A stretch of DNA of 56,421 nt from NCBI GenBank assembly GCA_015484945.1, contig WFUO01000024.1:1-56421 (forward strand). The letters run 5' to 3'. Source of the stretch: Gammaproteobacteria bacterium. GTDB taxonomy: Bacteria; Pseudomonadota; Gammaproteobacteria; WFUO01. Below, in pieces: positions 1 to 56,421 of the stretch. Numbering within the stretch: the first letter of the stretch is position 1; every line of letters begins with the position of its first letter. Made by a program: the position numbers and the translations under genes. A model generated the notes under the pieces. That model did no database searches. It saw nothing but the letters and a program-made list of their open reading frames with translations, and was not told where the DNA came from.

Positions 1-192
1 ATCGAGCGCGCGGTCGAGGCCGTGCGCGACTACCCCTGGGGCCTGACCCGCGAGCAGGCCATCGCCCGGGGCTGGAAACCCGCGCGCCAGCGGCCGCTGC
101 CCGTGCCGCAAGCCGGTACTGACGAGGGCGATGGCAATGACGAAACACCGGCCCACAGCCTGCCGGGCCCCGGTGAAGCGGCAACGACATAG
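1..192 (+). CDS. C-terminal fragment of an unrecognised protein
   Basis: Frame 1 is open from the first base of the window to a TAG at 190-192, giving the last 63 residues of a protein whose start lies outside. The visible part has a charged segment (IERAVEAVRDYPWGLTREQA) followed by a proline-, glycine- and acid-rich tail that looks unstructured. I do not recognise the family. Codon choice (GC-rich third positions) matches the neighbours, so it looks like a genuine gene end rather than chance. It is separated from glyA by about 240 bases, so it is probably not in the same transcript. Confidence 0.5.
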   Translation: MERAVEAVRDYPWGLTREQAIARGWKPARQRPLPVPQAGTDEGDGNDETPAHSLPGPGEAATT

Positions 193-242
193 GCGCCCTT
201 GTTTCGAACAGGATGATATTGCATTGGCCTGACCAGGTATTT

Positions 243-262
243 CCCGTGTCCCATGGTAAAAA
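243..262. repeat. Short dispersed repeat, copy 1
   Basis: The 20 bases starting CCCGTG and ending GGTAAAAA recur at 56055-56074 with two mismatches. Both copies are intergenic and in the same orientation. They resemble the CACGGGG-type dispersed intergenic repeats of environmental proteobacteria read from the other strand; that family link is inference. Confidence 0.5.
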
Positions 263-432
263 TTCATGTTCGCCTCCGTGGGGATCCTTTGACATCTCGT
301 GACGGCAAGGCTTTTGCTGCAATTTCGCCCCCGAATCGGGTATGATTGCCCTTCTTTCCCGGCTGATCCGGGGCTTTTTGGCCAGCCTTGTCCGCTGCCG
401 CCACGATTGCAACACAACAGAAGGTTTTCCAG

Positions 433-1689
433 ATGTTTTCCAAAGACTTGCGCATTGCCGGTTACGATGACGAACTGTGGGCCGCGATCGAGAACGAGGG
501 TCGTCGCCAGGAGGAACACATCGAGCTGATCGCTTCAGAGAACTACACCAGCCCGCGCGTCATGCAGGCCCAGGGCTCCCAGCTGACCAACAAATATGCC
601 GAGGGTTATCCGGGCAAGCGCTATTACGGCGGCTGTGAGTATGTGGATATCGCCGAGCAACTGGCCATCGACCGGGCCAAGGCGCTGTTCGGCGCCGATT
701 ATGCCAATGTGCAGCCGCATTCCGGTTCGCAGGCCAATGCCGCCGTCTATATGGCCCTGTGCCAGCCTGGTGATACCGTGCTGGGCATGAGCCTGGCGCA
801 TGGCGGTCACCTGACGCACGGTGCGAAGCCCAATTTCTCCGGGCAGATCTACAACGCCGTGCAGTATGGCCTGAATCCGGAGACCGGCGAGATCGACTAC
901 GATGAAGTCGAGCGCCTGGCCAGCGAGCACAAGCCGAAGATGATCGTGGCTGGTTTTTCCGCCTATTCGCGCGTGGTGGACTGGCAGCGTTTCCGCGATA
1001 TCGCCGACAGTGTAGGCGCATGGCTGTTCGTGGACATGGCCCATGTGGCCGGCCTGGTTGCTGCCGGCCTGTATCCGAACCCGGTGCCGGTCGCCGATGT
1101 GGTGACCACCACCACCCACAAGACACTGCGCGGTCCGCGCGGTGGATTGATCCTCGCCCAAGGCGGTGACGAGGATCTGTACAAGAAGCTCAATTCGAAG
1201 ATCTTCCCGGGTGTGCAGGGGGGGCCGCTGATGCATGTCATCGCTGCCAAGGCGGTGGCCTTCAAGGAAGCGCTGGAACCGTCGTTCCGCGATTACCAGC
1301 AGCAAGTGATCGACAACGCGCGCGCGATGGCCGATACCTTTCTGGCGCGTGGCTACAAGGTGGTTTCCGGCGGCACGGACGATCACCTGTTTCTTGTCGA
1401 TCTGATCGACAAGGGCATCACCGGCAAGGAGGCCGATGCCGCGCTCGGCGCCGCCAACATCACGGTCAACAAGAACGCCGTACCCAACGATCCGCAGTCA
1501 CCGTTCGTCACCAGCGGCATCCGCGTGGGCACGCCGGCGGTCACCACGCGCGGCTTCGGTATCGACGAGGTTACCGAGCTGGCCAACTGGATGTGTGACA
1601 TCATGGACGACATCAGTGATCAGGGCACCATCGAGCGGGTCAGGGGCCAGGTGCGGGAGCTGTGTGAAAGGTTCCCGGTATATGGTTGA
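433..1689 (+). CDS. glyA: Serine hydroxymethyltransferase GlyA
   Basis: PLP enzyme that interconverts serine and glycine while charging tetrahydrofolate with a one-carbon unit in the cytoplasm. The 418-residue product has the usual length. Visible motifs are the N-terminal ELIASEN segment, the histidine-rich AHGGHLTHG stretch, and the PLP-lysine motif [14 protein letters not shown] with Lys230. The frame is open to an ATG at 388, but I start at 433 because AGAAGG lies just upstream and the product then begins [16 protein letters not shown] as family members do. A TATGAT at 341-346 could be a -10 element, but no convincing -35 matches it. nrdR follows after 18 bases, so the two are probably co-transcribed. 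Confidence 0.97.
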
Positions 1690-1707
1690 CGGATAAAGCA
1701 GGAAGTC

Positions 1708-2214
1708 ATGCGTTGCCCATTCTGTGAAGCCGACGATACCCGCGTCATCGACTCCCGCCTTGCCAGCGGTGGCGATCAGGTGCGTCGGCGGCGCGAGTGT
1801 CAGGCCTGCAACGAACGCTTCACGACTTACGAAACCGCCGAGCTTATCCTGCCGCGGGTGGTCAAGAGCAGCGGCATCCGCGAGGCCTTCAGCGAGGACA
1901 AGCTGCGCAACGGCATCCTGCGTGCACTGGAGAAACGCCCGGTGGATACCGAGATGGTCGAGGCGGCCATCAGTCGCATCCTGCACGCGGTGCGCAACAC
2001 CGGCGAGCGCGAGGTGTCGTCGCGCGAGATCGGCGAGTTCGTCATCCAGGAGCTGCGTGAACTGGACCAGGTCGCATATGTGCGTTTCGCCTCGGTTTAC
2101 CGCAGCTTCGAGGATGTGAGCGAATTCCGTGAGATGGTCGAGCGGCTCGAGAACGAGCCCACGCCGGAGCAACGCCGCCACCAGCTGTCATTGCTGGAGG
2201 ACAAGGATGAATGA
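1708..2214 (+). CDS. nrdR: Transcriptional repressor NrdR
   Basis: Nucleotide-sensing repressor of ribonucleotide reductase genes. Residues 1-34 form the zinc ribbon with Cys3, Cys6, Cys31 and Cys34, followed by an RFTTYE segment and an ATP-cone domain at about residues 49-139. At 168 residues it is slightly longer than the usual 150, the extra being an acidic, glutamine-containing C-terminus. It sits between glyA and ribD, the common placement in gammaproteobacteria, and its stop codon overlaps the ribD start, suggesting translational coupling. No NrdR box or nrd gene is visible nearby, so the targets are elsewhere. Confidence 0.97.
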
Positions 2215-3298
2215 CCACGAACTGATGGCTCGCGCCCTGCGTCTGGCCAGGCGCGGGCGCTGCACCACCGACCCGAATCCCGCCGTGGGCTGCGTGATCG
2301 TCAACGACGGCGAGATCGTTGGCGAGGGGTGGCACGAACGCGCCGGCGAGGCGCATGCCGAGGTGCGCGCGCTGCAACGGGCTGGAACCAGGGCGCGTGG
2401 CGCCACGGTCTATGTGACCCTGGAGCCGTGCAGCCATCATGGCCGCACGCCGCCATGCAGCGACGCCCTGATCGACGCCGGCGTCGCGCGCGTGGTCGTG
2501 GCCATGAGCGATCCCAACCCGCAGGTGGCCGGCGAGGGCTTGCGCAAGCTGGAGGCGGCCGGCATCGAGGTTGTACATGGCATCATGCAGGAGCAGGCCG
2601 AGGATCTCAACCGTGGTTTCATCCGGCGCATGCGCGACGACCGGCCGCATGTCGTCTGCAAGCTGGCCATGAGCATGGACGGCCGCACGGCCATGGCCAG
2701 TGGCGAGAGCCGCTGGATCACCTCGGCGGCAGCGCGCCGTGACGTGCACCGCCTGCGTGCCTGCAGCTCGGCGATCATGACCGGTATCGGCACTGTGCTG
2801 GCCGACGACCCGGCCATGACCGCGCGCCATGAGGACGGCAGCCTGCACGACAGGCAACCGCTGCGTATCGTGCTCGACCCGCGTCTGAGCACGCCGCCAC
2901 AGGCGAAGATACTGCGCCAGCCAGGCCGCACGCTGATCATCACCGCCATCCGTGAGCCGGATGTCGAGCACCCCTTGCGCGAGGCCGGCGCCGAGATACT
3001 GTGCATGCCGGGACGGGGTGATTTCATCGACCTGGCCGGGCTGATGGAATACCTGGCCACCGAGGAGATCAACACGGTGCTGCTCGAAACCGGCGCGACG
3101 CTGAGTGGCGCCATGCTGCAGGCCGGCCTGATCGACGAACTGATCGTCTATATGGCGCCGCACCTGATGGGGCATGGGGCGCGCGCACTGTTCAATCTGC
3201 CGGGCCTGGAGCGCATGGAACAGCGTATCGGCCTGACCATCCACGACATCCGCGCCATCGGTGACGACTGGCGCATCCACGCGAGCATCCAGGAGTAG
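2207..3298 (+). CDS. ribD: Bifunctional pyrimidine deaminase/reductase RibD
   Basis: Second and third steps of riboflavin synthesis: deamination of the pyrimidine released from GTP, then NADPH-dependent reduction of its ribosyl chain. The N-terminal deaminase domain shows the zinc motif H50-A-E52 with Cys75 and Cys84 in [11 protein letters not shown]; a reductase domain follows from about residue 150. The frame stays open upstream to 2129, but the ATG at 2207 has GGAGG nearby, overlaps the nrdR stop by 8 bases and gives the expected 363 residues. First gene of a ribD-ribE-ribB-ribH-nusB series. Confidence 0.97.
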
Positions 3299-3304
3299 GC
3301 GGAC

Positions 3305-3961
3305 ATGTTCACCGGCATCATCGAGGCCATTGGCAGCATCACGGCGCTGGAACCGCACGGCGAGGACATGAGCCTGAGCATCGACACCGGCAAGCTCGAC
3401 ATGAGCGACGTGGCGCTCGGCGACAGCATCGCCGTCAGCGGCGTGTGCCTGACCGTGGTCGATCTTGATCCGCGCGGCTTTCGCGCCGACGTGTCGGGCG
3501 AGACCTTGCGGCGTACGATACTCGGCGATCTCGCGCCGGGCGATGCGGTCAACCTGGAAAAGGCCCTGACGCCGAGCACCCGTCTCGGCGGCCACCTGGT
3601 CAGCGGCCATGTCGATGGTGTCGGCAAGGTGGTCGAGCGTCGTGACGACGGCCGTTCGGTGCTGTTTCGTATCCAGGCACCGGACGGGCTGGCGCGTTAC
3701 ATCGCCGAGAAGGGCTCGATCTGCGTGGATGGCATCAGTCTCACAATCAATGCCGTGAGCGGCGCCGTGTTCGATCTCAACATCGTGCCGCATACCTTGC
3801 AGGAGACCACCATGGCCGGTTACGCGCCGGGCAGGCAGGTCAACCTAGAAGCTGATATCATAGCCCGTTACCTGGAACGCCTGCTGCTGGGCGAACGGGC
3901 GTCGGAGCCCGGCGCGGAAGGCGTCACGCTCGATACCCTGGCCCGCAACGGCTATTTGTGA
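3305..3961 (+). CDS. ribE: Riboflavin synthase alpha subunit
   Basis: Dismutates two molecules of 6,7-dimethyl-8-ribityllumazine to riboflavin and the pyrimidinedione recycled by RibH. The 218-residue protein begins with the invariant [10 protein letters not shown] and contains two internally similar lumazine-binding barrels, recognisable from the paired SGVCLTV (N half) and [10 protein letters not shown] (C half) segments. It lies 6 bases after ribD. The next gene has a possible GTG start overlapping its stop codon. Confidence 0.97.
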
Positions 3962-3975
3962 GACGCGAGACGGAC

Positions 3976-5088
3976 ATGCAACTGAACAGCATCGAAGAGA
4001 TCATCGAGGAGATCCGTCAGGGTCGCATGGTCATTATCATGGACGACGAGGATCGCGAGAACGAAGGCGATCTGCTGATGGCCGCCTCCATGGTCAAGCC
4101 CGACGACATCAATTTCATGGCGCGTTACGGGCGCGGGCTGATCTGCCTCACGCTCACGCGCGAGCGTTGCGAGCAGTTGCGCCTGCCGCTCATGGTGGAC
4201 GACAACGCCAGCCCGCATTCGACCAATTTCACTGTCTCGATAGAGGCCGCCGAGGGCGTGACCACCGGTATCTCTGCCGCCGACCGCGCGCGCACCGTGC
4301 AAGCCGCCGTGGCCCCGGACGCCAAACCCGACGATGTCGTGCAGCCGGGGCACATCTTCCCGCTCATGGCCCAGCCCGGCGGTGTGCTCAATCGCGCAGG
4401 TCACACCGAGGCGGGCTGTGACCTGGCGCGCATGGCCGGGCTGGAGCCTGCCGCGGTGATCGTCGAGATCCTCAACGAGGACGGCAGCATGGCGCGGCGC
4501 CCGGACCTGGAGAAATTCGCCCGTGAGCACGGCCTCAAGATCGGCACCATCGAGGACCTGATCCGCTACCGGGTCGAGAACGAGACCTCGATCGAACGCG
4601 TGGCCGAATGCCATCTCGACACCGAGTTCGGCGAGTTCCGCATGGTCACCTATCTCGATCACATCGACAACGAACTACACCTGGCGCTGGTCAGGGGGCG
4701 CATCGATCCGGAGCGGCCAACCCTGGTGCGTGTGCACCTGCAAAACACCCTGTGCGATCTGCTCAACACCGTGCGCAAGGATTGCGGCTGGCCGCTACGC
4801 AGCGCCATGCAGCGTATCGCCGAGGAAGGCGAGGGTGTGGTGGTGCTGCTGCGCAAGCACGAGGACAACTCGGAATTGTTGCGCCGCATCCGGTCCTTCC
4901 AGTTCGCCGATGGCCAGGCACGCGAGAAGAGCAGCGGTGAAAAGCAGGCTACCGAACTGCGCACCTTCGGTGTCGGCGCCCAGATCATCAGCGACCTGGG
5001 TGTGCGCAAGATGCGCGTGCTGAGCGCGCCCAAGATCATGCACGGCCTGTCCGGTTTCGGGCTCGAGGTCGTGGAATATGTTTCCTGA
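3976..5088 (+). CDS. ribB: DHBP synthase with degenerate cyclohydrolase II domain (RibBX type)
   Basis: The N-terminal half (about residues 1-200) is 3,4-dihydroxy-2-butanone-4-phosphate synthase, with [10 protein letters not shown] at 23-32 and HTEAGCD further on. It makes the four-carbon precursor for RibH from ribulose 5-phosphate. The C-terminal half aligns with GTP cyclohydrolase II but lacks its key residues. Of the three zinc cysteines in the expected C-x-TGD...RCDCG region only one remains (here NTLCD...RKDCG), and the GTP-contacting RQEGRGIG segment is replaced by [10 protein letters not shown]. This is the pattern described for proteobacterial RibBX. The first step of the pathway must then be supplied by a RibA elsewhere. 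A GTG at 3958 overlapping the ribE stop is an alternative start; 370 residues from the ATG fits the family. Confidence 0.9.
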
Positions 5089-5104
5089 AACACGGGTATG
5101 AACC

Positions 5105-5581
5105 ATGAGTACAATCAAAACCATCGAGGGCCAGTTCATGGCCGTTAATGCGCGCTTCGCCATCGTCGTGGCCCGCTTCAACAGTTTCGTCGTCGAAAGC
5201 CTGCTCTCAGGTGCCATCGACACGCTGACGCGTCATGGCGTAAAGGAAGCCGACATCCAGGTCGTGCGCGTGCCGGGTGCCTTCGAGATCCCGCTGCTGG
5301 TCAAGAAGCTGGCCGCATCCGGCAACCACGATGCCATCATTGCACTGGGTGCGGTGATCCGGGGAGGCACGCCCCATTTCGACTATGTTGCCGGAGAATG
5401 CAGCAAGGGACTGGCCAGCCTGTCGCTGGAATACGGCATCCCGATCGGCAACGGTGTGCTCACCGTCAACACTATCGAGCAGGCCATCGAACGCAGCGGC
5501 ACCAAGGCCGGCAACAAGGGTGCCGAGGCCGCCATGTCGGCGCTGGAGATGGTCAGCCTGTTGCGCAACCTGGATGTCTGA
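5105..5581 (+). CDS. ribH: 6,7-dimethyl-8-ribityllumazine synthase
   Basis: Condenses the RibD product with the butanone phosphate made by RibB. The 158-residue protein has the family's [14 protein letters not shown]-terminal loop, the PGAFEIPL strand, the [14 protein letters not shown] phosphate-binding loop and NGVLT. The family assembles as pentamers or icosahedral capsids in the cytoplasm. It is 16 bases downstream of ribB and 4 bases upstream of the chosen nusB start, so it is clearly part of the rib transcript. Confidence 0.97.
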
Positions 5582-5585
5582 CCGC

Positions 5586-6035
5586 ATGAATAAACCGCCG
5601 CGTGGACTGAATCCGGCCCACGCCCGCCGCCGTGCGCGGCGTTTCGCCATGCAGGCCCTGTACCAGTGGCAGCTCTCCGGGCAGAACCTCAACGACATCG
5701 AGGCCCAGTACCGCGAGGAACCGGACATGGCCAGGGCCGATGTTGACTACTTCAGCGAACTGCTACACCGGATACCGGCCAGTATCGACGAGCTGGACAG
5801 TGAATATGCCGGGCTGGCCGGACGCGAGACCGAAGAGATCGACCCCATTGAGCTGGCCCTGCTGCGTATCGCCACCTACGAGTTCAAGTACCACATCGAG
5901 ATCCCCTACAAGGTCGTCATTCATGAGGCCGTGCAACTGGCCAAGACCTTCGGTGCCAACGAAGCCTACAAGTTCGTCAACGGCGTGCTTGACAGCCTTG
6001 CGCGGCGCCTGCGCAAGATCGAGACCGGCGGTTGA
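5586..6035 (+). CDS. nusB: Transcription antitermination factor NusB
   Basis: RNA-binding subunit of the NusB-NusE (S10) antitermination complex acting on rRNA boxA. The 149-residue all-helical protein shows RRRARRFAMQALYQWQL at its N-terminus and VIHEAVQLAKTF and FVNGVLD near the C-terminus, all family hallmarks. An in-frame ATG at 5574, overlapping the end of ribH, is an alternative start. The usual downstream partner thiL is displaced by about 670 bases of repeat-bearing sequence here. Confidence 0.96.
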   Translation: MNKPPRGLNPAHARRRARRFAMQALYQWQLSGQNLNDIEAQYREEPDMARADVDYFSELLHRIPASIDELDSEYAGLAGRETEEIDPIELALLRIATYEFKYHIEIPYKVVIHEAVQLAKTFGANEAYKFVNGVLDSLARRLRKIETGG

Positions 6036-6057
6036 GGGCGGCATGTGGACTTCGGTA

Positions 6058-6235
6058 TGCGGCAACGCAGAGTTCGCAAAGGCGCTTGAATACAGAGACA
6101 AGTGAAAAGATAAAAGATACAAGTTGGGTGGCCCGGGGAAGGCGAGCCGTCATCGTACAACCGGATTCAGCACCCAGGCCTATGAACCACAGCTCCCTCT
6201 GCGTCCTTGGCCCCCTTCGCGCGCTTTGCGTTGAA
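6058..6235. repeat. Inverted pair of gcagag/gcaaag intergenic repeats
   Basis: A plus-strand stretch around 6060-6084 (GCAACGCAGAG then CGCAAAGGCGC) is matched in inverse orientation around 6193-6235 (CTCTGCG then CGCTTTGCGTTG). Between them is an AAGATAAAAGAT tract that recurs near 53782-53800. Similar elements occur at 26756-26794, 27306-27352 and 55858-55888. No gene is visible in 6036-6286. Confidence 0.55.
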
Positions 6236-6286
6236 ACCATGCCGCTGGCAAGTGACACGCCAACGACACCTTGGATCATCAACCTG

Positions 6287-6580
6287 TCATTGTGATTGCG
6301 TGTCGTTGTCATGCTCTTTGACAGCAGGCCTGCCGAAGCGCCGTTTCCACCACAGGCAAAGCGGGCGCAGGAAGGTGGGCAGGACGCACATGTTGATGAT
6401 CTCTTCCCGCAGGCGTTGTTTTTCGGCCTGGCGGCGGTCACGGCCCGAGCGGCGTTCGTGAAAACCGCGCCTGCCAACGCGGCGCCGTTCGATGCCATTC
6501 GGGGGCGGCAGGTTCTGCATACGCCGATCAACGCCACTGCGGCGGTCCACGCCGCTGCGCCGGTTGACCGGGTTGCGCAC
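6287..6580 (-). CDS. Small arginine-rich repeat protein (hypothetical)
   Basis: A 97-residue minus-strand frame starting at a GTG. Its first 60 residues are a basic repeat built on RRSGVDRR, RRSGVDRR, GIERRRVGRR and RRSGRDRRQ, followed by a short helical segment. Small RRSGxDRR proteins of this style are widespread in proteobacterial genomes and have no assigned function; that is recollection, not a search result. The repeats are clean at the protein level and a stop codon closes the frame upstream. No strong ribosome-binding site is seen. It lies between nusB and thiL on the opposite strand, an unusual interruption. The C-terminal 35 residues are less convincing as coding. Confidence 0.45.
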   Translation of the reverse strand: MRNPVNRRSGVDRRSGVDRRMQNLPPPNGIERRRVGRRGFHERRSGRDRRQAEKQRLREEIINMCVLPTFLRPLCLWWKRRFGRPAVKEHDNDTQSQ

Positions 6581-6709
6581 CCTGCCTGGGTTGTCGTCAC
6601 TGGTGGAAATGTGTCGTTCCCCATTGCCAGCCTGATCTTACCCAAGCATAGTGCCGGCATTTGTTGCGTCAACTGTTCAGGTGCGGGTGAATGCGTTAGG
6701 CTAGTTTTC

Positions 6710-7627
6710 ATGTTTTCTGATTCCGCCATGCCGCTGCCCGCCGTTGCCGCGAACCATGACCTGGTCGAGACCGTCGATACCCTCAACGCCGGGATACATT
6801 TTCGTGCCGGTATTGATGCGGCCGATCTGGCGCACAAGGCGGTGGCCGTCAATCTCAGTGACCTGGCCGCCATGGGTGCCGATCCGCTGGCGGTCAGCGT
6901 CATTATCCGGCATCCGCCGGCATGGACTGCGGAGATACCGCGTTTCAGCGAGCGTCTCGAAGCGCTTGCCGGGGAACTGGGATTTACGGTTCTGCGCTTG
7001 CAGACCGTAGTTGGTCCGTTGTCGGTGACACTGCAGGCCTGGGGTCAGGTGCCGTGCGGCGAGGCGCTGAGACGCGCTGGCGCACGCCCCGGTGATCGGA
7101 TCTATGTCAGTGGCTGGCCGGGTGAGGCCGGGATGGCCCTGGGCCTGACTGAACAGCGGCCGGCTCATGTTGGGGATACCGATTATGCCTACCTGCTCGG
7201 GCGACTGGACCGGCCGCAGCCACGCCTGGCGCTGGGACGGGCCTTGCGTGGTCTGGCCTCGGCCTGTATCGACGTTTCGGATGGACTGGCGGCGGATCTC
7301 GGTCATGTGCTCGAGCGCAGCGGCACAGGCGCCGAGTTGGCGCTTGAACGATTGCCGGTTTCAACGGTTCTGCGTCGTTGCGCGCGTGACGAGGCGCAGG
7401 CCCTGTCACTGGCGCTCGGGGCGGGTGACGATTACGAATTGTGTTTCACGCTGCCGCCGGCTCATGAGCAGGCGCTTGCCGACCGTTTGCACGACATCGA
7501 CGTGCCGTGTGCCTGCATCGGTACGGTGACGTCCAGCCCCGGCCTGCGCCTGTTGCGGCCTGATGGCACAGAGCTGCATCTGTCACATGCCGGCTACCGG
7601 CATTTCACCATGCAGGAGGACACATGA
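6710..7627 (+). CDS. thiL: ThiL-like protein, thiamine-phosphate kinase with altered motifs
   Basis: By family, ThiL phosphorylates thiamine monophosphate to the diphosphate cofactor. From about residue 18 this protein matches well: VDTLNAGIHF, the VNLSDLAAMGADP motif, IDVSDGLAADLGH and ALGAGDDYELCF. Two elements are abnormal. The N-terminal GEF-LI segment is missing and the GDDA metal motif reads SDSA. The GGDTTRG motif in mid-protein reads RLQTVVG and is one residue shorter. The frame stays open upstream to 6296, but that part does not resemble ThiL. Product length is 305 residues. The stop overlaps the pgpA start (ATGA). It may be a diverged enzyme or one that has lost activity. Family assignment is firm, function is not. 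Confidence 0.8.
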   Translation: MFSDSAMPLPAVAANHDLVETVDTLNAGIHFRAGIDAADLAHKAVAVNLSDLAAMGADPLAVSVIIRHPPAWTAEIPRFSERLEALAGELGFTVLRLQTVVGPLSVTLQAWGQVPCGEALRRAGARPGDRIYVSGWPGEAGMALGLTEQRPAHVGDTDYAYLLGRLDRPQPRLALGRALRGLASACIDVSDGLAADLGHVLERSGTGAELALERLPVSTVLRRCARDEAQALSLALGAGDDYELCFTLPPAHEQALADRLHDIDVPCACIGTVTSSPGLRLLRPDGTELHLSHAGYRHFTMQEDT

Positions 7628-8121
7628 AACGCAACCGTTTGCCGGCCACGGTCTGGCGTAGCCCCGTGCACCTGTTGTCCATCGGGCTGGGCAGTGGGGC
7701 GATGCCGTTTGCGCCGGGTACTTTCGGTACCCTGGCGGCAGTGCCGCTGTATCTTGTCATGCAGCCCATGTCGCTGGCGTGGTATCTGCTGGTGGTGTTG
7801 CTGTTGTTTATCGCCGGCGTCTGGTTGTGTGGCGAGACGGCCCGCCATCTCGGTGTACACGACCACGGCGGCATCGTCTGGGACGAGGTGGTCGGTTATC
7901 TGCTGACCATGACACTGGCACCGCCAGGCTGGATCTGGGTGGCGCTGGGCTTCGTTCTGTTCCGGCTGTTCGATATCGTCAAACCGTGGCCGATACGCCA
8001 GTTCGATCGCAGGCTGGTTGGCGGTTTCGGGATCATGTTCGACGATGTGTTGGCGGGTGTCTATGCACTGGTGAGTCTATACTTGTTGCAGTGGTCGGGT
8101 CTGGTTTCCGGCCCGGGATGA
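7624..8121 (+). CDS. pgpA: Phosphatidylglycerophosphatase A
   Basis: Inner-membrane phosphatase that removes the phosphate from phosphatidylglycerophosphate to yield phosphatidylglycerol. The 165-residue protein has three to four hydrophobic segments (about 18-35, 40-62, 90-115, 135-155), the GSGAMPFAPGTFGT motif near residue 23, the DHGGIVWDEVVG motif with its acidic residues, and RLFDIVKPWPI. It overlaps the thiL stop by 4 bases, so expression is probably coupled, as in the common nusB-thiL-pgpA order. Confidence 0.95.
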   Translation: MKRNRLPATVWRSPVHLLSIGLGSGAMPFAPGTFGTLAAVPLYLVMQPMSLAWYLLVVLLLFIAGVWLCGETARHLGVHDHGGIVWDEVVGYLLTMTLAPPGWIWVALGFVLFRLFDIVKPWPIRQFDRRLVGGFGIMFDDVLAGVYALVSLYLLQWSGLVSGPG

Positions 8122-8134
8122 AGGAGGTGTTTCA

Positions 8135-8524
8135 ATGAAAAAGGGTTGTGTGTTTTTCATTGGCCTGTTGCTGGCTGGCGTGGCGCATGCCGGGCAGGTT
8201 CAGGTGAAATTCGTGCGTTTGCACAAGGCGGGAACAAGCTGGAACTTTGCTGTTACGCTGCGGCATGCCGACAGCGGTTGGGATCATTATGCCGATGCCT
8301 GGCGCGTGGTCGGCGAGGACGGCAAGGTCTATGGCACCAGGATACTCTACCACCCGCACGAACACGAGCAGCCCTTTACGCGCAGCCTTTCGGGCGTGAA
8401 TATACCGGCTGGTGTCCAGCGTGTGATCGTCGAGGCCCATGACAAGGTGCATGGCTGGAGTCCTGACCGGGTGGTCATCGATCTGGATACACCCGCGGGC
8501 AGGCGCTACCGGATCGGAAGGTGA
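8135..8524 (+). CDS. Exported protein of unknown function
   Basis: 129 residues with a clear signal peptide (MKKG, hydrophobic core, AHA-G cleavage near residue 19) and a beta-rich mature part containing HADSGWDHYADAW and HPHEHEQPF, several histidines that could bind metal. It has an excellent AAGGAGG ribosome-binding site 8 bases before the ATG. I recognise no named family with certainty. It lies 13 bases after pgpA and 4 bases before the aspartyl protease gene, so the two exported products are probably made together in the periplasm. Confidence 0.8.
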   Translation: MKKGCVFFIGLLLAGVAHAGQVQVKFVRLHKAGTSWNFAVTLRHADSGWDHYADAWRVVGEDGKVYGTRILYHPHEHEQPFTRSLSGVNIPAGVQRVIVEAHDKVHGWSPDRVVIDLDTPAGRRYRIGR

Positions 8525-8528
8525 TGCG

Positions 8529-9170
8529 GTGCGCGTGATCATCCTGCTGCTCGTATTCGCCGGCGTGGCGATGTCAGTGGAGGCGGTGCAGCGCATCGTT
8601 GTAAGGGGGCTTTTCGATGGCAAGGCAGTGGTCAGTATCGATGGTCGCCAGCGCCTGCTGACGGTGGGCAGGCGCAGCCCCGAAGGCGTGTTGCTGATCT
8701 CGGCTGACAGCGACAAGGCCGTAATCGAGATCGATGGCCGCCGCCGTGTCTATCGGCTGGGTAATGAGGCGGGGGGTTATTTTCGTGCTCCCGTTCCTGT
8801 CAGTTTGCACATCGCCGCTGACGACCGTGGCATGTACCGAACCTCTGGCACGATCAATGGCCAGGTGGTCGATTTTCTGGTCGATACCGGTGCCACGGTG
8901 ATCGCCATGAACGCCGCCCAGGCACGCCGTCTGGGTATCGACTATCGGCGTATTGGTCGTCGCGGCAGGGTGATCACGGCGGCCGGACCGGTTATGGCGT
9001 GGAATATCACCTTGCGTCAGGTCACGGTCGGCAGGTTGAAGCTCGACAATGTCAGGGCTGTGGTGCTGTCTGGCAGCAATCCGCGCACGACGCTGCTGGG
9101 CATGAGTTTTCTCGGTCGTGTGCGTATGCAACATCAGGGCCGCATCCTGATGCTGAGCCAGGATCGCTAA
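8529..9170 (+). CDS. Retropepsin-like aspartyl protease, exported or membrane-anchored
   Basis: A 213-residue protein of the bacterial clan AA single-domain aspartic protease type. The catalytic motif is in VDFLVDTGATVIAMN (Asp-Thr-Gly), followed by a retropepsin-like LLGMSFLGR segment near the C-terminus; such enzymes act as dimers. The N-terminus VRVIILLLVFAGVAMSVEA is a signal sequence or anchor. The frame is open to 8439 inside the previous gene, but the GTG at 8529 has GGAAGG 8 bases upstream and leaves the signal sequence at the very N-terminus. Substrate unknown. Confidence 0.85.
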   Translation: MRVIILLLVFAGVAMSVEAVQRIVVRGLFDGKAVVSIDGRQRLLTVGRRSPEGVLLISADSDKAVIEIDGRRRVYRLGNEAGGYFRAPVPVSLHIAADDRGMYRTSGTINGQVVDFLVDTGATVIAMNAAQARRLGIDYRRIGRRGRVITAAGPVMAWNITLRQVTVGRLKLDNVRAVVLSGSNPRTTLLGMSFLGRVRMQHQGRILMLSQDR

Positions 9171-9471
9171 CGCAATCCCCCAGTGGCTGATCGCCCCGGC
9201 CGTTCACTTGCGTGCATGAGGCAAGGACGCTGGTGATTCTGTCAAAGACAAGCAAGGATCGAAGCTGTTGCGTCTCGGTCATGCCGCGGGTGCCGATGGT
9301 GCGTCCGTGCCGGAAGCTGTGTTCACACAACTGGCGTGCATGGTTCCCGTTTTGCGAGATTGCCCGGCCGGTTTCATGAAATACTTCACATTCCCAATGG
9401 ATATTGTCATACCGATTGTCTAGCCTGTGCGCAGGGATGGGGCTTCAGTCACCCGGCAAGAGGTCAACGAC
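9171..9471. other. Intergenic region upstream of rpfF
   Basis: About 300 bases without a convincing gene on either strand. The short frames here have no ribosome-binding sites and unnatural composition. It should contain the rpfF promoter. TTCACA at 9385-9390 and TTGTCA at 9404-9409 are -35-like, but neither has a good -10 at the right distance. Confidence 0.4.
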
Positions 9472-10404
9472 ATGGACGCATGCAATACCGGTCAATCGCT
9501 CATCTTACGAAACTATGACAACCTGCGCCTGGAATATCGGCAGGACAATTCCCTCTGGAGCTTCATGCACGCCCACCCCAGACCCTGTTTCACGCCTGCG
9601 CTACTGCAGGATTTCATACGGATGCAGGATGACATCGTCGAGATTGTACACTCTGGTGATTGCCCTGCTGATTATCTCGTCATTGCATCGGATGTGCCGG
9701 GTGTGTTCAATCTGGGCGGTGATCTGGCGTTGTTTCGCCATCTTATCGAACATCGCGACAGGGACGGGCTGTTTCGTTATGCCAGGCGCTGTATCGATGT
9801 GTTGTATCGCAATTTCCGGAGTCTGGAGCTGCCACTGACCGTGATATCACTGGTGCAGGGCAGCGCCCTGGGTGGCGGTTTCGAGGCGGCTCTGTCGTCA
9901 TCGGTGATCGTGGCCGAGCGCAGCGCCGAAATGGGCTTTCCAGAGATACTGTTCAACCTGTTTCCCGGAATGGGGGCCTGGAGCCTGCTGTCGCGCAAGG
10001 TTGGAAGTGGTACCGCCGGGCGTCTGATCACCAGTGGCAGGCGGTACAAGGCAGAAGAGCTGCACGAGTTGGGCGTGGTGGATGTGCTGGCTGGGGATGG
10101 AGAGGGCGCACTGGCCGTTTCGCGTTTCATCCGGCATCATCGCAGACATGGCAACGGCTTTCGTGCCATCGAGCGGGTAAGGCGTTACTGTGAGGCGATT
10201 GGTTACCAGGAATTGATGCACATCGTAGAGGAATGGGTGGATGCGGCACTGATGCTGGCGCCCAGGGATCTGCGCATGATGGACCGTCTCGTTGGCATGC
10301 AGAACCGCAAAAGAGGCATGCATGTTTCGTCCGTCCCGCCAGCGGAGAGCCAGGTTCAGGAACCGGCAGCGTCCTTTTCCTTGTCGTGTTCGATCAGTGC
10401 ATAG
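9472..10404 (+). CDS. rpfF: RpfF-type DSF synthase (crotonase family)
   Basis: Crotonase-fold enzyme resembling RpfF, which converts 3-hydroxyacyl-ACP into cis-2-unsaturated fatty acid signals (DSF) by dehydration and thioester cleavage. Diagnostic segments are [23 protein letters not shown] (oxyanion hole), [17 protein letters not shown] with Glu138, and [18 protein letters not shown] with Glu158. The 20-residue spacing of the two catalytic glutamates equals that of Xanthomonas RpfF (141/161). The frame opens at 9427 but the ATG at 9472 follows AAGAGG. The last 16 codons overlap the end of folE2 on the other strand and give an unusual serine-rich tail. No rpfC or rpfG sensor genes are in the window, so perception is encoded elsewhere or absent. 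Confidence 0.88.
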
Positions 10405-11183
10405 GCCGAATGATTATGGATGGACTCGAAGTTTTCCGATTCGACCGTGTATGAGGTAATGCGGTCATCGGCATTCAGACGCATGGCGATATCACGCACG
10501 ATATCCTCGACGAACTTGGGGTTGTCGTAGGCGCGTTCGGTGACGTATTTCTCGTCCGGCCGTTTGAGCAGACCGTAGAGTTCGCAGGAGGCCTCTTCCT
10601 CGACCAGGTCGATCAGCTCCTCGAGCCAGATGAAATCACACGCGCGCACACATACCGTGACATGTGAACGCTGGTTGTGGGCACCGTAGTCCGAGATCTT
10701 CTTCGAGCAGGGACACAGACTGGTGACGGGAACGACGACCTTGATGTTCAGGTGCGGTTTGCCATCGACGATTTCACCGATGAAGGTCACTTCGTAGTCC
10801 ATCAGGCTCTGCACACCGGAGACCGGCGCCTTCTTGTTGATGAAATACGGGAAGCTCATCTCGATATGGCCGGATTGCGCTTCCAGACGTTCTGTCATCT
10901 CCGACAGCATTTCCTTGAACGAATCGACGGTGATCTCTTTCTCGTGCAGGTTGAGTATCTCGACGAAACGCGACATGTGCGTGCCCTTGAAGTTGTGCGG
11001 CAGGTTCACGTACATGTTGAAATTGGCGATGGTGTGCTGTTCGCCTTCGGAACGGTCGCGGATGCGCACCGGATGACGGATGTCCTTGATCCCCACCTTG
11101 TTGATGGCGATCTGACGGGTATCAGCGGTGTTCTGCACATCGGCGATACTCTTGTTTTCGCTCTTGGCGGCTTGGCTGCTCAT
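10356..11183 (-). CDS. folE2: GTP cyclohydrolase FolE2 (type IB)
   Basis: Converts GTP to 7,8-dihydroneopterin triphosphate, the entry to folate and queuosine. The 275-residue protein has the FolE2 landmarks: a VGI-x2-IRHPVRIRD start, [14 protein letters not shown], the [11 protein letters not shown] metal-cysteine motif, HNQRSHVTV and a C-terminal [10 protein letters not shown]. FolE2 can use metals other than zinc, and in many bacteria is made during zinc limitation; I see no Zur-like palindrome upstream. Its ATG overlaps the queD stop. The 3' end overlaps the convergent rpfF by 49 bases. Confidence 0.95.
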
Positions 11184-11566
11184 GTTTGTTCCTCGGCATA
11201 TCTGGCGCTGGCGCGATCGGTCTCCCAGATCGTGACGGCACGTACGCTGACCCGGTCGTCGTTGAGCATCGCGGCCAGTTCCCGGTAGAACCAGGCGGCG
11301 ATGTTTTCCGCGGTCGGGTTGATGCGGTTGAAGGGTTCGATGTCGTTCAGGTATTTGTGATCCAGGTGCGCCGCCAGCTTTCTGGCAGCGGCCTTGACCA
11401 CCTTGAAGTCGATGGCCATGCCCAGTTCGTCAAGCTCGGTGGCTTCGACCTCGACCTCGAGCTTCCAGTTATGGCCGTGCATGCGGCTGCAATCACCGGG
11501 ATAGTCACGCAGCGTGTGCGCGGCGGCGAAATCGGTCAGAATCTTCAGTGTGTAGCGGGCAGGCAT
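11180..11566 (-). CDS. queD: 6-carboxytetrahydropterin synthase QueD
   Basis: Turns dihydroneopterin triphosphate into 6-carboxy-tetrahydropterin in queuosine precursor synthesis. The 128-residue protein has His17 in FAAAHTL and the HGHNW motif (His30, His32) for zinc, the catalytic Cys26 in GDCSRMHGH, and a C-terminal [10 protein letters not shown]. The gene overlaps folE2 by 4 bases (ATGA), so the enzyme supplying its substrate is translationally coupled. It begins 24 bases after the dxs stop. Confidence 0.95.
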
Positions 11567-11574
11567 GACGTTTT

Positions 11575-11595
11575 AAAACCTAGTAAAGCACTAGG
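11575..11595 (-). terminator. Weak hairpin at the dxs stop codon
   Basis: Read on the minus strand, CCTAGT-GCTTT-ACTAGG is followed by TTTT. The stem is only six base pairs and starts in the dxs stop codon, so it is more likely a partial terminator or attenuator between dxs and queD than a strong end point. Confidence 0.4.
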
Positions 11596-13474
11596 ATATT
11601 AACTTCTGTTCCAGTTTGCAATCGTTGCGGAGCAGCGATTCTACGTGTTCCTGAATGCCAGCGCCATCAAGACCGCAGATTTTCAGCAGTTCCTCCCGGC
11701 TGCCATGCTCGATGAAGGCGTCCGGCAGGCCCAGGTGGGTGATGCGGCACGCATGGCCATGGGCGGACAGCAGTTCGGCGACCCCGCTGCCGGCCCCACC
11801 GGCGATGACGTTTTCCTCCACGGTGACCAGCAGTTCATGGTGGTCGGCCATGGCCAGGATCGTGGCCTCGTCCAGCGGCTTGATGAAACGCATGTTGACC
11901 AGCGTGGCATCCAGGGCTTCGGCCGCCTGCATGGCAGGGGCCACCATGCTGCCAAACGCCAGCAGGGCCACCCGCCGGCCCTTGCGGCGAATCTCGGCCT
12001 GACCGACTGGCAGAGGCTTGTGGATGCGGCTGACCGTGGTCGCCGGACCACTGCCACGCGGATAGCGCACCGCGGCCGGACCGGAATGATGGAAGCCGGT
12101 ATCCAGCATCTGCCGACATTCGTTCTGGTCGGCAGGCGCCATGATCAGCAGATTGGGAATGCAGCGCAGAAAACTGAGATCAAAACTGCCGGCATGGGTC
12201 GGCCCGTCCGGCCCGACAAGTCCGGCGCGGTCGATGGCGAACAGTACCGGCAGATTCTGCAAGGCGACATCGTGGATGAGCTGGTCGTAGGCGCGCTGCA
12301 GGAAGGTCGAATAGATGGCCACCACCGGTTTTTTGCCTGCGCTGGCCAGGCCGGCGGCCAGGGTGACCGCGTGTTGTTCGGCGATGCCGACGTCGAAATA
12401 GCGCTCCGGAAAACGTTGTGAAAAATCCACCATGCCGGAGCCTTCGCACATGGCCGGGGTGATGCCGATCAGGCGTGGTTCCTGCTCGGCCATGTCGCAC
12501 AGCCATTCACCGAATACGGCCGTATAACTGGGGCCGGTCTCGGCGGGCGTCTGCCGGGTGACAGCCGTGGCGTTGATGCCATGCCAGGCCAGGGGATCCT
12601 TTTCGGCGGCTTCGTGTCCCTTGCCCTTGCGTGTGACCACGTGCAGAAATTGCGGGCCGCTTAGCTGACGGATATTCTCCAGGGTCTTGATGAGTTCGGG
12701 CAGATCATGGCCATCCACCGGGCCGATATAGTTGAAACCGAGTTCTTCGAACAGGGTGCCGGGTACCAGCATTCCCTTCATATGCTCTTCCCAGCGGCGC
12801 GCGAACTCGCGGAACGAGGGCAGGTGGCTGAGCACCTTTTTGCTGCCTTCGCGCATGCTGGTATAGAAGCGACCGGCCAGAATGCGCGAGAGATATTTCG
12901 ACAGCCCCCCGACGTTGTGCGAAATGGACATGTCGTTGTCGTTGAGCACTACCAGCAGGTTGGCGTTCAGGTCACCTGCGTGGTTGAGCGCCTCGAAGGC
13001 CATGCCGGCTGTCATCGCGCCGTCACCGATCACGGCGATGGTTTTGTGGTCCTGGCCGCGTTGCTGGTGGGCCAGTGCCATCCCCAGCGCGGCGCTGATG
13101 GAGGTGCTGGAATGGCCGACGCCGAAGGTGTCGTAGGGGCTTTCATCCCGTTTCGGAAAACCGGAAATGCCGCCAAGCTGACGCAGGCTGCGCATCTGTT
13201 CACGGCGGCCGGTGAGGATCTTGTGGCAGTAGGCCTGGTGGCCGACGTCCCATACCAGTTTGTCGTGTGGTGTATTGAATACCGTGTGCAGGGCGATGCT
13301 CAGTTCCACGGTGCCGAGGTTGGCGGCCAGGTGACCACCGGTACGGGTGACCGTGTGGACGAGGAAATCCCGTATTTCACCGGCCAGGCGCACCAGTTCG
13401 GCTTTCGTCAGTCGGCGCAGGTCGGCGGGACTGTCGATGGTGTCCAGTATCGGGTAGGCGGGTTTATCCGGCAT
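11591..13474 (-). CDS. dxs: 1-deoxy-D-xylulose-5-phosphate synthase
   Basis: Thiamine-diphosphate enzyme joining pyruvate and glyceraldehyde 3-phosphate in the first step of the MEP isoprenoid pathway. The 627-residue product shows [12 protein letters not shown], the cofactor motif [18 protein letters not shown]...LNDNDMSIS, and the transketolase-type pyrimidine domain with GVAEQHAVT-like [12 protein letters not shown] and [15 protein letters not shown]. The frame is open 15 codons further, but the ATG at 13474 follows a GGAAG and gives the normal N-terminus. Downstream of ispA in the usual xseB-ispA-dxs order. Confidence 0.97.
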
Positions 13475-13592
13475 CGGGCTTCCAGGCAAACGGTAAAACA
13501 GTGACACGGCCTCGTACACAGCGGGCGCATCCGGTCGGTCATTCTACCACACCCCGGCCAGTTTCTGTGGCGCATACGACAACTGCTTGATT

Positions 13593-14489
13593 TCAGGTGT
13601 TTCTTTCCACAATGTAGCGAGCAATCCCGCGCAGGGGAGCGGCCTTTTCATCGAGATCAGCCAGTGTGGCGATAGCCTCGTCACACAACTCACGCGCACG
13701 CTCACGCGAGGCGTCCAGGCCGATCACGGCCGGATAGGTGGGTTTGTCCAGGTCCCGGTCCGATCCCTGGGGCTTGCCCAGGGTTTCGGTATCACCCTCG
13801 ACATCGAGGATGTCGTCACGGATCTGGAACGCCAGTCCGATGCATTTGGCGTAATGATCCAGCCGTTCGAGCAGGGCTTCGTCGATGCCGGCCTTGTTCA
13901 TGGCCGTCAGCAGGACACTGGCACGGATCAGCATGCCGGTCTTGTGGATGTGCATGTCCTCGAGTTCGGCAATGTCGGGGCGGCTGCCGATCACCGTCAG
14001 GTCGATGGCCTGACCGCCAGCCATGCCGCGCGAGCCGCAGGCGCGCGCCAGGGTCTCGATCATGCGTATCCTGGTTTCCGGGGGGCAGGGCATGTCACGG
14101 TCACTGGCCAGGATCTGGAATGCCAGCGCCTGCAGGGCGTCACCGGCGAGGATCGCCATGGCTTCACCGAAGACCTTGTGGCAGGTTGGCTTGCCGCGCC
14201 GCAGGTCATCGTCGTCCATGGCCGGCAGATCGTCATGGATCAGGGAGTAGGCATGAATCATTTCCACCGCGCAGGCGATGCCGTCATTCCATTCGTGCGG
14301 CATCTCCAACGCATCAGCGGTGGCATATACCAGGACCGGGCGAATACGCTTGCCGCCGTTGAGGGTGGCGTAGCGCATGGCTTCGTGCAGACGGGTGGGG
14401 TGGGCCGATTCACTGGGCAGGCGTTGCGCCAGTACCGATTCAGCGCGTGCCTGGTAGGCCTGCAGACCGTGTTCGGCGAAGGTGGGCAT
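13593..14489 (-). CDS. ispA: Farnesyl diphosphate synthase IspA
   Basis: Builds geranyl and farnesyl diphosphate from IPP and DMAPP. The 298-residue, all-helical protein has GGKRIRPVLVY, the first Asp-rich motif DDLPAMDDDDLRRG, the second DDILD motif within FQIRDDILDVEGD, and a KTG segment. Two small residues and the spacing before the first Asp-rich motif are typical of bacterial short-chain synthases. Start codon overlaps the xseB stop (TGATG). dxs lies 118 bases downstream. Confidence 0.96.
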   Translation of the reverse strand: MPTFAEHGLQAYQARAESVLAQRLPSESAHPTRLHEAMRYATLNGGKRIRPVLVYATADALEMPHEWNDGIACAVEMIHAYSLIHDDLPAMDDDDLRRGKPTCHKVFGEAMAILAGDALQALAFQILASDRDMPCPPETRIRMIETLARACGSRGMAGGQAIDLTVIGSRPDIAELEDMHIHKTGMLIRASVLLTAMNKAGIDEALLERLDHYAKCIGLAFQIRDDILDVEGDTETLGKPQGSDRDLDKPTYPAVIGLDASRERARELCDEAIATLADLDEKAAPLRGIARYIVERNT

Positions 14490-14731
14490 CAGTCTTCGTC
14501 GTCGGTCAGCGGATCGAGCCCGGTCAATTCGCTATTGTCAGTGAGCTTGCGCACCTTCTGGCTGGCTTGCTGAAGGGCCTTCTGGCAGGCGCGTGTCAGG
14601 GCCACGCCGCGTTCGAAGCGTTGCAGAGACTCGTCGAGGCCCAGATCGCCGTTTTCGAGCTGTTCGACCAGTGACTCCAGTTCGGCCAGTGCACTTTCGA
14701 ACTGGAAAGGCTCGGATTTCTTGCGCGCCAC
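14489..14731 (-). CDS. xseB: Exodeoxyribonuclease VII small subunit
   Basis: Small subunit of ExoVII. The 80-residue helical protein contains FESALAELESLVEQLENGDLGLDESLQRFERGVAL-type sequence, which is the family signature, and an acidic C-terminus. I start at the GTG at 14731 (VARKKSEPF), because the longer frame to 14806 adds 25 residues that no XseB has. It opens the xseB-ispA-dxs series and is coupled to ispA by a one-base stop/start overlap. Confidence 0.93.
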   Translation of the reverse strand: MARKKSEPFQFESALAELESLVEQLENGDLGLDESLQRFERGVALTRACQKALQQASQKVRKLTDNSELTGLDPLTDDED

Positions 14732-14893
14732 AGTGATTTCCGCTCCCGGTGTTACAGCCTGGCGAGGCCGGCTGGCCCATCCAGGGGTGAGACAGGCAGC
14801 CATCATTGATTCGATCAGGGGTTCATAAAGTACCCCAGGGTTTGAGGAGGGTCAAATCCGGTGCGATTTTTTCACGCCCGCGTCAGTTTGTTG

Positions 14894-14921
14894 TTGACAC
14901 CAGCCGGGGTATTGGTTAGAT
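14894..14921 (+). promoter_or_regulatory. Sigma-70 promoter of the rubrerythrin operon
   Basis: TTGACA at 14894-14899 and TTAGAT at 14916-14921 with a 16-base spacer, about 80 bases before the rubrerythrin start codon. The -10 hexamer forms the left half of the first palindromic operator, so a bound regulator would block RNA polymerase directly. Confidence 0.75.
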
Positions 14922-14930
14922 TGAATCTAA
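14916..14930. promoter_or_regulatory. Operator 1, TTAGATTGAATCTAA
   Basis: A perfect 7-1-7 palindrome lying on the -10 element. The 7-1-7 layout and TTAGAWT half-site resemble PerR/Fur-family boxes (PerR consensus TTATAATNATTATAA). The identity of the regulator is inference. It can also be written TTAGA-N5-TCTAA, a plan repeated in operator 2. Confidence 0.65.
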
Positions 14931-14949
14931 GTTTAGACCTGTTCTAAAC
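14931..14949. promoter_or_regulatory. Operator 2, GTTTAGACCTGTTCTAAAC
   Basis: A perfect inverted repeat of seven bases with a five-base centre, containing TTAGA-N5-TCTAA at 14933-14947. It is exactly 17 bases after the same pattern in operator 1, so two dimers would sit at about 1.6 helical turns from each other. It covers the probable transcription start. Confidence 0.65.
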
Positions 14950-15000
14950 CAACCCGATGTTCAACAACAATCAATGGCGATGAGCCAGAGGAAACTGACT

Positions 15001-15420
15001 ATGGAACTCAAAGGTAGCAAGACAGAACAGAGCCTGAAGGACGCATTTGCCGGTGAATCGCAGGCAAACCGTCGTTACCTCTATTTTGCGGCCAAGGCCG
15101 ATGTCGAAGGCTACAACGATGTCGCGGCCGTGTTCCGTTCGACCGCCGAGGGCGAGACCGGTCACGCGCATGGCCATCTGGAATACCTGGAAGCCAGCGG
15201 CGATCCGGCTACCGGTCTGCCGATCGGCAGCACGGCCGACAACCTGAAGGCCGCCATTGCCGGTGAGACTCACGAGTACACCGACATGTACCCGGGCATG
15301 GCCAAGACTGCCCGCGAAGAGGGTTTCGACGAAATCGCCGACTGGTTCGAAACCCTGGCCAAGGCCGAGCGTTCACACGCCAATCGCTTCCAGAAGGCCC
15401 TGGATACGCTGGACGACTGA
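15001..15420 (+). CDS. Rubrerythrin-like diiron protein without rubredoxin domain
   Basis: A 139-residue ferritin-like four-helix protein. Metal-ligand motifs are visible as GESQANRRY (Glu19), [26 protein letters not shown] and [10 protein letters not shown], the set expected for a diiron peroxidase. The C-terminal rubredoxin Fe-Cys4 domain of classical rubrerythrins is absent, so electrons must come from another protein. I chose the ATG at 15001 because AGAGGA lies at the right distance; in-frame ATGs at 14974 and 14980 exist. First gene of an operon with an iron-sulfur protein and DUF3501. Likely role: reduction of hydrogen peroxide in the cytoplasm (inference from family). Confidence 0.9.
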
Positions 15421-15455
15421 AGTCCGGCGGCAATGCAGCCGCATTGCATCCCTTG

Positions 15456-15487
15456 GCCGGGCTGGCGGCAAGTGCCGCCAGCCCGGC
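15456..15487 (+). promoter_or_regulatory. Strong 14-bp hairpin between rubrerythrin and the iron-sulfur gene
   Basis: A perfect 14-bp GC-rich stem (15456-15469 with 15474-15487) and AAGT loop. It is preceded by a smaller one, CAATGC-AGCC-GCATTG, at 15431-15446. There is no T-run, so it is more likely an mRNA stabiliser or attenuator that raises rubrerythrin output over the downstream genes than a full terminator. Confidence 0.6.
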
Positions 15488-15534
15488 ATATCCATCTGTT
15501 GAAGATGAATTTACCGACTCCGCAGGAGTGAAGC

Positions 15535-16863
15535 ATGTCGATACGTGAAGGCAATCTCGAGGCTCCCACCCGCCACCCTCTGGACTGGCGCAACCCGGAT
15601 TTCTGGGATGAAGACAAGCTGATGGCTGAACTCGAACGTGTCTATGATCATTGCCATGGGTGCCGACGCTGTGTGAGTCTGTGTCATGCCTTTCCGACCT
15701 TGTTCGACCTGGTCGATGAGTCCGAGACCATGGAAGTTGATGGTGTGGCAAAGGAAGACTACTGGAAGGTCGTCGATCACTGTTATCTATGCGATCTGTG
15801 TTACATGACCAAGTGTCCCTACGTGCCGCCGCATGAATGGAATATCGATTTTCCGCACCTGATGCTGCGTGCCAAGGCCGTTCGCCACCGCAAGCATGGC
15901 GCGCGTTTCCGGGATCGCCTGCTGACCTCGACCGATACGGTTGGCAAACTGGCCGGGATACCGGTGGTGGTCAATCTCATCAATGCAGCCAACAACTGCA
16001 AGACCACGCGCAAGTTGTTGGGCAAGACATTGGGCGTACATCCCGACGCCAGTCTGCCAAGTTATCACAGCCGTACGTTGCGCAAACGTCTGAAGGGGCA
16101 TCACAGTGATATGCAGGCCGAGCCCGCCGGACGCACACGTGGCAAGGTGGTGTTGTATGCGACCTGCTACGGCAATTACAACGAACCGCATCTGGGCGAG
16201 GATCTGGTCGCGGTGTTCGAGCATAACGGTATTCCGGTGACGTTTGCTGAAAAGGAGCAGTGCTGCGGTATGCCCAAACTGGAGCTTGGTGACCTGGAAG
16301 CTGTCGAACGTGCAAAAGAGGCCAACATACCGGTACTCGCCAGACTGGTGGACGAGGGTTGGGACATTGTCGCCCCGGTGCCTTCCTGTGCGCTGATGTA
16401 CAAGCAGGAACTGCCCCTGATGTTTCCCGACGATGCCGATGTGCTCAAGGTTCGTGACGCCATGTATGACCCTTTCGAGTATCTGGCCCTGCGTCACAAG
16501 GAAGGCAAGCTCAAGACAGATTTCCCCCAACCGCTCGGCAAGATCGCCTATCACGTGGCCTGTCACCAGCGGGTGCAGAACTTCGGCATGAAGACACGCG
16601 AGATTCTGGAGCTGGTGCCGGATACGGAAGTCGTGCCCATCGAGCGCTGTTCCGGCCATGACGGAACCTATGCGGTCAAGAGCGAGTTTCACGACATATC
16701 GATGAAGATATGCCGGCCGGTCGTCAGCCGCGTGCGGCAGTCAGAGGCACAGCACTACAGCAGCGACTGTCCGATGGCCGGACATCAGATTGCCAACGGG
16801 CTGGATGACGGCAGTCAACCCGAGCACCCGCTGACGCTGTTGCGCCGTGCCTACGGCATCTGA
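15535..16863 (+). CDS. 4Fe-4S / CCG-domain protein, heterodisulfide-reductase-like
   Basis: A 442-residue soluble protein. Two ferredoxin-type cluster motifs lie in the N-terminal third: [15 protein letters not shown] (about residues 40-54) and [16 protein letters not shown] (about 83-98). Two cysteine-rich CCG-type domains follow, with ATCYGNYN...EQCCGMP and [11 protein letters not shown]...ERCSGHDG, as in GlpC and HdrB. The last part contains [11 protein letters not shown]. Such proteins pass electrons or reduce disulfides. No flavin or membrane domain is present. It lies between the rubredoxin-less rubrerythrin and DUF3501, so it is a plausible electron donor to the diiron site. Not GlpC itself: no glpA/glpB nearby. 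Confidence 0.88.
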
Positions 16864-16887
16864 AAAACAACCATCCGGTAAGCAAAC

Positions 16888-17472
16888 ATGGAAAAACTGA
16901 CCCGAGAAGATCTCTATTCACTCGAAGCTTATGATGAAATACGCCCTGAATTCAGGCAGCGCATCATGGCGCACAAGAAGAATCGCATCGTGCCCGTGGG
17001 TGATCATGTCAAGCTGCATTTCGAGGATCGCCTGTTGATGCAGTACCAGATCCAGGAGATGTTGCGTGCCGAGAAAATCTTCAAGGCCGACGAAATTCAG
17101 GAAGAACTGGATACCTATAATCCACTGATTCCTGACGGCAGTAATTTCAAGGCCACGATGATGATCGAATACGAGGACGTGGAAGAACGGCAAAAGGCTC
17201 TGGCGCGCCTGATTGGCATCGAAAACAGGACCTGGGTTCAGGTCGAAGGCTTCGATCGTGTCTATGCGATCGCAGATGAGGACCTGGAACGCGACAACGA
17301 GGAAAAAACCTCGTCGGTGCATTTTTTGCGTTTTGAGTTGACACCGGAGATGGTCGAGGCCGTCAAGCAGGGGGCCAATATCGGGGTCGGTATCGATCAT
17401 GATGCGTATCACGTCGAAATACCGGCGATCGCGGCCAATTTCCGTGACGCTCTGGCGGCTGACCTGAACTGA
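16888..17472 (+). CDS. DUF3501 family protein
   Basis: A 194-residue soluble, acidic protein matching the DUF3501 style: MEKLTREDLYSLEAYDEIRPEFR, KKNRIVPVGDHVKLHFEDRLLMQYQIQEMLRAE and ELDTYNPLIPDG. Function unknown. Genes of this family are repeatedly found beside rubrerythrin and CCG-domain iron-sulfur genes (my recollection of gene neighbourhoods), as here, 24 bases after the iron-sulfur gene. I see no cysteine cluster or membrane segment, so it is more likely a structural or regulatory partner than a redox carrier. Confidence 0.85.
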   Translation: MEKLTREDLYSLEAYDEIRPEFRQRIMAHKKNRIVPVGDHVKLHFEDRLLMQYQIQEMLRAEKIFKADEIQEELDTYNPLIPDGSNFKATMMIEYEDVEERQKALARLIGIENRTWVQVEGFDRVYAIADEDLERDNEEKTSSVHFLRFELTPEMVEAVKQGANIGVGIDHDAYHVEIPAIAANFRDALAADLN

Positions 17473-17522
17473 AAGATCACGCCGCTGGCCACGGTCGCGC
17501 GTCATCAGGGAATATTGTCATG

Positions 17523-17563
17523 GCGCCTGTCTCTCAGACGGGCCGCAGGCGCTCCTTTGTTTT
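17523..17563 (+). terminator. Rho-independent terminator after DUF3501
   Basis: A GCGCCTG/CAGGCGC stem (17523-17529 with 17546-17552) with an inner TCT/AGA pairing, followed by TCCTTTGTTTT. It closes the rubrerythrin operon. Confidence 0.6.
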
Positions 17564-17575
17564 ACGCATATCCCC

Positions 17576-17603
17576 TTGCGCTGTAGCGTGTGCGCGGTAA
17601 GAT
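17576..17603 (+). promoter_or_regulatory. Promoter of the CNP1-like gene
   Basis: TTGCGC at 17576-17581 and TAAGAT at 17598-17603 with a 16-base spacer. The -10 ends only 6 bases before the ATG at 17610, so the transcript may start at or next to the start codon. Confidence 0.5.
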
Positions 17604-17609
17604 AGCGGC

Positions 17610-18161
17610 ATGAGAATCGTCATCTCCGTTGTTTTCCTGTCGCTGGTCATGTTGCCAGTGCTTCTTCCTGCCGGTGATCTCGACGAGGACGACCACCTCA
17701 TCGACAAGGATTTCAAGCCGGGTAAGGCCTGGCAAGAGCAGCAGGTGCGTCTGCCATCCCCGCCCCGGGACGGCAACCTGATCCTGATGGATATTCCGCA
17801 CAGTCGTAACAAATACTATATCGATGCACGATCCGTCAGTGTCGGCAAGGACAGGGTGGGGCGCTATACGGTTGTCATCGAGACGCCCTCCGGGGTGCGA
17901 AACATCTTCTATGAGGGTATTCGCTGTGGCCCCGAGACTGTGCGCACCTATGCCTATGCGATAGGCAACGGACCGTTTACCCTGATCAGGAATTCAAGCT
18001 GGAAGCCGATCAACCGGAGCGGCGGACATGTTTACAGTTACCGTGAAGACCTCCTGACGCTGTATTTCTGCAACGAAGGCAGAATGCGTGATTCGGTACG
18101 CGAGATCGTACGGCTGCTTCGCTATCCGCCTGAAATGTCCGCACCGGAAACCGACGAATAG
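17610..18161 (+). CDS. CNP1-like exported protein
   Basis: 183 residues with an N-terminal signal sequence (hydrophobic core about 4-20, cleavage near LLPAG-D) and a mature region carrying LPSPPRDGNLILMDI, YYIDARSVSVGKDRVGRYTVVI and NIFYEGIRCG, features of the CNP1-like family first named from Neisseria. Function unknown; periplasmic. There is no ribosome-binding site before the ATG because the -10 element sits there; a later in-frame ATG at 17649 would shorten the signal too much. The next gene, parE, begins 51 bases downstream. Confidence 0.8.
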   Translation: MRIVISVVFLSLVMLPVLLPAGDLDEDDHLIDKDFKPGKAWQEQQVRLPSPPRDGNLILMDIPHSRNKYYIDARSVSVGKDRVGRYTVVIETPSGVRNIFYEGIRCGPETVRTYAYAIGNGPFTLIRNSSWKPINRSGGHVYSYREDLLTLYFCNEGRMRDSVREIVRLLRYPPEMSAPETDE

Positions 18162-18212
18162 ACTGCGAATGTTCTGGCGCATGGATATATCGACAAACGG
18201 GAACACGTTCTG

Positions 18213-20111
18213 ATGGCGGGAAAATACGACGCATCGGCCATCGAGGTGCTCAGTGGCCTGGACCCGGTTCGCAAGCGCCCGGGCATGTACACCGATACCA
18301 CGCGTCCGAACCACCTGGCCATGGAGGTCATCGACAACAGTGTCGATGAGGCGATAGCCGGTCATGCCAAGAAGATCGACGTGATCCTGCACAAAGATGG
18401 TTCACTCGAGGTGCGTGACGATGGGCGCGGCATGCCGGTGGACAAGCATCCCAGGGAGAAGATCCCGGGTGTTGAGCTGATCCTGACCCGTCTGCACGCA
18501 GGCGGCAAGTTCTCGGGCAAGAACTACGAGTTCTCCGGTGGATTGCATGGTGTGGGGGTTTCGGTCGTCAACGCCCTGTCGAAACATCTCGAGGTCTGGG
18601 TACGGCGGGGCGGCAAGGAATACAACATGGCGTTTGCCGGAGGCAAGCGGGTGTCGAAGCTCGAGGCCGTCGGCGAGGTCGGCAAGAAGAATACCGGTAC
18701 CACCATCCGTTTCTGGCCAGATCCCCAGTATTTCGATTCTCCGAGGTTCTCGCTCAGCCGGCTACGCCATGCGCTGCGCGCCAAGGCGGTCTTGTGCCCG
18801 GGCCTGCGTATCCGCTTCGAGGATGAAAAGAGCGGTGAGAAAATCGAGTGGTACTACGAGGATGGCCTGCGCGATTACATGATGTCGGCCGTGGGCGGGT
18901 ACGAACTGTTGCCCGAAGAACCCTTCATGGGCAGTATGACCGGCAACGGCGAGGCGGTGGACTGGGCGGTGATCTGGCTGCCCGAGGGTGGCGAGGGTAT
19001 TGCCGAGAGTTACGTCAACCTGGTGCCCACCCCCCAGGGTGGCACCCACGTCAATGGCCTGCGTACCGGTTTGACCGAGGCGATACGGGAATTCTGCGAA
19101 CTGCGTAACCTGTTGCCGCGCGGCGTCAGGATCACTGCCGAGGATGTCTGGGACAGACTCAGCTACATCCTGTCGGTGAAGATGAAGGATCCCCAGTTCT
19201 CCGGCCAGACCAAGGAGCGCCTGTCATCGCGTGAATGCGCCTCGTTCGTCGCCGGTGTGGTCAGGGATGCCTTCTTCGATTGGCTCAACAAACACATCGA
19301 GACCGGCGAGCGTATCGCCGAGTTGGCCATCAACGCTGCGCAAAGCCGTCTGCGCGCGGGCAAGAAGGTGGTGCGCAAGAAGATTACCCAGGGCCCGGCG
19401 CTGCCGGGCAAGTTGGCCGATTGCAGCCTGTCCGATGTCGAGGTGACCGAGCTGTTCCTGGTCGAGGGTGACTCGGCCGGGGGTTCCGCCAAGCAGGCAC
19501 GAGATCGCACGTTCCAGGCCATCATGCCGCTGCGTGGCAAGATCCTCAACACCTGGGAAGTGGACCCCTCCGAGGTGTTGGGTTCACAAGAGGTGCACGA
19601 TATTTCGGTGGCAATTGGTGTCGATCCCGGGTCGTCCGATATTAGCGGCCTGCGCTACGGCAAGATCTGCATACTCGCCGATGCCGATTCCGATGGCGCA
19701 CACATTGCCACCCTGTTGTGCGCCCTGTTCCTACGCCACTTCCGTGCCCTGGTCGAGGGCGGACATATCTATATCGCCATGCCGCCTCTGTTCCGTATCG
19801 ATGTGGGCAAGGATGTCTATTATGCGCTGGATGAGGCCGAGAAGCAGGGCATACTCGATCGAATCGCGGCCGAAAAGAAAAAGGGCAAGGTCAATGTCAC
19901 CCGCTTCAAGGGCCTGGGTGAAATGAATCCCATGCAGTTGCGCGAAACCACGCTGTCACCGGATACCCGGCGTCTGGTGCGCCTTTCGGTAGAACCGGGT
20001 GATGGCACCAACCAGGTCATGGACATGCTGCTGGCACGCAAGCGTAGTGCGGACCGCAGGCAGTGGTTGGAGAACAAGGGCAACATGGCGGATCTGGGCC
20101 TGGCGACATGA
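18213..20111 (+). CDS. parE: DNA topoisomerase IV subunit B
   Basis: ATPase subunit of topoisomerase IV, which unlinks daughter chromosomes. The 632-residue protein has the GHKL ATPase motifs EVIDNSVDEA, DDGRGMPVD and GGLHGVGVSVVNAL, the TPQGGTHVNGL transducer segment, and the TOPRIM domain with EGDSAGGSAKQ and DADSDGAHI. It ends in the KGLGEMNPMQLRET tail. The length (about 630 rather than 800) and partner gene distinguish it from GyrB. parC follows after 21 bases. Confidence 0.97.
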   Translation: MAGKYDASAIEVLSGLDPVRKRPGMYTDTTRPNHLAMEVIDNSVDEAIAGHAKKIDVILHKDGSLEVRDDGRGMPVDKHPREKIPGVELILTRLHAGGKFSGKNYEFSGGLHGVGVSVVNALSKHLEVWVRRGGKEYNMAFAGGKRVSKLEAVGEVGKKNTGTTIRFWPDPQYFDSPRFSLSRLRHALRAKAVLCPGLRIRFEDEKSGEKIEWYYEDGLRDYMMSAVGGYELLPEEPFMGSMTGNGEAVDWAVIWLPEGGEGIAESYVNLVPTPQGGTHVNGLRTGLTEAIREFCELRNLLPRGVRITAEDVWDRLSYILSVKMKDPQFSGQTKERLSSRECASFVAGVVRDAFFDWLNKHIETGERIAELAINAAQSRLRAGKKVVRKKITQGPALPGKLADCSLSDVEVTELFLVEGDSAGGSAKQARDRTFQAIMPLRGKILNTWEVDPSEVLGSQEVHDISVAIGVDPGSSDISGLRYGKICILADADSDGAHIATLLCALFLRHFRALVEGGHIYIAMPPLFRIDVGKDVYYALDEAEKQGILDRIAAEKKKGKVNVTRFKGLGEMNPMQLRETTLSPDTRRLVRLSVEPGDGTNQVMDMLLARKRSADRRQWLENKGNMADLGLAT

Positions 20112-20132
20112 GGCGGATGGAGGCAATGAATC

Positions 20133-22397
20133 ATGGGTGACAACATTCGTCTGGATTTCGAGGGCATTGAACAGGTTCCACTCAAGGAGTTCACCGAAAA
20201 GGCCTACCTGGATTACTCCATGTACGTCATCATGGACCGGGCCCTGCCGCATATCGGTGATGGTCTCAAGCCGGTTCAGCGACGTATCGTTTACGCGATG
20301 TCGGATCTCGGGCTCAAGGCTGGGTCCAAGTACAAGAAATCCGCGCGTACGGTGGGTGACGTGCTCGGCAAGTTCCATCCACATGGTGATTCGGCCTGTT
20401 ACGAGGCCATGGTGCTGATGGCGCAACCCTTCTCGTGGCGCTATCCGTTGATCGACGGGCAGGGCAACTGGGGGTCGCCAGACGATCCCAAATCGTTTGC
20501 CGCCATGCGCTACACCGAATCACGGCTGGCGCGTTTCAGTGATCTGCTGTTGCAGGAGCTTGGTCAGGGTACGGTTGACTGGGTGCCCAATTTCGATGGC
20601 ACGTTGCGCGAACCCGCCCTGCTGCCGGCACGTGTGCCGCACGTGCTGCTCAATGGCATTTCCGGCATCGCCGTGGGCATGGCCACCGATATCCCGCCGC
20701 ACAACCTGCGTGAGGTCGTTGCGGCCTGTGTGCGCCTGCTCAAGGAACCCAAGGCCTCTGTCACACAGCTTCTGGAGCACATGGAAGGCCCCGACTACCC
20801 CACAGAGGCCGAGATCATCACGCCACGCGCAGAGCTTCAAGCCATGTACGAGAGTGGTCATGGTTCGGTACGCATGCGTGCCCGCTACGAACGTGAGAAT
20901 GGTGACATCATTGTCACCGCGTTGCCGCACCAGGTATCGGGCGCCCGGGTTCTGGAACAGATCGCCGCGCAGATGAATGCCAGAAAACTGCCCATGGTGG
21001 CGGATCTGCGTGATGAATCCGATCACGAGAACCCGACTCGGCTGGTCATCGTGCCGCGTTCCAATCGCGTAGATGTCGATCAATTAATGAATCATCTGTT
21101 TGCTACCACCGATCTCGAGCGAACCTATCGCGTGAACATGAATGTCATCGGGCTGGATGGCAAACCGCGCGTGCGAAATCTGCGCGAGATGTTGAGTGAA
21201 TGGTTGCAGTTTAGAACCGAGACCGTACGCCGACGCCTGCAATACCGGCTCGACAAGGTGCTCGAGCGGCTGCATGTTCTGGAGGGGCTGTTGATCGCCT
21301 ATCTCGATATCGACGAGGTGATCCATATCATACGTACCGAGGACAAGCCCGCACCGGTGCTGATGAAACGATTCGGCCTTACCGAGATCCAGGCCGAGGC
21401 AATTCTGGATCTCAAGTTGCGTCATCTGGCAAAGCTTGAGGAAATGAAGTTACGCGCCGAACTGGATGAATTGTCCGGTGAACGTGACGAGCTGGAAAAG
21501 ACGCTGGGTTCGAAGGCCAGGCTAAAGACCCTGATACGCAAGGAGCTTGAGGCAGACGCAAAGGCCTATGGTGATGCGCGCCGCTCACCCATTGTCGAAC
21601 GCACGGCCGCCCAGGCGCTGGATGAAGCATCACTGGTCAGTGCCGAGCCGGTTACCGTGGTGTTGTCCAAAAAGGGTCTGGTACGTGCCGCCAAGGGGCA
21701 CGATATCGATCCGCGCACACTCAACTACAAGTCGGGTGACGGTTTTCAGGCCGCGGCGCGGGGCAAGAGCAACGGACTGGCCGTATTCATCGATTCCACC
21801 GGTAGAACCTATGCTGTGCCTGCACACAGCCTGCCATCGGCGCGCGGACAGGGTGAGCCTATCAGCGCGCGTCTGAAACCACCGGAAGGCGCCACCTTCG
21901 TCGGTGTCATGATGGGCGGCGAGGATGATCTGTTCCTGTTGTCATCGGATGCGGGTTATGGGTATATCGCGCGTCTGGGTGACATGATGGCGCGCAACAA
22001 GGCCGGCAAGAAGGTGCTCAATGTGCCCAAGGGAGCAGGTGTCATGCCGCCGGTACCTGTGCGCAGTGTCGAGGACGACTGGATCGTGGCCATCACCAAT
22101 ACTGGCCACATGCTGGTGATGCCGCTGGCTGAACTGCCACAACTGCCCAAAGGCAAGGGAATCAAGATCATCGGTATTCCCTCGCCCAGGGTCGCCAGCC
22201 GGGAAGAATACCTTGCCGCCATCACACTGGTGCAGGATGGTGAATCCATGACCATTCATGCCGGCAAACGTCACAAGACATTGAAGGGTGACGAGGTGGA
22301 TGAATACGTGGCCGAGCGCGGACGCCGGGGACGCAAGCTCCCGCAGGGTTTCCGCAAGGTGGACGATGTGATCGTGGACTATGCGGATGGTGATTGA
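20133..22397 (+). CDS. parC: DNA topoisomerase IV subunit A
   Basis: Breakage-reunion subunit partnering ParE. The 754-residue protein shows the [13 protein letters not shown] start, the quinolone-determining region [14 protein letters not shown] with wild-type Ser and Glu, and the catalytic tyrosine in [12 protein letters not shown]-terminal beta-pinwheel of about 240 residues lacks the GyrA-box typical of gyrase, supporting ParC. The last 19 bases overlap the convergent lipoprotein gene on the minus strand, so there is no space for a classical terminator. Confidence 0.97.
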
Positions 22398-23482
22398 TTA
22401 GTACGTTTTTGCTGTTGTTTGCGACGTAGCTCGTTCAGGTGCCTGAGCACCCGGGTAGCACGATCGACACGTGAGATCAGCGTGGCGTTGTGCGGGTCGA
22501 AACGCAGGGCCTCCCGCCATGCTTCCCTTGCTCCCTTGATATTGCCATGGCTGTAGAGATCGTCCCCGGTACGGGTCAGCTCGGTTATCCGGCTGCGGAT
22601 TGCCGATTCGATGGCGGTATCCAGTGAATAGAGCCGCGGATGCCATGCGCCATGATTCTTCAACGCAGTAACGATCTTCCGTGCACGCAGCAGTCTGCCC
22701 CTCTTCAGCGCCAGTTGCGCCTGCCGGATACGCCGCGCAATCCGGCGACGATGACGGCGGTCCTCGCGTTTTTTTCTTGCCCTTTCACGGCGTTGCTGGA
22801 TACGGTAGCGTATCGAGGCCAGGCGTGCGAGCGCCATTGTGGTCTGTGCAGAGAAATGCAGGCGATCGGCAAGATTGAGGCATTTCTCGGCCAGTGCGTA
22901 GTTACGGTTACGCATGGCAGTGATGCCGCGGCGGGTCAGTTCGCTGGCGATCCATGTCCGATCACGTAGCGCGGTACGCAAGGCTTGCTGGATGCGCGTA
23001 TCGTCCGGGTTGATTCTGGCGAGTGACTGCTGCACAGGTATCGATGCCAACAGCCATTTTCCGCGTGCCAGCAGCAATTTTGTTTGCAGCTTGTCGCTGG
23101 CAACAGTCTGACGCCGGCGTATCTCGCGCAGTGCCTTGTTAAGCGTCTTGCTCTGCGGGTAGTTGCGCAGGGCCTGATCCAGGAGCCTCAGGCTGGCGGC
23201 CCAGTTTCCTTCCTGTTGCAGACGCAGAGCCTTTGTGGATGTTTGCCGTGCGTAGCGTTCTGCGATCCGGCGAACACGTGCGAGACGCTGTTTGTTGGTG
23301 GCAGAGGGGTATTGCCGGTTTCGCCGTTCGAGCACGGTAACAGCCTTGCCGTACTGACGGTTCTTGACCCATTGATCGATTTGCTGCTGGCTGATCAGGC
23401 GTACCGGCAGGTACTCGGTACAGGCAGAGAGCGCGAGCAGGGAGACAAAGATCAGCAGTCTGACCACCGGAGACATCTTCAT
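22379..23482 (-). CDS. Lipoprotein with helical (TPR-like) repeats
   Basis: 367 residues. The N-terminus is a lipoprotein signal with lipobox LLALSAC-T (Cys about residue 21). The mature part is very basic and helical with TPR-like units such as [48 protein letters not shown] and [18 protein letters not shown]. It ends in an Arg/Lys-rich stretch. Likely an outer- or inner-membrane-anchored scaffold. Its ATG overlaps the stop of the adenylyl cyclase gene (ATGA), so it is translated from the same mRNA and may work with that sensor. Confidence 0.8.
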
Positions 23483-25053
23483 GCGTTGTTTCCGCGGTAC
23501 TGTTGCAGGAAGTTGTCGATCTCGCGTGTCATTGCAGACTGATATTCGTACTGGACATCGTGGACCAGATAGGTTGTGACCGGTGCGGACTTGCCACGTA
23601 TGCGGATGGACTCGTGGCGCGAGGCGATGATCTTGCGGTGTATGTCAGGCAGACGATAGGCCTCTTCGGTGATGATGATCTGGTCGGTACCCGCGACATT
23701 GCACAGGCGAGATGCCAGATTGACGGTATCTCCCACCACAGTGTATTGCATGTGCTGTTCCGAACCGATATTTCCGGCCAGCATCTCGCCGATATTGACA
23801 CCGATGCGAAAATGGATAGGGAACTTGCCCCGCGCGATACGCAGGTTGTTGAATTTCTCCATCAGGCGCTGGAAGAACACCGCGCAGGCAATGGCATTGA
23901 ATACGTGGTCTTCGTCTTCTTCAGGCACGCCGAAGACCAGCATCGCACAGTCACCGATGTACTTGTCTATGGTGCCCTTGTAGAGCAAGGCGGCCAGACT
24001 GATGTTTGTGTAGAACTCGTTGAGCAGTTCGGCAACGGCTTCGGGCGGCATATTCTCCGATTTGGCGGTGAAGCCGACGATATCGACGAACATCACACTG
24101 CCGAATACCTGTTTGCCGCCCAGTTTGACCTGCTCCAGGTTATTGAGAATATCCTTGGCAACGTTCGACGGCACATAACGTGAAAAGGCGTCTTCTACCT
24201 GGGTCTTCTGCAACAGCCCCTGTGCCATGGTGTTGATGGAAGTCATCAGATAGCCCAGTTCGTCGTTACGTCGTTCATGCAGACGGATGTCGTAGTTTCC
24301 GCGCGAGATCGCATCACTGGCATCCATCAGTGAGTTGAGTGGGCGTGACAGCCTGCGGCCAAGCAGATACGAAGTGATGATACCAAGGATGATGAGCAGG
24401 ATCGTGGCCGCGGTGATGGCGCGCTTGGCATCGGCGATGGCCTGTATCAGTGGCGCCTTGCTCACCGAGATCAATGCGTAACCTGCGATGACGTTGCGGT
24501 AGCGAATGGGGGTAATGAAGGCAATGGCCTCGATCTGTCCGCGAGGTGAATTACGCCAGCGCCACTCGATGGCGTGTTCCGCTCCGTCGAGCAGGGCATT
24601 GCGATGGCCTTCGAGGGGGGCGTTCTTTTCGAACGGGCTGCTGCCGGCATGAGACAGGATCTGCCGGTCTGCCGAAAAGATGGCGGTTCCGACGACCCCC
24701 TTGCTGCGCGCCAGGTTGATGGTCAGTACATCGATCATCAGGTTATCCTTGGCGAGCAGGTGATCACGGGCCGAATTGGCCATTTGAGTCGATAGTGTGA
24801 TCCCGAAGTTGCGTATCTGCGAATCCAGCAGCCGGGTCTGGTTGTCAACGATGACCGAACCGAGCAGCAACATGGAGATGCTGAGCATGATACCGATGGA
24901 GATGGCAAGCTTGACGGCAACCGGAATCCGTGCGGGCATCAGACGCGCCAGCCAGCCCCGCAACTTGTTCATGACAAGCCGGGTAAGCGGGCGGGTCGCT
25001 GCCGCAGCCGGTTCGGGCAGACGAACCGGATTGTCGTCAGGCATCTTTTTCAT
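23479..25053 (-). CDS. Membrane-bound class III adenylyl cyclase with HAMP domain
   Basis: 524 residues: cytoplasmic N-terminus, membrane segment about 45-69, a periplasmic sensor of about 140 residues, second membrane segment about 213-233, HAMP domain (RRLSRPLNSLMDASDAISRGNYDIRL), then a cyclase domain from about 310. All catalytic positions are visible. Metal aspartates are in MFVDIVGFT and YIGDCAMLVFG, the base-selecting Lys is in TIDKYIGD paired with Thr in QYTVVGDTVN, and the transition-state Asn and Arg are in TVNLASRL. The Lys/Thr pair points to ATP, so an active class IIIb adenylyl cyclase is predicted. The periplasmic ligand is unknown. Coupled to the downstream lipoprotein gene. 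Confidence 0.9.
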   Translation of the reverse strand: MKKMPDDNPVRLPEPAAAATRPLTRLVMNKLRGWLARLMPARIPVAVKLAISIGIMLSISMLLLGSVIVDNQTRLLDSQIRNFGITLSTQMANSARDHLLAKDNLMIDVLTINLARSKGVVGTAIFSADRQILSHAGSSPFEKNAPLEGHRNALLDGAEHAIEWRWRNSPRGQIEAIAFITPIRYRNVIAGYALISVSKAPLIQAIADAKRAITAATILLIILGIITSYLLGRRLSRPLNSLMDASDAISRGNYDIRLHERRNDELGYLMTSINTMAQGLLQKTQVEDAFSRYVPSNVAKDILNNLEQVKLGGKQVFGSVMFVDIVGFTAKSENMPPEAVAELLNEFYTNISLAALLYKGTIDKYIGDCAMLVFGVPEEDEDHVFNAIACAVFFQRLMEKFNNLRIARGKFPIHFRIGVNIGEMLAGNIGSEQHMQYTVVGDTVNLASRLCNVAGTDQIIITEEAYRLPDIHRKIIASRHESIRIRGKSAPVTTYLVHDVQYEYQSAMTREIDNFLQQYRGNNA

Positions 25054-25464
25054 TGTCCGCGGTCATCAGCCCGAATGATGTCCTGGCAAACGATGCCAGA
25101 TACATGGCGGCTGAGTCATCAATCGAAAATCTCAATGTGTTTCATCAGGATGCGGTTGAACCGTCAATCCGATGCCGCTTGTCTCTCCCCTGTTTCATCC
25201 GGGCACCTTCGAGCTTTGCTGATACAACCCGGATGGCCATGTGCCCCGGACTTTTTGTGATCACGCCGGTTTGTACATGGTTATAGTTATAATAGCATGT
25301 TTCCTGCATCTTATGAGTTTGGGTAAGTTATTGAAATATCAAGCTGATCATCAGAAATAGCAGACGCGCGCGCCGGGTTGGGCGGTCTCGCCCTGTGCAA
25401 AGTCTTGCCTGGCGGGTAAAATGCCGGCTTTCTTGCCATGCAATTCTTTCCACAGGAAGCTGAT
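25054..25464. other. Intergenic region between cyclase and DUF1015 genes
   Basis: Divergent spacer of about 410 bases. It is locally AT-rich around 25280-25340 and holds TAAAAT at 25417-25422, a possible -10 for the DUF1015 gene with only a weak -35. The short frames here look like chance. Confidence 0.4.
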
Positions 25465-26709
25465 ATGACACTGATCAAAGCGTTCCGAGGTCTGCGCCCC
25501 GTATCCGAGCATGCCGCCGATGTCGTGGCACCGCCATATGATGTTCTGAACACCGAGGAGGCACGTGCGCGCGCCCGGGGCAGGCCCATGAGCTTCCTGC
25601 ACATTTCCAAGCCGGAGATTGATCTTCCGCCGGGTACGGACCCCTATGCGCCCGAGGTTTACGCCAAGGGCGCCGAAAACCTGCAGCGGCTGGTCGCCGA
25701 TGGGGTGCTGAAACGTGACCCCGAACCGTGCTACTACGTCTATCGGCTGGTCATGGGTGAGCATGTGCAGACCGGCCTGGTTGCTGTCGCCTCGGTGGCC
25801 GATTACGACAGTAATCGCATTCGCAAGCATGAATTCACGCGCCCCGCCAAGGAAGACGATCGTGTACGCCAGATCGACGCGCTCAATGCCCAGACGGGTC
25901 CGGTGTTTTTGACCTACCGCCACGACGGTGTCGTTGATGCCATCATCGATGAGGTTGTGCAGACGGCACCGGAGTATGATCTGACAGCCGACGATGGTGT
26001 GCGTCATATCCTCTGGGTGGTGAACGATCAGGACAGAATCGTGGCGCTGACCGAACGCTTCGATGCGATGGCGTGTCTCTATATTGCCGATGGCCATCAC
26101 CGTTCGGCCGCTGCCTCGCGCATCGCGGCCATGCGCCGTGAGAGCAATCCCGGTCATACCGGCGAAGAAGGCTACAATTATTTTCTTTCGGTGATCTTTC
26201 CGGACAACCAGATGCAAATCCTCGACTACAACCGGGTGATAACCGATCTCAATGGCCTGGACGGCAACACATTCCTTGCGCGCGTTGCCGATGCATTTGA
26301 TGTAGAGGAACAGTCCACTGCCTACCGGCCGGATGGCCCGGCGCGTTTCGGCATGTATCTGGCTGGCAAATGGTACCGTCTGGCGCTGAAACCCGAATTG
26401 ATACCTGCCGATGATCCGGTTGCGCGTCTGGATGTCAGCCTGTTGCACACAAACCTGATAGAGCCGGTGCTGGGGATCAGTGATCCGCGCCGCGACGAGC
26501 GAATCGATTTCGTCGGCGGCATCCGCGGCTTGCAGGAACTGGAGAAGCGGGTTGACAGCGGTGAGATGGCCGTGGCTTTTTCCCTCTACCCCACCAGTAT
26601 GGAAGACCTGATGTCGGTGGCCGATGCCAACGAAGTCATGCCGCCAAAATCGACCTGGTTCGAACCCAAGCTGGCAGATGGCCTTGTCTCGCATGTGCTC
26701 GACGACTGA
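25465..26709 (+). CDS. DUF1015 family protein
   Basis: 414 residues beginning MTLIKAFRGLRPVSEHAADVVAPPYDVLNTEEAR, the typical DUF1015 N-terminus, with HISKPEIDLPP and the conserved IADGHHRSAAA motif in mid-protein. That motif resembles the DGHHR active-site motif of ParB/sulfiredoxin-fold enzymes, so a nucleotide-dependent small-molecule enzyme is possible, but this is inference and the family is uncharacterised. I start at 25465 because AGGAAG is 5 bases upstream; the frame opens at 25438. It is monocistronic, flanked by long spacers. Confidence 0.85.
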   Translation: MTLIKAFRGLRPVSEHAADVVAPPYDVLNTEEARARARGRPMSFLHISKPEIDLPPGTDPYAPEVYAKGAENLQRLVADGVLKRDPEPCYYVYRLVMGEHVQTGLVAVASVADYDSNRIRKHEFTRPAKEDDRVRQIDALNAQTGPVFLTYRHDGVVDAIIDEVVQTAPEYDLTADDGVRHILWVVNDQDRIVALTERFDAMACLYIADGHHRSAAASRIAAMRRESNPGHTGEEGYNYFLSVIFPDNQMQILDYNRVITDLNGLDGNTFLARVADAFDVEEQSTAYRPDGPARFGMYLAGKWYRLALKPELIPADDPVARLDVSLLHTNLIEPVLGISDPRRDERIDFVGGIRGLQELEKRVDSGEMAVAFSLYPTSMEDLMSVADANEVMPPKSTWFEPKLADGLVSHVLDD

Positions 26710-26755
26710 AGCTGATTATCACCGAGGCACGGTCAGACCCTGGCAAGCAGTGTGT

Positions 26756-26794
26756 GGTAACGCAGAGGCCGCAGAGGCGCAGAGGTCGCAGAGA
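26756..26794 (+). repeat. gcagag direct repeat cluster
   Basis: Five spaced GCAGAG units in a row. An inverse-orientation relative with CTCTGTG and CTCCGTG units lies at 27306-27352, so the pair brackets the hairpin repeats between them. Confidence 0.55.
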
Positions 26795-26945
26795 TGATGT
26801 CTGTTGCCGGTTGAGGTGAAGGCGGCGCGGATTTTCAGGAAGAAATACTCGGCATCCCGGAAGCCATGGGCCATGCATAGAGACAGGGCTTCAGGCGCCG
26901 GGCAAACGGCATCAGGGGCGTATCTGAAACAATGCGGTTTCATCA

Positions 26946-27184
26946 AGCCCCTCTCCCGCTGGCGGGAGAGGGGTTGGGGTGAGGGTGGAAAAATAGACGT
27001 TGTGACAGGTTTTGCCCCTCACCCCTGAGCCGTTCCGGCTCAGACCCTCTCCCCGGAGGGGAGAGGGGGAAAGGTTGGTGGGCTGTTTTGACTCACCCCT
27101 GCGCCGTCCCGGCGCAGACCCTCTCCCCGGAGGGGAGAGGGAAATAAGGTATCGGGCTTTTGATACAGATTGGGGTGAGGGTGG
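26946..27184. repeat. Nest of CCCTCTCC/GGAGAGGG hairpin repeats
   Basis: Unit A (26948-26988): a 12-bp stem with inner loop TG, then TTGGGGTGAGGGTGG. Unit B (27015-27069): CCCCTCACCCC, a TGAGCC/GGCTCA hairpin and a CCCTCTCCCC/GGGGAGAGGG hairpin. Unit C (27091-27141) repeats the plan of B. A lone TTGGGGTGAGGGTGG at 27170-27184 closes the set, in inverse relation to the CTCACCCC heads of B and C. No gene is supported in 26710-27383. Confidence 0.75.
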
Positions 27185-27305
27185 ATAATACGTCATAACA
27201 AGACGTCTTTCACACCCTGTGTCCTGTCGGTTTCCCCGGACTTCTTCAATGACCCCATTTTTTCTCGCTCATCATTCCACCCAGAATTGATCAAAGCTTC
27301 CTTAA

Positions 27306-27352
27306 ATCACACCCTCTGTGACTCCGTGTCTCTGTGACCTCCGTGTTGAACA
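27306..27352 (-). repeat. Inverse copy of the gcagag-type repeat
   Basis: On the minus strand it reads CACGGAGGTCACAGAG and then ACACGGAGTCACAGAG, i.e. two tandem units, ending just before the 3' end of fimX. Confidence 0.5.
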
Positions 27353-27383
27353 AGACAGCGAGGGCGAGCAAAACTCCAGCGTA

Positions 27384-29465
27384 TCAGCTGTCTTCGTCGA
27401 AGTTGAAGTTCATCCCGGCTTCGGGCTTTTGCAGGAAGTGCCCCTGGATGTATTTGACACCGGTCTGCCACAGTACCGCTAGGCTGTTGGCGTCTTCGAC
27501 GAATTCGGCGATTGTGGGTATATCCAGTTTGTCAGCCTTGTCGGCTAATTGCTGTAGTTTTTCCTGGTTTTCCTGGTTGTTCGCCAGGTTGTGCATCAGG
27601 TGGCCGTCGAGCTTCAGATAACTGGCCTTGATGTGTTGAAGGATCTGGAACGGGTGCTGTGATGTGCCAAAATGCTCGATACAGAAGCCGGCATGCAGTT
27701 CTGACAGGTTGCTGACGAACTGTTTGGCATTCTTGAGGTATTTGGCGGTATCGGCCTCCGAGACTTGGAACACTACGGCGCTGCCCTGCAGGCGGTGTTT
27801 TTTCAATTGCTGACTGATCCAGGGCAGCAGGGTTTCATCGGTCAGGGTTTTGCCATCCAGTTTGATGAAAAAGGTGGTATCAAAGCCATTCTGTCGCCGG
27901 TCCGCGAGTATTCCAAACGCATGATCGATGACCCAGCGATCGATGGTATTCATCAACTTGTGTTTCTTTGCGGCAGGCAGGAACTGGCCGGGGAGGATCT
28001 CATTGTCTTCCTCGTCCCGCATGCGCAACAGAACCTCGTATTTCTCGGAGGTGTCGCCATGCAGGCTGGCTATGGGCTGATAGATGAGGTAGAAGCGGTC
28101 ATTGTCCAGTGCGTCACGAATCAAATGGCTCCAGTACTGGTCACGTTCCTCGTTGGCATCCCCGTCTGTGAGCGGATTGTGTACATGGTAACGGTTGCCG
28201 CCTTCCTTGCGTGCCATGTTGCAGGCTACATCCGCGTTAGACAACAGGGTCTGACTGTCTTCGACCATGGGAGTGATCGGGCTGATACCGATACTGCAGG
28301 TAATGGTCAGGGATTCGCCGTCGATATCGGAGATATGGTTTTCCACTGCCCGGCAAACATCCCGGGCAAGTTGTTCGATTTCCTCGATGCTGCTGCGTGT
28401 GGCCAGAATCGTAAAGGAATGATCGCCAAAACGAGCCGCCATGTCGTTGCCGCTGATGTTCTCTCTGATCAGGTTGGCAATGTCACTGAGCACCAGGTCA
28501 ATGCCAGCCAGCCCCACCTTGGCCTTGATATCGTTGTAGTTATCGGGTTCGATATACAGCACGGCGCGTTTGATATCATCCTGAATCTCATGCTGTAACA
28601 GCAGATCGAGTTCTTCGAGGAAATATTGCCGGTTGAACAGCCCGGTAAGCAGATCCTGCTTGCTCAGGTAGTCTATCTTTTCCTCCAGCTCCTCGTTGCT
28701 GGTGCGGTCACGGATGATGATCTGGGTGCAGGGTTCGCCTTCGATACTGGCGGGCGAGAACTCCATGCGAGCGTTGAACACCTTGCCATCCGGCAACAGG
28801 GCGCGCACTTCCAGTTCCTGATGCTTGTTTTCACCCTTGCTGTATTCACGCAGAAATTTCTTGAATGTGTCATGGTCCTCGGGTGCGATCATGTCCAGTA
28901 CCGGCATGCCCTCAACATCGTCGGGGTTGTCAAAGCCGAACATGTTGAGATACACCGGATTGGCGAGGATGTGCATGCCTTCATGCACATAGGCAATCGC
29001 ATCACGCGAGCTGTTGAGCAGGTTCTGGCATTGCAGTTCCAGTTCCCTGGTTGTTTCGTCGATGGAGTCGAGCTTGCGCTGTGTTCGCAGGTGGCCGATC
29101 TCGCGCTCGAGGACGAATGTGGCGTGAGCCGTGTTGTCCTTGCCAATCAGGTCGGCTGCGCCATTTTCCATGGCAGCGTTCTGCAGTTCGGGGGTTACCG
29201 TATCACAGGTGGCGATGACCGGAACGGCTGGATCCTTGGCATGTACGGCACTGGCGACCTGTTGTAACGTGGGCTCCGGGGAGTCGAGGGCGCACAGCAC
29301 CATGTCGAGCGACGTGATATCGACAACTTGCCGCAATTCCTCCTCGTCTTCGGCACTGGCGGGGCGCACGGGATATCCGGCATTGCGAAGGATGTTGGAC
29401 AGCATTTCCACATCGTTCAGGGAATCCTCGACGATAAGAATACTGAGCGCCTTGTCTGCTGTCAC
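27384..29465 (-). CDS. fimX: FimX-like c-di-GMP receptor (REC-PAS-GGDEF*-EAL*)
   Basis: 693 residues, the same length and domain order as Pseudomonas FimX, a c-di-GMP receptor for type IV pilus assembly and twitching. The REC domain (about 6-125) has Ala59 where the phosphoacceptor Asp should be. PAS lies at about 145-255 (YVHEGMHILANPVYLNMFGF). The GGDEF domain reads RFGDHSF (345-351) instead of RxGGDEF. The EAL domain has EVL at 477-479, EHFG (597-600) instead of DDFG, and retains QPI, KLDG, IAEFVE and YIQG. The pattern indicates a binding protein with no cyclase or phosphodiesterase activity. Segments YVHEGMH and QVSEADTAKYLKNAKQ match FimX closely by eye. No pil genes are in the window. 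Confidence 0.88.
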   Translation of the reverse strand: MTADKALSILIVEDSLNDVEMLSNILRNAGYPVRPASAEDEEELRQVVDITSLDMVLCALDSPEPTLQQVASAVHAKDPAVPVIATCDTVTPELQNAAMENGAADLIGKDNTAHATFVLEREIGHLRTQRKLDSIDETTRELELQCQNLLNSSRDAIAYVHEGMHILANPVYLNMFGFDNPDDVEGMPVLDMIAPEDHDTFKKFLREYSKGENKHQELEVRALLPDGKVFNARMEFSPASIEGEPCTQIIIRDRTSNEELEEKIDYLSKQDLLTGLFNRQYFLEELDLLLQHEIQDDIKRAVLYIEPDNYNDIKAKVGLAGIDLVLSDIANLIRENISGNDMAARFGDHSFTILATRSSIEEIEQLARDVCRAVENHISDIDGESLTITCSIGISPITPMVEDSQTLLSNADVACNMARKEGGNRYHVHNPLTDGDANEERDQYWSHLIRDALDNDRFYLIYQPIASLHGDTSEKYEVLLRMRDEEDNEILPGQFLPAAKKHKLMNTIDRWVIDHAFGILADRRQNGFDTTFFIKLDGKTLTDETLLPWISQQLKKHRLQGSAVVFQVSEADTAKYLKNAKQFVSNLSELHAGFCIEHFGTSQHPFQILQHIKASYLKLDGHLMHNLANNQENQEKLQQLADKADKLDIPTIAEFVEDANSLAVLWQTGVKYIQGHFLQKPEAGMNFNFDEDS

Positions 29466-29530
29466 TGCCTCCTTCTCCCCGCGACTGCTGTCATTCGCTG
29501 TGTTTTGGTTTTTTTACGAATTTTCAGAAG

Positions 29531-29536
29531 ATTATA
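29531..29536 (-). promoter_or_regulatory. -10 element of fimX
   Basis: A consensus TATAAT preceded by GTG on the minus strand, about 66 bases before the fimX start codon. No good -35 is seen at 17 bases, so an activator may help. Confidence 0.45.
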
Positions 29537-29587
29537 CACTCAATTCTGATCGTCTGTGGCCACCCAGTCAACCATGAGGGCAAACTT

Positions 29588-29616
29588 TTCACAGGGTGAG
29601 GATAAGCCTGTATGAT
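29588..29616 (+). promoter_or_regulatory. Sigma-70 promoter upstream of the acetyltransferase gene
   Basis: TTCACA at 29588-29593 and TATGAT at 29611-29616 with a 17-base spacer. It leaves a long leader of about 230 bases before the acetyltransferase, which contains a possible 59-codon ORF. Confidence 0.55.
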
Positions 29617-29682
29617 CTTACTGGACACCCGGCCTGGCTTTGCGCATTATTAAGGCAGCACAGATTCATTCCAGGTGGAGTG

Positions 29683-29862
29683 ATGAGTGAGAAAATGGCC
29701 GGGTTCAAGGCGAAAACCGCAGGTGAGAGCCGGACTATCACCAGGATTTCCGATACAGAAGCCGGGTATTTGGGCCGCTTGGCAAGTGAGTGTGGGTTGA
29801 TCAGCGCTAACTTGAGGCTGGGCGTCGATCGAGAGTGGTGGAGAAGACTATGCAGGGTATAA
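29683..29862 (+). CDS. Possible 59-residue ORF in the acetyltransferase leader
   Basis: ATG at 29683 with GGTGGAG 3-4 bases upstream. The product contains AGESRTITRISDTEAGYLGRL and ends RREWW-like basic residues (DREWWRRLCRV). It overlaps the acetyltransferase start by 13 bases in another frame, an arrangement suited to translational coupling. I do not recognise it, and it may be chance. Confidence 0.25.
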   Translation: MSEKMAGFKAKTAGESRTITRISDTEAGYLGRLASECGLISANLRLGVDREWWRRLCRV

Positions 29863-30371
29863 CCGTACGTTCCGAGACAGCAGACGATATCAAGGCCATC
29901 GATGTCGTTCATCTGAGTGCCTTCGAGGGCGATGACGAGGTCGGTTTGGTCAGTGCGTTGCGGGAGTCTTCAGGTTTTCGTCCTGAATTGTCGCTGGTGG
30001 CCGAGTTTCATGGGCGTATCGTTGGTCATGTGCTCATGACGCCGGTACGCCTGCAGCGGGGCAAGGATGGTATCGATATCCTGGCGCTGGCCCCGATGGC
30101 CGTGGTTCCCTCGCAGTCTCATCGCGGTATCGGTTCCGACCTGGTCAAGGCGGCCATCGACAAGGCGCGTGAACAGGGGTTTTCCGCCATCGTCGTGATC
30201 GGACAGCCCGATTTTTACCAGCGTTGCGGTTTTCGTCCTGGCAGCGATTTCGGTATCAGTGTCAATCTACCGGTGGCAGACAAACTGATTTCGGCTATCG
30301 AGATCGAAGAAGGCGTACTGGCCGAAGGTGGGCATGTCATTTATCCGTCGCAGTTCAACCACGTTTATTGA
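29850..30371 (+). CDS. GNAT family N-acetyltransferase (YhbS-like)
   Basis: 173 residues with the GNAT fold: ITVRSETADDIKAIDVVHLSAF at the N-terminus, the motif-A acetyl-CoA loop in LAPMAVVPSQSHRGIGSDLVKAAI (Q/RxxGxG/A), and the YhbS-type VVIGQPDFYQRCGFRP. The substrate cannot be told from sequence; cytoplasmic. ATG at 29850 follows GGAG by 6 bases; two GTG codons upstream are alternatives. It converges on the minus-strand PilZ-like gene with 8 bases between. Confidence 0.88.
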   Translation: MQGITVRSETADDIKAIDVVHLSAFEGDDEVGLVSALRESSGFRPELSLVAEFHGRIVGHVLMTPVRLQRGKDGIDILALAPMAVVPSQSHRGIGSDLVKAAIDKAREQGFSAIVVIGQPDFYQRCGFRPGSDFGISVNLPVADKLISAIEIEEGVLAEGGHVIYPSQFNHVY

Positions 30372-30379
30372 CGATGGTA

Positions 30380-32122
30380 TCAGCTGGCCGCACGTGTATT
30401 TTCGTGTTCGTGCGGTTCGTAGCTGAACAGCGCATAATTGCCAGTATCTTCCACGAGTGCCGTTAGGCGTACGTCCATGCGCCTGCCGGTTTCTCGTATC
30501 GTCAGGGTGTCGCCTACCTGGCAACGCTGTGCGGGTATCAGTAACCGGCGTTCTGTACCCAGTTCAAGATCAATGCAGTCGAAGCGGTGGCTGATCAATT
30601 TTGCCGTATCGTGCGGCCGCGACTCGGCCGCATTGGCCGCGTGGCTGAGGATCTGGATTCCAACCTTGATGCCATACCCGCCGAGGTAGTGCAGCCAGCG
30701 AACCACGCCAATCTGCCACCGATGGCGGTCTTCCTTGTTGGCGCTGACCGCGACCAGTTCTCCAACCTGGACATCACAGGGTTCGTCATGATCCCAGATC
30801 AGGCAATAGCCGCCATCCGAACTGTCAAGCATTTTCCAGATACGTGTCTGTGGCGACGCAGAGGCTGGATCAAAAACCGCCTTGTCGAGATCCATCTCGG
30901 TCAGCGGGCGTGCCTTGCGTGATGGTTTAAGTTGAGTCTGATGATTTTTTTCATGGTCACTGATCGAAAATTCGGTGTGGGTATCGACCACCGGATTGAT
31001 ACCATTGTGTTCAGAGAACTGGTAGCTGCCTTCCTCGATGATTGGCCGGGAAGGCCGGGTCAGGACAGGCTGTTTCTTGACATCTTCTCCATTGAGCAGT
31101 CTGTGCGTTGTAAACAGGCCCATTCCCAGTTGTACCGTGCCATCGGTGTAGCGGCGCTTGTGGCTGCGCTTGTGTTCCTGCCGCCACAGCTTCAGGAGAC
31201 GCTGCGCGAGACTGATATGCCCGGGCGGCAACGTCGTGTTGCCAATGGCTTCCAGCAACGCCTCGGTCAGGGGCTGCAGGCTGCCATGACGCAGGTAGCG
31301 TGGCAAACTGTCTGCCGGTATGCCCAGCATCGAGGGCGGTTCATCCATGTTCAGCCGGCAGTGCAGGTCGTACATGCCTGGTTGTTTGGGACGTTCCTTT
31401 TGCAAGTCGAGCATGAAGGCGTAATCGGCGAGCAATTCATGTGCCTCGCCGATGTCACGCTGACGCAGCCGCGCCGGCTGGCACAGGGCGAACAGCACCA
31501 GATGGCGGTAGGCCAGGCTGATGGTGTTAAGTGGTGACTGACGTTTCAGCGGATCCTTGCAGTTGATCGACAGCAGGTCCATTTTTTCACCGATATAGTA
31601 GAGCCTGTGGATCTCTTCCCAGACGTGTTCTTCTGCCTGCTGGTATAGTTGACTGGAGTTGCGCACTGTTTCACTCAGACAGCCCAATGTGCGGTGAATG
31701 GCCTGGGCCAGCAGTTTGCGGTGCGCATGCCGGCTCTCGGCGAGTAGATCAGTGACGATCTTCTTGTAACCGATGGCGAATTCGTACAGCAAGCCCTGCA
31801 GGTTGCCGGCCTGTTGCCGTGCGCGCAGGCTGAGCGGTAGCGAGCGGCCAATGAACTGACGGCGAAGATTGCTGCTGATGAGATCCATCGGGGCGCGGAG
31901 CTGTTCAAGCAGCTTGAAGCGCCGCCGGGCATCGATCGATACACGATTGGTTTCGAACAGGGCAGTGTACAACGCCCGTGCCGCATCGCTGGCGCTCCCG
32001 AGCGGCAGTTGCTGCAGCCATTTGCCTACGGCACCAGGACGGATGTCGAACTTCAGGGTCTGGATTTCGTTTTGGCTTGCCGGTATGCCCAGTCCGAATG
32101 GTCTGTCAGCCGGTTCCGTCAT
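30380..32122 (-). CDS. Large protein with C-terminal PilZ-like domain
   Basis: 580 residues, soluble. The N-terminal 330 residues are helical (EFAIGYKKIVTDLLAESRHAHRKLLAQAIHRTLG, SLAYRHLVLFALCQP) with no motif I can name. A linker of low complexity follows, then a C-terminal beta-rich part containing LDSSDGGYCLIWDHD, which fits the D-x-S-x-x-G half of a PilZ c-di-GMP motif, and VGELVAVS...GVVRWLHYLGGYGIKVGIQIL. A matching upstream RxxxR is less clear. Start at 32122 after a strong GGAGG; the frame opens 15 codons earlier. It is close to fimX, suggesting a shared c-di-GMP theme. Confidence 0.7.
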   Translation of the reverse strand: MTEPADRPFGLGIPASQNEIQTLKFDIRPGAVGKWLQQLPLGSASDAARALYTALFETNRVSIDARRRFKLLEQLRAPMDLISSNLRRQFIGRSLPLSLRARQQAGNLQGLLYEFAIGYKKIVTDLLAESRHAHRKLLAQAIHRTLGCLSETVRNSSQLYQQAEEHVWEEIHRLYYIGEKMDLLSINCKDPLKRQSPLNTISLAYRHLVLFALCQPARLRQRDIGEAHELLADYAFMLDLQKERPKQPGMYDLHCRLNMDEPPSMLGIPADSLPRYLRHGSLQPLTEALLEAIGNTTLPPGHISLAQRLLKLWRQEHKRSHKRRYTDGTVQLGMGLFTTHRLLNGEDVKKQPVLTRPSRPIIEEGSYQFSEHNGINPVVDTHTEFSISDHEKNHQTQLKPSRKARPLTEMDLDKAVFDPASASPQTRIWKMLDSSDGGYCLIWDHDEPCDVQVGELVAVSANKEDRHRWQIGVVRWLHYLGGYGIKVGIQILSHAANAAESRPHDTAKLISHRFDCIDLELGTERRLLIPAQRCQVGDTLTIRETGRRMDVRLTALVEDTGNYALFSYEPHEHENTRAAS

Positions 32123-32250
32123 GCAATGCCTCCTGCGGGACGATACATGTCCGTATGGTTTACACAATCAACAGTATAAAGCCTGCGCGCGATCTCGCCC
32201 AGCCCTTGCACGACCACTGGTCGGAACGTATTAACCATTTGACGCGGTAT

Positions 32251-32270
32251 TTGTAGGAATTTTCCTACAA
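32251..32270. promoter_or_regulatory. 20-bp palindrome over the epmB stop codon
   Basis: TTGTAGGAA, TT, TTCCTACAA: a perfect nine-base inverted repeat that includes the epmB stop. No T-run follows on the minus strand, so it is either a short hairpin at the mRNA end or a protein-binding site upstream of the next minus-strand gene, which starts at 32122. Confidence 0.45.
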
Positions 32271-33305
32271 AAGTCGCTTGGCAGGCTGGCCGGCAATCTC
32301 CTCGACCAGTCTGGGCACCAGGTAGCCTGGCAGATGCGCCGATAGCTCGTCATGCAATTGTTTGGCATGTTCACGATCAACGGTGAAATGGGCCGTGCCG
32401 GAGACCCGGTCGGGAAGGTGCAGGTAGTAGGGCAGAACGTTGATCTCGAATAGCCCCGTCGAGAGGCCGGCCAGGGTGTCGATGTCATCGTTGATTCCCG
32501 CCAGCAGTACCGACTGGTTCAACAGGGTGACACCGGTGTGTTTCAGACTGGCCATGGCCTGACCGACATCGTCCGACAGTTCGCGTGGATGGTTGGCGTG
32601 AACGACCACCACCACTTGCAGCCGGGTGGCATGCAGCACCGTCAGCAGGCCGTCGTCGATGCGTGACGGGAGTACAATCGGCAAACGGCTGTGGATGCGC
32701 ACGCGGCGCAGGTGGGGAATGGTGTCCAGGTGCGTGAGCAACCGGTGCAGTTGCCGGTCGGACAGCAGCAGCGGGTCGCCGCCACTGAGAATGACCTCGG
32801 TGATGTCCGGATCACTGGCGATGTAGTCGAGCGCCTCGCGCCAGTTGGCACTGACCGGACGGTTACCGGCATAGTCGTAGTTGCGGCGGAAGCAATAGCG
32901 ACAGTTGATCGCGCAGCTGGCGGTGGCCAGCAGTAATACCCGGCCATGATACTTGTGCAGCAATCCGGGGGCGGCACGGGCCAAGCCATCACCCACGGCA
33001 TCGTCATGGTAACCGGGTGTCGGCTGGCATTCCCCGGCCACCGGCAACACCTGGCGCAGCAGCGGATCCTGCGGGTCGCCGGGTCGCATCAGGGCAACGA
33101 AATCACGCGGCACCCGTAGCGGGAACAGCCGTGCGGCGGCCCGGGCACCGTCCAGCAGTGACGCCGGCAGGTCCAGCTGGTCCAGCAATTCGGCCGGGTC
33201 GCGTATGGCCTCGGCCAGTTTTTGCTGCCAACGGGGCTGTCCGTCGCCGCCATTCGCGCTATCATTGGCGGTCAGATTCAAACCACAGGGTGAGCAGATA
33301 TCCAT
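32265..33305 (-). CDS. epmB: EF-P lysine 2,3-aminomutase EpmB
   Basis: Radical SAM/PLP enzyme that isomerises (S)-alpha-lysine to (R)-beta-lysine, the donor for modification of elongation factor P. The 346-residue protein has the cluster motif [51 protein letters not shown] and [18 protein letters not shown]-terminal lysine in QPAKRLL is the probable PLP attachment site. At the first ATG (33305) its start codon overlaps that of efp in a CCATGG sequence on the opposite strand. A TTG at 33281 is an alternative start and would match the shorter E. coli N-terminus better. Confidence 0.95.
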
Positions 33306-33873
33306 GGCAACCTATAGTACCAATGAATTCCGCAGCGGTCTCAAGATCATGATCGATGGCGACCCCTGCGCAATCATCGAAAACGAGTTCGTCAAACCCG
33401 GCAAGGGCCAGGCCTTCAACCGGGTCAAGATACGCAATCTCAAGACCGGCCGGGTCATCGACCGTACGTGGAAATCGGGCGAAACGGTCGAAGCGGCCGA
33501 TGTCATGGACACAGAGATGCAGTATCTCTACACGGATGGCGAATTCTGGCACTTTATGGATCCCGAATCCTATGAGCAGCTCGCTGCTGACAAGACCGCC
33601 GTGGGTGATGCCGCAAAATGGCTCAAGGAGCAGGATATCTGCCAGGTGACTCTTTGGAACGGTGAGCCCCTTTCGGTCACACCACCCAACTTTGTCGAAC
33701 TGGCTGTCACGGATACCGACCCGGGTGTGCGGGGCGACACCTCGGGCGGCGGCGGCAAGCCGGCCACCCTGGAGACCGGCGCCGTGGTACGGGTGCCGCT
33801 GTTCATCGATATCGGTGATGTGCTCAAGGTCGATACCCGCAGCGGCGAGTACGTCTCGCGCGTCAAGGATTGA
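33304..33873 (+). CDS. efp: Elongation factor P
   Basis: Relieves ribosome stalling at polyproline stretches. The 189-residue protein carries the target lysine, Lys34, in [12 protein letters not shown], exactly where EpmA attaches beta-lysine; the three-domain length is standard. The frame is open to 33205 inside the divergent epmB gene, but the ATG at 33304 follows AGGGTGAG and gives [12 protein letters not shown], the expected N-terminus. Flanked by both modification enzymes. Confidence 0.97.
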
Positions 33874-34856
33874 TGCCGGCGGCCAGCGGCTGGCGTCCCG
33901 CCATCGACCGTGCGCGTTTGCGGCAGCGGGCGGCCGTCATCGCCGCGATCCGGGATTTCTTCGCCACACGCGACGTCGTCGAAGTCGAGACCCCGGTACT
34001 GTCACGCTACGGCACCACCGATCCCGCCATCGAGAGTTTCACCACCCGTTACGAACCACCCGGTGGCGGGGCCGAAACCCTGTACCTGCAGACATCGCCG
34101 GAATTCTTCATGAAGCGTCTGCTGGCCGCTGGCAGCGGGCCGATCTATCAGCTCGGCAGGGTGTTTCGCAATGGTGAGGCCGGACGGCGGCACAATCCCG
34201 AATTCACACTGCTGGAGTGGTATCGTCCCGGTTTTACACTCGAAAACCTTATGGACGAGGTGACTGCGCTGGTGGCCTGGCTGTTGCCCGAGCCACCGGC
34301 CCGGCTTGACTACCGTTACCGCGAGGCATTCGAACGGTTTGCCGGAGTCGATCCTTTCGTGGCCGATACGGCGTCGTTGCTCGATGCCGTCTCCGACCAT
34401 GGTCTGGACTGCCCGTTGTCCGAGGCCGACGGGCACGACGCCTGCCTGGACTTCATGCTCTCACATATCGTCGAGCCGGCCCTGCCGCGTGACAGTCTCG
34501 TGTTCATATACGATTTTCCGGCCACCCAGGCCTCGCTGGCGCGTATCGAACCCGGATCGCCGGCAGTGGCACGCCGCTTCGAGGCGTGGCTCGGCGGGCG
34601 GGAATTGGCCAACGGCTTCGAGGAACTGGACGATCCCGACGAGCAACGCCGGCGTTTCGAACACGACAACCGTCTGAGGCGTCAGCGTGGACAGGCTCAA
34701 ATCCCGCCTGATGATTGTCTGCTGGATGCGCTTGCCGCCGGCCTGCCCGAATGCAGCGGTGTCGCGCTGGGTGTGGAGCGTTTGCTCATGCACCTGTTCG
34801 GGGTGGACGACATCCGACAAACCATGGCCTTTGCCTGGCACCCGGACTGTACCTGA
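33873..34856 (+). CDS. epmA: EF-P beta-lysylation protein EpmA
   Basis: Paralogue of the catalytic core of lysyl-tRNA synthetase that attaches beta-lysine to EF-P rather than to tRNA. The 327-residue product lacks the anticodon-binding domain and shows class II motif 1 (VVEVETPVLS), motif 2 (RVFRNGEAGRRHNPEFTLLEWY) and motif 3 (SGVALGVERLLMHLFG). Start and efp stop share one base (TGATG), so the target and its modifier are co-translated. Confidence 0.96.
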   Translation: MPAASGWRPAIDRARLRQRAAVIAAIRDFFATRDVVEVETPVLSRYGTTDPAIESFTTRYEPPGGGAETLYLQTSPEFFMKRLLAAGSGPIYQLGRVFRNGEAGRRHNPEFTLLEWYRPGFTLENLMDEVTALVAWLLPEPPARLDYRYREAFERFAGVDPFVADTASLLDAVSDHGLDCPLSEADGHDACLDFMLSHIVEPALPRDSLVFIYDFPATQASLARIEPGSPAVARRFEAWLGGRELANGFEELDDPDEQRRRFEHDNRLRRQRGQAQIPPDDCLLDALAAGLPECSGVALGVERLLMHLFGVDDIRQTMAFAWHPDCT

Positions 34857-35277
34857 TACCCCCTCGGCGGCGGAATGACATTCTGGGTTCCGGCTACGCA
34901 GGAAGCGCGGCAAGCAAGACACAGAGCATCACTCATGGCATCCCTGCCAACCGCACCCGCATCACCCTGCGCGGCAGCGAGGCACTGCGCCGCCGTGATC
35001 TTCGTACTGGTTTCGTACAGCCTGGTTGGGTCTCCCCGCAGTGGTCCCGTGTCAAGCCGCTGGGCTGATAAACCATACATTCAGAAGATGATTTATTGTG
35101 TCTGAATCGTGAATTTTCCGGCCTTCCGACTGGCGGCTGCTGACAGGGAGGTGATCTTGTCTATACTTGCCTGTTGCGGCTGGCGTGAAGTTCCCGTGCG
35201 CAAGACGCGGCTTGTCAATCACATGGACAGATACGATGACCATTCAGTTTATTGCACCATTATCGCCCGGGGGGATC
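34857..35277. other. Intergenic region after epmA
   Basis: About 420 bases with no supported gene. The frames here have no ribosome-binding sites, and their translations (runs of Ala, Arg, Ser) look random. AT content rises at 35070-35120. No tRNA-like or terminator structure is evident. Confidence 0.5.
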
Positions 35278-35610
35278 ATGGAAAATCGCTGGAGCATTCG
35301 CAAACCCGTGTCGTTGGAGGTCGAGCTGTACTATCAGGGCAAGCCCTGCGCGTGTTGCAAGACGCGTGACATAGGCCTGGGCGGCATGTTTCTGGAATTG
35401 CGCGACAGCACGATACCGCGTTACGGGAAGGTGGAATTGGACGTCGAGGTCGAATGTGGAGGCGTCCGCCGGCAACACCGGTTTACCGCCACGGTCGTGC
35501 ATTCCAGTGATCAGGGGCTTGGGGTGATGTTCCAGGAATTTTCGATTGCGGATTTCCGCATTTTGCAGGAGGTTCTGCGATTGTCACCGTCGGGCGATCT
35601 GATTCACTGA
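35278..35610 (+). CDS. Single-domain PilZ protein
   Basis: 110 residues. The c-di-GMP motif parts are both present: RWSIRK (RxxxR) at the N-terminus and DIGLGGMFLE (D-x-G-x-G-G, with Gly at the usual Ser position) about 35 residues later. The remainder is beta-barrel-like. Start at 35278 after GGGGGG; an ATG at 35236 is possible. Single PilZ domains act as adaptors that signal c-di-GMP levels to a partner. Its 3' end overlaps psd by 7 bases. Confidence 0.82.
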   Translation: MENRWSIRKPVSLEVELYYQGKPCACCKTRDIGLGGMFLELRDSTIPRYGKVELDVEVECGGVRRQHRFTATVVHSSDQGLGVMFQEFSIADFRILQEVLRLSPSGDLIH

Positions 35611-36476
35611 GCTTGTCCGTGCGTGATGATTCTACCGATGGACTCACCCATCAGCAGGTGCTGGCCGGGTTTCAGGTCCACTTGCCATTCGACATGCTGG
35701 TTGCTGAACAACAGGATCACTGTGGAACCCATGTTGAAACGCCCCATTTCTTCGCCACGTTCGAGGTGGATGCTTCCATCATAGTTTCGTGATGTGACAC
35801 GCCTGCCATACGGTGGCGTGATCTGTCCGGCCCATACGGTTTCCATTGAACCGACATTGATAGCGCCAACCATGACTACGGCCGCCGGTCCTGCCTGGCT
35901 GTCGAAAAGGCAGGCGATACGCTCGTTGCGGGCGAACAGTCCTGGCACGTTGCGAATGAACGAGGGTGACACGCCCAGCAGTCGTCCCGGGACATGGATC
36001 ATCTGTTGCAAATCGCCGTCAACCGGCATGTGCACGCGGTGATAGTCGCTGGGCGACAGATAGATGGTGGCGAAGGCGCCGTCGCTAAATTTGGAACCCA
36101 GCGACTCATCACCACCAAGCAGTTCCGTGACGCTGAAATCATGTCCCTTGGCCTGGATGATGCGGCCATCGGTTATCGCGCCGATCTGACTGATGGTGCC
36201 GTCCACCGGACTGCTGACCGTCCCCGCCGGTGACAGGGGTCTGCAGCCGGGACGCAGGGCGCGGGTAAAGATGCTGTTGAGATCGGGGTAGGTCTCGCGG
36301 TTGGTGTAATCCGGTTCGAGCGCCTCGTCCATGCGGACACCATAGATACGAATGAGTTTTCTGGCCAGGGCATTGCGAAAGGGCACTCGGCGCCAGCGTG
36401 ACAACACATAGGCCAGTTTCGAGATCAACCGTGTGGGCAGCAGACTGTAGAACAGTTTTGCGGGCATTCGCGACAT
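35604..36476 (-). CDS. psd: Phosphatidylserine decarboxylase proenzyme
   Basis: Makes phosphatidylethanolamine at the inner membrane. The 290-residue proenzyme has SSPVDGTIS with the catalytic Asp, LSPSDYHRVHMP with His, and the self-cleavage motif MGST in RFNMGSTVILLF, where Met replaces the usual Leu of LGST but the cleaved Gly-Ser bond is intact. There is no good ribosome-binding site at 36476; an ATG at 36467 is an alternative. Downstream of the copper-chaperone pair with a 17-base gap. Confidence 0.95.
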   Translation of the reverse strand: MSRMPAKLFYSLLPTRLISKLAYVLSRWRRVPFRNALARKLIRIYGVRMDEALEPDYTNRETYPDLNSIFTRALRPGCRPLSPAGTVSSPVDGTISQIGAITDGRIIQAKGHDFSVTELLGGDESLGSKFSDGAFATIYLSPSDYHRVHMPVDGDLQQMIHVPGRLLGVSPSFIRNVPGLFARNERIACLFDSQAGPAAVVMVGAINVGSMETVWAGQITPPYGRRVTSRNYDGSIHLERGEEMGRFNMGSTVILLFSNQHVEWQVDLKPGQHLLMGESIGRIITHGQAQ

Positions 36477-36493
36477 GGAATGGTTTGTGCGGC

Positions 36494-36919
36494 TCAGCGG
36501 GCCTTGCGTACCGTGAACGGGATGACGAAATGTCTCCCGTTGCCCAGTGTGAAGCGGATCAAGACCCGGTCTCCCGATCGCAACGCCCTTTTGGGGCTGA
36601 ACAGCATGAGGTGATAACCGCCAGGTTGTAGTGTCACACTGCTGCGGGCCGGGATTTTGAGTTCAGGGACATGTTGCATGCGCATCATGCCCTTGTGCAT
36701 GAAACTGCGATGGAGCTGGATCTCGCCGAAATCAGGACTGGTGATGTTTGTGATCCAGACCGCCGATCCACTGCGGTTGTGGATTTGCGCATACCCACCC
36801 ATGACCCTGGCCATGGGGGGTGCTTCGCGTATCCAGGCATGACCGACCAGGACATGGTCGGCCAGTGCCATGCCTGGCATCAGCAACACAAGGATCAGTA
36901 TAAAGCGCGCCTGCATCAT
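36494..36919 (-). CDS. Periplasmic copper chaperone PCu(A)C
   Basis: 141 residues with a signal peptide (cleavage near ALA-D, residue 21) and the PCu(A)C copper motif: His and Met residues in QLHRSFMHKGMMRM, then HLM about 20 residues on (GGYHLMLF). It passes Cu(I) to the CuA centre of cytochrome c oxidase or to Sco. Its ATG overlaps the sco stop codon, linking the two functions. Confidence 0.92.
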   Translation of the reverse strand: MMQARFILILVLLMPGMALADHVLVGHAWIREAPPMARVMGGYAQIHNRSGSAVWITNITSPDFGEIQLHRSFMHKGMMRMQHVPELKIPARSSVTLQPGGYHLMLFSPKRALRSGDRVLIRFTLGNGRHFVIPFTVRKAR

Positions 36920-37554
36920 TGTTTGGCCATGACGAGCTTGCGCATGTCGGCGGCGATGCGGGTAGCCGAATGCGGACCGGTATAGACCGCATACAGCCGT
37001 GCCTGCGGATCGAGTAACAGGATCTGGGCGCTATGATCGACGCTGTAGCGCCCCTGGGCGTTTTTCTTGCCGATCACATAGACAACACCGATGGTCCGTG
37101 TGAGTTTGGTGAGCGCCTCATGCGTGCCCGTGGCACCGACGAACGATTTGTGAAAATAGCGCACATACTGATCGAGTACCTTTGGCGTGTCGCGTTCAGG
37201 ATCGACCGAAACGAACAGAACGCGTACCTTGCCGGCCACTGCGGGTGATTTTTCCATCAGTTGCGCCGCCTGTTGCAGGACCGTGAGCGCGGCCGGACAG
37301 ACATCCGGGCAGTTCGTATAACCAAAGAAGACCAGCGTCCATTTCCCCTTGAGGCTGGTGGGCGTCAACGGTCGCCCCTTGTTGTCGATCAGGGTGATGT
37401 TCGGCAGTGGGCGTGGTTTGGGCAGCACGGTGGCGCTGATTGCGGGTGCCGGCGCGGGAACGGATTGCAGTTTGCTGACCACCACCCCGGCGATCAGGGC
37501 AACCAGCGCCAGGGCAATGAAGGGCAGTGGGTTGGGTCGTGGTTTATCTGTCAT
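36916..37554 (-). CDS. SCO1/SenC family copper chaperone
   Basis: 212 residues with an N-terminal membrane anchor (about 10-28) and a thioredoxin-fold domain bearing the copper motif CPDVC in GYTNCPDVCPAAL and the distal His in VDHSAQILLLD. Sco proteins reduce or metallate the CuA site of cytochrome oxidase. Coupled to the PCu(A)C gene by a 4-base overlap; no oxidase genes are in the window. Confidence 0.94.
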   Translation of the reverse strand: MTDKPRPNPLPFIALALVALIAGVVVSKLQSVPAPAPAISATVLPKPRPLPNITLIDNKGRPLTPTSLKGKWTLVFFGYTNCPDVCPAALTVLQQAAQLMEKSPAVAGKVRVLFVSVDPERDTPKVLDQYVRYFHKSFVGATGTHEALTKLTRTIGVVYVIGKKNAQGRYSVDHSAQILLLDPQARLYAVYTGPHSATRIAADMRKLVMAKQ

Positions 37555-37637
37555 TGGGGCACCGGTAGAATGCGGTTTGGATCAGCTGTTTATCCTATCC
37601 CATCGAGCCGTTCAGGAAAAGGCTGCGAGGAGCTGCA

Positions 37638-38507
37638 ATGACGCTGGAACAAATGCTTGCCATTGGCGAACGCCGTTTCGAACAGGCCGGACTGTTCTTT
37701 GGCCACGGCATGGACAACGCGGCCGACGAGGCACTGATGCTGGCACTGCATGCCCTGGGACTGGATTACGACTGTGATGCCGGCATCCTGCAACAGCAGC
37801 TTGACGCCTCTCAGATGGCTGCCATCGATGCATTGTTCACACGACGCATCGCGGAGCGCCGTCCGGCGGCCTATATCACCGGGCGGACCTGGTTCGCCGG
37901 CTTGCCTTTCCATGTCGATGAGCGTGTTCTGATACCGCGTTCGCCCATCGCCGAACTGATCGTATCGGGTTTTTCACCCTGGGTCGAACCCGGCAACGTG
38001 CATCGTATCCTTGATCTGTGCACCGGCAGCGGCTGTATTGCCGTTGCTTGCGCTCACTACCTGCCGGATGTGATGGTGGATGCCAGCGACATCTCGGCCG
38101 ATGCGTTGCAGGTGGCACACGTTAATGTCGAGATGCATGATCTGCGCAAGCGGGTGACTTTGATCGAGTCTGACCTGTTCGATGCCATTGACGGCCCCCC
38201 TTACGACATCATTGTCAGCAATCCGCCCTATGTCAGTACATCGGAAGTGGCAAGCCTGCCAGAGGAATACCGGTATGAGCCGATCCTGGGTCTGGCATCG
38301 GGGGGTGATGGCCTGGATGCGGTGCGCACGATCCTGCGCGAGGCGGCGCGCCACCTGACGGATGATGGCATTCTGGTGTGCGAAGTCGGCCACAGCCGGG
38401 ATGCGGTGATCGAGGCCTGGCCGGACGTGCCTTTTTTGTGGCTGGAATTCGAGTTCGGTGGCGAGGGTGTCTTTCTGCTTACACGCGAACAATTGCCAGT
38501 GACGTAG
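37638..38507 (+). CDS. prmB: Ribosomal protein L3 glutamine methyltransferase PrmB
   Basis: SAM-dependent N5-glutamine methyltransferase. The 289-residue protein has a helical N-terminal substrate domain, then LDLCTGSGCIAVA (SAM loop; the CTGSGCIA form favours PrmB over PrmC) and the catalytic VSNPPYV motif. A TAGAAT about 65 bases upstream may be its -10. It diverges from the sco gene and converges on the PilZ-FHA pair. Confidence 0.95.
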   Translation: MTLEQMLAIGERRFEQAGLFFGHGMDNAADEALMLALHALGLDYDCDAGILQQQLDASQMAAIDALFTRRIAERRPAAYITGRTWFAGLPFHVDERVLIPRSPIAELIVSGFSPWVEPGNVHRILDLCTGSGCIAVACAHYLPDVMVDASDISADALQVAHVNVEMHDLRKRVTLIESDLFDAIDGPPYDIIVSNPPYVSTSEVASLPEEYRYEPILGLASGGDGLDAVRTILREAARHLTDDGILVCEVGHSRDAVIEAWPDVPFLWLEFEFGGEGVFLLTREQLPVT

Positions 38508-38526
38508 ATTCGGGACGGAGACCGTA

Positions 38527-38889
38527 TTACAAGCCCTTGCCGAGCGCGCTCAGTTCTCGCTGCAGCATGGTTTCGTCGCCCAGGTTCAGCTCCACGATAC
38601 GGCGTAGATGGCTGACGCTGTCCACATCGATGTGATGGCAATGAAACCCGATGTGCCCATCTTCCTGGTGGGCGATCTCGACCTCCATACTGATCTCCAC
38701 CTCCTCGCCCAGCCTGATCCTGAGAAAGAACCTGTCGCCAATCGCTGCGTTCCAGTCACCGGGTTGTGTGACCAGGGCGCCTTTCAGCGAGATGTCGATC
38801 AGGTCTGTTTGCCAGCTTTGTTCTGATGCAACGATACGGGCATCGGCATCGAACGGGATACGGCTGTAGTTGCGTTGTTCAGTGGTCAT
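38527..38889 (-). CDS. Single-domain PilZ protein next to FHA gene
   Basis: 120 residues. Both PilZ elements are visible: RNYSR (RxxxR) near residue 6 and DISLKGALV (DxSxxG) about 30 residues later, so c-di-GMP binding is likely. The frame extends upstream to 39048 through the FHA gene, but the ATG at 38889 is 4 bases after the FHA stop and begins just before the PilZ motif. It forms a two-gene operon with the double-FHA protein. Confidence 0.85.
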   Translation of the reverse strand: MTTEQRNYSRIPFDADARIVASEQSWQTDLIDISLKGALVTQPGDWNAAIGDRFFLRIRLGEEVEISMEVEIAHQEDGHIGFHCHHIDVDSVSHLRRIVELNLGDETMLQRELSALGKGL

Positions 38890-38893
38890 GTCG

Positions 38894-39529
38894 TCATTCC
38901 TGTTTGCCATCGATGAAGAACAGCATCTTGATGTCGCCGATCTGGATGGTATCGCCATCATTGAGCTTGTAGCTCTCCTGGCCGATATCGCGTGATCCGA
39001 CCCGTGTGGGTGTGTCCCCCTCCAGGTGGGAGATATAGTAACCATCACTGCGGCCCGATATCATGGCGCTGTGGCTGCCACGCTTGCCCAGCTTGATCAA
39101 GGCGCGATCCAGTTTCAGCGTACGGCCCAGCTTGGGTCCGTTCATGAACTGCAGCCAGCCATTGGTGACCGGCTGGCCGATTGGTGTGATGGCCGCGGCA
39201 TCATCCTCGATCTCCTCTTCAAGTTGAGCATAGGCCAGCGTAAACTTGCCCAGCGTAATCCGGTCACCCGGATTCAGTTCGGACTCGCGCACCGCCGTAC
39301 CATTGACCAGCATGCCGCCATTGTCACTGATGTCAGTGATCGTCACCCGGCCACCATCACGCTCGATTCTCGCATGGGTCATGCTGATGCCAAGGTTGTC
39401 GATCGTGATATCACAGTCGTTGCTGCGTCCGATCAGGGTCTGGCCCTGCTGGAGCTGGTAGGACTTGAGAATCCGGTCCCTGAAGGACAATGTCAGTCTG
39501 TGAACGATGCGTTTCTTGCCATTGACCAA
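38894..39529 (-). CDS. Protein with two FHA domains
   Basis: 211 residues. The first FHA domain (about 20-100) shows LIGRSNDCDITIDN, SMTHARIERDGG and DISDNGGMLVNG, the phosphothreonine-recognition residues. The second (about 120-205) shows LIKLGKRGSHSAMIS and GYYISHLEG with weaker match. Start is a TTG at 39529 with GGAG 8 bases upstream. FHA domains read Ser/Thr phosphorylation; no kinase gene is nearby. Pairing with PilZ suggests integration of phosphorylation and c-di-GMP. Confidence 0.85.
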   Translation of the reverse strand: MVNGKKRIVHRLTLSFRDRILKSYQLQQGQTLIGRSNDCDITIDNLGISMTHARIERDGGRVTITDISDNGGMLVNGTAVRESELNPGDRITLGKFTLAYAQLEEEIEDDAAAITPIGQPVTNGWLQFMNGPKLGRTLKLDRALIKLGKRGSHSAMISGRSDGYYISHLEGDTPTRVGSRDIGQESYKLNDGDTIQIGDIKMLFFIDGKQE

Positions 39530-39642
39530 ATTGCCATCTCCAAGCCTGTCATCAGATCTTGTCTAAGTATAGCCCTTATATGGCGACAGCCAAACAGTGT
39601 CAGAATCGCAAGATGCTGAATTATTGACCAAAACGGGAGCGG

Positions 39643-40929
39643 CTAATCGTTTTCGTCTGCCTGTGATGGCTGCTTCCACCTGGGCGCCACGCGCGCGGTC
39701 TTGACCACATTGTCGATGGTTTGCAGGATTTCGACAGGATGGCCGTCCAGCAACAGGCTGGTACCGGGCTCGGGAATGGTCTCCATGTGCTCGATGATCA
39801 GGCCACTGAGTGTGCGTGGGCCATCGGTGGGCAGGTTCCAGCCCAGGGCCCGGTTGATCTCGCGAATATGCGCGGAGCCATCGATCAGGTAACTGCCGTC
39901 GTCCTGGGGATGGATATTGCGGCTCAGGCTTGCGGGATCGGAGGTGAACTCGCCGACGATTTCCTCAAGGATATCCTCCAGCGTCACCAGACCCTGGATA
40001 TCGCCATATTCGTCAACCACCAGGCCATAGCGGCGTTTGTGCCGCTGGAAATTCAGCAGCTGGGTGTTTAGCGGGGTACCCTCGGGGATGAAATAGGGTT
40101 CACGGATGACCTTGCGCAGTGCCTCGGCATCGAAATCGTCGTCCCGCATCAGCGGGATCACATTGCGCAGATGGATGAACCCCTCAACCCGGTCGATGCT
40201 GCCATGATACACCGGCAGGCGAGTGTAGGGGCTTTCTTCCAGCAGTGTCAGGATGTCATCCCAGTCATCGTCCAGATCGATACCGGTGATTTCGTTGCGC
40301 GGGATCATGATGTCTTCGACCGTGACCTTTTCCAGGTCCAGGATGCTGAGTAACATCTTCTGGTGACGGCGTGGGATCATCGCGCCGGCCTCATTGACCA
40401 CGGTGCGCAGCTCCTCGCTGCTGAGACTGGTATGATTGGCGTCTTCCGACGAGAATCCAAACAGTTTCAAAACCAGGTTGGCGATACCGTTGACCAGCCA
40501 TACCAGGGGAAAGAGCATCTTCAGCAGCGGGCCGTAGATCCATGCCGCCGGAAAGGCGATACGTTCCGGATGCAGGGCGGCGAAGGTTTTGGGCGCAACC
40601 TCGGCGAAGATCAGTACCACCAGTGTGAGTATGCCGGCACCGATGGCGATGGCGCCTTGCGCGCCGGTACGCAGGGCGATCACGGTCACCAGTGACGAGG
40701 CAAGGATGTTGACGAAGTTGTTGCCCAGCAGGATAAGCCCGATCAGCCGGTCGGGTTTTTCGAGCAGGCGCAGGGCGCGTTTCGCGCCCGGATGGCCGGC
40801 CTTGGCCAGATGCCGCAGTCGATAGCGGTTCAGGGTCATCAGACCGGTTTCGGAACCGGAGAAGAAGGCGGACAGCAGTAACAAAAAGATCAGCGCGCCG
40901 ACCAGCACGCCCAGAGGAATGTCATCCAA
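39643..40929 (-). CDS. CNNM/CBS-domain transporter-associated protein (CorB/YfjD type)
   Basis: 428 residues: an N-terminal CNNM (DUF21) membrane domain with about four hydrophobic segments (8-28, 62-84, 92-112, 130-150), a tandem CBS pair (VTVEDIMIPRNEITGID and RYGLVVDEYGDIQGLVTLEDILEEIVGE), and a C-terminal CorC_HlyC domain. The family handles Mg2+ or Co2+ export. Next to ypjD and ffh, as in E. coli ypjD-yfjD-ffh. Confidence 0.92.
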   Translation of the reverse strand: MDDIPLGVLVGALIFLLLLSAFFSGSETGLMTLNRYRLRHLAKAGHPGAKRALRLLEKPDRLIGLILLGNNFVNILASSLVTVIALRTGAQGAIAIGAGILTLVVLIFAEVAPKTFAALHPERIAFPAAWIYGPLLKMLFPLVWLVNGIANLVLKLFGFSSEDANHTSLSSEELRTVVNEAGAMIPRRHQKMLLSILDLEKVTVEDIMIPRNEITGIDLDDDWDDILTLLEESPYTRLPVYHGSIDRVEGFIHLRNVIPLMRDDDFDAEALRKVIREPYFIPEGTPLNTQLLNFQRHKRRYGLVVDEYGDIQGLVTLEDILEEIVGEFTSDPASLSRNIHPQDDGSYLIDGSAHIREINRALGWNLPTDGPRTLSGLIIEHMETIPEPGTSLLLDGHPVEILQTIDNVVKTARVAPRWKQPSQADEND

Positions 40930-40993
40930 GGTGATCGCCCGGTAGCCAGGGAATGCGGGCTATTTCAGCGCCTTGCCGTCCCGCTGTCAAGGC

Positions 40994-41791
40994 TCAACGC
41001 AGGATCAGGTCGAGCACGAAGCGCGAACCGAAGTAGGCCAGCAGCAGCATCACGAAGCCGCCCAGGGTCCAGCGGATCGCGGTACGGCCACGCCAGCCGA
41101 AACGGATGCGTCCCCACAGCAGGATGCCGAACAGCACCCATGAGACGAGAGACAGGATGGTCTTGTGGGCCAGATGCTGCGCGAACAGGTTTTCCACAAA
41201 GAAGAAACCGGTCAGCAGGCTGATGCTGAGCAGCACGAAACCGACGCCGATGAGCTGGAATAACAGTGTTTCCATGGTCTTGAGCGGCGGCAGCGCGCGG
41301 ATGAAGCCGCCTGGCCGGCGATTGTGCAGATGCCGGTTCTGGATCGCCAGCAGGATGGCCTGCACCGCAGCCATGGCAAACAGACTGTAGGCCAGCAGGG
41401 AGGTGAGGATGTGTGTCTGTTTCTGCCAGCTGTCGATGACGATCAGATGATCCGCCGGATAGACCAGGTCCAGGATCACGCTGATGGCGGCAAACGGAAA
41501 CAGCACGATGCCGAGATTCTCGATCGGTTTTCGCAGCGAAGTCAGCACCAGTAGCAGAACGATGAGCCAGCTGGCCAGCGACAATGCATTGAAGAAACCG
41601 AGGTTGAGCCCGCCGGGGCGCAACACGCCCTGATAGAGCATGCCAGCATGCAGGATCAAAGCGACCACGGCCAGTGCCAGAATACCGGTCTTGCTGCTGC
41701 CGATCTGCCCCTTGCCCAGCCGACGCAACAGCAACAGGCCGCCAAGGATATACAGCACGGGCGCCAGCAGGCTGATGGCAGGTGTATTCAT
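40994..41791 (-). CDS. ypjD: Inner-membrane CcsA-like protein YpjD
   Basis: 265 residues, almost entirely hydrophobic with about eight membrane segments, resembling the cytochrome c assembly (CcsA/CcmC) membrane family but in the shorter YpjD form. Visible stretches include LILHAGMLYQGVL, HILTSLLAYSLFAMAAVQAILLA and AHKTILSLVSWVLFGILLWGRI, with conserved His residues. Function uncharacterised. The frame is open to 41908, but the ATG at 41791 puts a membrane segment at the N-terminus as in homologues. Upstream of corB by 64 bases. Confidence 0.88.
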   Translation of the reverse strand: MNTPAISLLAPVLYILGGLLLLRRLGKGQIGSSKTGILALAVVALILHAGMLYQGVLRPGGLNLGFFNALSLASWLIVLLLVLTSLRKPIENLGIVLFPFAAISVILDLVYPADHLIVIDSWQKQTHILTSLLAYSLFAMAAVQAILLAIQNRHLHNRRPGGFIRALPPLKTMETLLFQLIGVGFVLLSISLLTGFFFVENLFAQHLAHKTILSLVSWVLFGILLWGRIRFGWRGRTAIRWTLGGFVMLLLAYFGSRFVLDLILR

Positions 41792-41997
41792 CATGTCAGC
41801 GATGATGTCACAACTGCGCCGGACAGTGAAGGCAATGCGGGCCTCGTGCCACCGCGGATTTGCCCAGCCGTTCACAAAAACATCGTCGAAAACAGCGAAT
41901 ACCGTCAATAAAACAGGCTCTTAGCAGTGGCAGGATGGTGCCGGTGGTCTATATTTCAGTATGACGAATCGCATGGATGGGGTGGCGGACCCGAATC

Positions 41998-42801
41998 ATG
42001 AATATCCTGGTCAATGGTTGCAGTGGGGGGATCGGTGCCGGTCTTCATACCACGTCCCTTCTATTGAATGAGCGTGTGCTGATCGATGCTGGCACGGGCG
42101 TCGGCACGTTGCCACTCGAGCGTATGGCGCAGATTCGCGACATCTTCATCACCCACTCACATCTCGATCATGTCGGTGGCATTCCGCTGCTGATCGATAC
42201 CCTGTTCGACAGCCTGGAACAACCCGTGCGCCTACACGCGCAGGAAGCCACCTGCCGGGCCCTGCAGACACATCTGTTCAACAATACCATCTGGCCTGAT
42301 TTCGCTCTGCTGCCGGATCCGCAACGGCCGGTCATGGAATACTGTCTGATGCGCCCCGGAGAAACACGTTCGGTCGCGGGTCTCGAACTGACGATGATAC
42401 GGGTCGATCACATCGTTCCGGCCGTGGCCTACCGGGTGGCTTCCAGTGAGGGCGCGTTTGCGTTCAGTGGCGATACCGCGACCACCGACGGCCTGTGGAA
42501 GCTGCTCAACGAGCAACCGGTCGATTTTCTCATCGTCGAATGCGGTTTCCCGAACCGCGAGGAGAAACTGGCGCGCATGGCCAAACATTACTGTCCGCGC
42601 ACACTGGCCGTGGATCTGGCCAAGCTGGACTATCGTCCCCCCGTGTATATCACTCACCTCAAGCCCGGCGCCGAGGACGAAACCTTCACCGAATGCCGTG
42701 CGGCGCTGCCCGATCACGAATTGATCCGGCTCCGGGACGGTGACCGCCTCACCCTGCAGGCACCCGACCTGATCCGCCATGTCGCCGGCATTCCGGCCTG
42801 A
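41998..42801 (+). CDS. Class II 3',5'-cyclic-nucleotide phosphodiesterase (MBL fold)
   Basis: 267 residues of the metallo-beta-lactamase fold. The metal motif is FITHSHLDHVGGIPLLIDTLFD, further ligands lie in FSGDTAT and VYITHLKPG. The combination HSHLDH-x-GGIPLLIDTL matches class II cyclic-nucleotide phosphodiesterases (yeast PDE1, Vibrio CpdP). Probably hydrolyses cAMP; it is cytoplasmic since no signal peptide is present. Together with the cyclase at 23479-25053 it supplies both sides of cAMP turnover, though the genes are unlinked. The ffh promoter overlaps its stop codon. Confidence 0.82.
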   Translation: MNILVNGCSGGIGAGLHTTSLLLNERVLIDAGTGVGTLPLERMAQIRDIFITHSHLDHVGGIPLLIDTLFDSLEQPVRLHAQEATCRALQTHLFNNTIWPDFALLPDPQRPVMEYCLMRPGETRSVAGLELTMIRVDHIVPAVAYRVASSEGAFAFSGDTATTDGLWKLLNEQPVDFLIVECGFPNREEKLARMAKHYCPRTLAVDLAKLDYRPPVYITHLKPGAEDETFTECRAALPDHELIRLRDGDRLTLQAPDLIRHVAGIPA

Positions 42802-42826
42802 CACCCGGACGCTTTGCGGGTAGAAT
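42798..42826 (+). promoter_or_regulatory. Promoter of ffh
   Basis: CTGACA at 42798-42803 and TAGAAT at 42821-42826, spacer 17. The -35 overlaps the stop codon of the phosphodiesterase gene. Confidence 0.65.
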
Positions 42827-42860
42827 AGCCACCCCATACCCGTCATGAACCACAACGACC

Positions 42861-44219
42861 ATGTTTGAGAACCTCACCGAACGTCTGGGCAAGACACTGC
42901 GCAACATCCGCGGCACGGGGCGCCTGACCGAAGACAATATCAAGGATGCCGTACGCGAGGTGCGCATGGCCCTGCTCGAGGCCGATGTAGCCCTGCCGGT
43001 GGTCAAGGAATTCGCCGCGCATGTACGAGAAAAGGCGCTTGGCGCCGAGGTGCTCAAGAGCCTGACGCCAGGCCAGGTGTTCATCAAGATCGTCCAGGAT
43101 GAACTGGTCCGTGTCATGGGCGAGGCCAGCGAATCACTCGATCTGGCCGTTCAGCCACCCGCGGTGATTCTGATGGCCGGCCTGCAGGGCGCGGGCAAGA
43201 CCACCACCGTGGCCAAGCTGGCGCGCTGGCTCAAGGAGCAGCGCAACAAATCGGTTCTGGTGGTGAGCGCCGATGTCTATCGTCCGGCCGCGATCGACCA
43301 GCTCATGACGCTGGCTGGCCAGGTGGGCGCCGAGTTTTTTCCCAGCAGCAGCAAGGATGATCCAGTGGCCATCGCCACTGCCGCGCTCGACCATGCGCGC
43401 AAAAAGTTCTTCGACGTGCTGATCATCGACACCGCTGGCCGATTGCACATCGACGAGCAGATGATGGGTGAGATCAAGCGCATCCACGCGGCCGTGAACC
43501 CGGTCGAGACATTGTTCGTGGTCGATAGCATGACCGGCCAGGATGCCGCCAATACCGCGCGCGCATTCGACGAGGCATTGCCGTTGACCGGCGTGATACT
43601 GACCAAGACCGATGGTGACGCGCGTGGCGGCGCGGCCCTGTCGATCCGACAGATCACCGGCAAGCCGATCAAGTTCCTCGGTGCCGGCGAAAAGACCGAC
43701 GCGCTGGAACCCTTCCATCCCGACCGCGTGGCCTCGCGTATCCTGGGTATGGGTGACGTGCTTACCCTGGTCGAAGAAGCCGAACGCAAGCTCGACAAGG
43801 AAAAGGCCGCCAAACTGGCCAAGAAGCTCAGCAAGGGCAAGGGCTTCGATCTCGAGGACTTCCGCGAGCAGATCCGGCAGATGAACGCCATGGGCGGCAT
43901 CTCCAGCCTCATGGACAAGCTGCCGGGTATGGGCAACCTGCCACAGGCGGCGCGCAACCAGATCGACGACAGCCAGTTCAAGCGCACCGTGGCCATCATC
44001 GATTCCATGACCCCGCGCGAGCGCCGCTATCCCGACATCATCAAGGGCTCGCGCAAGCGGCGCATCGCCGCCGGATCCGGCACCCAGGTGCAGGACGTCA
44101 ACCGCCTGCTCAAGCAGTTCGCGCAGATGCAGAAGATGATGAAAAAGCTGTCCAAGGGCGGCATGGGCAAGATGATGCGCATGATGAAGGGTAAGCTGCC
44201 GCCGGGCATGCCGTTCTGA
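42861..44219 (+). CDS. ffh: Signal recognition particle protein Ffh
   Basis: GTPase that with 4.5S RNA delivers nascent membrane proteins. The 452-residue protein has the N domain, GLQGAGKTTTVAKLA (G1), DTAGRLHIDEQM (G3), LTKTDGDARGGAALS (G4/closing loop), and a methionine-rich M domain with the SGSG-like RIAAGSGTQVQDVNRLLKQF RNA-binding segment and GGMGKMMRMMKGKLPPGM tail. The N and M domains are standard length. The ffs RNA gene is not in the window. Confidence 0.97.
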   Translation: MFENLTERLGKTLRNIRGTGRLTEDNIKDAVREVRMALLEADVALPVVKEFAAHVREKALGAEVLKSLTPGQVFIKIVQDELVRVMGEASESLDLAVQPPAVILMAGLQGAGKTTTVAKLARWLKEQRNKSVLVVSADVYRPAAIDQLMTLAGQVGAEFFPSSSKDDPVAIATAALDHARKKFFDVLIIDTAGRLHIDEQMMGEIKRIHAAVNPVETLFVVDSMTGQDAANTARAFDEALPLTGVILTKTDGDARGGAALSIRQITGKPIKFLGAGEKTDALEPFHPDRVASRILGMGDVLTLVEEAERKLDKEKAAKLAKKLSKGKGFDLEDFREQIRQMNAMGGISSLMDKLPGMGNLPQAARNQIDDSQFKRTVAIIDSMTPRERRYPDIIKGSRKRRIAAGSGTQVQDVNRLLKQFAQMQKMMKKLSKGGMGKMMRMMKGKLPPGMPF

Positions 44220-44433
44220 CAGGCTGTTGAAAAAACGGCTGCGAAACCCGTCTGCGGCGTTGCGGCCTGCTGGCTTCGGCTTGAAAAACGAGCGCGAATG
44301 ATCGGCACGGCTCTCAGAGAGTGATGGAGTTTGCGGCTGATTACCGGGGCATGGGGCTGAAACAACCATATATATCCATGCAAATAAAGCGGGTATTTCA
44401 GTCATGGACCGGTGATTTATTCGCCCGAAAGCC
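44220..44433. other. Intergenic region after ffh
   Basis: No gene is supported. The segment GGCTGTTGAAAAAACGG at 44222 and TTGAAAAACGAGCG at 44282 look like parts of a dispersed intergenic repeat. No clear terminator with a T-run is seen. Confidence 0.35.
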
Positions 44434-44461
44434 TTCACTTTTTCTGAATTTCGCGTAGAAT
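44434..44461 (+). promoter_or_regulatory. Promoter of the rpsP operon
   Basis: TTCACT at 44434-44439 and TAGAAT at 44456-44461, spacer 16, about 68 bases before rpsP. A leader hairpin follows. Confidence 0.65.
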
Positions 44462-44477
44462 TGCCGGTTTCCGTAAT

Positions 44478-44496
44478 CCCGTGTGGAAGACACGGG
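44478..44496 (+). promoter_or_regulatory. Leader hairpin before rpsP
   Basis: CCCGTGT-GGAAG-ACACGGG, a perfect 7-bp stem in the 5' untranslated leader, ending about 32 bases before the ATG. It may affect stability or translation of the operon; no known riboswitch fits. Confidence 0.5.
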
Positions 44497-44528
44497 TGCG
44501 TGAGTGATTTCGAGAGGACTTTTTCGCT

Positions 44529-44768
44529 ATGGTAACGATCCGTTTGTCCCGTGGCGGCGCCAAGAAGCGCCCGTTCTATCATGTTGTCGTGACAGACAGC
44601 CGCAACCGCCGCGACGGCCGTTATATCGAGCGCGTGGGATTCTTCAACCCGGTTGCCAAGGGGCAGGAAGAGCGCCTGCGTCTCGACAAGGAGCGCATCG
44701 AGTACTGGATTTCGAAGGGCGCGCAAACATCCGAGCGGGTTGCCAGGCTGATCAAGTCTGCGGCCTGA
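44529..44768 (+). CDS. rpsP: 30S ribosomal protein S16
   Basis: 79-residue ribosomal protein: [30 protein letters not shown] is the family signature, with [12 protein letters not shown] and a basic C-terminus. GAGAGG lies 10-15 bases upstream. First gene of rpsP-rimM-trmD-rplS, 25 bases before rimM. Confidence 0.97.
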
Positions 44769-44793
44769 ACACGGTTGTACCGGTTGCAGGGCC

Positions 44794-45309
44794 ATGGCCA
44801 GGCAACATGATGACTATGTCATCGTTGGCCGGGTATCCGGCGTTTACGGGGTCAGGGGCTGGGTAAAGGTTTTTTCCCATACCGACCCGAGAGACAACAT
44901 CACCAGATACGATCCCTGGTATCTGGCCACGCGAGAGGGCTGGCAGGCCCGCAGCGTGGAGCAGGGCAGGGCGCACGGCAAGACCGTGATCGCCAAGCTC
45001 GAGGGCATCGACGACCGCAATCAGGCCGCGTTACTGGCCGGACACGATATCGCGATCCGTCGTGATCAACTCGAGGCTCTGGCGGAAGGGGAATACTACT
45101 GGTCCGATCTGATCGGGCTGCGGGTCGAAACCCCGCAAGGCGAGATGCTCGGTACGGTCGAGTATCTCATGGAGACCGGCGCCAACGACGTGCTGGTCGT
45201 GCGCGGCGAGTCGCGCAAGCACCTGGTGCCCTATATCAAGGATCAGGTGATCAGGAACATCGACCTGGAACGCGGCATCATCACCGCGGACTGGGATCCG
45301 GATTTCTGA
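44794..45309 (+). CDS. rimM: Ribosome maturation factor RimM
   Basis: Assembly factor for the 30S head that binds S19. The 171-residue protein has the N-terminal RimM barrel ([21 protein letters not shown]) and the C-terminal PRC-like domain ([20 protein letters not shown] ... [10 protein letters not shown]). Start at 44794 lies 25 bases after rpsP; trmD follows after 13 bases. Confidence 0.96.
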
Positions 45310-45322
45310 CCGGGAGAGGGCC

Positions 45323-46075
45323 ATGCGCTTCGATGTGCTGACACTTTTCCCGGAGATGATCGAGTCGCTGGGACACTATGGTGTTACCGGACGTGCGATC
45401 GACAGGGGCTTGCTGCAGTTGCACACGTGGAATCCTCGCGATTTCACCAGCGACAGACACCGTACCGTGGACGACCGGCCGTATGGCGGCGGCCCCGGGA
45501 TGGTGATGATGGTCGAACCCTTGCGTGACGCCCTGGCGGCGGCACGCGAACAGGCGGGTGAACGGGCCAGGGTCGTCTATCTCAGTCCCCAGGGACGGCG
45601 TTTCGACCAGCAGGCAGCGCGCAGCATGGTGGACGACGGCGCGGGCCTGATCCTGGTCGCCGGACGCTACGAAGGTGTCGATGAGCGGTTCATCGAACGT
45701 GAGATCGACGAGGAGTGGTCGATCGGTGACTATGTGCTCAGTGGTGGTGAGCTGGCCGCGATGGTCATGATCGATACCATGGCCCGGCTGCTGCCGGGCG
45801 TGCTTGGACACGAGGAATCCGCCAGCCAGGATTCCTTCATGGATGGTCTGCTCGACTGTCCGCACTACACGCGGCCCGAGCAGCTCGATGACATGGCGGT
45901 GCCGGAGGTGTTGCTGAGCGGCAACCACGAGGCCATCCGCCGCTGGCGCTTGCAGCAGTCGCTCGGGCGCACCTGGCTGCGCCGGCCCGATCTGCTCGAA
46001 CGGCTGGTACTGGACGAAGAGGCACAGGGACTGCTGCAGGAATTCATTGAAGCGTATCGAAAGGTACAGGATTGA
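45323..46075 (+). CDS. trmD: tRNA (guanine-N1)-methyltransferase TrmD
   Basis: Methylates G37 of tRNAs to prevent frameshifting. The 250-residue SPOUT-fold enzyme has [37 protein letters not shown], the trefoil-knot [15 protein letters not shown], and [24 protein letters not shown] lies upstream of the ATG. Normal length and position in the operon. Confidence 0.97.
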
Positions 46076-46101
46076 ACTGGTAGATAACAGGGGTTAGCGT
46101 C

Positions 46102-46458
46102 ATGACGACGATTATTGATGAACTGGAAAAAGAACAGCTTAAGACCGACCTGCCCGAATTCGGGCCGGGCGATACCGTCGTCGTACAGGTCAGGGTAAAG
46201 GAAGGCGAACGTGAGCGCCTGCAGGCCTTCGAGGGCGTGGTCATCGCCAAGCGCAACCGCGGCCTGAACTCGGCCTTCACGGTGCGCAAGATCTCGCATG
46301 GCGAGGGTGTCGAGCGTGTGTTCCAGACCCACAGCAAGGCAATCGAATCGATCACTGTCAAGCGCCGTGGCGACGTGCGCCGCGCCAAGCTCTACTACCT
46401 GCGCGAGCGTACCGGCAAGGCCGCGCGCATCAAGGAAAAGTTGCAGACCCGTTCATAA
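46102..46458 (+). CDS. rplS: 50S ribosomal protein L19
   Basis: 118 residues with [27 protein letters not shown], the RNR[12 protein letters not shown] motif and [27 protein letters not shown], all L19 hallmarks. Last gene of the operon, followed by a strong terminator. Confidence 0.97.
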
Positions 46459-46484
46459 ACAACAGCAGCTGCATTGCCTGAAGA

Positions 46485-46518
46485 ATACGGGTAAGCTTTG
46501 GCTTACCCGTATTTTTTT
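46485..46518 (+). terminator. Rho-independent terminator after rplS
   Basis: A perfect 12-bp stem (ATACGGGTAAGC with GCTTACCCGTAT, loop TTTG) followed by seven T. It ends only nine bases before the next start codon, so the following gene must have its own start signal in the stem region, or depend on readthrough. Confidence 0.93.
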
Positions 46519-46527
46519 GTCTGAATC

Positions 46528-48282
46528 ATGAAGCTCCGGATCCGATTGCTGGCCTGTCTTTTGTTCCTGTTGCCGCTTGCCACGCAGGCAGCGCCCGTGC
46601 TCGACGAGGTCAGGCGCCTGGCCGTGCAGACCCCGGGGCTTGCCCTGCACTATCTTGCCGCTACCCAGCCAGATCCAGCGCACCGGCCACAGGACTGGAT
46701 GGCCTGGGAGCGCCTGCGCATCGAACTGTACAGGAAACGTGGCGATCATCACGCCATCGCCGAACGCCTCGCGCGGCTGCCGGCCGGGCTGCCCGTGGAT
46801 TTTGCCGACTGGGCCGCCACGCAACGGGTACGGGCCCTGTTGCGGCTGGGCAAGGGCGAGGCAGCGCTTGTTCTGTTGCGCCGCCTGATCTGGCGAAAGG
46901 CGCCGGAGGTGTCCTCCGCCCGCCTGCAACAGTGGCGGCGCCTCGTGATCGAGGCCTGGCTGACACGCGCCCGGAAGGGAGACGCAGTGACGGCATTGCG
47001 GCGCTACCGGCAGGATTACCGTGATGACGATCCGCACTGGCGGTTGCTGGGCGCGCGCGTATTGCTGCTGGCCGGTCATCCGCGTGAGGCCGAAGGCCTG
47101 CTGGGCAGGGCGCGCACCAGCCGCGAGTTCGCATTGTACTTTCTTGCCCGTCTGCGCAGCGGCAGTCTCTCGCCGGCACAGGTTTATCGGCGTGCATACC
47201 GTCTAGCCCGAAAGAGCCGTTCAGCGCACGTATGGAAACTGTGGATCGTGGCCGCACAGGCCGCCGGGCGTAGCGGACAGGCGCAGCACGCCATCCAGGC
47301 CTGGTCACGGGCTCTGAAACAGCGGCCGCGTCAGGTTCGCTCGCGCCTGTTCGCCGTAGATGGCCGCAAGCTGTGGCAAGAATACCGCCGCCTTGGACGC
47401 AGGCTTGCCAGCCGCTACCAGCTACTCGACGGTGACGATCGCGCCTGGCTGCGCCGGGCGAAACGCCTGATGCGTCGCCAGCCACTGGCGGCGCGTGCGA
47501 TTCTCGCCGAGCTGGCCGCCAGCACGCGTGATGCCGGAATCCGGCGCAAGGCGCTTTATCGTTTCGCCTGGTCATTGGCGCGTGCGCGTGAGCATACACT
47601 CCTGATTGCCCTGTATCTGCAACCGGGCGAAGCGGTCACGGTCGATGATCTGCCCGCCGGCTTGCGCCGGCGCATGGTTGACCGTGCGCTGCGGCGTTCC
47701 AACTTCCGCCTGGCCTCCACGCTGATGGGCAGCCTGACCCGGCCACCGGCCGGTGCGCGCAAGTTGTTCTGGCAGATGCGCAGGGCGCGTATTCTCATTC
47801 TTGGCGGTGCGCACGAACAGGGTATCGCGGCCATGCGCAACATCCTGTCCGGGTCGGGAAAACTGTCACGTCGCCAATTAGACCGCCTGATGCAGGTGAT
47901 CTTCGATATCCAGGCCATTGGCCGCCACCGGGCGGCCATCGAGTTGTTCGACCGCATGCCGGTACCGCAAGATGATCTCCAGCGCCGGCGCGAGATCCTG
48001 TTCTGGCAGGCCGATTCCTGGAAAGCACTGGGGCATTACCAGGATGCGGCCAGGTATTATCTGCGTTCCGCCACCCTGCCGGGCGCGAAAAGCATGGATC
48101 CCTGGGCCCAGACCGCACGTTATCACGCCGCCGAGGCGCTGGTGAAGGCGGGCCTGTACGACGACGCCGAGGCCATCTACCGGCACCTGTTGCGGGTCAC
48201 GCGCGAGCGCAGCCGGCGAACAGTGCTTGCCAGCAAACTGCGTCAATTGCGCCTGCGGCGGATGCGACGTGGCTTGCCATGA
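46528..48282 (+). CDS. Exported helical-repeat (TPR-like) protein
   Basis: 584 residues with a signal peptide (cleavage at TQA-APV, about residue 22) and a very Arg-rich, all-helical mature part with repeated pairs such as RKGDAVTALRRYRQDYRDD, GHPREAEGLLGRA, YQDAARYYLRSA and YDDAEAIYRHLLRV. The N-terminal part recalls the superhelical domain of soluble lytic transglycosylases, but no catalytic domain is present. Periplasmic scaffold is my guess. The ATG lies nine bases past the rplS terminator, without a clear ribosome-binding site. Its stop overlaps the ogt start. Confidence 0.8.
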   Translation: MKLRIRLLACLLFLLPLATQAAPVLDEVRRLAVQTPGLALHYLAATQPDPAHRPQDWMAWERLRIELYRKRGDHHAIAERLARLPAGLPVDFADWAATQRVRALLRLGKGEAALVLLRRLIWRKAPEVSSARLQQWRRLVIEAWLTRARKGDAVTALRRYRQDYRDDDPHWRLLGARVLLLAGHPREAEGLLGRARTSREFALYFLARLRSGSLSPAQVYRRAYRLARKSRSAHVWKLWIVAAQAAGRSGQAQHAIQAWSRALKQRPRQVRSRLFAVDGRKLWQEYRRLGRRLASRYQLLDGDDRAWLRRAKRLMRRQPLAARAILAELAASTRDAGIRRKALYRFAWSLARAREHTLLIALYLQPGEAVTVDDLPAGLRRRMVDRALRRSNFRLASTLMGSLTRPPAGARKLFWQMRRARILILGGAHEQGIAAMRNILSGSGKLSRRQLDRLMQVIFDIQAIGRHRAAIELFDRMPVPQDDLQRRREILFWQADSWKALGHYQDAARYYLRSATLPGAKSMDPWAQTARYHAAEALVKAGLYDDAEAIYRHLLRVTRERSRRTVLASKLRQLRLRRMRRGLP

Positions 48283-48746
48283 TGCAGCCGGATCTTGTGC
48301 TCGACAGTCCGGTGGGCCGGCTCGCGGCCGGTTTTCGTGACCATGGGCTGGCATACCTGGCGTTTGTCGATCGGCGCACGCCGCTCATGCTACCCGTGAC
48401 AGCCGAGGCACGTTCGCTCGAGGCGCAGCTGGCGGCCTGGTTCGATGATCCGGCCTTTCGTATCGATATTCCCTTGTGCATTCAGGGCACGGCCTTTCAA
48501 CGCCGTGTCTGGCGGGTCCTGCGCACGATCCCGCCGGGACAGGTATGCCGTTATGGCGAACTGGCGCAGCGGCTGGGTACGTCCGCGCGCGCCGTGGGCG
48601 GCGCTTGCCGCGTCAATCCCGTGCCCATTGTGGTGCCCTGTCACCGGGTCGTGGCCGCCAGCGGCATCGGCGGCTTTGCCGGCCATACCCATGGACGTCT
48701 GGCAGACATAAAGCGCTGGTTGCTGGCGCATGAGGCCGGGGCTTGA
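48279..48746 (+). CDS. ogt: Methylated-DNA-protein cysteine methyltransferase
   Basis: Suicide repair protein that takes the methyl group from O6-methylguanine. The 155-residue protein has the helix-turn-helix with the arginine finger (RYGELAQRLGTSARAVGGACRVNP) and the acceptor Cys121 in VVPCHRVVA. N-terminal domain somewhat short. It overlaps the previous gene by 4 bases (ATGA). The sigma-32 promoter of htpG begins inside its last codons. Confidence 0.93.
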   Translation: MMQPDLVLDSPVGRLAAGFRDHGLAYLAFVDRRTPLMLPVTAEARSLEAQLAAWFDDPAFRIDIPLCIQGTAFQRRVWRVLRTIPPGQVCRYGELAQRLGTSARAVGGACRVNPVPIVVPCHRVVAASGIGGFAGHTHGRLADIKRWLLAHEAGA

Positions 48747-48768
48747 AAACCCCGGCGCACGACCCCAT
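48742..48768 (+). promoter_or_regulatory. Sigma-32 heat-shock promoter of htpG
   Basis: CTTGAAA at 48742-48748 and CCCCAT at 48763-48768 with a 14-base spacer, a near-perfect match to the RpoH consensus, 44 bases before the htpG start. The -35 overlaps the ogt stop codon. Confidence 0.88.
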
Positions 48769-48812
48769 TGAGCCGGCACAGGTAGTCAACGCACACCCAC
48801 AGGAGTCGATTC

Positions 48813-50777
48813 ATGTCTGAAGTAGCCAGTCACAAGGAAACCCTGGAGTTCCAGACCGAGGTGCAGCAGCTGCTGCATCTGATGATTCATTCGCTGTATT
48901 CCAACAAGGAAATCTTCCTGCGCGAATTGATCTCCAATGCCTCGGATGCCTGCGACAAGCTGCGATTCGAAGCCCTGACCGATGACGCACTGTATGAAGG
49001 CGACAGCGACCTTGGTATCACAGTCCGCTTCGACAAGGACGAACGCACGATCACCGTCAGTGACAACGGTATCGGCATGACGCGCCAGGAGGTCATGGAC
49101 AATATCGGCACCATCGCCAAATCCGGCACCCGCCAGTTTCTCGACTCCCTGACCGGCGACCAGGCCAAGGACGCTCATTTGATCGGTCAGTTCGGTGTCG
49201 GCTTCTATTCGGCGTTCATCGTCGCCGAACGGGTGGAATTGCTCACCCGCCGCGCCGGGCTGGGTGAAGAGCATGGCGTGCACTGGGAGTCGTCCGGCGA
49301 TGGCGCCTACACCATCGAGACCATTGACCGGCCGGAACGCGGCACCACGGTAATCCTTCATTTGCGTGAGGGCGAGGACGAGTTCCTCGACCACTGGCGC
49401 CTGCGTCACATCATCAAGACCTATTCCGATCACATAACGTTGCCCATCCGGATGCCATCCAGCAGCAAGGAAGACGAGATGGAAGTGGTCAACCAGGCAT
49501 CCGCGCTGTGGGCGCGTCCGCGCAACGAGATCAGCGATGACGAGTACAAGGAGTTCTACAAGCATGTCGCGCATGATTTCGAGGATCCTCTGGCCTGGAC
49601 CCACAACCGCGTCGAAGGCCGCCATGAGTACATCAGCCTGCTCTACATTCCCAAGCGCGCGCCGTTCGACCTGTACGACCGCGAGCGCCGGCATGGCGTC
49701 AAACTGTATGTGAAACGGGTGTTCATCATGGATGACGCCGAGCAGTTGATGCCGGCCTACCTGCGTTTCGTGCGTGGTGTCATAGACTCCAGCGATCTGC
49801 CGCTGAACATCTCGCGCGAGATCCTCCAACACAACCGTGAGATCGATGCCATTCGCGGTGGCTCGGTGAAGAAGGTGCTTGGGCTGCTAGAGGATCTGGC
49901 GAAGAACGACAAGGAGAAATACGCCGAGTTCTGGGAACAGTTCGGCAAGGTCATGAAGGAAGGGCCGGCCGAGGATTTCGGCAACCGTGAGCGTATCGCC
50001 GGACTGCTGCGCTTCCGTTCCACTCACAACGACGGCGCGACCGAGGATGTCAGCCTGGCAGATTACGTCTCTCGCATGAAAGAAGGACAGGACAAGATCT
50101 GGTACATCACTGCCGACACCCTGGCCGCGGCCAAGAACAGCCCGCATCTCGAGGTGTTCCGCAAAAAGGGTATCGAGGTGCTGCTGTTGTCCGACCGGGT
50201 GGACGAATGGCTGGTGGCCAACCTGCCCGAATTCGACGGCAAGCCGTTGCGTTCGGTGGCCAAGGGTGATCTCGATCTGGGCGATCTCGAAGACGAAAAG
50301 GAAAAGAAAGAGCGCGAAAAGACCGGCAAGGAATACCGGAAACTGCTCGATCGGATCGAAAAGGCCCTGGACGGCAAGGTCAAGGCCGTCAAGGTCAGTC
50401 ATCGCCTGACCGCCTCGCCGTCGTGCCTGGTGGTGGACGAGAACGACATGGGCCTGAGCATGCAGAAGCTGCTGCAGCAGGCAGGCCACAATGTGCCGGC
50501 ATTGAACCCGACCCTGGAGATCAACCCCGATCATCCGCTGATTCAGCGTCTGCACGACGAGACCGACGACCAGGCCCTGTCCGACTGGAGCCTGCTGTTG
50601 TATGAACAGGCCCTGCTCAGCGAGGGTGGCCAGCTTGAGGATCCAGCCGCCTTCGTTGCCCGCCTCAACGGCATGCTGTTGTCCATCTCCTCCGACGCTG
50701 GCCAGGCCGCACCAAAGAAACGCAAGAAGAAGACCACGGCGAAGAAACGCAGTGGCAAGCCGGCGGACGAGGACTGA
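48813..50777 (+). CDS. htpG: Chaperone HtpG (Hsp90)
   Basis: ATP-dependent Hsp90 chaperone. The 654-residue protein starts with [43 protein letters not shown], then GHKL motifs SDNGIGMT and [11 protein letters not shown], the middle domain with [39 protein letters not shown], and the dimerisation domain. It ends in a Lys-rich tail with [14 protein letters not shown], which is unusual for HtpG. Preceded by a sigma-32 promoter, so heat induced. Confidence 0.97.
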
Positions 50778-50806
50778 TTCCCGGCCCGGATAGCGTGGTG
50801 TAGAAT
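50778..50806 (+). promoter_or_regulatory. Possible promoter of hslR
   Basis: TAGAAT at 50801-50806 with a weak TTCCCG at 50778-50783 (17-base spacer). The -10 ends six bases before the ATG, suggesting a leaderless or nearly leaderless transcript. Confidence 0.4.
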
Positions 50807-50812
50807 CCGGGC

Positions 50813-51247
50813 ATGGGCAGAAGCCGACAACGAGCACAGGCCGGTGCGCCGGATCAGCCCGGCAGCGTGCGTCTCGACAAGTGGCTGTGGGCCGCGCGTT
50901 TCTTCAAGACACGGGCACTGGCCACCGAAGCCGTCCAGGGCGGCAAGGTGCATCTCAATGGCCAGCGTGTCAAGCCGGCGCGCGCGGTACAGCCGGGTGA
51001 CGAACTGTGTATCCACAAAGGAGATCTCGAATACACCGTTACGGTCACCGGGTTGGGTGAAAGGCGCGTTTCGGCCAGGGTCGCCAGTACCTGGTACGAG
51101 GAATCCGAGGCCAGCCGCGCGCAACGCGAGGAGCGGATCCGTCAGCGCCGTCTGCTGGCAGCCGCCATGCCGCGTATGCCCGGCCGGCCCAACAAGAAGG
51201 ACCGGCGTCTGATCCATCGATTCAAACGCCGCACCGGGAACGAGTGA
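50813..51247 (+). CDS. hslR: Heat shock protein 15 (S4 domain)
   Basis: 144 residues, S4 RNA-binding domain at about 18-65 ([41 protein letters not shown]), then a basic C-terminal region with [20 protein letters not shown], as in Hsp15, which rescues 50S subunits carrying stalled nascent chains. It lies directly after htpG, both heat-shock functions. Confidence 0.95.
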
Positions 51248-51253
51248 CGGTTC

Positions 51254-51391
51254 ATGCGCCGCAGACTATTCATGCTTTTCATCGCCATTCAGCGCATGGA
51301 GTACGCGCTGTCCGACAAGCCCGGTTTCGAGGTCGATGCCTCGCGCCTTATCTGGCGGTTCTTTGCCGCCCATCCACGGGGCCGACAATGA
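51254..51391 (+). CDS. Possible 45-residue protein between hslR and the Nudix gene
   Basis: ATG at 51254, TGA at 51389-51391 overlapping the Nudix ATG (ATGA). The product begins [19 protein letters not shown] and ends in [11 protein letters not shown]. Codon use is like the neighbours, and the overlap at both ends is operon-like (it starts 7 bases after the hslR stop). I do not recognise it; it may be a real small protein or the relic of a longer one. Confidence 0.4.
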
Positions 51392-51807
51392 GCCGTCCGC
51401 AGACACCGTCACTGACAGTGGACATCATCATCACACCCGAACCGCAACTGGTCAGACCGGTGGTATTGATCGAACGCCGTCATCCACCGCATGGCTGGGC
51501 CCTGCCGGGCGGCTTTGTCGATATCGGTGAAACGGTCGAACAGGCAGCTGTGCGAGAGGCGCGCGAGGAGACCTCACTGGATGTGCGTCTGGTGCACCTG
51601 CTGGGCGTCTATTCCGATCCGGCGCGCGACCCGCGCGGTCACACGGCCAGTGTCGTCTATGTGGCGACAACCACCATGCCGGATCGCCTGGCCGCAGCCG
51701 ATGATGCCGCCCGCGCCGCCTGGTACAGGCTAGACAACCTGCCGTCACTGGCCTTCGACCATGCGCAAATCCTGCAAGACTACCGTCGTTGGTTGACTCA
51801 AACGTGA
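51388..51807 (+). CDS. Nudix hydrolase
   Basis: 139 residues. The Nudix box is [25 protein letters not shown]5EX7REAxEE is intact, with Ser for the usual second Gly. It begins [35 protein letters not shown], the usual ADP-ribose or nucleotide pyrophosphatase layout. The frame extends back to 51244, but that part is not Nudix-like and would conflict with the small ORF. Substrate not predictable. Confidence 0.9.
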
Positions 51808-51850
51808 GACATGCCCGGATGCCGACGCTTCCACGGCAAAGTTTGCGTCA

Positions 51851-52510
51851 TCAGTGCAGCACCCTCTCCACCGTCAGGCGCAGTGTATCCGGCGTGGTAT
51901 AGGACTTGTTCAATACCGCCCGCAGGTTGTCGGCCCGGTCGGTGATCTCCCAGGTTGCGTGAATGACGACTGGCAGGCCGGCATGTTCATGCTGTAAATC
52001 GTGCAGCAGGTCCAGACCACTGCCATCGGGCAGCGTCATGTCGAGAATGACGAGATCAAAATCGCTTTGCTGCAGGCAGTCATGTGCCTGAGCCAGGCTC
52101 TTTGCATTGATGATACGGGCACAGTCACGCAGCGTCGAGGCCACCATGCCGGCCATGACCGGATTGTCCTCGACATGCAGGATCCTGGGCCGCGAACCGT
52201 CACCCATGGTCAGCGGAGGCGGTGGCGCATCGGCCTGGCGGCCTTCGATGGACTCGCTCGGGATCATGAAAACAGGCAACGGCTCACGGTGCCCGGATAC
52301 CGGATCATCGAGCCATTCCACTGGAGGCGCGTCGCCCCGCCGGGTACAGACAGTGATGGCATCGTAGTGCTGACGGTTGAGGCTGTAGCGGACATCTTGC
52401 TCGTTCTCGGCGATATCCGCGACAAAGCCCTCCTGATTGAGTTGATGGATCAGGTCTGAGCGAATATCGTCATCGCAACCATAGACCAGTACCCGCTGAC
52501 GCGTGAGCAT
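51851..52510 (-). CDS. Protein with two receiver domains, no output domain
   Basis: 219 residues. The first REC-like domain (about 5-85) keeps an Asp cluster (YGCDDDIRSDL) but lacks a phosphoacceptor (YDAITVCT). The second (about 108-218) has VEDNPVM, the phosphoacceptor in DLVILDMTLPDGSGLDLL, and a Lys in LNKSY. Neither is followed by a DNA-binding or enzymatic domain, and no histidine kinase is adjacent. Possibly a phosphate sink or adaptor. It diverges from the MoxR-type gene. Confidence 0.85.
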   Translation of the reverse strand: MLTRQRVLVYGCDDDIRSDLIHQLNQEGFVADIAENEQDVRYSLNRQHYDAITVCTRRGDAPPVEWLDDPVSGHREPLPVFMIPSESIEGRQADAPPPPLTMGDGSRPRILHVEDNPVMAGMVASTLRDCARIINAKSLAQAHDCLQQSDFDLVILDMTLPDGSGLDLLHDLQHEHAGLPVVIHATWEITDRADNLRAVLNKSYTTPDTLRLTVERVLH

Positions 52511-52735
52511 GTTGGTGTCTCCCGTTTTTCATCCCCAAGACAATTCTATCAGAATCGACCTTACGAAATTTGTACACAGGGTAAACGATTGTATCTTTAT
52601 GCCCGTATTTCGCCTGTTCAATAGCCCCCCAATCGGCAAGGGCTTGAATGCATGGCGTGCCCGGTTTTGCTAGACTCAGCGGCCTTGCATGCCGGCGGAA
52701 CGGCTGCCGGCGTCTGACAGGCAACAGGAGCAACC

Positions 52736-53782
52736 ATGCGACCAGCACAGATACAGGTCATTCTCGAACGCGAATTCCAGAGTACCCGTTCCGGGCATCA
52801 TACCCCGGTCATGCTGTGGGGGCCGCCAGGTGTTGGCAAGTCGGACATGATTGCCCAGGTGGCGGAACGCCACAGCGTTCCGGTCATCGACATCCGGCTG
52901 TCGCAGATGGAACCCAGTGACCTGCGCGGTATCCCGTTCCGGGTAGGCGAACAGGTCGAGTGGGCGGTACCGGCCATGCTGCCGGATGCCGAACGCCACG
53001 GCGAGGCGGGCATTCTGTTTCTGGACGAGATCACCTCGGCGCCGCCCAGCGTCTCGGCAGCCGCCTACCAGCTGATCCTCGACCGCTGTCTGGGCGCCTA
53101 CCGGGTCCCCGACGGTTGGGCCATCTTCGCCGCTGGCAACCGTCAGGGCGACCGTGGTGTGACCTATACCATGCCGGCGCCGCTGGCCAACCGCTTTTCG
53201 CATTTCGAAGTCGAGGTCAATCTAGACGACTGGGTGGCCTGGGCCTATGCCAACGACATCGACGAAAGGGTGATCGGTTTCCTGCGTTTCCGCCCCGAAC
53301 TGCTGTTCGACTTCGATCCGGCGCACAACCCGGTGGCCTTCCCGTCACCGCGTTCGTGGGAATTCGCGCATCGCGCGCTGCAGAAGTTCGGCGACAACGA
53401 ACAAATGCTGACCGGTACATTGCAGGCCTGTGTCGGTCCGGCAGCCGGCATCGAGCTGGCGGCCTTCGTCGCCAACCTCGATCAATTGCCCGATATCGAT
53501 GCCATCACCCGTGGCGAGACGGTCAAGGTACCCAGGGAGATCGACCTGCAGTACGCCGTGGCCTCGGCCCTGGTCGGCCGTGCCATCAAGGCGCGCGGCA
53601 GTGATGATTTCGAAACGGTAATCGGTCATATTCTCGACTTCGCGCGCCTGTTCCCGCAACGCGAGATGGGCGTGATGCTGGTCTCCGACATGCACCGCGC
53701 CATTGGCCAGGACCTGTTCTCGGTGCCACAGTTCTCCGAATGGGCCCAGGCAGTGGCCGACGTGATGTTGTTTTCAAAATAG
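52736..53782 (+). CDS. MoxR-type AAA ATPase
   Basis: 348 residues. Walker A GPPGVGKS at 29-36, Walker B ILFLDEI, sensor-type AAGNRQGD and an ANRF arginine-finger region fit the MoxR/AAA_5 class. These ATPases act as chaperones for partner proteins with VWA domains. The partner gene follows after 63 bases. A possible extended -10 (TTGCTAGACT, 52668-52676) lies 60 bases upstream. Confidence 0.92.
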   Translation: MRPAQIQVILEREFQSTRSGHHTPVMLWGPPGVGKSDMIAQVAERHSVPVIDIRLSQMEPSDLRGIPFRVGEQVEWAVPAMLPDAERHGEAGILFLDEITSAPPSVSAAAYQLILDRCLGAYRVPDGWAIFAAGNRQGDRGVTYTMPAPLANRFSHFEVEVNLDDWVAWAYANDIDERVIGFLRFRPELLFDFDPAHNPVAFPSPRSWEFAHRALQKFGDNEQMLTGTLQACVGPAAGIELAAFVANLDQLPDIDAITRGETVKVPREIDLQYAVASALVGRAIKARGSDDFETVIGHILDFARLFPQREMGVMLVSDMHRAIGQDLFSVPQFSEWAQAVADVMLFSK

Positions 53783-53792
53783 ATAAAAGATG

Positions 53793-53834
53793 AAAGATAA
53801 AAGAGAAAACCTTTTTCTTTTCTCTTTATACTTT
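53793..53834. repeat. AT-rich inverted repeat between the ATPase and VWA genes
   Basis: Arms of about 17 bases (AAAGATAAAAGAGAAAA and TTTTCTCTTTATACTTT) match at 14 positions around a short loop. Together with the AAGATAAAAGAT tract at 6106-6117 it looks like one dispersed element. It may act as a weak hairpin between the two genes. Confidence 0.5.
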
Positions 53835-53845
53835 CCTCATCGCTT

Positions 53846-55057
53846 ATGAAACCCGAGATCGAAACCAAGCTCAGCGCCGCACGCACCCGGCTGATACTCG
53901 ACAAGCCCTTTCTCGGCGCGCTGGTGCTGCGCCTGCCGCTGGTCGCGGCGGATCCCAAATGGTGCAAGACCAGCGGAACCGATGCCAGATCGTTCTATTT
54001 CAACGAACAGTACATCGAATCACTGAGCCTGGAGCAAACCCAGTTCGTTCTCGCGCACGAGGCCTTGCACTGCGCCCTGTCGCATTTCGCGCGCCGCCAG
54101 CACCGGGTCAAGCATCGCTGGGATCTGGCCTGTGACTTCGCCATCAACGGCATCCTGATTCGCGAGGGACTGACACCCACGCCGGACGCCCTGTACCTGG
54201 ACCAGTTCGACGGCATGACCGCCGAAGAGATCTACCCGATGCTCGACGACATGGAAGACCAGGAGCCAATGGACCAGCACCTCTACGACGAGGAAGACCG
54301 CAGCGATGAATCACCCGATGCGGGGTCCGGCCAGCGGCGGGAGCAGGAATCCGGCGGCACTGGCAACGAGGCCGAGATCGACCCGAACGCCGGCGGCGCC
54401 CCCCAGCCCCCGCCGCTGGAAGGTGACGAAAAGGACCAGCTTTCGGTGCAGTGGCAGCAGCGCCTGGCCGGGGCCGCGCAACAGGCCATACAGGCCGGCA
54501 AGATGGGCGGTGCGCTCGCGCGCATGCTCGAGCATCTGCTGCAGCCGCAGTTGCCGTGGCGCATGCTGCTGGCCCGCTACATGAGCGCCAATGCCCGTAC
54601 CGACTACAACTATACCCGGCCCTCACGCCGCGAGGGCGAGGCCATTCTGCCCAGCCTGCGCAGTCACCAGATCGATATCGTGGTGGTGCTCGACACCAGC
54701 GGCTCCATCGGCACCGCCGAGATGGACGAGTTTCTGTCCGAGATCGACGCCATCAAGGGCCAGGTCAACGCCCGCATCACGCTGCATGCCTGTGATCATG
54801 AGCTGGCCGCCAACGGGCCGTGGGAGTTCGAGACCTGGGAGACCTTCACGCTACCGGAAGACATCACCGGCGGAGGCGGCACCCGCTTCACACCCGTGTT
54901 CGACTGGCTGGACCGCGAGGGCCGCCGGCCGGACCTGCTGGTCTATTTCACCGATGCCGAGGGCGAATTCCCCGACCGTGAACCGGCTTTCCCGGTGATC
55001 TGGCTGGTCAAGGGCAAGGCCCGGGTGCCGTGGGGGCAGCGGATCCAGCTCAATTAG
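53846..55057 (+). CDS. VWA-like metallopeptidase-type protein (DUF2201)
   Basis: 403 residues. An N-terminal zincin-like region has HEALH at 71-75 (the HExxH motif), then an acidic, low-complexity linker of about 80 residues, and a C-terminal von Willebrand A domain with the MIDAS motif DTSGSI from Asp283 and FTDAEG. It lacks membrane segments. Together with the MoxR ATPase it forms a two-gene unit; the likely job is metal-dependent assembly or remodelling of a target. No ribosome-binding site is clear before the ATG. Confidence 0.88.
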   Translation: MKPEIETKLSAARTRLILDKPFLGALVLRLPLVAADPKWCKTSGTDARSFYFNEQYIESLSLEQTQFVLAHEALHCALSHFARRQHRVKHRWDLACDFAINGILIREGLTPTPDALYLDQFDGMTAEEIYPMLDDMEDQEPMDQHLYDEEDRSDESPDAGSGQRREQESGGTGNEAEIDPNAGGAPQPPPLEGDEKDQLSVQWQQRLAGAAQQAIQAGKMGGALARMLEHLLQPQLPWRMLLARYMSANARTDYNYTRPSRREGEAILPSLRSHQIDIVVVLDTSGSIGTAEMDEFLSEIDAIKGQVNARITLHACDHELAANGPWEFETWETFTLPEDITGGGGTRFTPVFDWLDREGRRPDLLVYFTDAEGEFPDREPAFPVIWLVKGKARVPWGQRIQLN

Positions 55058-55126
55058 GCCCGATAAATCCGGATTATCGTCCCATACATACGGCCATTAG
55101 GCGTTTTGCGCCACGCGCAGGCATAA

Positions 55127-55831
<705 letters not shown>

Positions 55832-55857
55832 GGCCTGTCTCCGGGCTGGCGGTGTGG

Positions 55858-55888
55858 GGTAACGCAAAGAACGCAAAGGCGCAAAGGT
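55858..55888 (+). repeat. gcaaag repeat cluster
   Basis: AACGCAAAG, AACGCAAAG and GCGCAAAGG in tandem, the same family as the clusters near 6060 and 26756. Confidence 0.55.
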
Positions 55889-55953
55889 GAATTGTTGATG
55901 ATATTCAATGCCATACCGGCATGGCATCACCAGGTTCCAGGTGCGTATCATGA

Positions 55954-55985
55954 GTAGCCCGGAACGAGCGAAGCGGATCCCGGGG
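55954..55985. repeat. GTAGCCCGG-type palindromic repeat
   Basis: GTAGCCCGG, a short AGCGAAGC core and ATCCCGGGG, a hairpin of a type common between proteobacterial genes. Confidence 0.5.
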
Positions 55986-56054
55986 TAACCAGTCAGCGTA
56001 TCGTCTCATCAGCAGGCATCCCACCGGCCAGCCTGGCCGGCTTTCCACGTGCTC

Positions 56055-56074
56055 CCCGTGCCCCGTGGTAAAAA
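56055..56074. repeat. Short dispersed repeat, copy 2
   Basis: Matches 243-262 at 18 of 20 positions, same orientation, also in a spacer upstream of a gene. Confidence 0.5.
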
Positions 56075-56185
56075 CAATCGCGGTATTTTGGTCTTGAAAC
56101 GACCAAACCGATATTTCGGCGGGCCATGGTCACGGAATTCCTGTATACTGCGGCGAATTTTTCGACAGTTGAAGAGGACAGGCCA

Positions 56186-56421
56186 TTGGCAACCGTAGAT
56201 CTCACCACCGCAAATTTCGATGAAGTCGTCGGCGGCAACGACTTCGTCATCATCGACTTCTGGGCACCCTGGTGCGGTCCGTGCAAGAGCTTCGCGCCCA
56301 TCTACGACAAGATCTCGGAACAGCACGACGACATCGTGTTCGCCAAGGTCAACACCGAGGAAGAACAGCAGATCGCCGCGCACTTCAATATCCGCTCCAT
56401 CCCCACGCTGATGATCTTCCG
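56186..56421 (+). CDS. Thioredoxin (N-terminal part, cut by window end)
   Basis: Open from a TTG at 56186 to the window edge, 78 codons. The thioredoxin active site WCGPC is within FVIIDFWAPWCGPCKSFAP, followed by VNTEEEQQIAAHFNIRSIPTLMIF with the cis-proline IPT. GAGG lies about ten bases before the TTG, and no ATG or GTG in frame precedes the domain, so TTG is the probable start. Short N-terminus with no signal peptide: cytoplasmic. It could donate electrons to many targets; specific partners cannot be told. Confidence 0.9.
   Translation, partial: MATVDLTTANFDEVVGGNDFVIIDFWAPWCGPCKSFAPIYDKISEQHDDIVFAKVNTEEEQQIAAHFNIRSIPTLMIF

Follow-up and report, generated by a model that had tools for sequence, protein, structure and literature searches.

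The window analysed here, a stretch of 56,421 nucleotides from a gammaproteobacterial genome (G000; 1.81 Mb in 65 contigs, 76% complete and the sole genome of its order in the comparison set), carries the gene order ribBA-ribH-nusB-thiL-pgpA (Table 1). The thiL gene, termed thiL-A below, begins with the ATG at 6710, ends with the stop codon at 7625-7627 and encodes 305 amino acids in a frame that is open throughout and shows no shift. Against TIGR01379 (curated cut-off 184.15), its translation from 6722 onwards gives 245.1 bits and so passes as ThiL, as the first-pass annotation of the sequence had held. The match covers profile positions 33-320 of 320 and starts near residue 13 of 305, past the GEF-LI and GDDA positions.

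Table 1. Genes and motifs at the thiL-A locus and the partner gene thiL-B. Residue numbers are those of PaThiL.
Feature	Position	Strand	Remarks
ribBA	3958-5088		5' of ribH and nusB
ribH	5105-5581		5' of nusB
nusB	5586..6035	+	upstream neighbour of thiL-A
97-aa ORF	6287-6580	-	between nusB and thiL-A
thiL-A	6710..7627	+	putative TMP-half subunit, 305 aa; ThiL fold predicted without helix a1 and strands b1-b2
N-terminal stretch MFSDSAMPLPAVA	6710..6748	+	in place of GEF-LI ... GDDA; ATP-side elements lost
VDTLNAGIHF	6773..6802	+	TMP/metal side, carries Asp47 and His54; kept
NLSDLAAMGA	6851..6880	+	carries Asp75; kept
RLQTVVG	6995..7015	+	instead of GGDTTRG; Gly121 and Asp122 (ATP side) lost
DVSDGL	7271..7288	+	carries Asp211, Ser213 and Asp214; kept
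GDDYELCF	7424..7447	+	near-invariant C-domain motif; kept
pgpA	7624..8121	+	downstream neighbour; start overlaps thiL-A stop
thiL-B	contig C59:3164-3583 (locus L193 3164-3583)	+	139 aa; same genome, outside the window

We compared thiL-A with 109 ThiL relatives (29 + 80 loci), a set that contains duplicates, L014 and L049 being from the same genome and L005 and L054 near-identical. The alignment bore out the earlier observation that the GEF-LI/GDDA region has been lost, with GEF-LI absent and SDSA at the GDDA position, and likewise that residues 96-102 read RLQTVVG in place of GGDTTRG with the aspartate gone; among the relatives, each of the two glycines of this block is found in 106/109 and the Asp in 102/109, with Asn in 5. 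Where 90% or more of these 109 sequences agree, thiL-A deviates in the GGD block, at Trp75 (Glu) and Gly82 (Arg), and, near the N-terminus, at E, F, I, two G and a single D. Apart from these and four conservative swaps (positions 45, 64, 66 and 94), all other such columns are kept. Judged alone as a member of the ThiL family, thiL-A possesses the TMP-side residues and lacks the GDD loop, the EFxLI helix and the GGDT motif. Three of the 109 relatives (L022, L023 and L069) are similarly devoid of both ATP-side motifs.

The frame upstream of thiL-A is open from 6296, and AGECVRLVF indeed lies directly 5' of the start as had been noticed; nothing, however, links it to the GEF-LI segment of which it had seemed reminiscent. 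The opening back to 6296 may come from the antisense of the 97-aa minus-strand ORF, which carries RRSGxDRR-like repeats and has no match in Pfam (E <= 1) or NCBIfam (E <= 0.001). Two weak pairs of inverted repeats were detected between nusB and thiL-A, neither of which accounts for the N-terminal change. As the RLQTVVG block equals GGDTTRG in length, the internal deletion conceived at first pass is not needed, and losses like those of thiL-A recur in 11 other genomes.

The check for a second thiL, suggested along with the first description of the locus, led to thiL-B, a complementary gene on another contig of G000. Its product is no more than an N-terminal domain, in which EFSLI, IGDDA and VGGDTTRG are all preserved but the motifs of the TMP side are missing. 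A search of G000 with thiL-A (E <= 10) matched the query itself alone and yielded no second canonical thiL; it also missed thiL-B, for which the B protein of locus L069 or the whole-family model was needed. A canonical thiL may still sit in the missing part of this genome. Further matches to the ThiL model in G000 were a 357-aa protein on contig C35 (86.6 bits), which we take to resemble SelD, and C35:60559-60930 (33.6 bits).

Locus L069 belongs to a gammaproteobacterial MAG (isolate CS4-K024; G056) and holds a second ThiL-like frame at 6143-7060, in which GEFALI, GIGDDGAV and VGGDTTRG are present and VDT/GVHF and NLSD are absent. With this B protein and TIGR01379 as queries, a second, complementary gene was identified in 4/4 genomes searched (G000, G001, G043 and G056), all of which were first recognised by their degenerate A only, and A was found in 4/4 genomes picked for a short ThiL frame or for the genus of such a genome (G099, G111, G228 and G327). 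In total, A was present in 12 genomes, B in 11 and both in 11, and B accompanies 10 of the 11 other genomes that share the losses of thiL-A. In the genus of G043 the pair occurs in three of four genomes, the fourth (G370, 79% complete) having A without a recognised B, and in the family of G001 it occurs in two of three, with neither gene recognised in the third, G270. This last genome (90% complete, 580 contigs) has thiE, and thiL-A, thiL-B and canonical ThiL were all unrecognised in it. Other genomes bearing the pair are 100% (G043) or 99% (G111, G228 and G327) complete.

Across 369 genomes of the class, a sample outside which G056 lies, the B profile scored the six first-known short B proteins at 165-205 bits and canonical ThiL at no more than 133 bits. 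Among the matches listed, each genome gave one match (E <= 1e-24), either canonical ThiL or B and never both, and at least 10 of the 369 genomes carry B. The lower short-frame rows of this search pointed to G099, G111 and G228, and a shared genus to G327. In a phylum sample (n=398), 39 genomes matched at E <= 1e-36, a threshold at which weaker B would be missed, and a short frame appeared in G000 only. Two other short frames were rejected as B, that of G157 being canonical ThiL truncated where its contig stops and that of G057 canonical ThiL in two overlapping frames of 190 and 176 aa (L190 1441-2452), where a frameshift or a sequence error is possible. A 257-aa short-frame row of G344 lies near a contig start.

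Ten of the 11 B proteins are a lone N-terminal domain without the C-terminal AIRS_C domain, which is ruined in the B of G056. Against TIGR01379, the B of G000 (58.8 bits) and that of G056 (120 bits) both fall below the cut-off of 184.15. Judged alone as ThiL, B displays the GDD loop, the EFxLI helix and GGDT in 11/11 cases, and the AIRS_C domain and the TMP-side residues are wanting. The short B evolve fast. In the B of G099 (L211 1757-2221), the spacing between GDD and GGDT (SSTLLEGTDF) is nearer the canonical length than in other short B.

According to the report on PaThiL (PMC13254938), the enzyme has two equivalent sites at the dimer interface, each binding AMP-PNP through one protomer and TMP through its partner. 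The same text describes the nucleotide as served by Gly28, Gly121, Asp122, Thr123 and helix a1, Mg2 as held by Asp75' and Asp47', Mg3 by Asp30 with Asp75' and Asp211', and Ca1 as connecting Asp214' with TMP, and it assigns most of the dimer contact to the N-terminal domain, Met1-Pro139. The AbThiL study (PMC6416309) is concordant, with ATP/ADP on one molecule and TMP/TPP on the other. As solved ThiL splits ATP and TMP between protomers, B, which is about as long as the N-terminal domain, can be read as the ATP half and A as the TMP half. The AlphaFold2 model of G000 thiL-A (pLDDT 93.3) is a confident ThiL fold with PaThiL as its best PDB matches, and it begins with the VDT-bearing strand, by which helix a1 and strands b1-b2 are predicted to be missing. 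The model of the G056 B (pLDDT 88.1) has this helix, at 11-19, and ThiL as its best match, and a profile built from 11 B rows aligns with roughly the first 140 residues of solved ThiL.

To describe the division of the active site we used PaThiL residue numbers, those of the C-terminal domain being verified on the sequence of 8YKS. On the ATP side, the Glu, Phe and Ile of EFxLI, Gly28, Asp29 and Asp30, and Gly120, Gly121 and Asp122 are each present in 11/11 B; the corresponding counts in A are 0/12, 3/12 and 3/12 for EFxLI, 2/12, 2/12 and 4/12 for residues 28-30, where the loop alignment is uncertain, and 0/12, 0/12 and 5/12 for residues 120-122. The five A that retain Asp122 are the four of genus g44 and that of G099. 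Thr123 is found in 3/12 A and in 8/11 B, the other three B having Ser. On the TMP side, Asp47, His54, Asp75, Asp211, Ser213, Asp214, Asp219 and His222 are each kept in 12/12 A; in B, Asp47, His54, Asp211 and Ser213 occur in 1/11 each and Asp75, Asp214, Asp219 and His222 in 0/11. Ser45 is variable across the ThiL family. Taken together, A and B hold the complete set of tested ATP-side and TMP-side residues, as far as sequence tells. A complementarity test over all conserved N-domain columns gave p < 0.05 in 4/7 pairs at the 90% threshold and in 3/7 at 97%; at 90% the columns of the G000 pair comprised 7 that both proteins keep, 19 kept in A alone, 12 kept in B alone and 3 kept in neither (p = 0.0014), and the test was not significant in G043, G159 and G184.

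The rates of substitution, which had been proposed as a sign by which decay might be told, gave no such sign in the species pairs for which they could be measured. With YN00, dN/dS was 0.188/1.103 for A and 0.296/1.501 for B between G043 and G184, 0.177/2.179 and 0.249/1.207 between G111 and G228, and 0.176/0.928 and 0.225/0.946 between G111 and G327. The measurable species pairs come from two genera other than the lineage of the window, the remaining pairs having no YN00 value or NG86 estimates near saturation; in these two genera, both A and B are under purifying selection, dN being well below dS.

The surroundings of B are of two kinds. In 7/7 loci (G000, G099, G043, G184, G291, G159 and G001) it is convergent with a DAHP synthase gene, whose products share 71-77% identity with that of G000, and a Sel1-repeat gene lies past the DAHP synthase in six of the seven, the G159 piece ending before that point. 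The second kind, A-pgpA-lytic transglycosylase (SLT)-B-mutH, is seen in 4/4 genomes (G056, G111, G228 and G327). The B profile and its neighbourhood are conserved over five coded families plus G056. Besides, thiE was above its cut-off in eight of the nine genomes tested, including G000 and G270, and was not found in the ninth, G370.

We consider it most probable, at about 0.85, that A and B form a heterodimer with a single TMP-kinase site, which would have arisen by reciprocal decay of a duplicated thiL. This reading draws on the division of residues among the 12 A and 11 B, the arrangement of ATP and TMP in the PaThiL and AbThiL dimers, the recovery of the partner gene in 4/4 genomes starting from either A or B, the single match per genome listed in the class search, the stable neighbourhoods, the constraint on both genes in two genera, the presence of thiE and the ThiL fold predicted for A. 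In canonical ThiL, identical subunits pair chiefly via their N-terminal domains, and the ATP and the TMP of each site are bound by different protomers. Where thiL is present as the two complementary copies, A, in which helix a1, the GDD loop and the GGDTTRG motif are gone, would supply the C-terminal domain together with the TMP site, and B, an N-terminal domain alone, would supply the ATP-side parts, its TMP-side acids being lost. Pairing of A with B through their N-terminal domains would leave one working site per heterodimer, at which TMP would receive the gamma-phosphate of ATP and become TPP; the pseudo-site on the opposite side would be dead, and neither subunit would probably suffice alone. 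The presence of Asp122 in 5/12 A, the alignment of an Asp at position 30 in 4/12 A and the case of G370, with no recognised B, weigh against this heterodimer. So do the complementarity test, significant in no more than 4/7 pairs, the lack of either recognised gene in G270 despite its thiE, the incompleteness of G000, the fast evolution of short B and the discordance of the A and B trees over G000. Of the changed job that the first-pass annotation had offered as one option, what stands is the sharing of the work with an ATP-half protein in the same genome; the job itself, that of a TMP kinase, is likely to be unchanged.

The retention of the entire TMP side and of a confident ThiL fold, together with the Asp122 that persists in five A, would also suit an A that is active as a homodimer and binds ATP via other residues, B being either regulatory or some unrelated protein that binds nucleotides. 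We regard this as unlikely, since Gly120, Gly121 and the Glu of EFxLI are missing from all 12 A, the G000 A is predicted to be without the helix and strands that bear the ATP loop, and precisely the residues lost from A are those kept in 11/11 B. Somewhat less likely again is the dying gene proposed at first pass, that is, an inactive ThiL in organisms for which the step is dispensable through uptake of TPP, or because thiamine is made and then pyrophosphorylated, with B as a relic. The loss of motifs in A fits such decay, whereas the eight TMP-side residues in 12/12 A, the six ATP-side residues in 11/11 B, the low dN of both genes in the two measured genera, the thiE of eight of nine genomes and the conservation of the B profile and neighbourhood do not.

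The fragmentation and incompleteness of the G000 assembly might invite the reading, raised earlier for this locus, that the RLQTVVG block and the absent N-terminus are sequencing or assembly errors. This is hardly credible, as the thiL-A frame is open and unshifted and like losses were found in the 11 other genomes, several of them nearly complete and 10 with the partner gene.

A tree of eight A with 61 of the 106 canonical rows required three changes, and the test for a single clade did not reject it (AU p = 0.211); with 12 A and 45 of the 106 rows five changes were needed and the starred branches force at least two, the AU test again not rejecting a single origin (p = 0.16). The branches of the B tree (7 B) are very long and the tree carries little weight; it places genus g44 nearest to G000, whereas both A trees place G056 there. 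The A tree, like the existence of two kinds of neighbourhood, speaks for more than a single history. On balance we lean, by a little over even odds in view of the AU results and of the conflict between A and B trees over G000, to the view that homodimeric ThiL gave rise more than once in Gammaproteobacteria to an obligate heterodimer with one composite site, divided on every occasion along the same line between an ATP half and a TMP half. G056, whose B retains a ruined C-domain, would then stand midway and the other lineages would have shed that domain. G099 may be a younger case of the split, judging from its longer GDD-GGDT stretch and from an A that still has Asp at position 122.

The product of ThiL is the active form of vitamin B1. 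In the AbThiL paper, ThiL is cited as essential in A. baumannii (PMC6416309). A natural two-gene ThiL with an apparently halfway lineage would offer a testable case of the passage from a symmetric enzyme to an obligate heterodimer. It also carries a warning for annotation, as A scores above the ThiL cut-off and B below it, by which a pipeline would call ThiL normal or broken and miss the partner. Among the papers listed in searches of one open-access library, whose scope excludes subscription journals and preprints, none dealt with a ThiL that is split or heterodimeric.

The fold common to A and B is that of ThiL (TIGR01379), as solved for PaThiL (8YKS/8YKU), AbThiL (5CC8/5DD7/5CM7), SmThiL (6XEP), MfThiL (3MCQ) and AaThiL (3C9R-U). 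The likeness extends to the usual thiL operon place of A and to the joint coverage of all tested ATP- and TMP-side residues. However, solved ThiL are homodimers with two equivalent sites, whereas here the halves of the site lie in two genes and B is a lone N-terminal domain in 10/11 genomes. PurL appears as a fold match in the structure comparisons of both the A and the G056 B models. This FGAM synthetase of the AIRS superfamily is built with two-fold AIRS symmetry, and of its two symmetry-related sites one works and the other does not; PurL is a pseudo-dimer in a single chain that catalyses another reaction, whereas A-B would be two chains. NAD-dependent isocitrate dehydrogenase is a heteromer made from a homomer by complementary loss, with duplicated subunits that became specialised. 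A and B would likewise be duplicated subunits with separate roles in a heteromer but, unlike in that enzyme, the line between them separates the halves of a common site that serve the two substrates, and one of the subunits has lost a whole domain.

Follow-up and report, generated by a model that had tools for sequence, protein, structure and literature searches.

The locus described here lies in a 56,421-nt stretch of gammaproteobacterial DNA (contig WFUO01000024.1; the window) and comprises three genes with a promoter and two predicted operators upstream and a probable intrinsic terminator downstream (Table 1). The initial annotation had read them as an operon encoding a rubrerythrin that lacks its rubredoxin domain, an iron-sulfur protein and a DUF3501 protein, and this layout was borne out, with three + strand open reading frames, a conserved promoter and a plausible terminator. 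The first product matches PF02915 (E=1e-29) and has a ferritin-like domain only, with no rubredoxin domain, and the third matches PF12007 (E=6e-75). Note that the ATG at 15001 is a better start for rbr than that at 14974, as it is preceded by AGAGGA and agrees with the start in relatives. The consensus promoter match (TTGACA-17-TAGATT) is by itself no more than expected by chance; the pair of hexamers is conserved in relatives. Downstream of duf3501, folding of positions 17512-17566 found a hairpin with a 9-pair stem and an inner hairpin, followed by TCCTTTGTTTT, that had been missed by our terminator scan, probably because of the loop-size limit of the scan. A search of the leader of the operon for riboswitches and other known RNAs found none. 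The trio is flanked by xseB, ispA and dxs on the - strand (on the evidence of Pfam for xseB and of the sequence itself for ispA and dxs) and by a downstream CNP1-like gene (Pfam). Elsewhere in the window, a HAMP-adenylate/guanylate cyclase gene and a gene for a receiver-PAS-GGDEF-EAL protein lie near one another on the - strand (23479-25053 and 27384-29465), and long open frames overlap at 25351-26694 (-) and 25438-26709 (+), the - strand frame having no Pfam match.

Table 1 Features of the rbr operon (positions counted from the first letter of the window)
Feature	Position	Strand	Evidence or remark
Promoter: -35 TTGACA, 17-nt spacer, -10 TAGATT	14894..14922	+	TTGACA(-like) -35 at equivalent site relative to operator in 15/16 loci
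Operator 1 (predicted), perfect palindrome TTAGATTGAATCTAA, spans -10 hexamer	14916..14930	.	Only strict match in own genome
Operator 2 (predicted), TTTAGACCTGTTCTAAA, 9 nt past -10, over expected transcription start	14932..14948	.	Only exact match in own genome
rbr, single-domain aerobic-type rubrerythrin, 139 aa from better start	15001..15420 (ORF opens 14974)	+	Pfam; solved chains
RFO/GlpC-like iron-sulfur gene (rfo)	15535..16863	+	Pfam CCG; Cys motifs; fold kin LutA, EtfD, HdrB
DUF3501 protein, 194 aa (duf3501)	16888..17472	+	Pfam; solved relative 3fjv
Probable intrinsic terminator	17522..17563	+	-18.9 kcal/mol, z=-2.96; T-rich tail after

The trio is almost certainly a known module of three genes for peroxide defence, the aerobic-type rubrerythrin operon. 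In Cardenas et al. 2016 (PMC5114695), which is also the source of the name RFO for the iron-sulfur gene, the same genes are described as "aerobic-type rubrerythrin + DUF3501 + RFO", all three co-occur in 185 genomes and RBR-DUF3501 occurs alone in 25, and RFO is proposed as a stand-in for the rubredoxin domain. The module has also been reported in jakobid mitochondria (PMC7050145) and in Acidihalobacter (PMC7760498). The present locus has in common with that system the three families, their order and the single-domain rubrerythrin: the 139-aa Rbr has no rubredoxin domain, and genes for DUF3501 and a COG0247/RFO protein are co-located with it. Consistent with the conserved neighbourhood that the initial annotation had proposed to look for, the order rbr-rfo-duf3501 is kept in all 22 DUF3501-bearing genomes from other families of the class and in 20 of 20 further loci fetched from across the phylum. 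The distribution of DUF3501 is patchy, as it was found in 23 of 56 relatives and in 22 of 299 genomes of the phylum (the organism's own genome being counted in both samples).

Rbr is 80-96% identical across families, and its nearest solved chains are rubrerythrins (9onm, 4di0 and 8fuh), at E of about 1e-75, with sulerythrin at about 1e-52. Like Rbr, both sulerythrin and ferriperoxin (Fpx) of Hydrogenobacter thermophilus are single-domain rubrerythrins of aerobes. Fpx is an NADPH/FNR-dependent peroxidase in vitro, and enzyme and mutant evidence indicates that its gene is required for aerobic growth (PMC3317640). Because Fpx belongs to the same rubrerythrin group, a peroxidase role for Rbr is, by analogy, well founded, and Rbr would reduce H2O2 at its di-iron site. 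The initial annotation had called the three genes a self-contained unit, a description that finds no support, since NADPH and FNR are all that Fpx needs in vitro (PMC3317640) and RFO is absent from some loci. It had also taken rubrerythrin activity independent of the other two products as evidence against the unit, and such activity is in part what is found, as Fpx reduces peroxides without RFO or DUF3501 (PMC3317640). Note that in H. thermophilus, unlike in the present operon, rfo lies apart from the other two genes (PMC5114695).

RFO had been expected to carry two ferredoxin-type motifs and two CCG domains, and this description is correct except at the second CCG site. PF02754 (CCG) matches twice, together with weak 4Fe-4S dicluster matches, and there are two invariant four-Cys ferredoxin-type motifs (one of them C83,86,89,94). 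The first CCG site has four Cys (C211, C243, C244 and C285). The second is degenerate, with only C343, C372 and C412 besides H375, which is invariant within 'RCSGH', so that two of the five Cys are missing, the equivalent positions of Escherichia coli GlpC reading CCGI and DCETC. Since the second motif is CSG rather than CCG, RFO is not a canonical double-CCG protein. Clusters of the HdrB type are ligated by five Cys; with three Cys left, the residues present suggest that a canonical five-Cys cluster should not form at the second site. The RFO model (pLDDT 87.5) has LutA, EtfD and HdrB as structural kin, and a search for solved sequence relatives of RFO found none. Thus RFO shares 4Fe-4S motifs and the CCG fold with the carriers GlpC, LutA and HdrB but differs from them in its three-Cys second site with CSGH and in not lying beside glpAB or lutBC.

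Whether RFO is the main electron donor to rubrerythrin we regard as nearly an even question. In such a scheme RFO would hand electrons to Rbr through its two 4Fe-4S clusters and CCG site, and other donors could substitute. Nearly every trio has RFO within the operon, and its architecture is that of an electron carrier; both points argue for this role. A serious alternative, though one to which we give somewhat less than even weight, is that rubrerythrin receives its electrons from ferredoxin:NADPH reductase/ferredoxin or from rubredoxin, and that RFO and DUF3501 have some other task, for example assembling or repairing the di-iron site or reducing another oxidant. In the work on Fpx, electrons were supplied by FNR (PMC3317640), and pairs of RBR and DUF3501 without RFO nearby exist: in two Proteobacteria MAGs rbr is followed directly by duf3501 with no rfo alongside (L126 5515-6579 and L169 5516-6579), and such pairs also appear in PMC5114695. 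Moreover, rubredoxin was found in 20 of 23 trio genomes, so other electron donors are available; against this, it is missing from two nearly or fully complete trio genomes (G015 and G039; 100% and 98% complete) and went undetected in the own genome, which is 76% complete.

The DUF3501 protein has no conserved Cys and contains an invariant loop at about residues 129-148 (ADEDLER..KTSSVHFLR). It has a solved relative, 3fjv (E=1e-78); structural matches beyond 3fjv, to the proteasome and others, fell below significance. In the model (pLDDT 92) the sole uncertain segment, residues 134-139 (pLDDT under 50), lies inside the most invariant stretch, 129-148, as we infer might be expected of a loop that becomes ordered upon binding. 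Because RBR and DUF3501 form the constant pair, DUF3501 appears to be a more intimate partner of rubrerythrin than RFO. That it is a docking partner is nevertheless rather doubtful; as a guess, DUF3501 might act as a docking or assembly partner of Rbr through the invariant flexible loop.

The promoter of the operon carries two palindromes; at no more than one mismatch, the window contains three matches when 0.17 would be expected. A consensus, TTTAGACTNAGTCTAAA, derived from 41 sites in orthologous promoters, occurs at the equivalent place in most relatives (note that the 41 sites were picked for their match to the core, so that only the non-core columns are informative). In 15 of 15 loci with a scored promoter the box either spans the -10 hexamer or starts 7-15 nt after it, where a repressor would be expected to bind. 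In its strict form the palindrome has 16 sites in 25 genomes, or about one per genome, and since 14 of the 16 are at the trio promoter it is almost specific to a single operon; none was found in one genome with a decayed trio (G034) nor in six other trio genomes that have neither box nor Irr. A search of the own genome for a further operator gave one site with a single mismatch, upstream of an ArsR-family gene (G000:C12:11722) and probably a chance occurrence. The trio palindrome resembles the Irr/ICE box.

Only two Fur-family genes were found in the own genome (76% complete), one encoding Fur and the other a protein nearest Irr (it scores 129 bits against IrrA, 85 against PerRA and 23 against E. 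coli-type Fur). The latter gene, at G000:C35:143422-143799 (L003 1417-1845, - strand), is unlinked to the trio, so that calling the trio self-contained also leaves out its likely regulator. A candidate box, AATAGACTTTGTCTAAA, lies at -39 of this gene, and a similar box precedes the Irr-like genes themselves in a few cases, the own genome among them. Because its product falls short of the NCBIfam Irr/IrrA equivalog cut-offs (129 of 150 and 123 of 170 bits), we refer to it as Irr-like rather than Irr. Across genomes, scores of the Irr-like proteins range from 94 to 138 bits, short of the IrrA cut-off of 150, and are separated from Fur (at least 94 as opposed to at most 71 bits). In a tree, in which bootstrap values are not fully settled, Irr-like and known Irr proteins cluster together to the exclusion of Fur (100/100), with a gamma branch (97/92), and an HxH heme-binding motif (HHH, HFH or HYH) is present in all Irr-like rows of the alignment. 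Irr has been reviewed as confined to alphaproteobacteria, with few exceptions. The alphaproteobacterial Irr/ICE regulon (PMC7762939, PMC3413700) shows the same combination as the present case, namely a Fur-family clade with HxH, a palindromic promoter operator, and iron and peroxide genes; the present proteins differ from alphaproteobacterial Irr in forming a separate gamma/beta branch and in having about one operator per genome.

Occurrence of the operator follows that of the Irr-like gene. Among 43 trio genomes, the operator was found in 21 of 26 with an Irr-like gene and in 1 of 17 without one (Fisher p=1e-6), the chance rate being about 1.5% per 300 nt in shuffled promoters. A second set, made up of 48 less complete genomes that are for the most part MAGs, gave corresponding counts of 20 of 25 and 8 of 23 (p=0.003). 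Relatedness weakens this association, since a tree of the trio proteins offers few independent contrasts: about five well-supported independent pairs, of which a mean of 3.9 agree and 0 disagree (median p 0.125). Independent support comes from physical linkage, as five loci (G006, L117, L132, L157 and L164) have an Irr-like gene next to the trio and, in five genomes from a different class (presumably Alphaproteobacteria), an irr gene whose product scores above the NCBIfam cut-off leads the series irr-rbr-rfo-duf3501. The sequence evidence thus makes Irr-type control of the trio quite probable.

An improbable alternative is that a different regulator (PerR-like, Rrf2 or one of unknown type) recognises the palindrome and that Irr-type genes are merely co-distributed with the module. 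In favour of this alternative are the box in genomes where no Irr was found (G011 and eight genomes of the second set, all of them MAGs) and the 6 of 33 relatives that have Irr but no DUF3501. It fits less well with the adjacency of Irr genes and trio in distant lineages, with the likeness to the Irr/ICE box, and with there being, among the Fur-family genes found in the own genome, just one besides Fur, which is Irr-like.

Two further loci depart from the usual arrangement. In G034, which has an Irr-like gene and no box, rbr and rfo are intact and duf3501 is broken by an insertion of ~240 bp and by frame changes (L049 2650-3600; G034:C1, about 277650-278600, - strand), making this a natural case of decay. 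At L117 4673-7221, rfo and duf3501 are accompanied by a convergent Irr-like gene, and no rbr was recognised upstream.

It is very improbable that RFO is simply a GlpC in the wrong place, part of a dehydrogenase and with no bearing on peroxide: GlpC is its best NCBIfam match and E. coli GlpC is 26% identical to it, but RFO falls below the cut-offs (245.6 of 278 and 171.7 of 279.9 bits), lacks the five-Cys second site, has invariant CSGH and DC..A where GlpC has CCGI and DCETC, has no glpA or glpB beside its gene, and is tied to rbr in 42 sampled loci.

We consider the reading as a whole, that of a known module with an Irr-type repressor, a peroxidase in Rbr, a donor in RFO and a partner in DUF3501, to be fairly likely. 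The unlinked Irr-type repressor would bind as a dimer to both palindromes over the -10 hexamer and the start, blocking transcription, and would let go when a heme or iron signal, or oxidation, alters it. Known Irr binds ICE boxes without heme and releases them or is degraded with heme, and ROS-mediated degradation has been proposed for Irr of B. japonicum (PMC7762939). The operon would then be silent under iron or heme shortage and active in the presence of available iron or of peroxide, a direction that we infer, so that the iron-rich peroxidase would be made only with plentiful iron or heme, or with peroxide. A mild counter-signal to this direction is the 1.57-fold rise of the Pelagibacter rbr transcript under iron limitation (PMC2864753), though that rubrerythrin may be of another type.

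The three-gene module itself is known, and what looks undescribed is its operator and candidate Irr-type repressor. The literature consulted contained nothing that ties Irr to the trio, and the link may be partly known for alphaproteobacteria; in PMC5114695 the term Irr does not appear and, as far as consulted, no operator is given, unlike for the present locus. It is conceivable, if rather unlikely, that Irr arose, or early travelled, as a local switch of the aerobic rubrerythrin module, that it still serves essentially this operon in gamma- and betaproteobacteria, and that its global heme and iron role in alphaproteobacteria is derived. The module is spread over gamma-, beta- and alphaproteobacteria, Aquificae and Crenarchaeota and has been inferred for the mitochondrion of LECA (PMC7050145 and PMC5114695). 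A conserved operator and a candidate repressor make control of this widespread module directly testable, and predict that it answers to heme or iron supply besides peroxide; Irr-type control would thereby reach beyond alphaproteobacteria.
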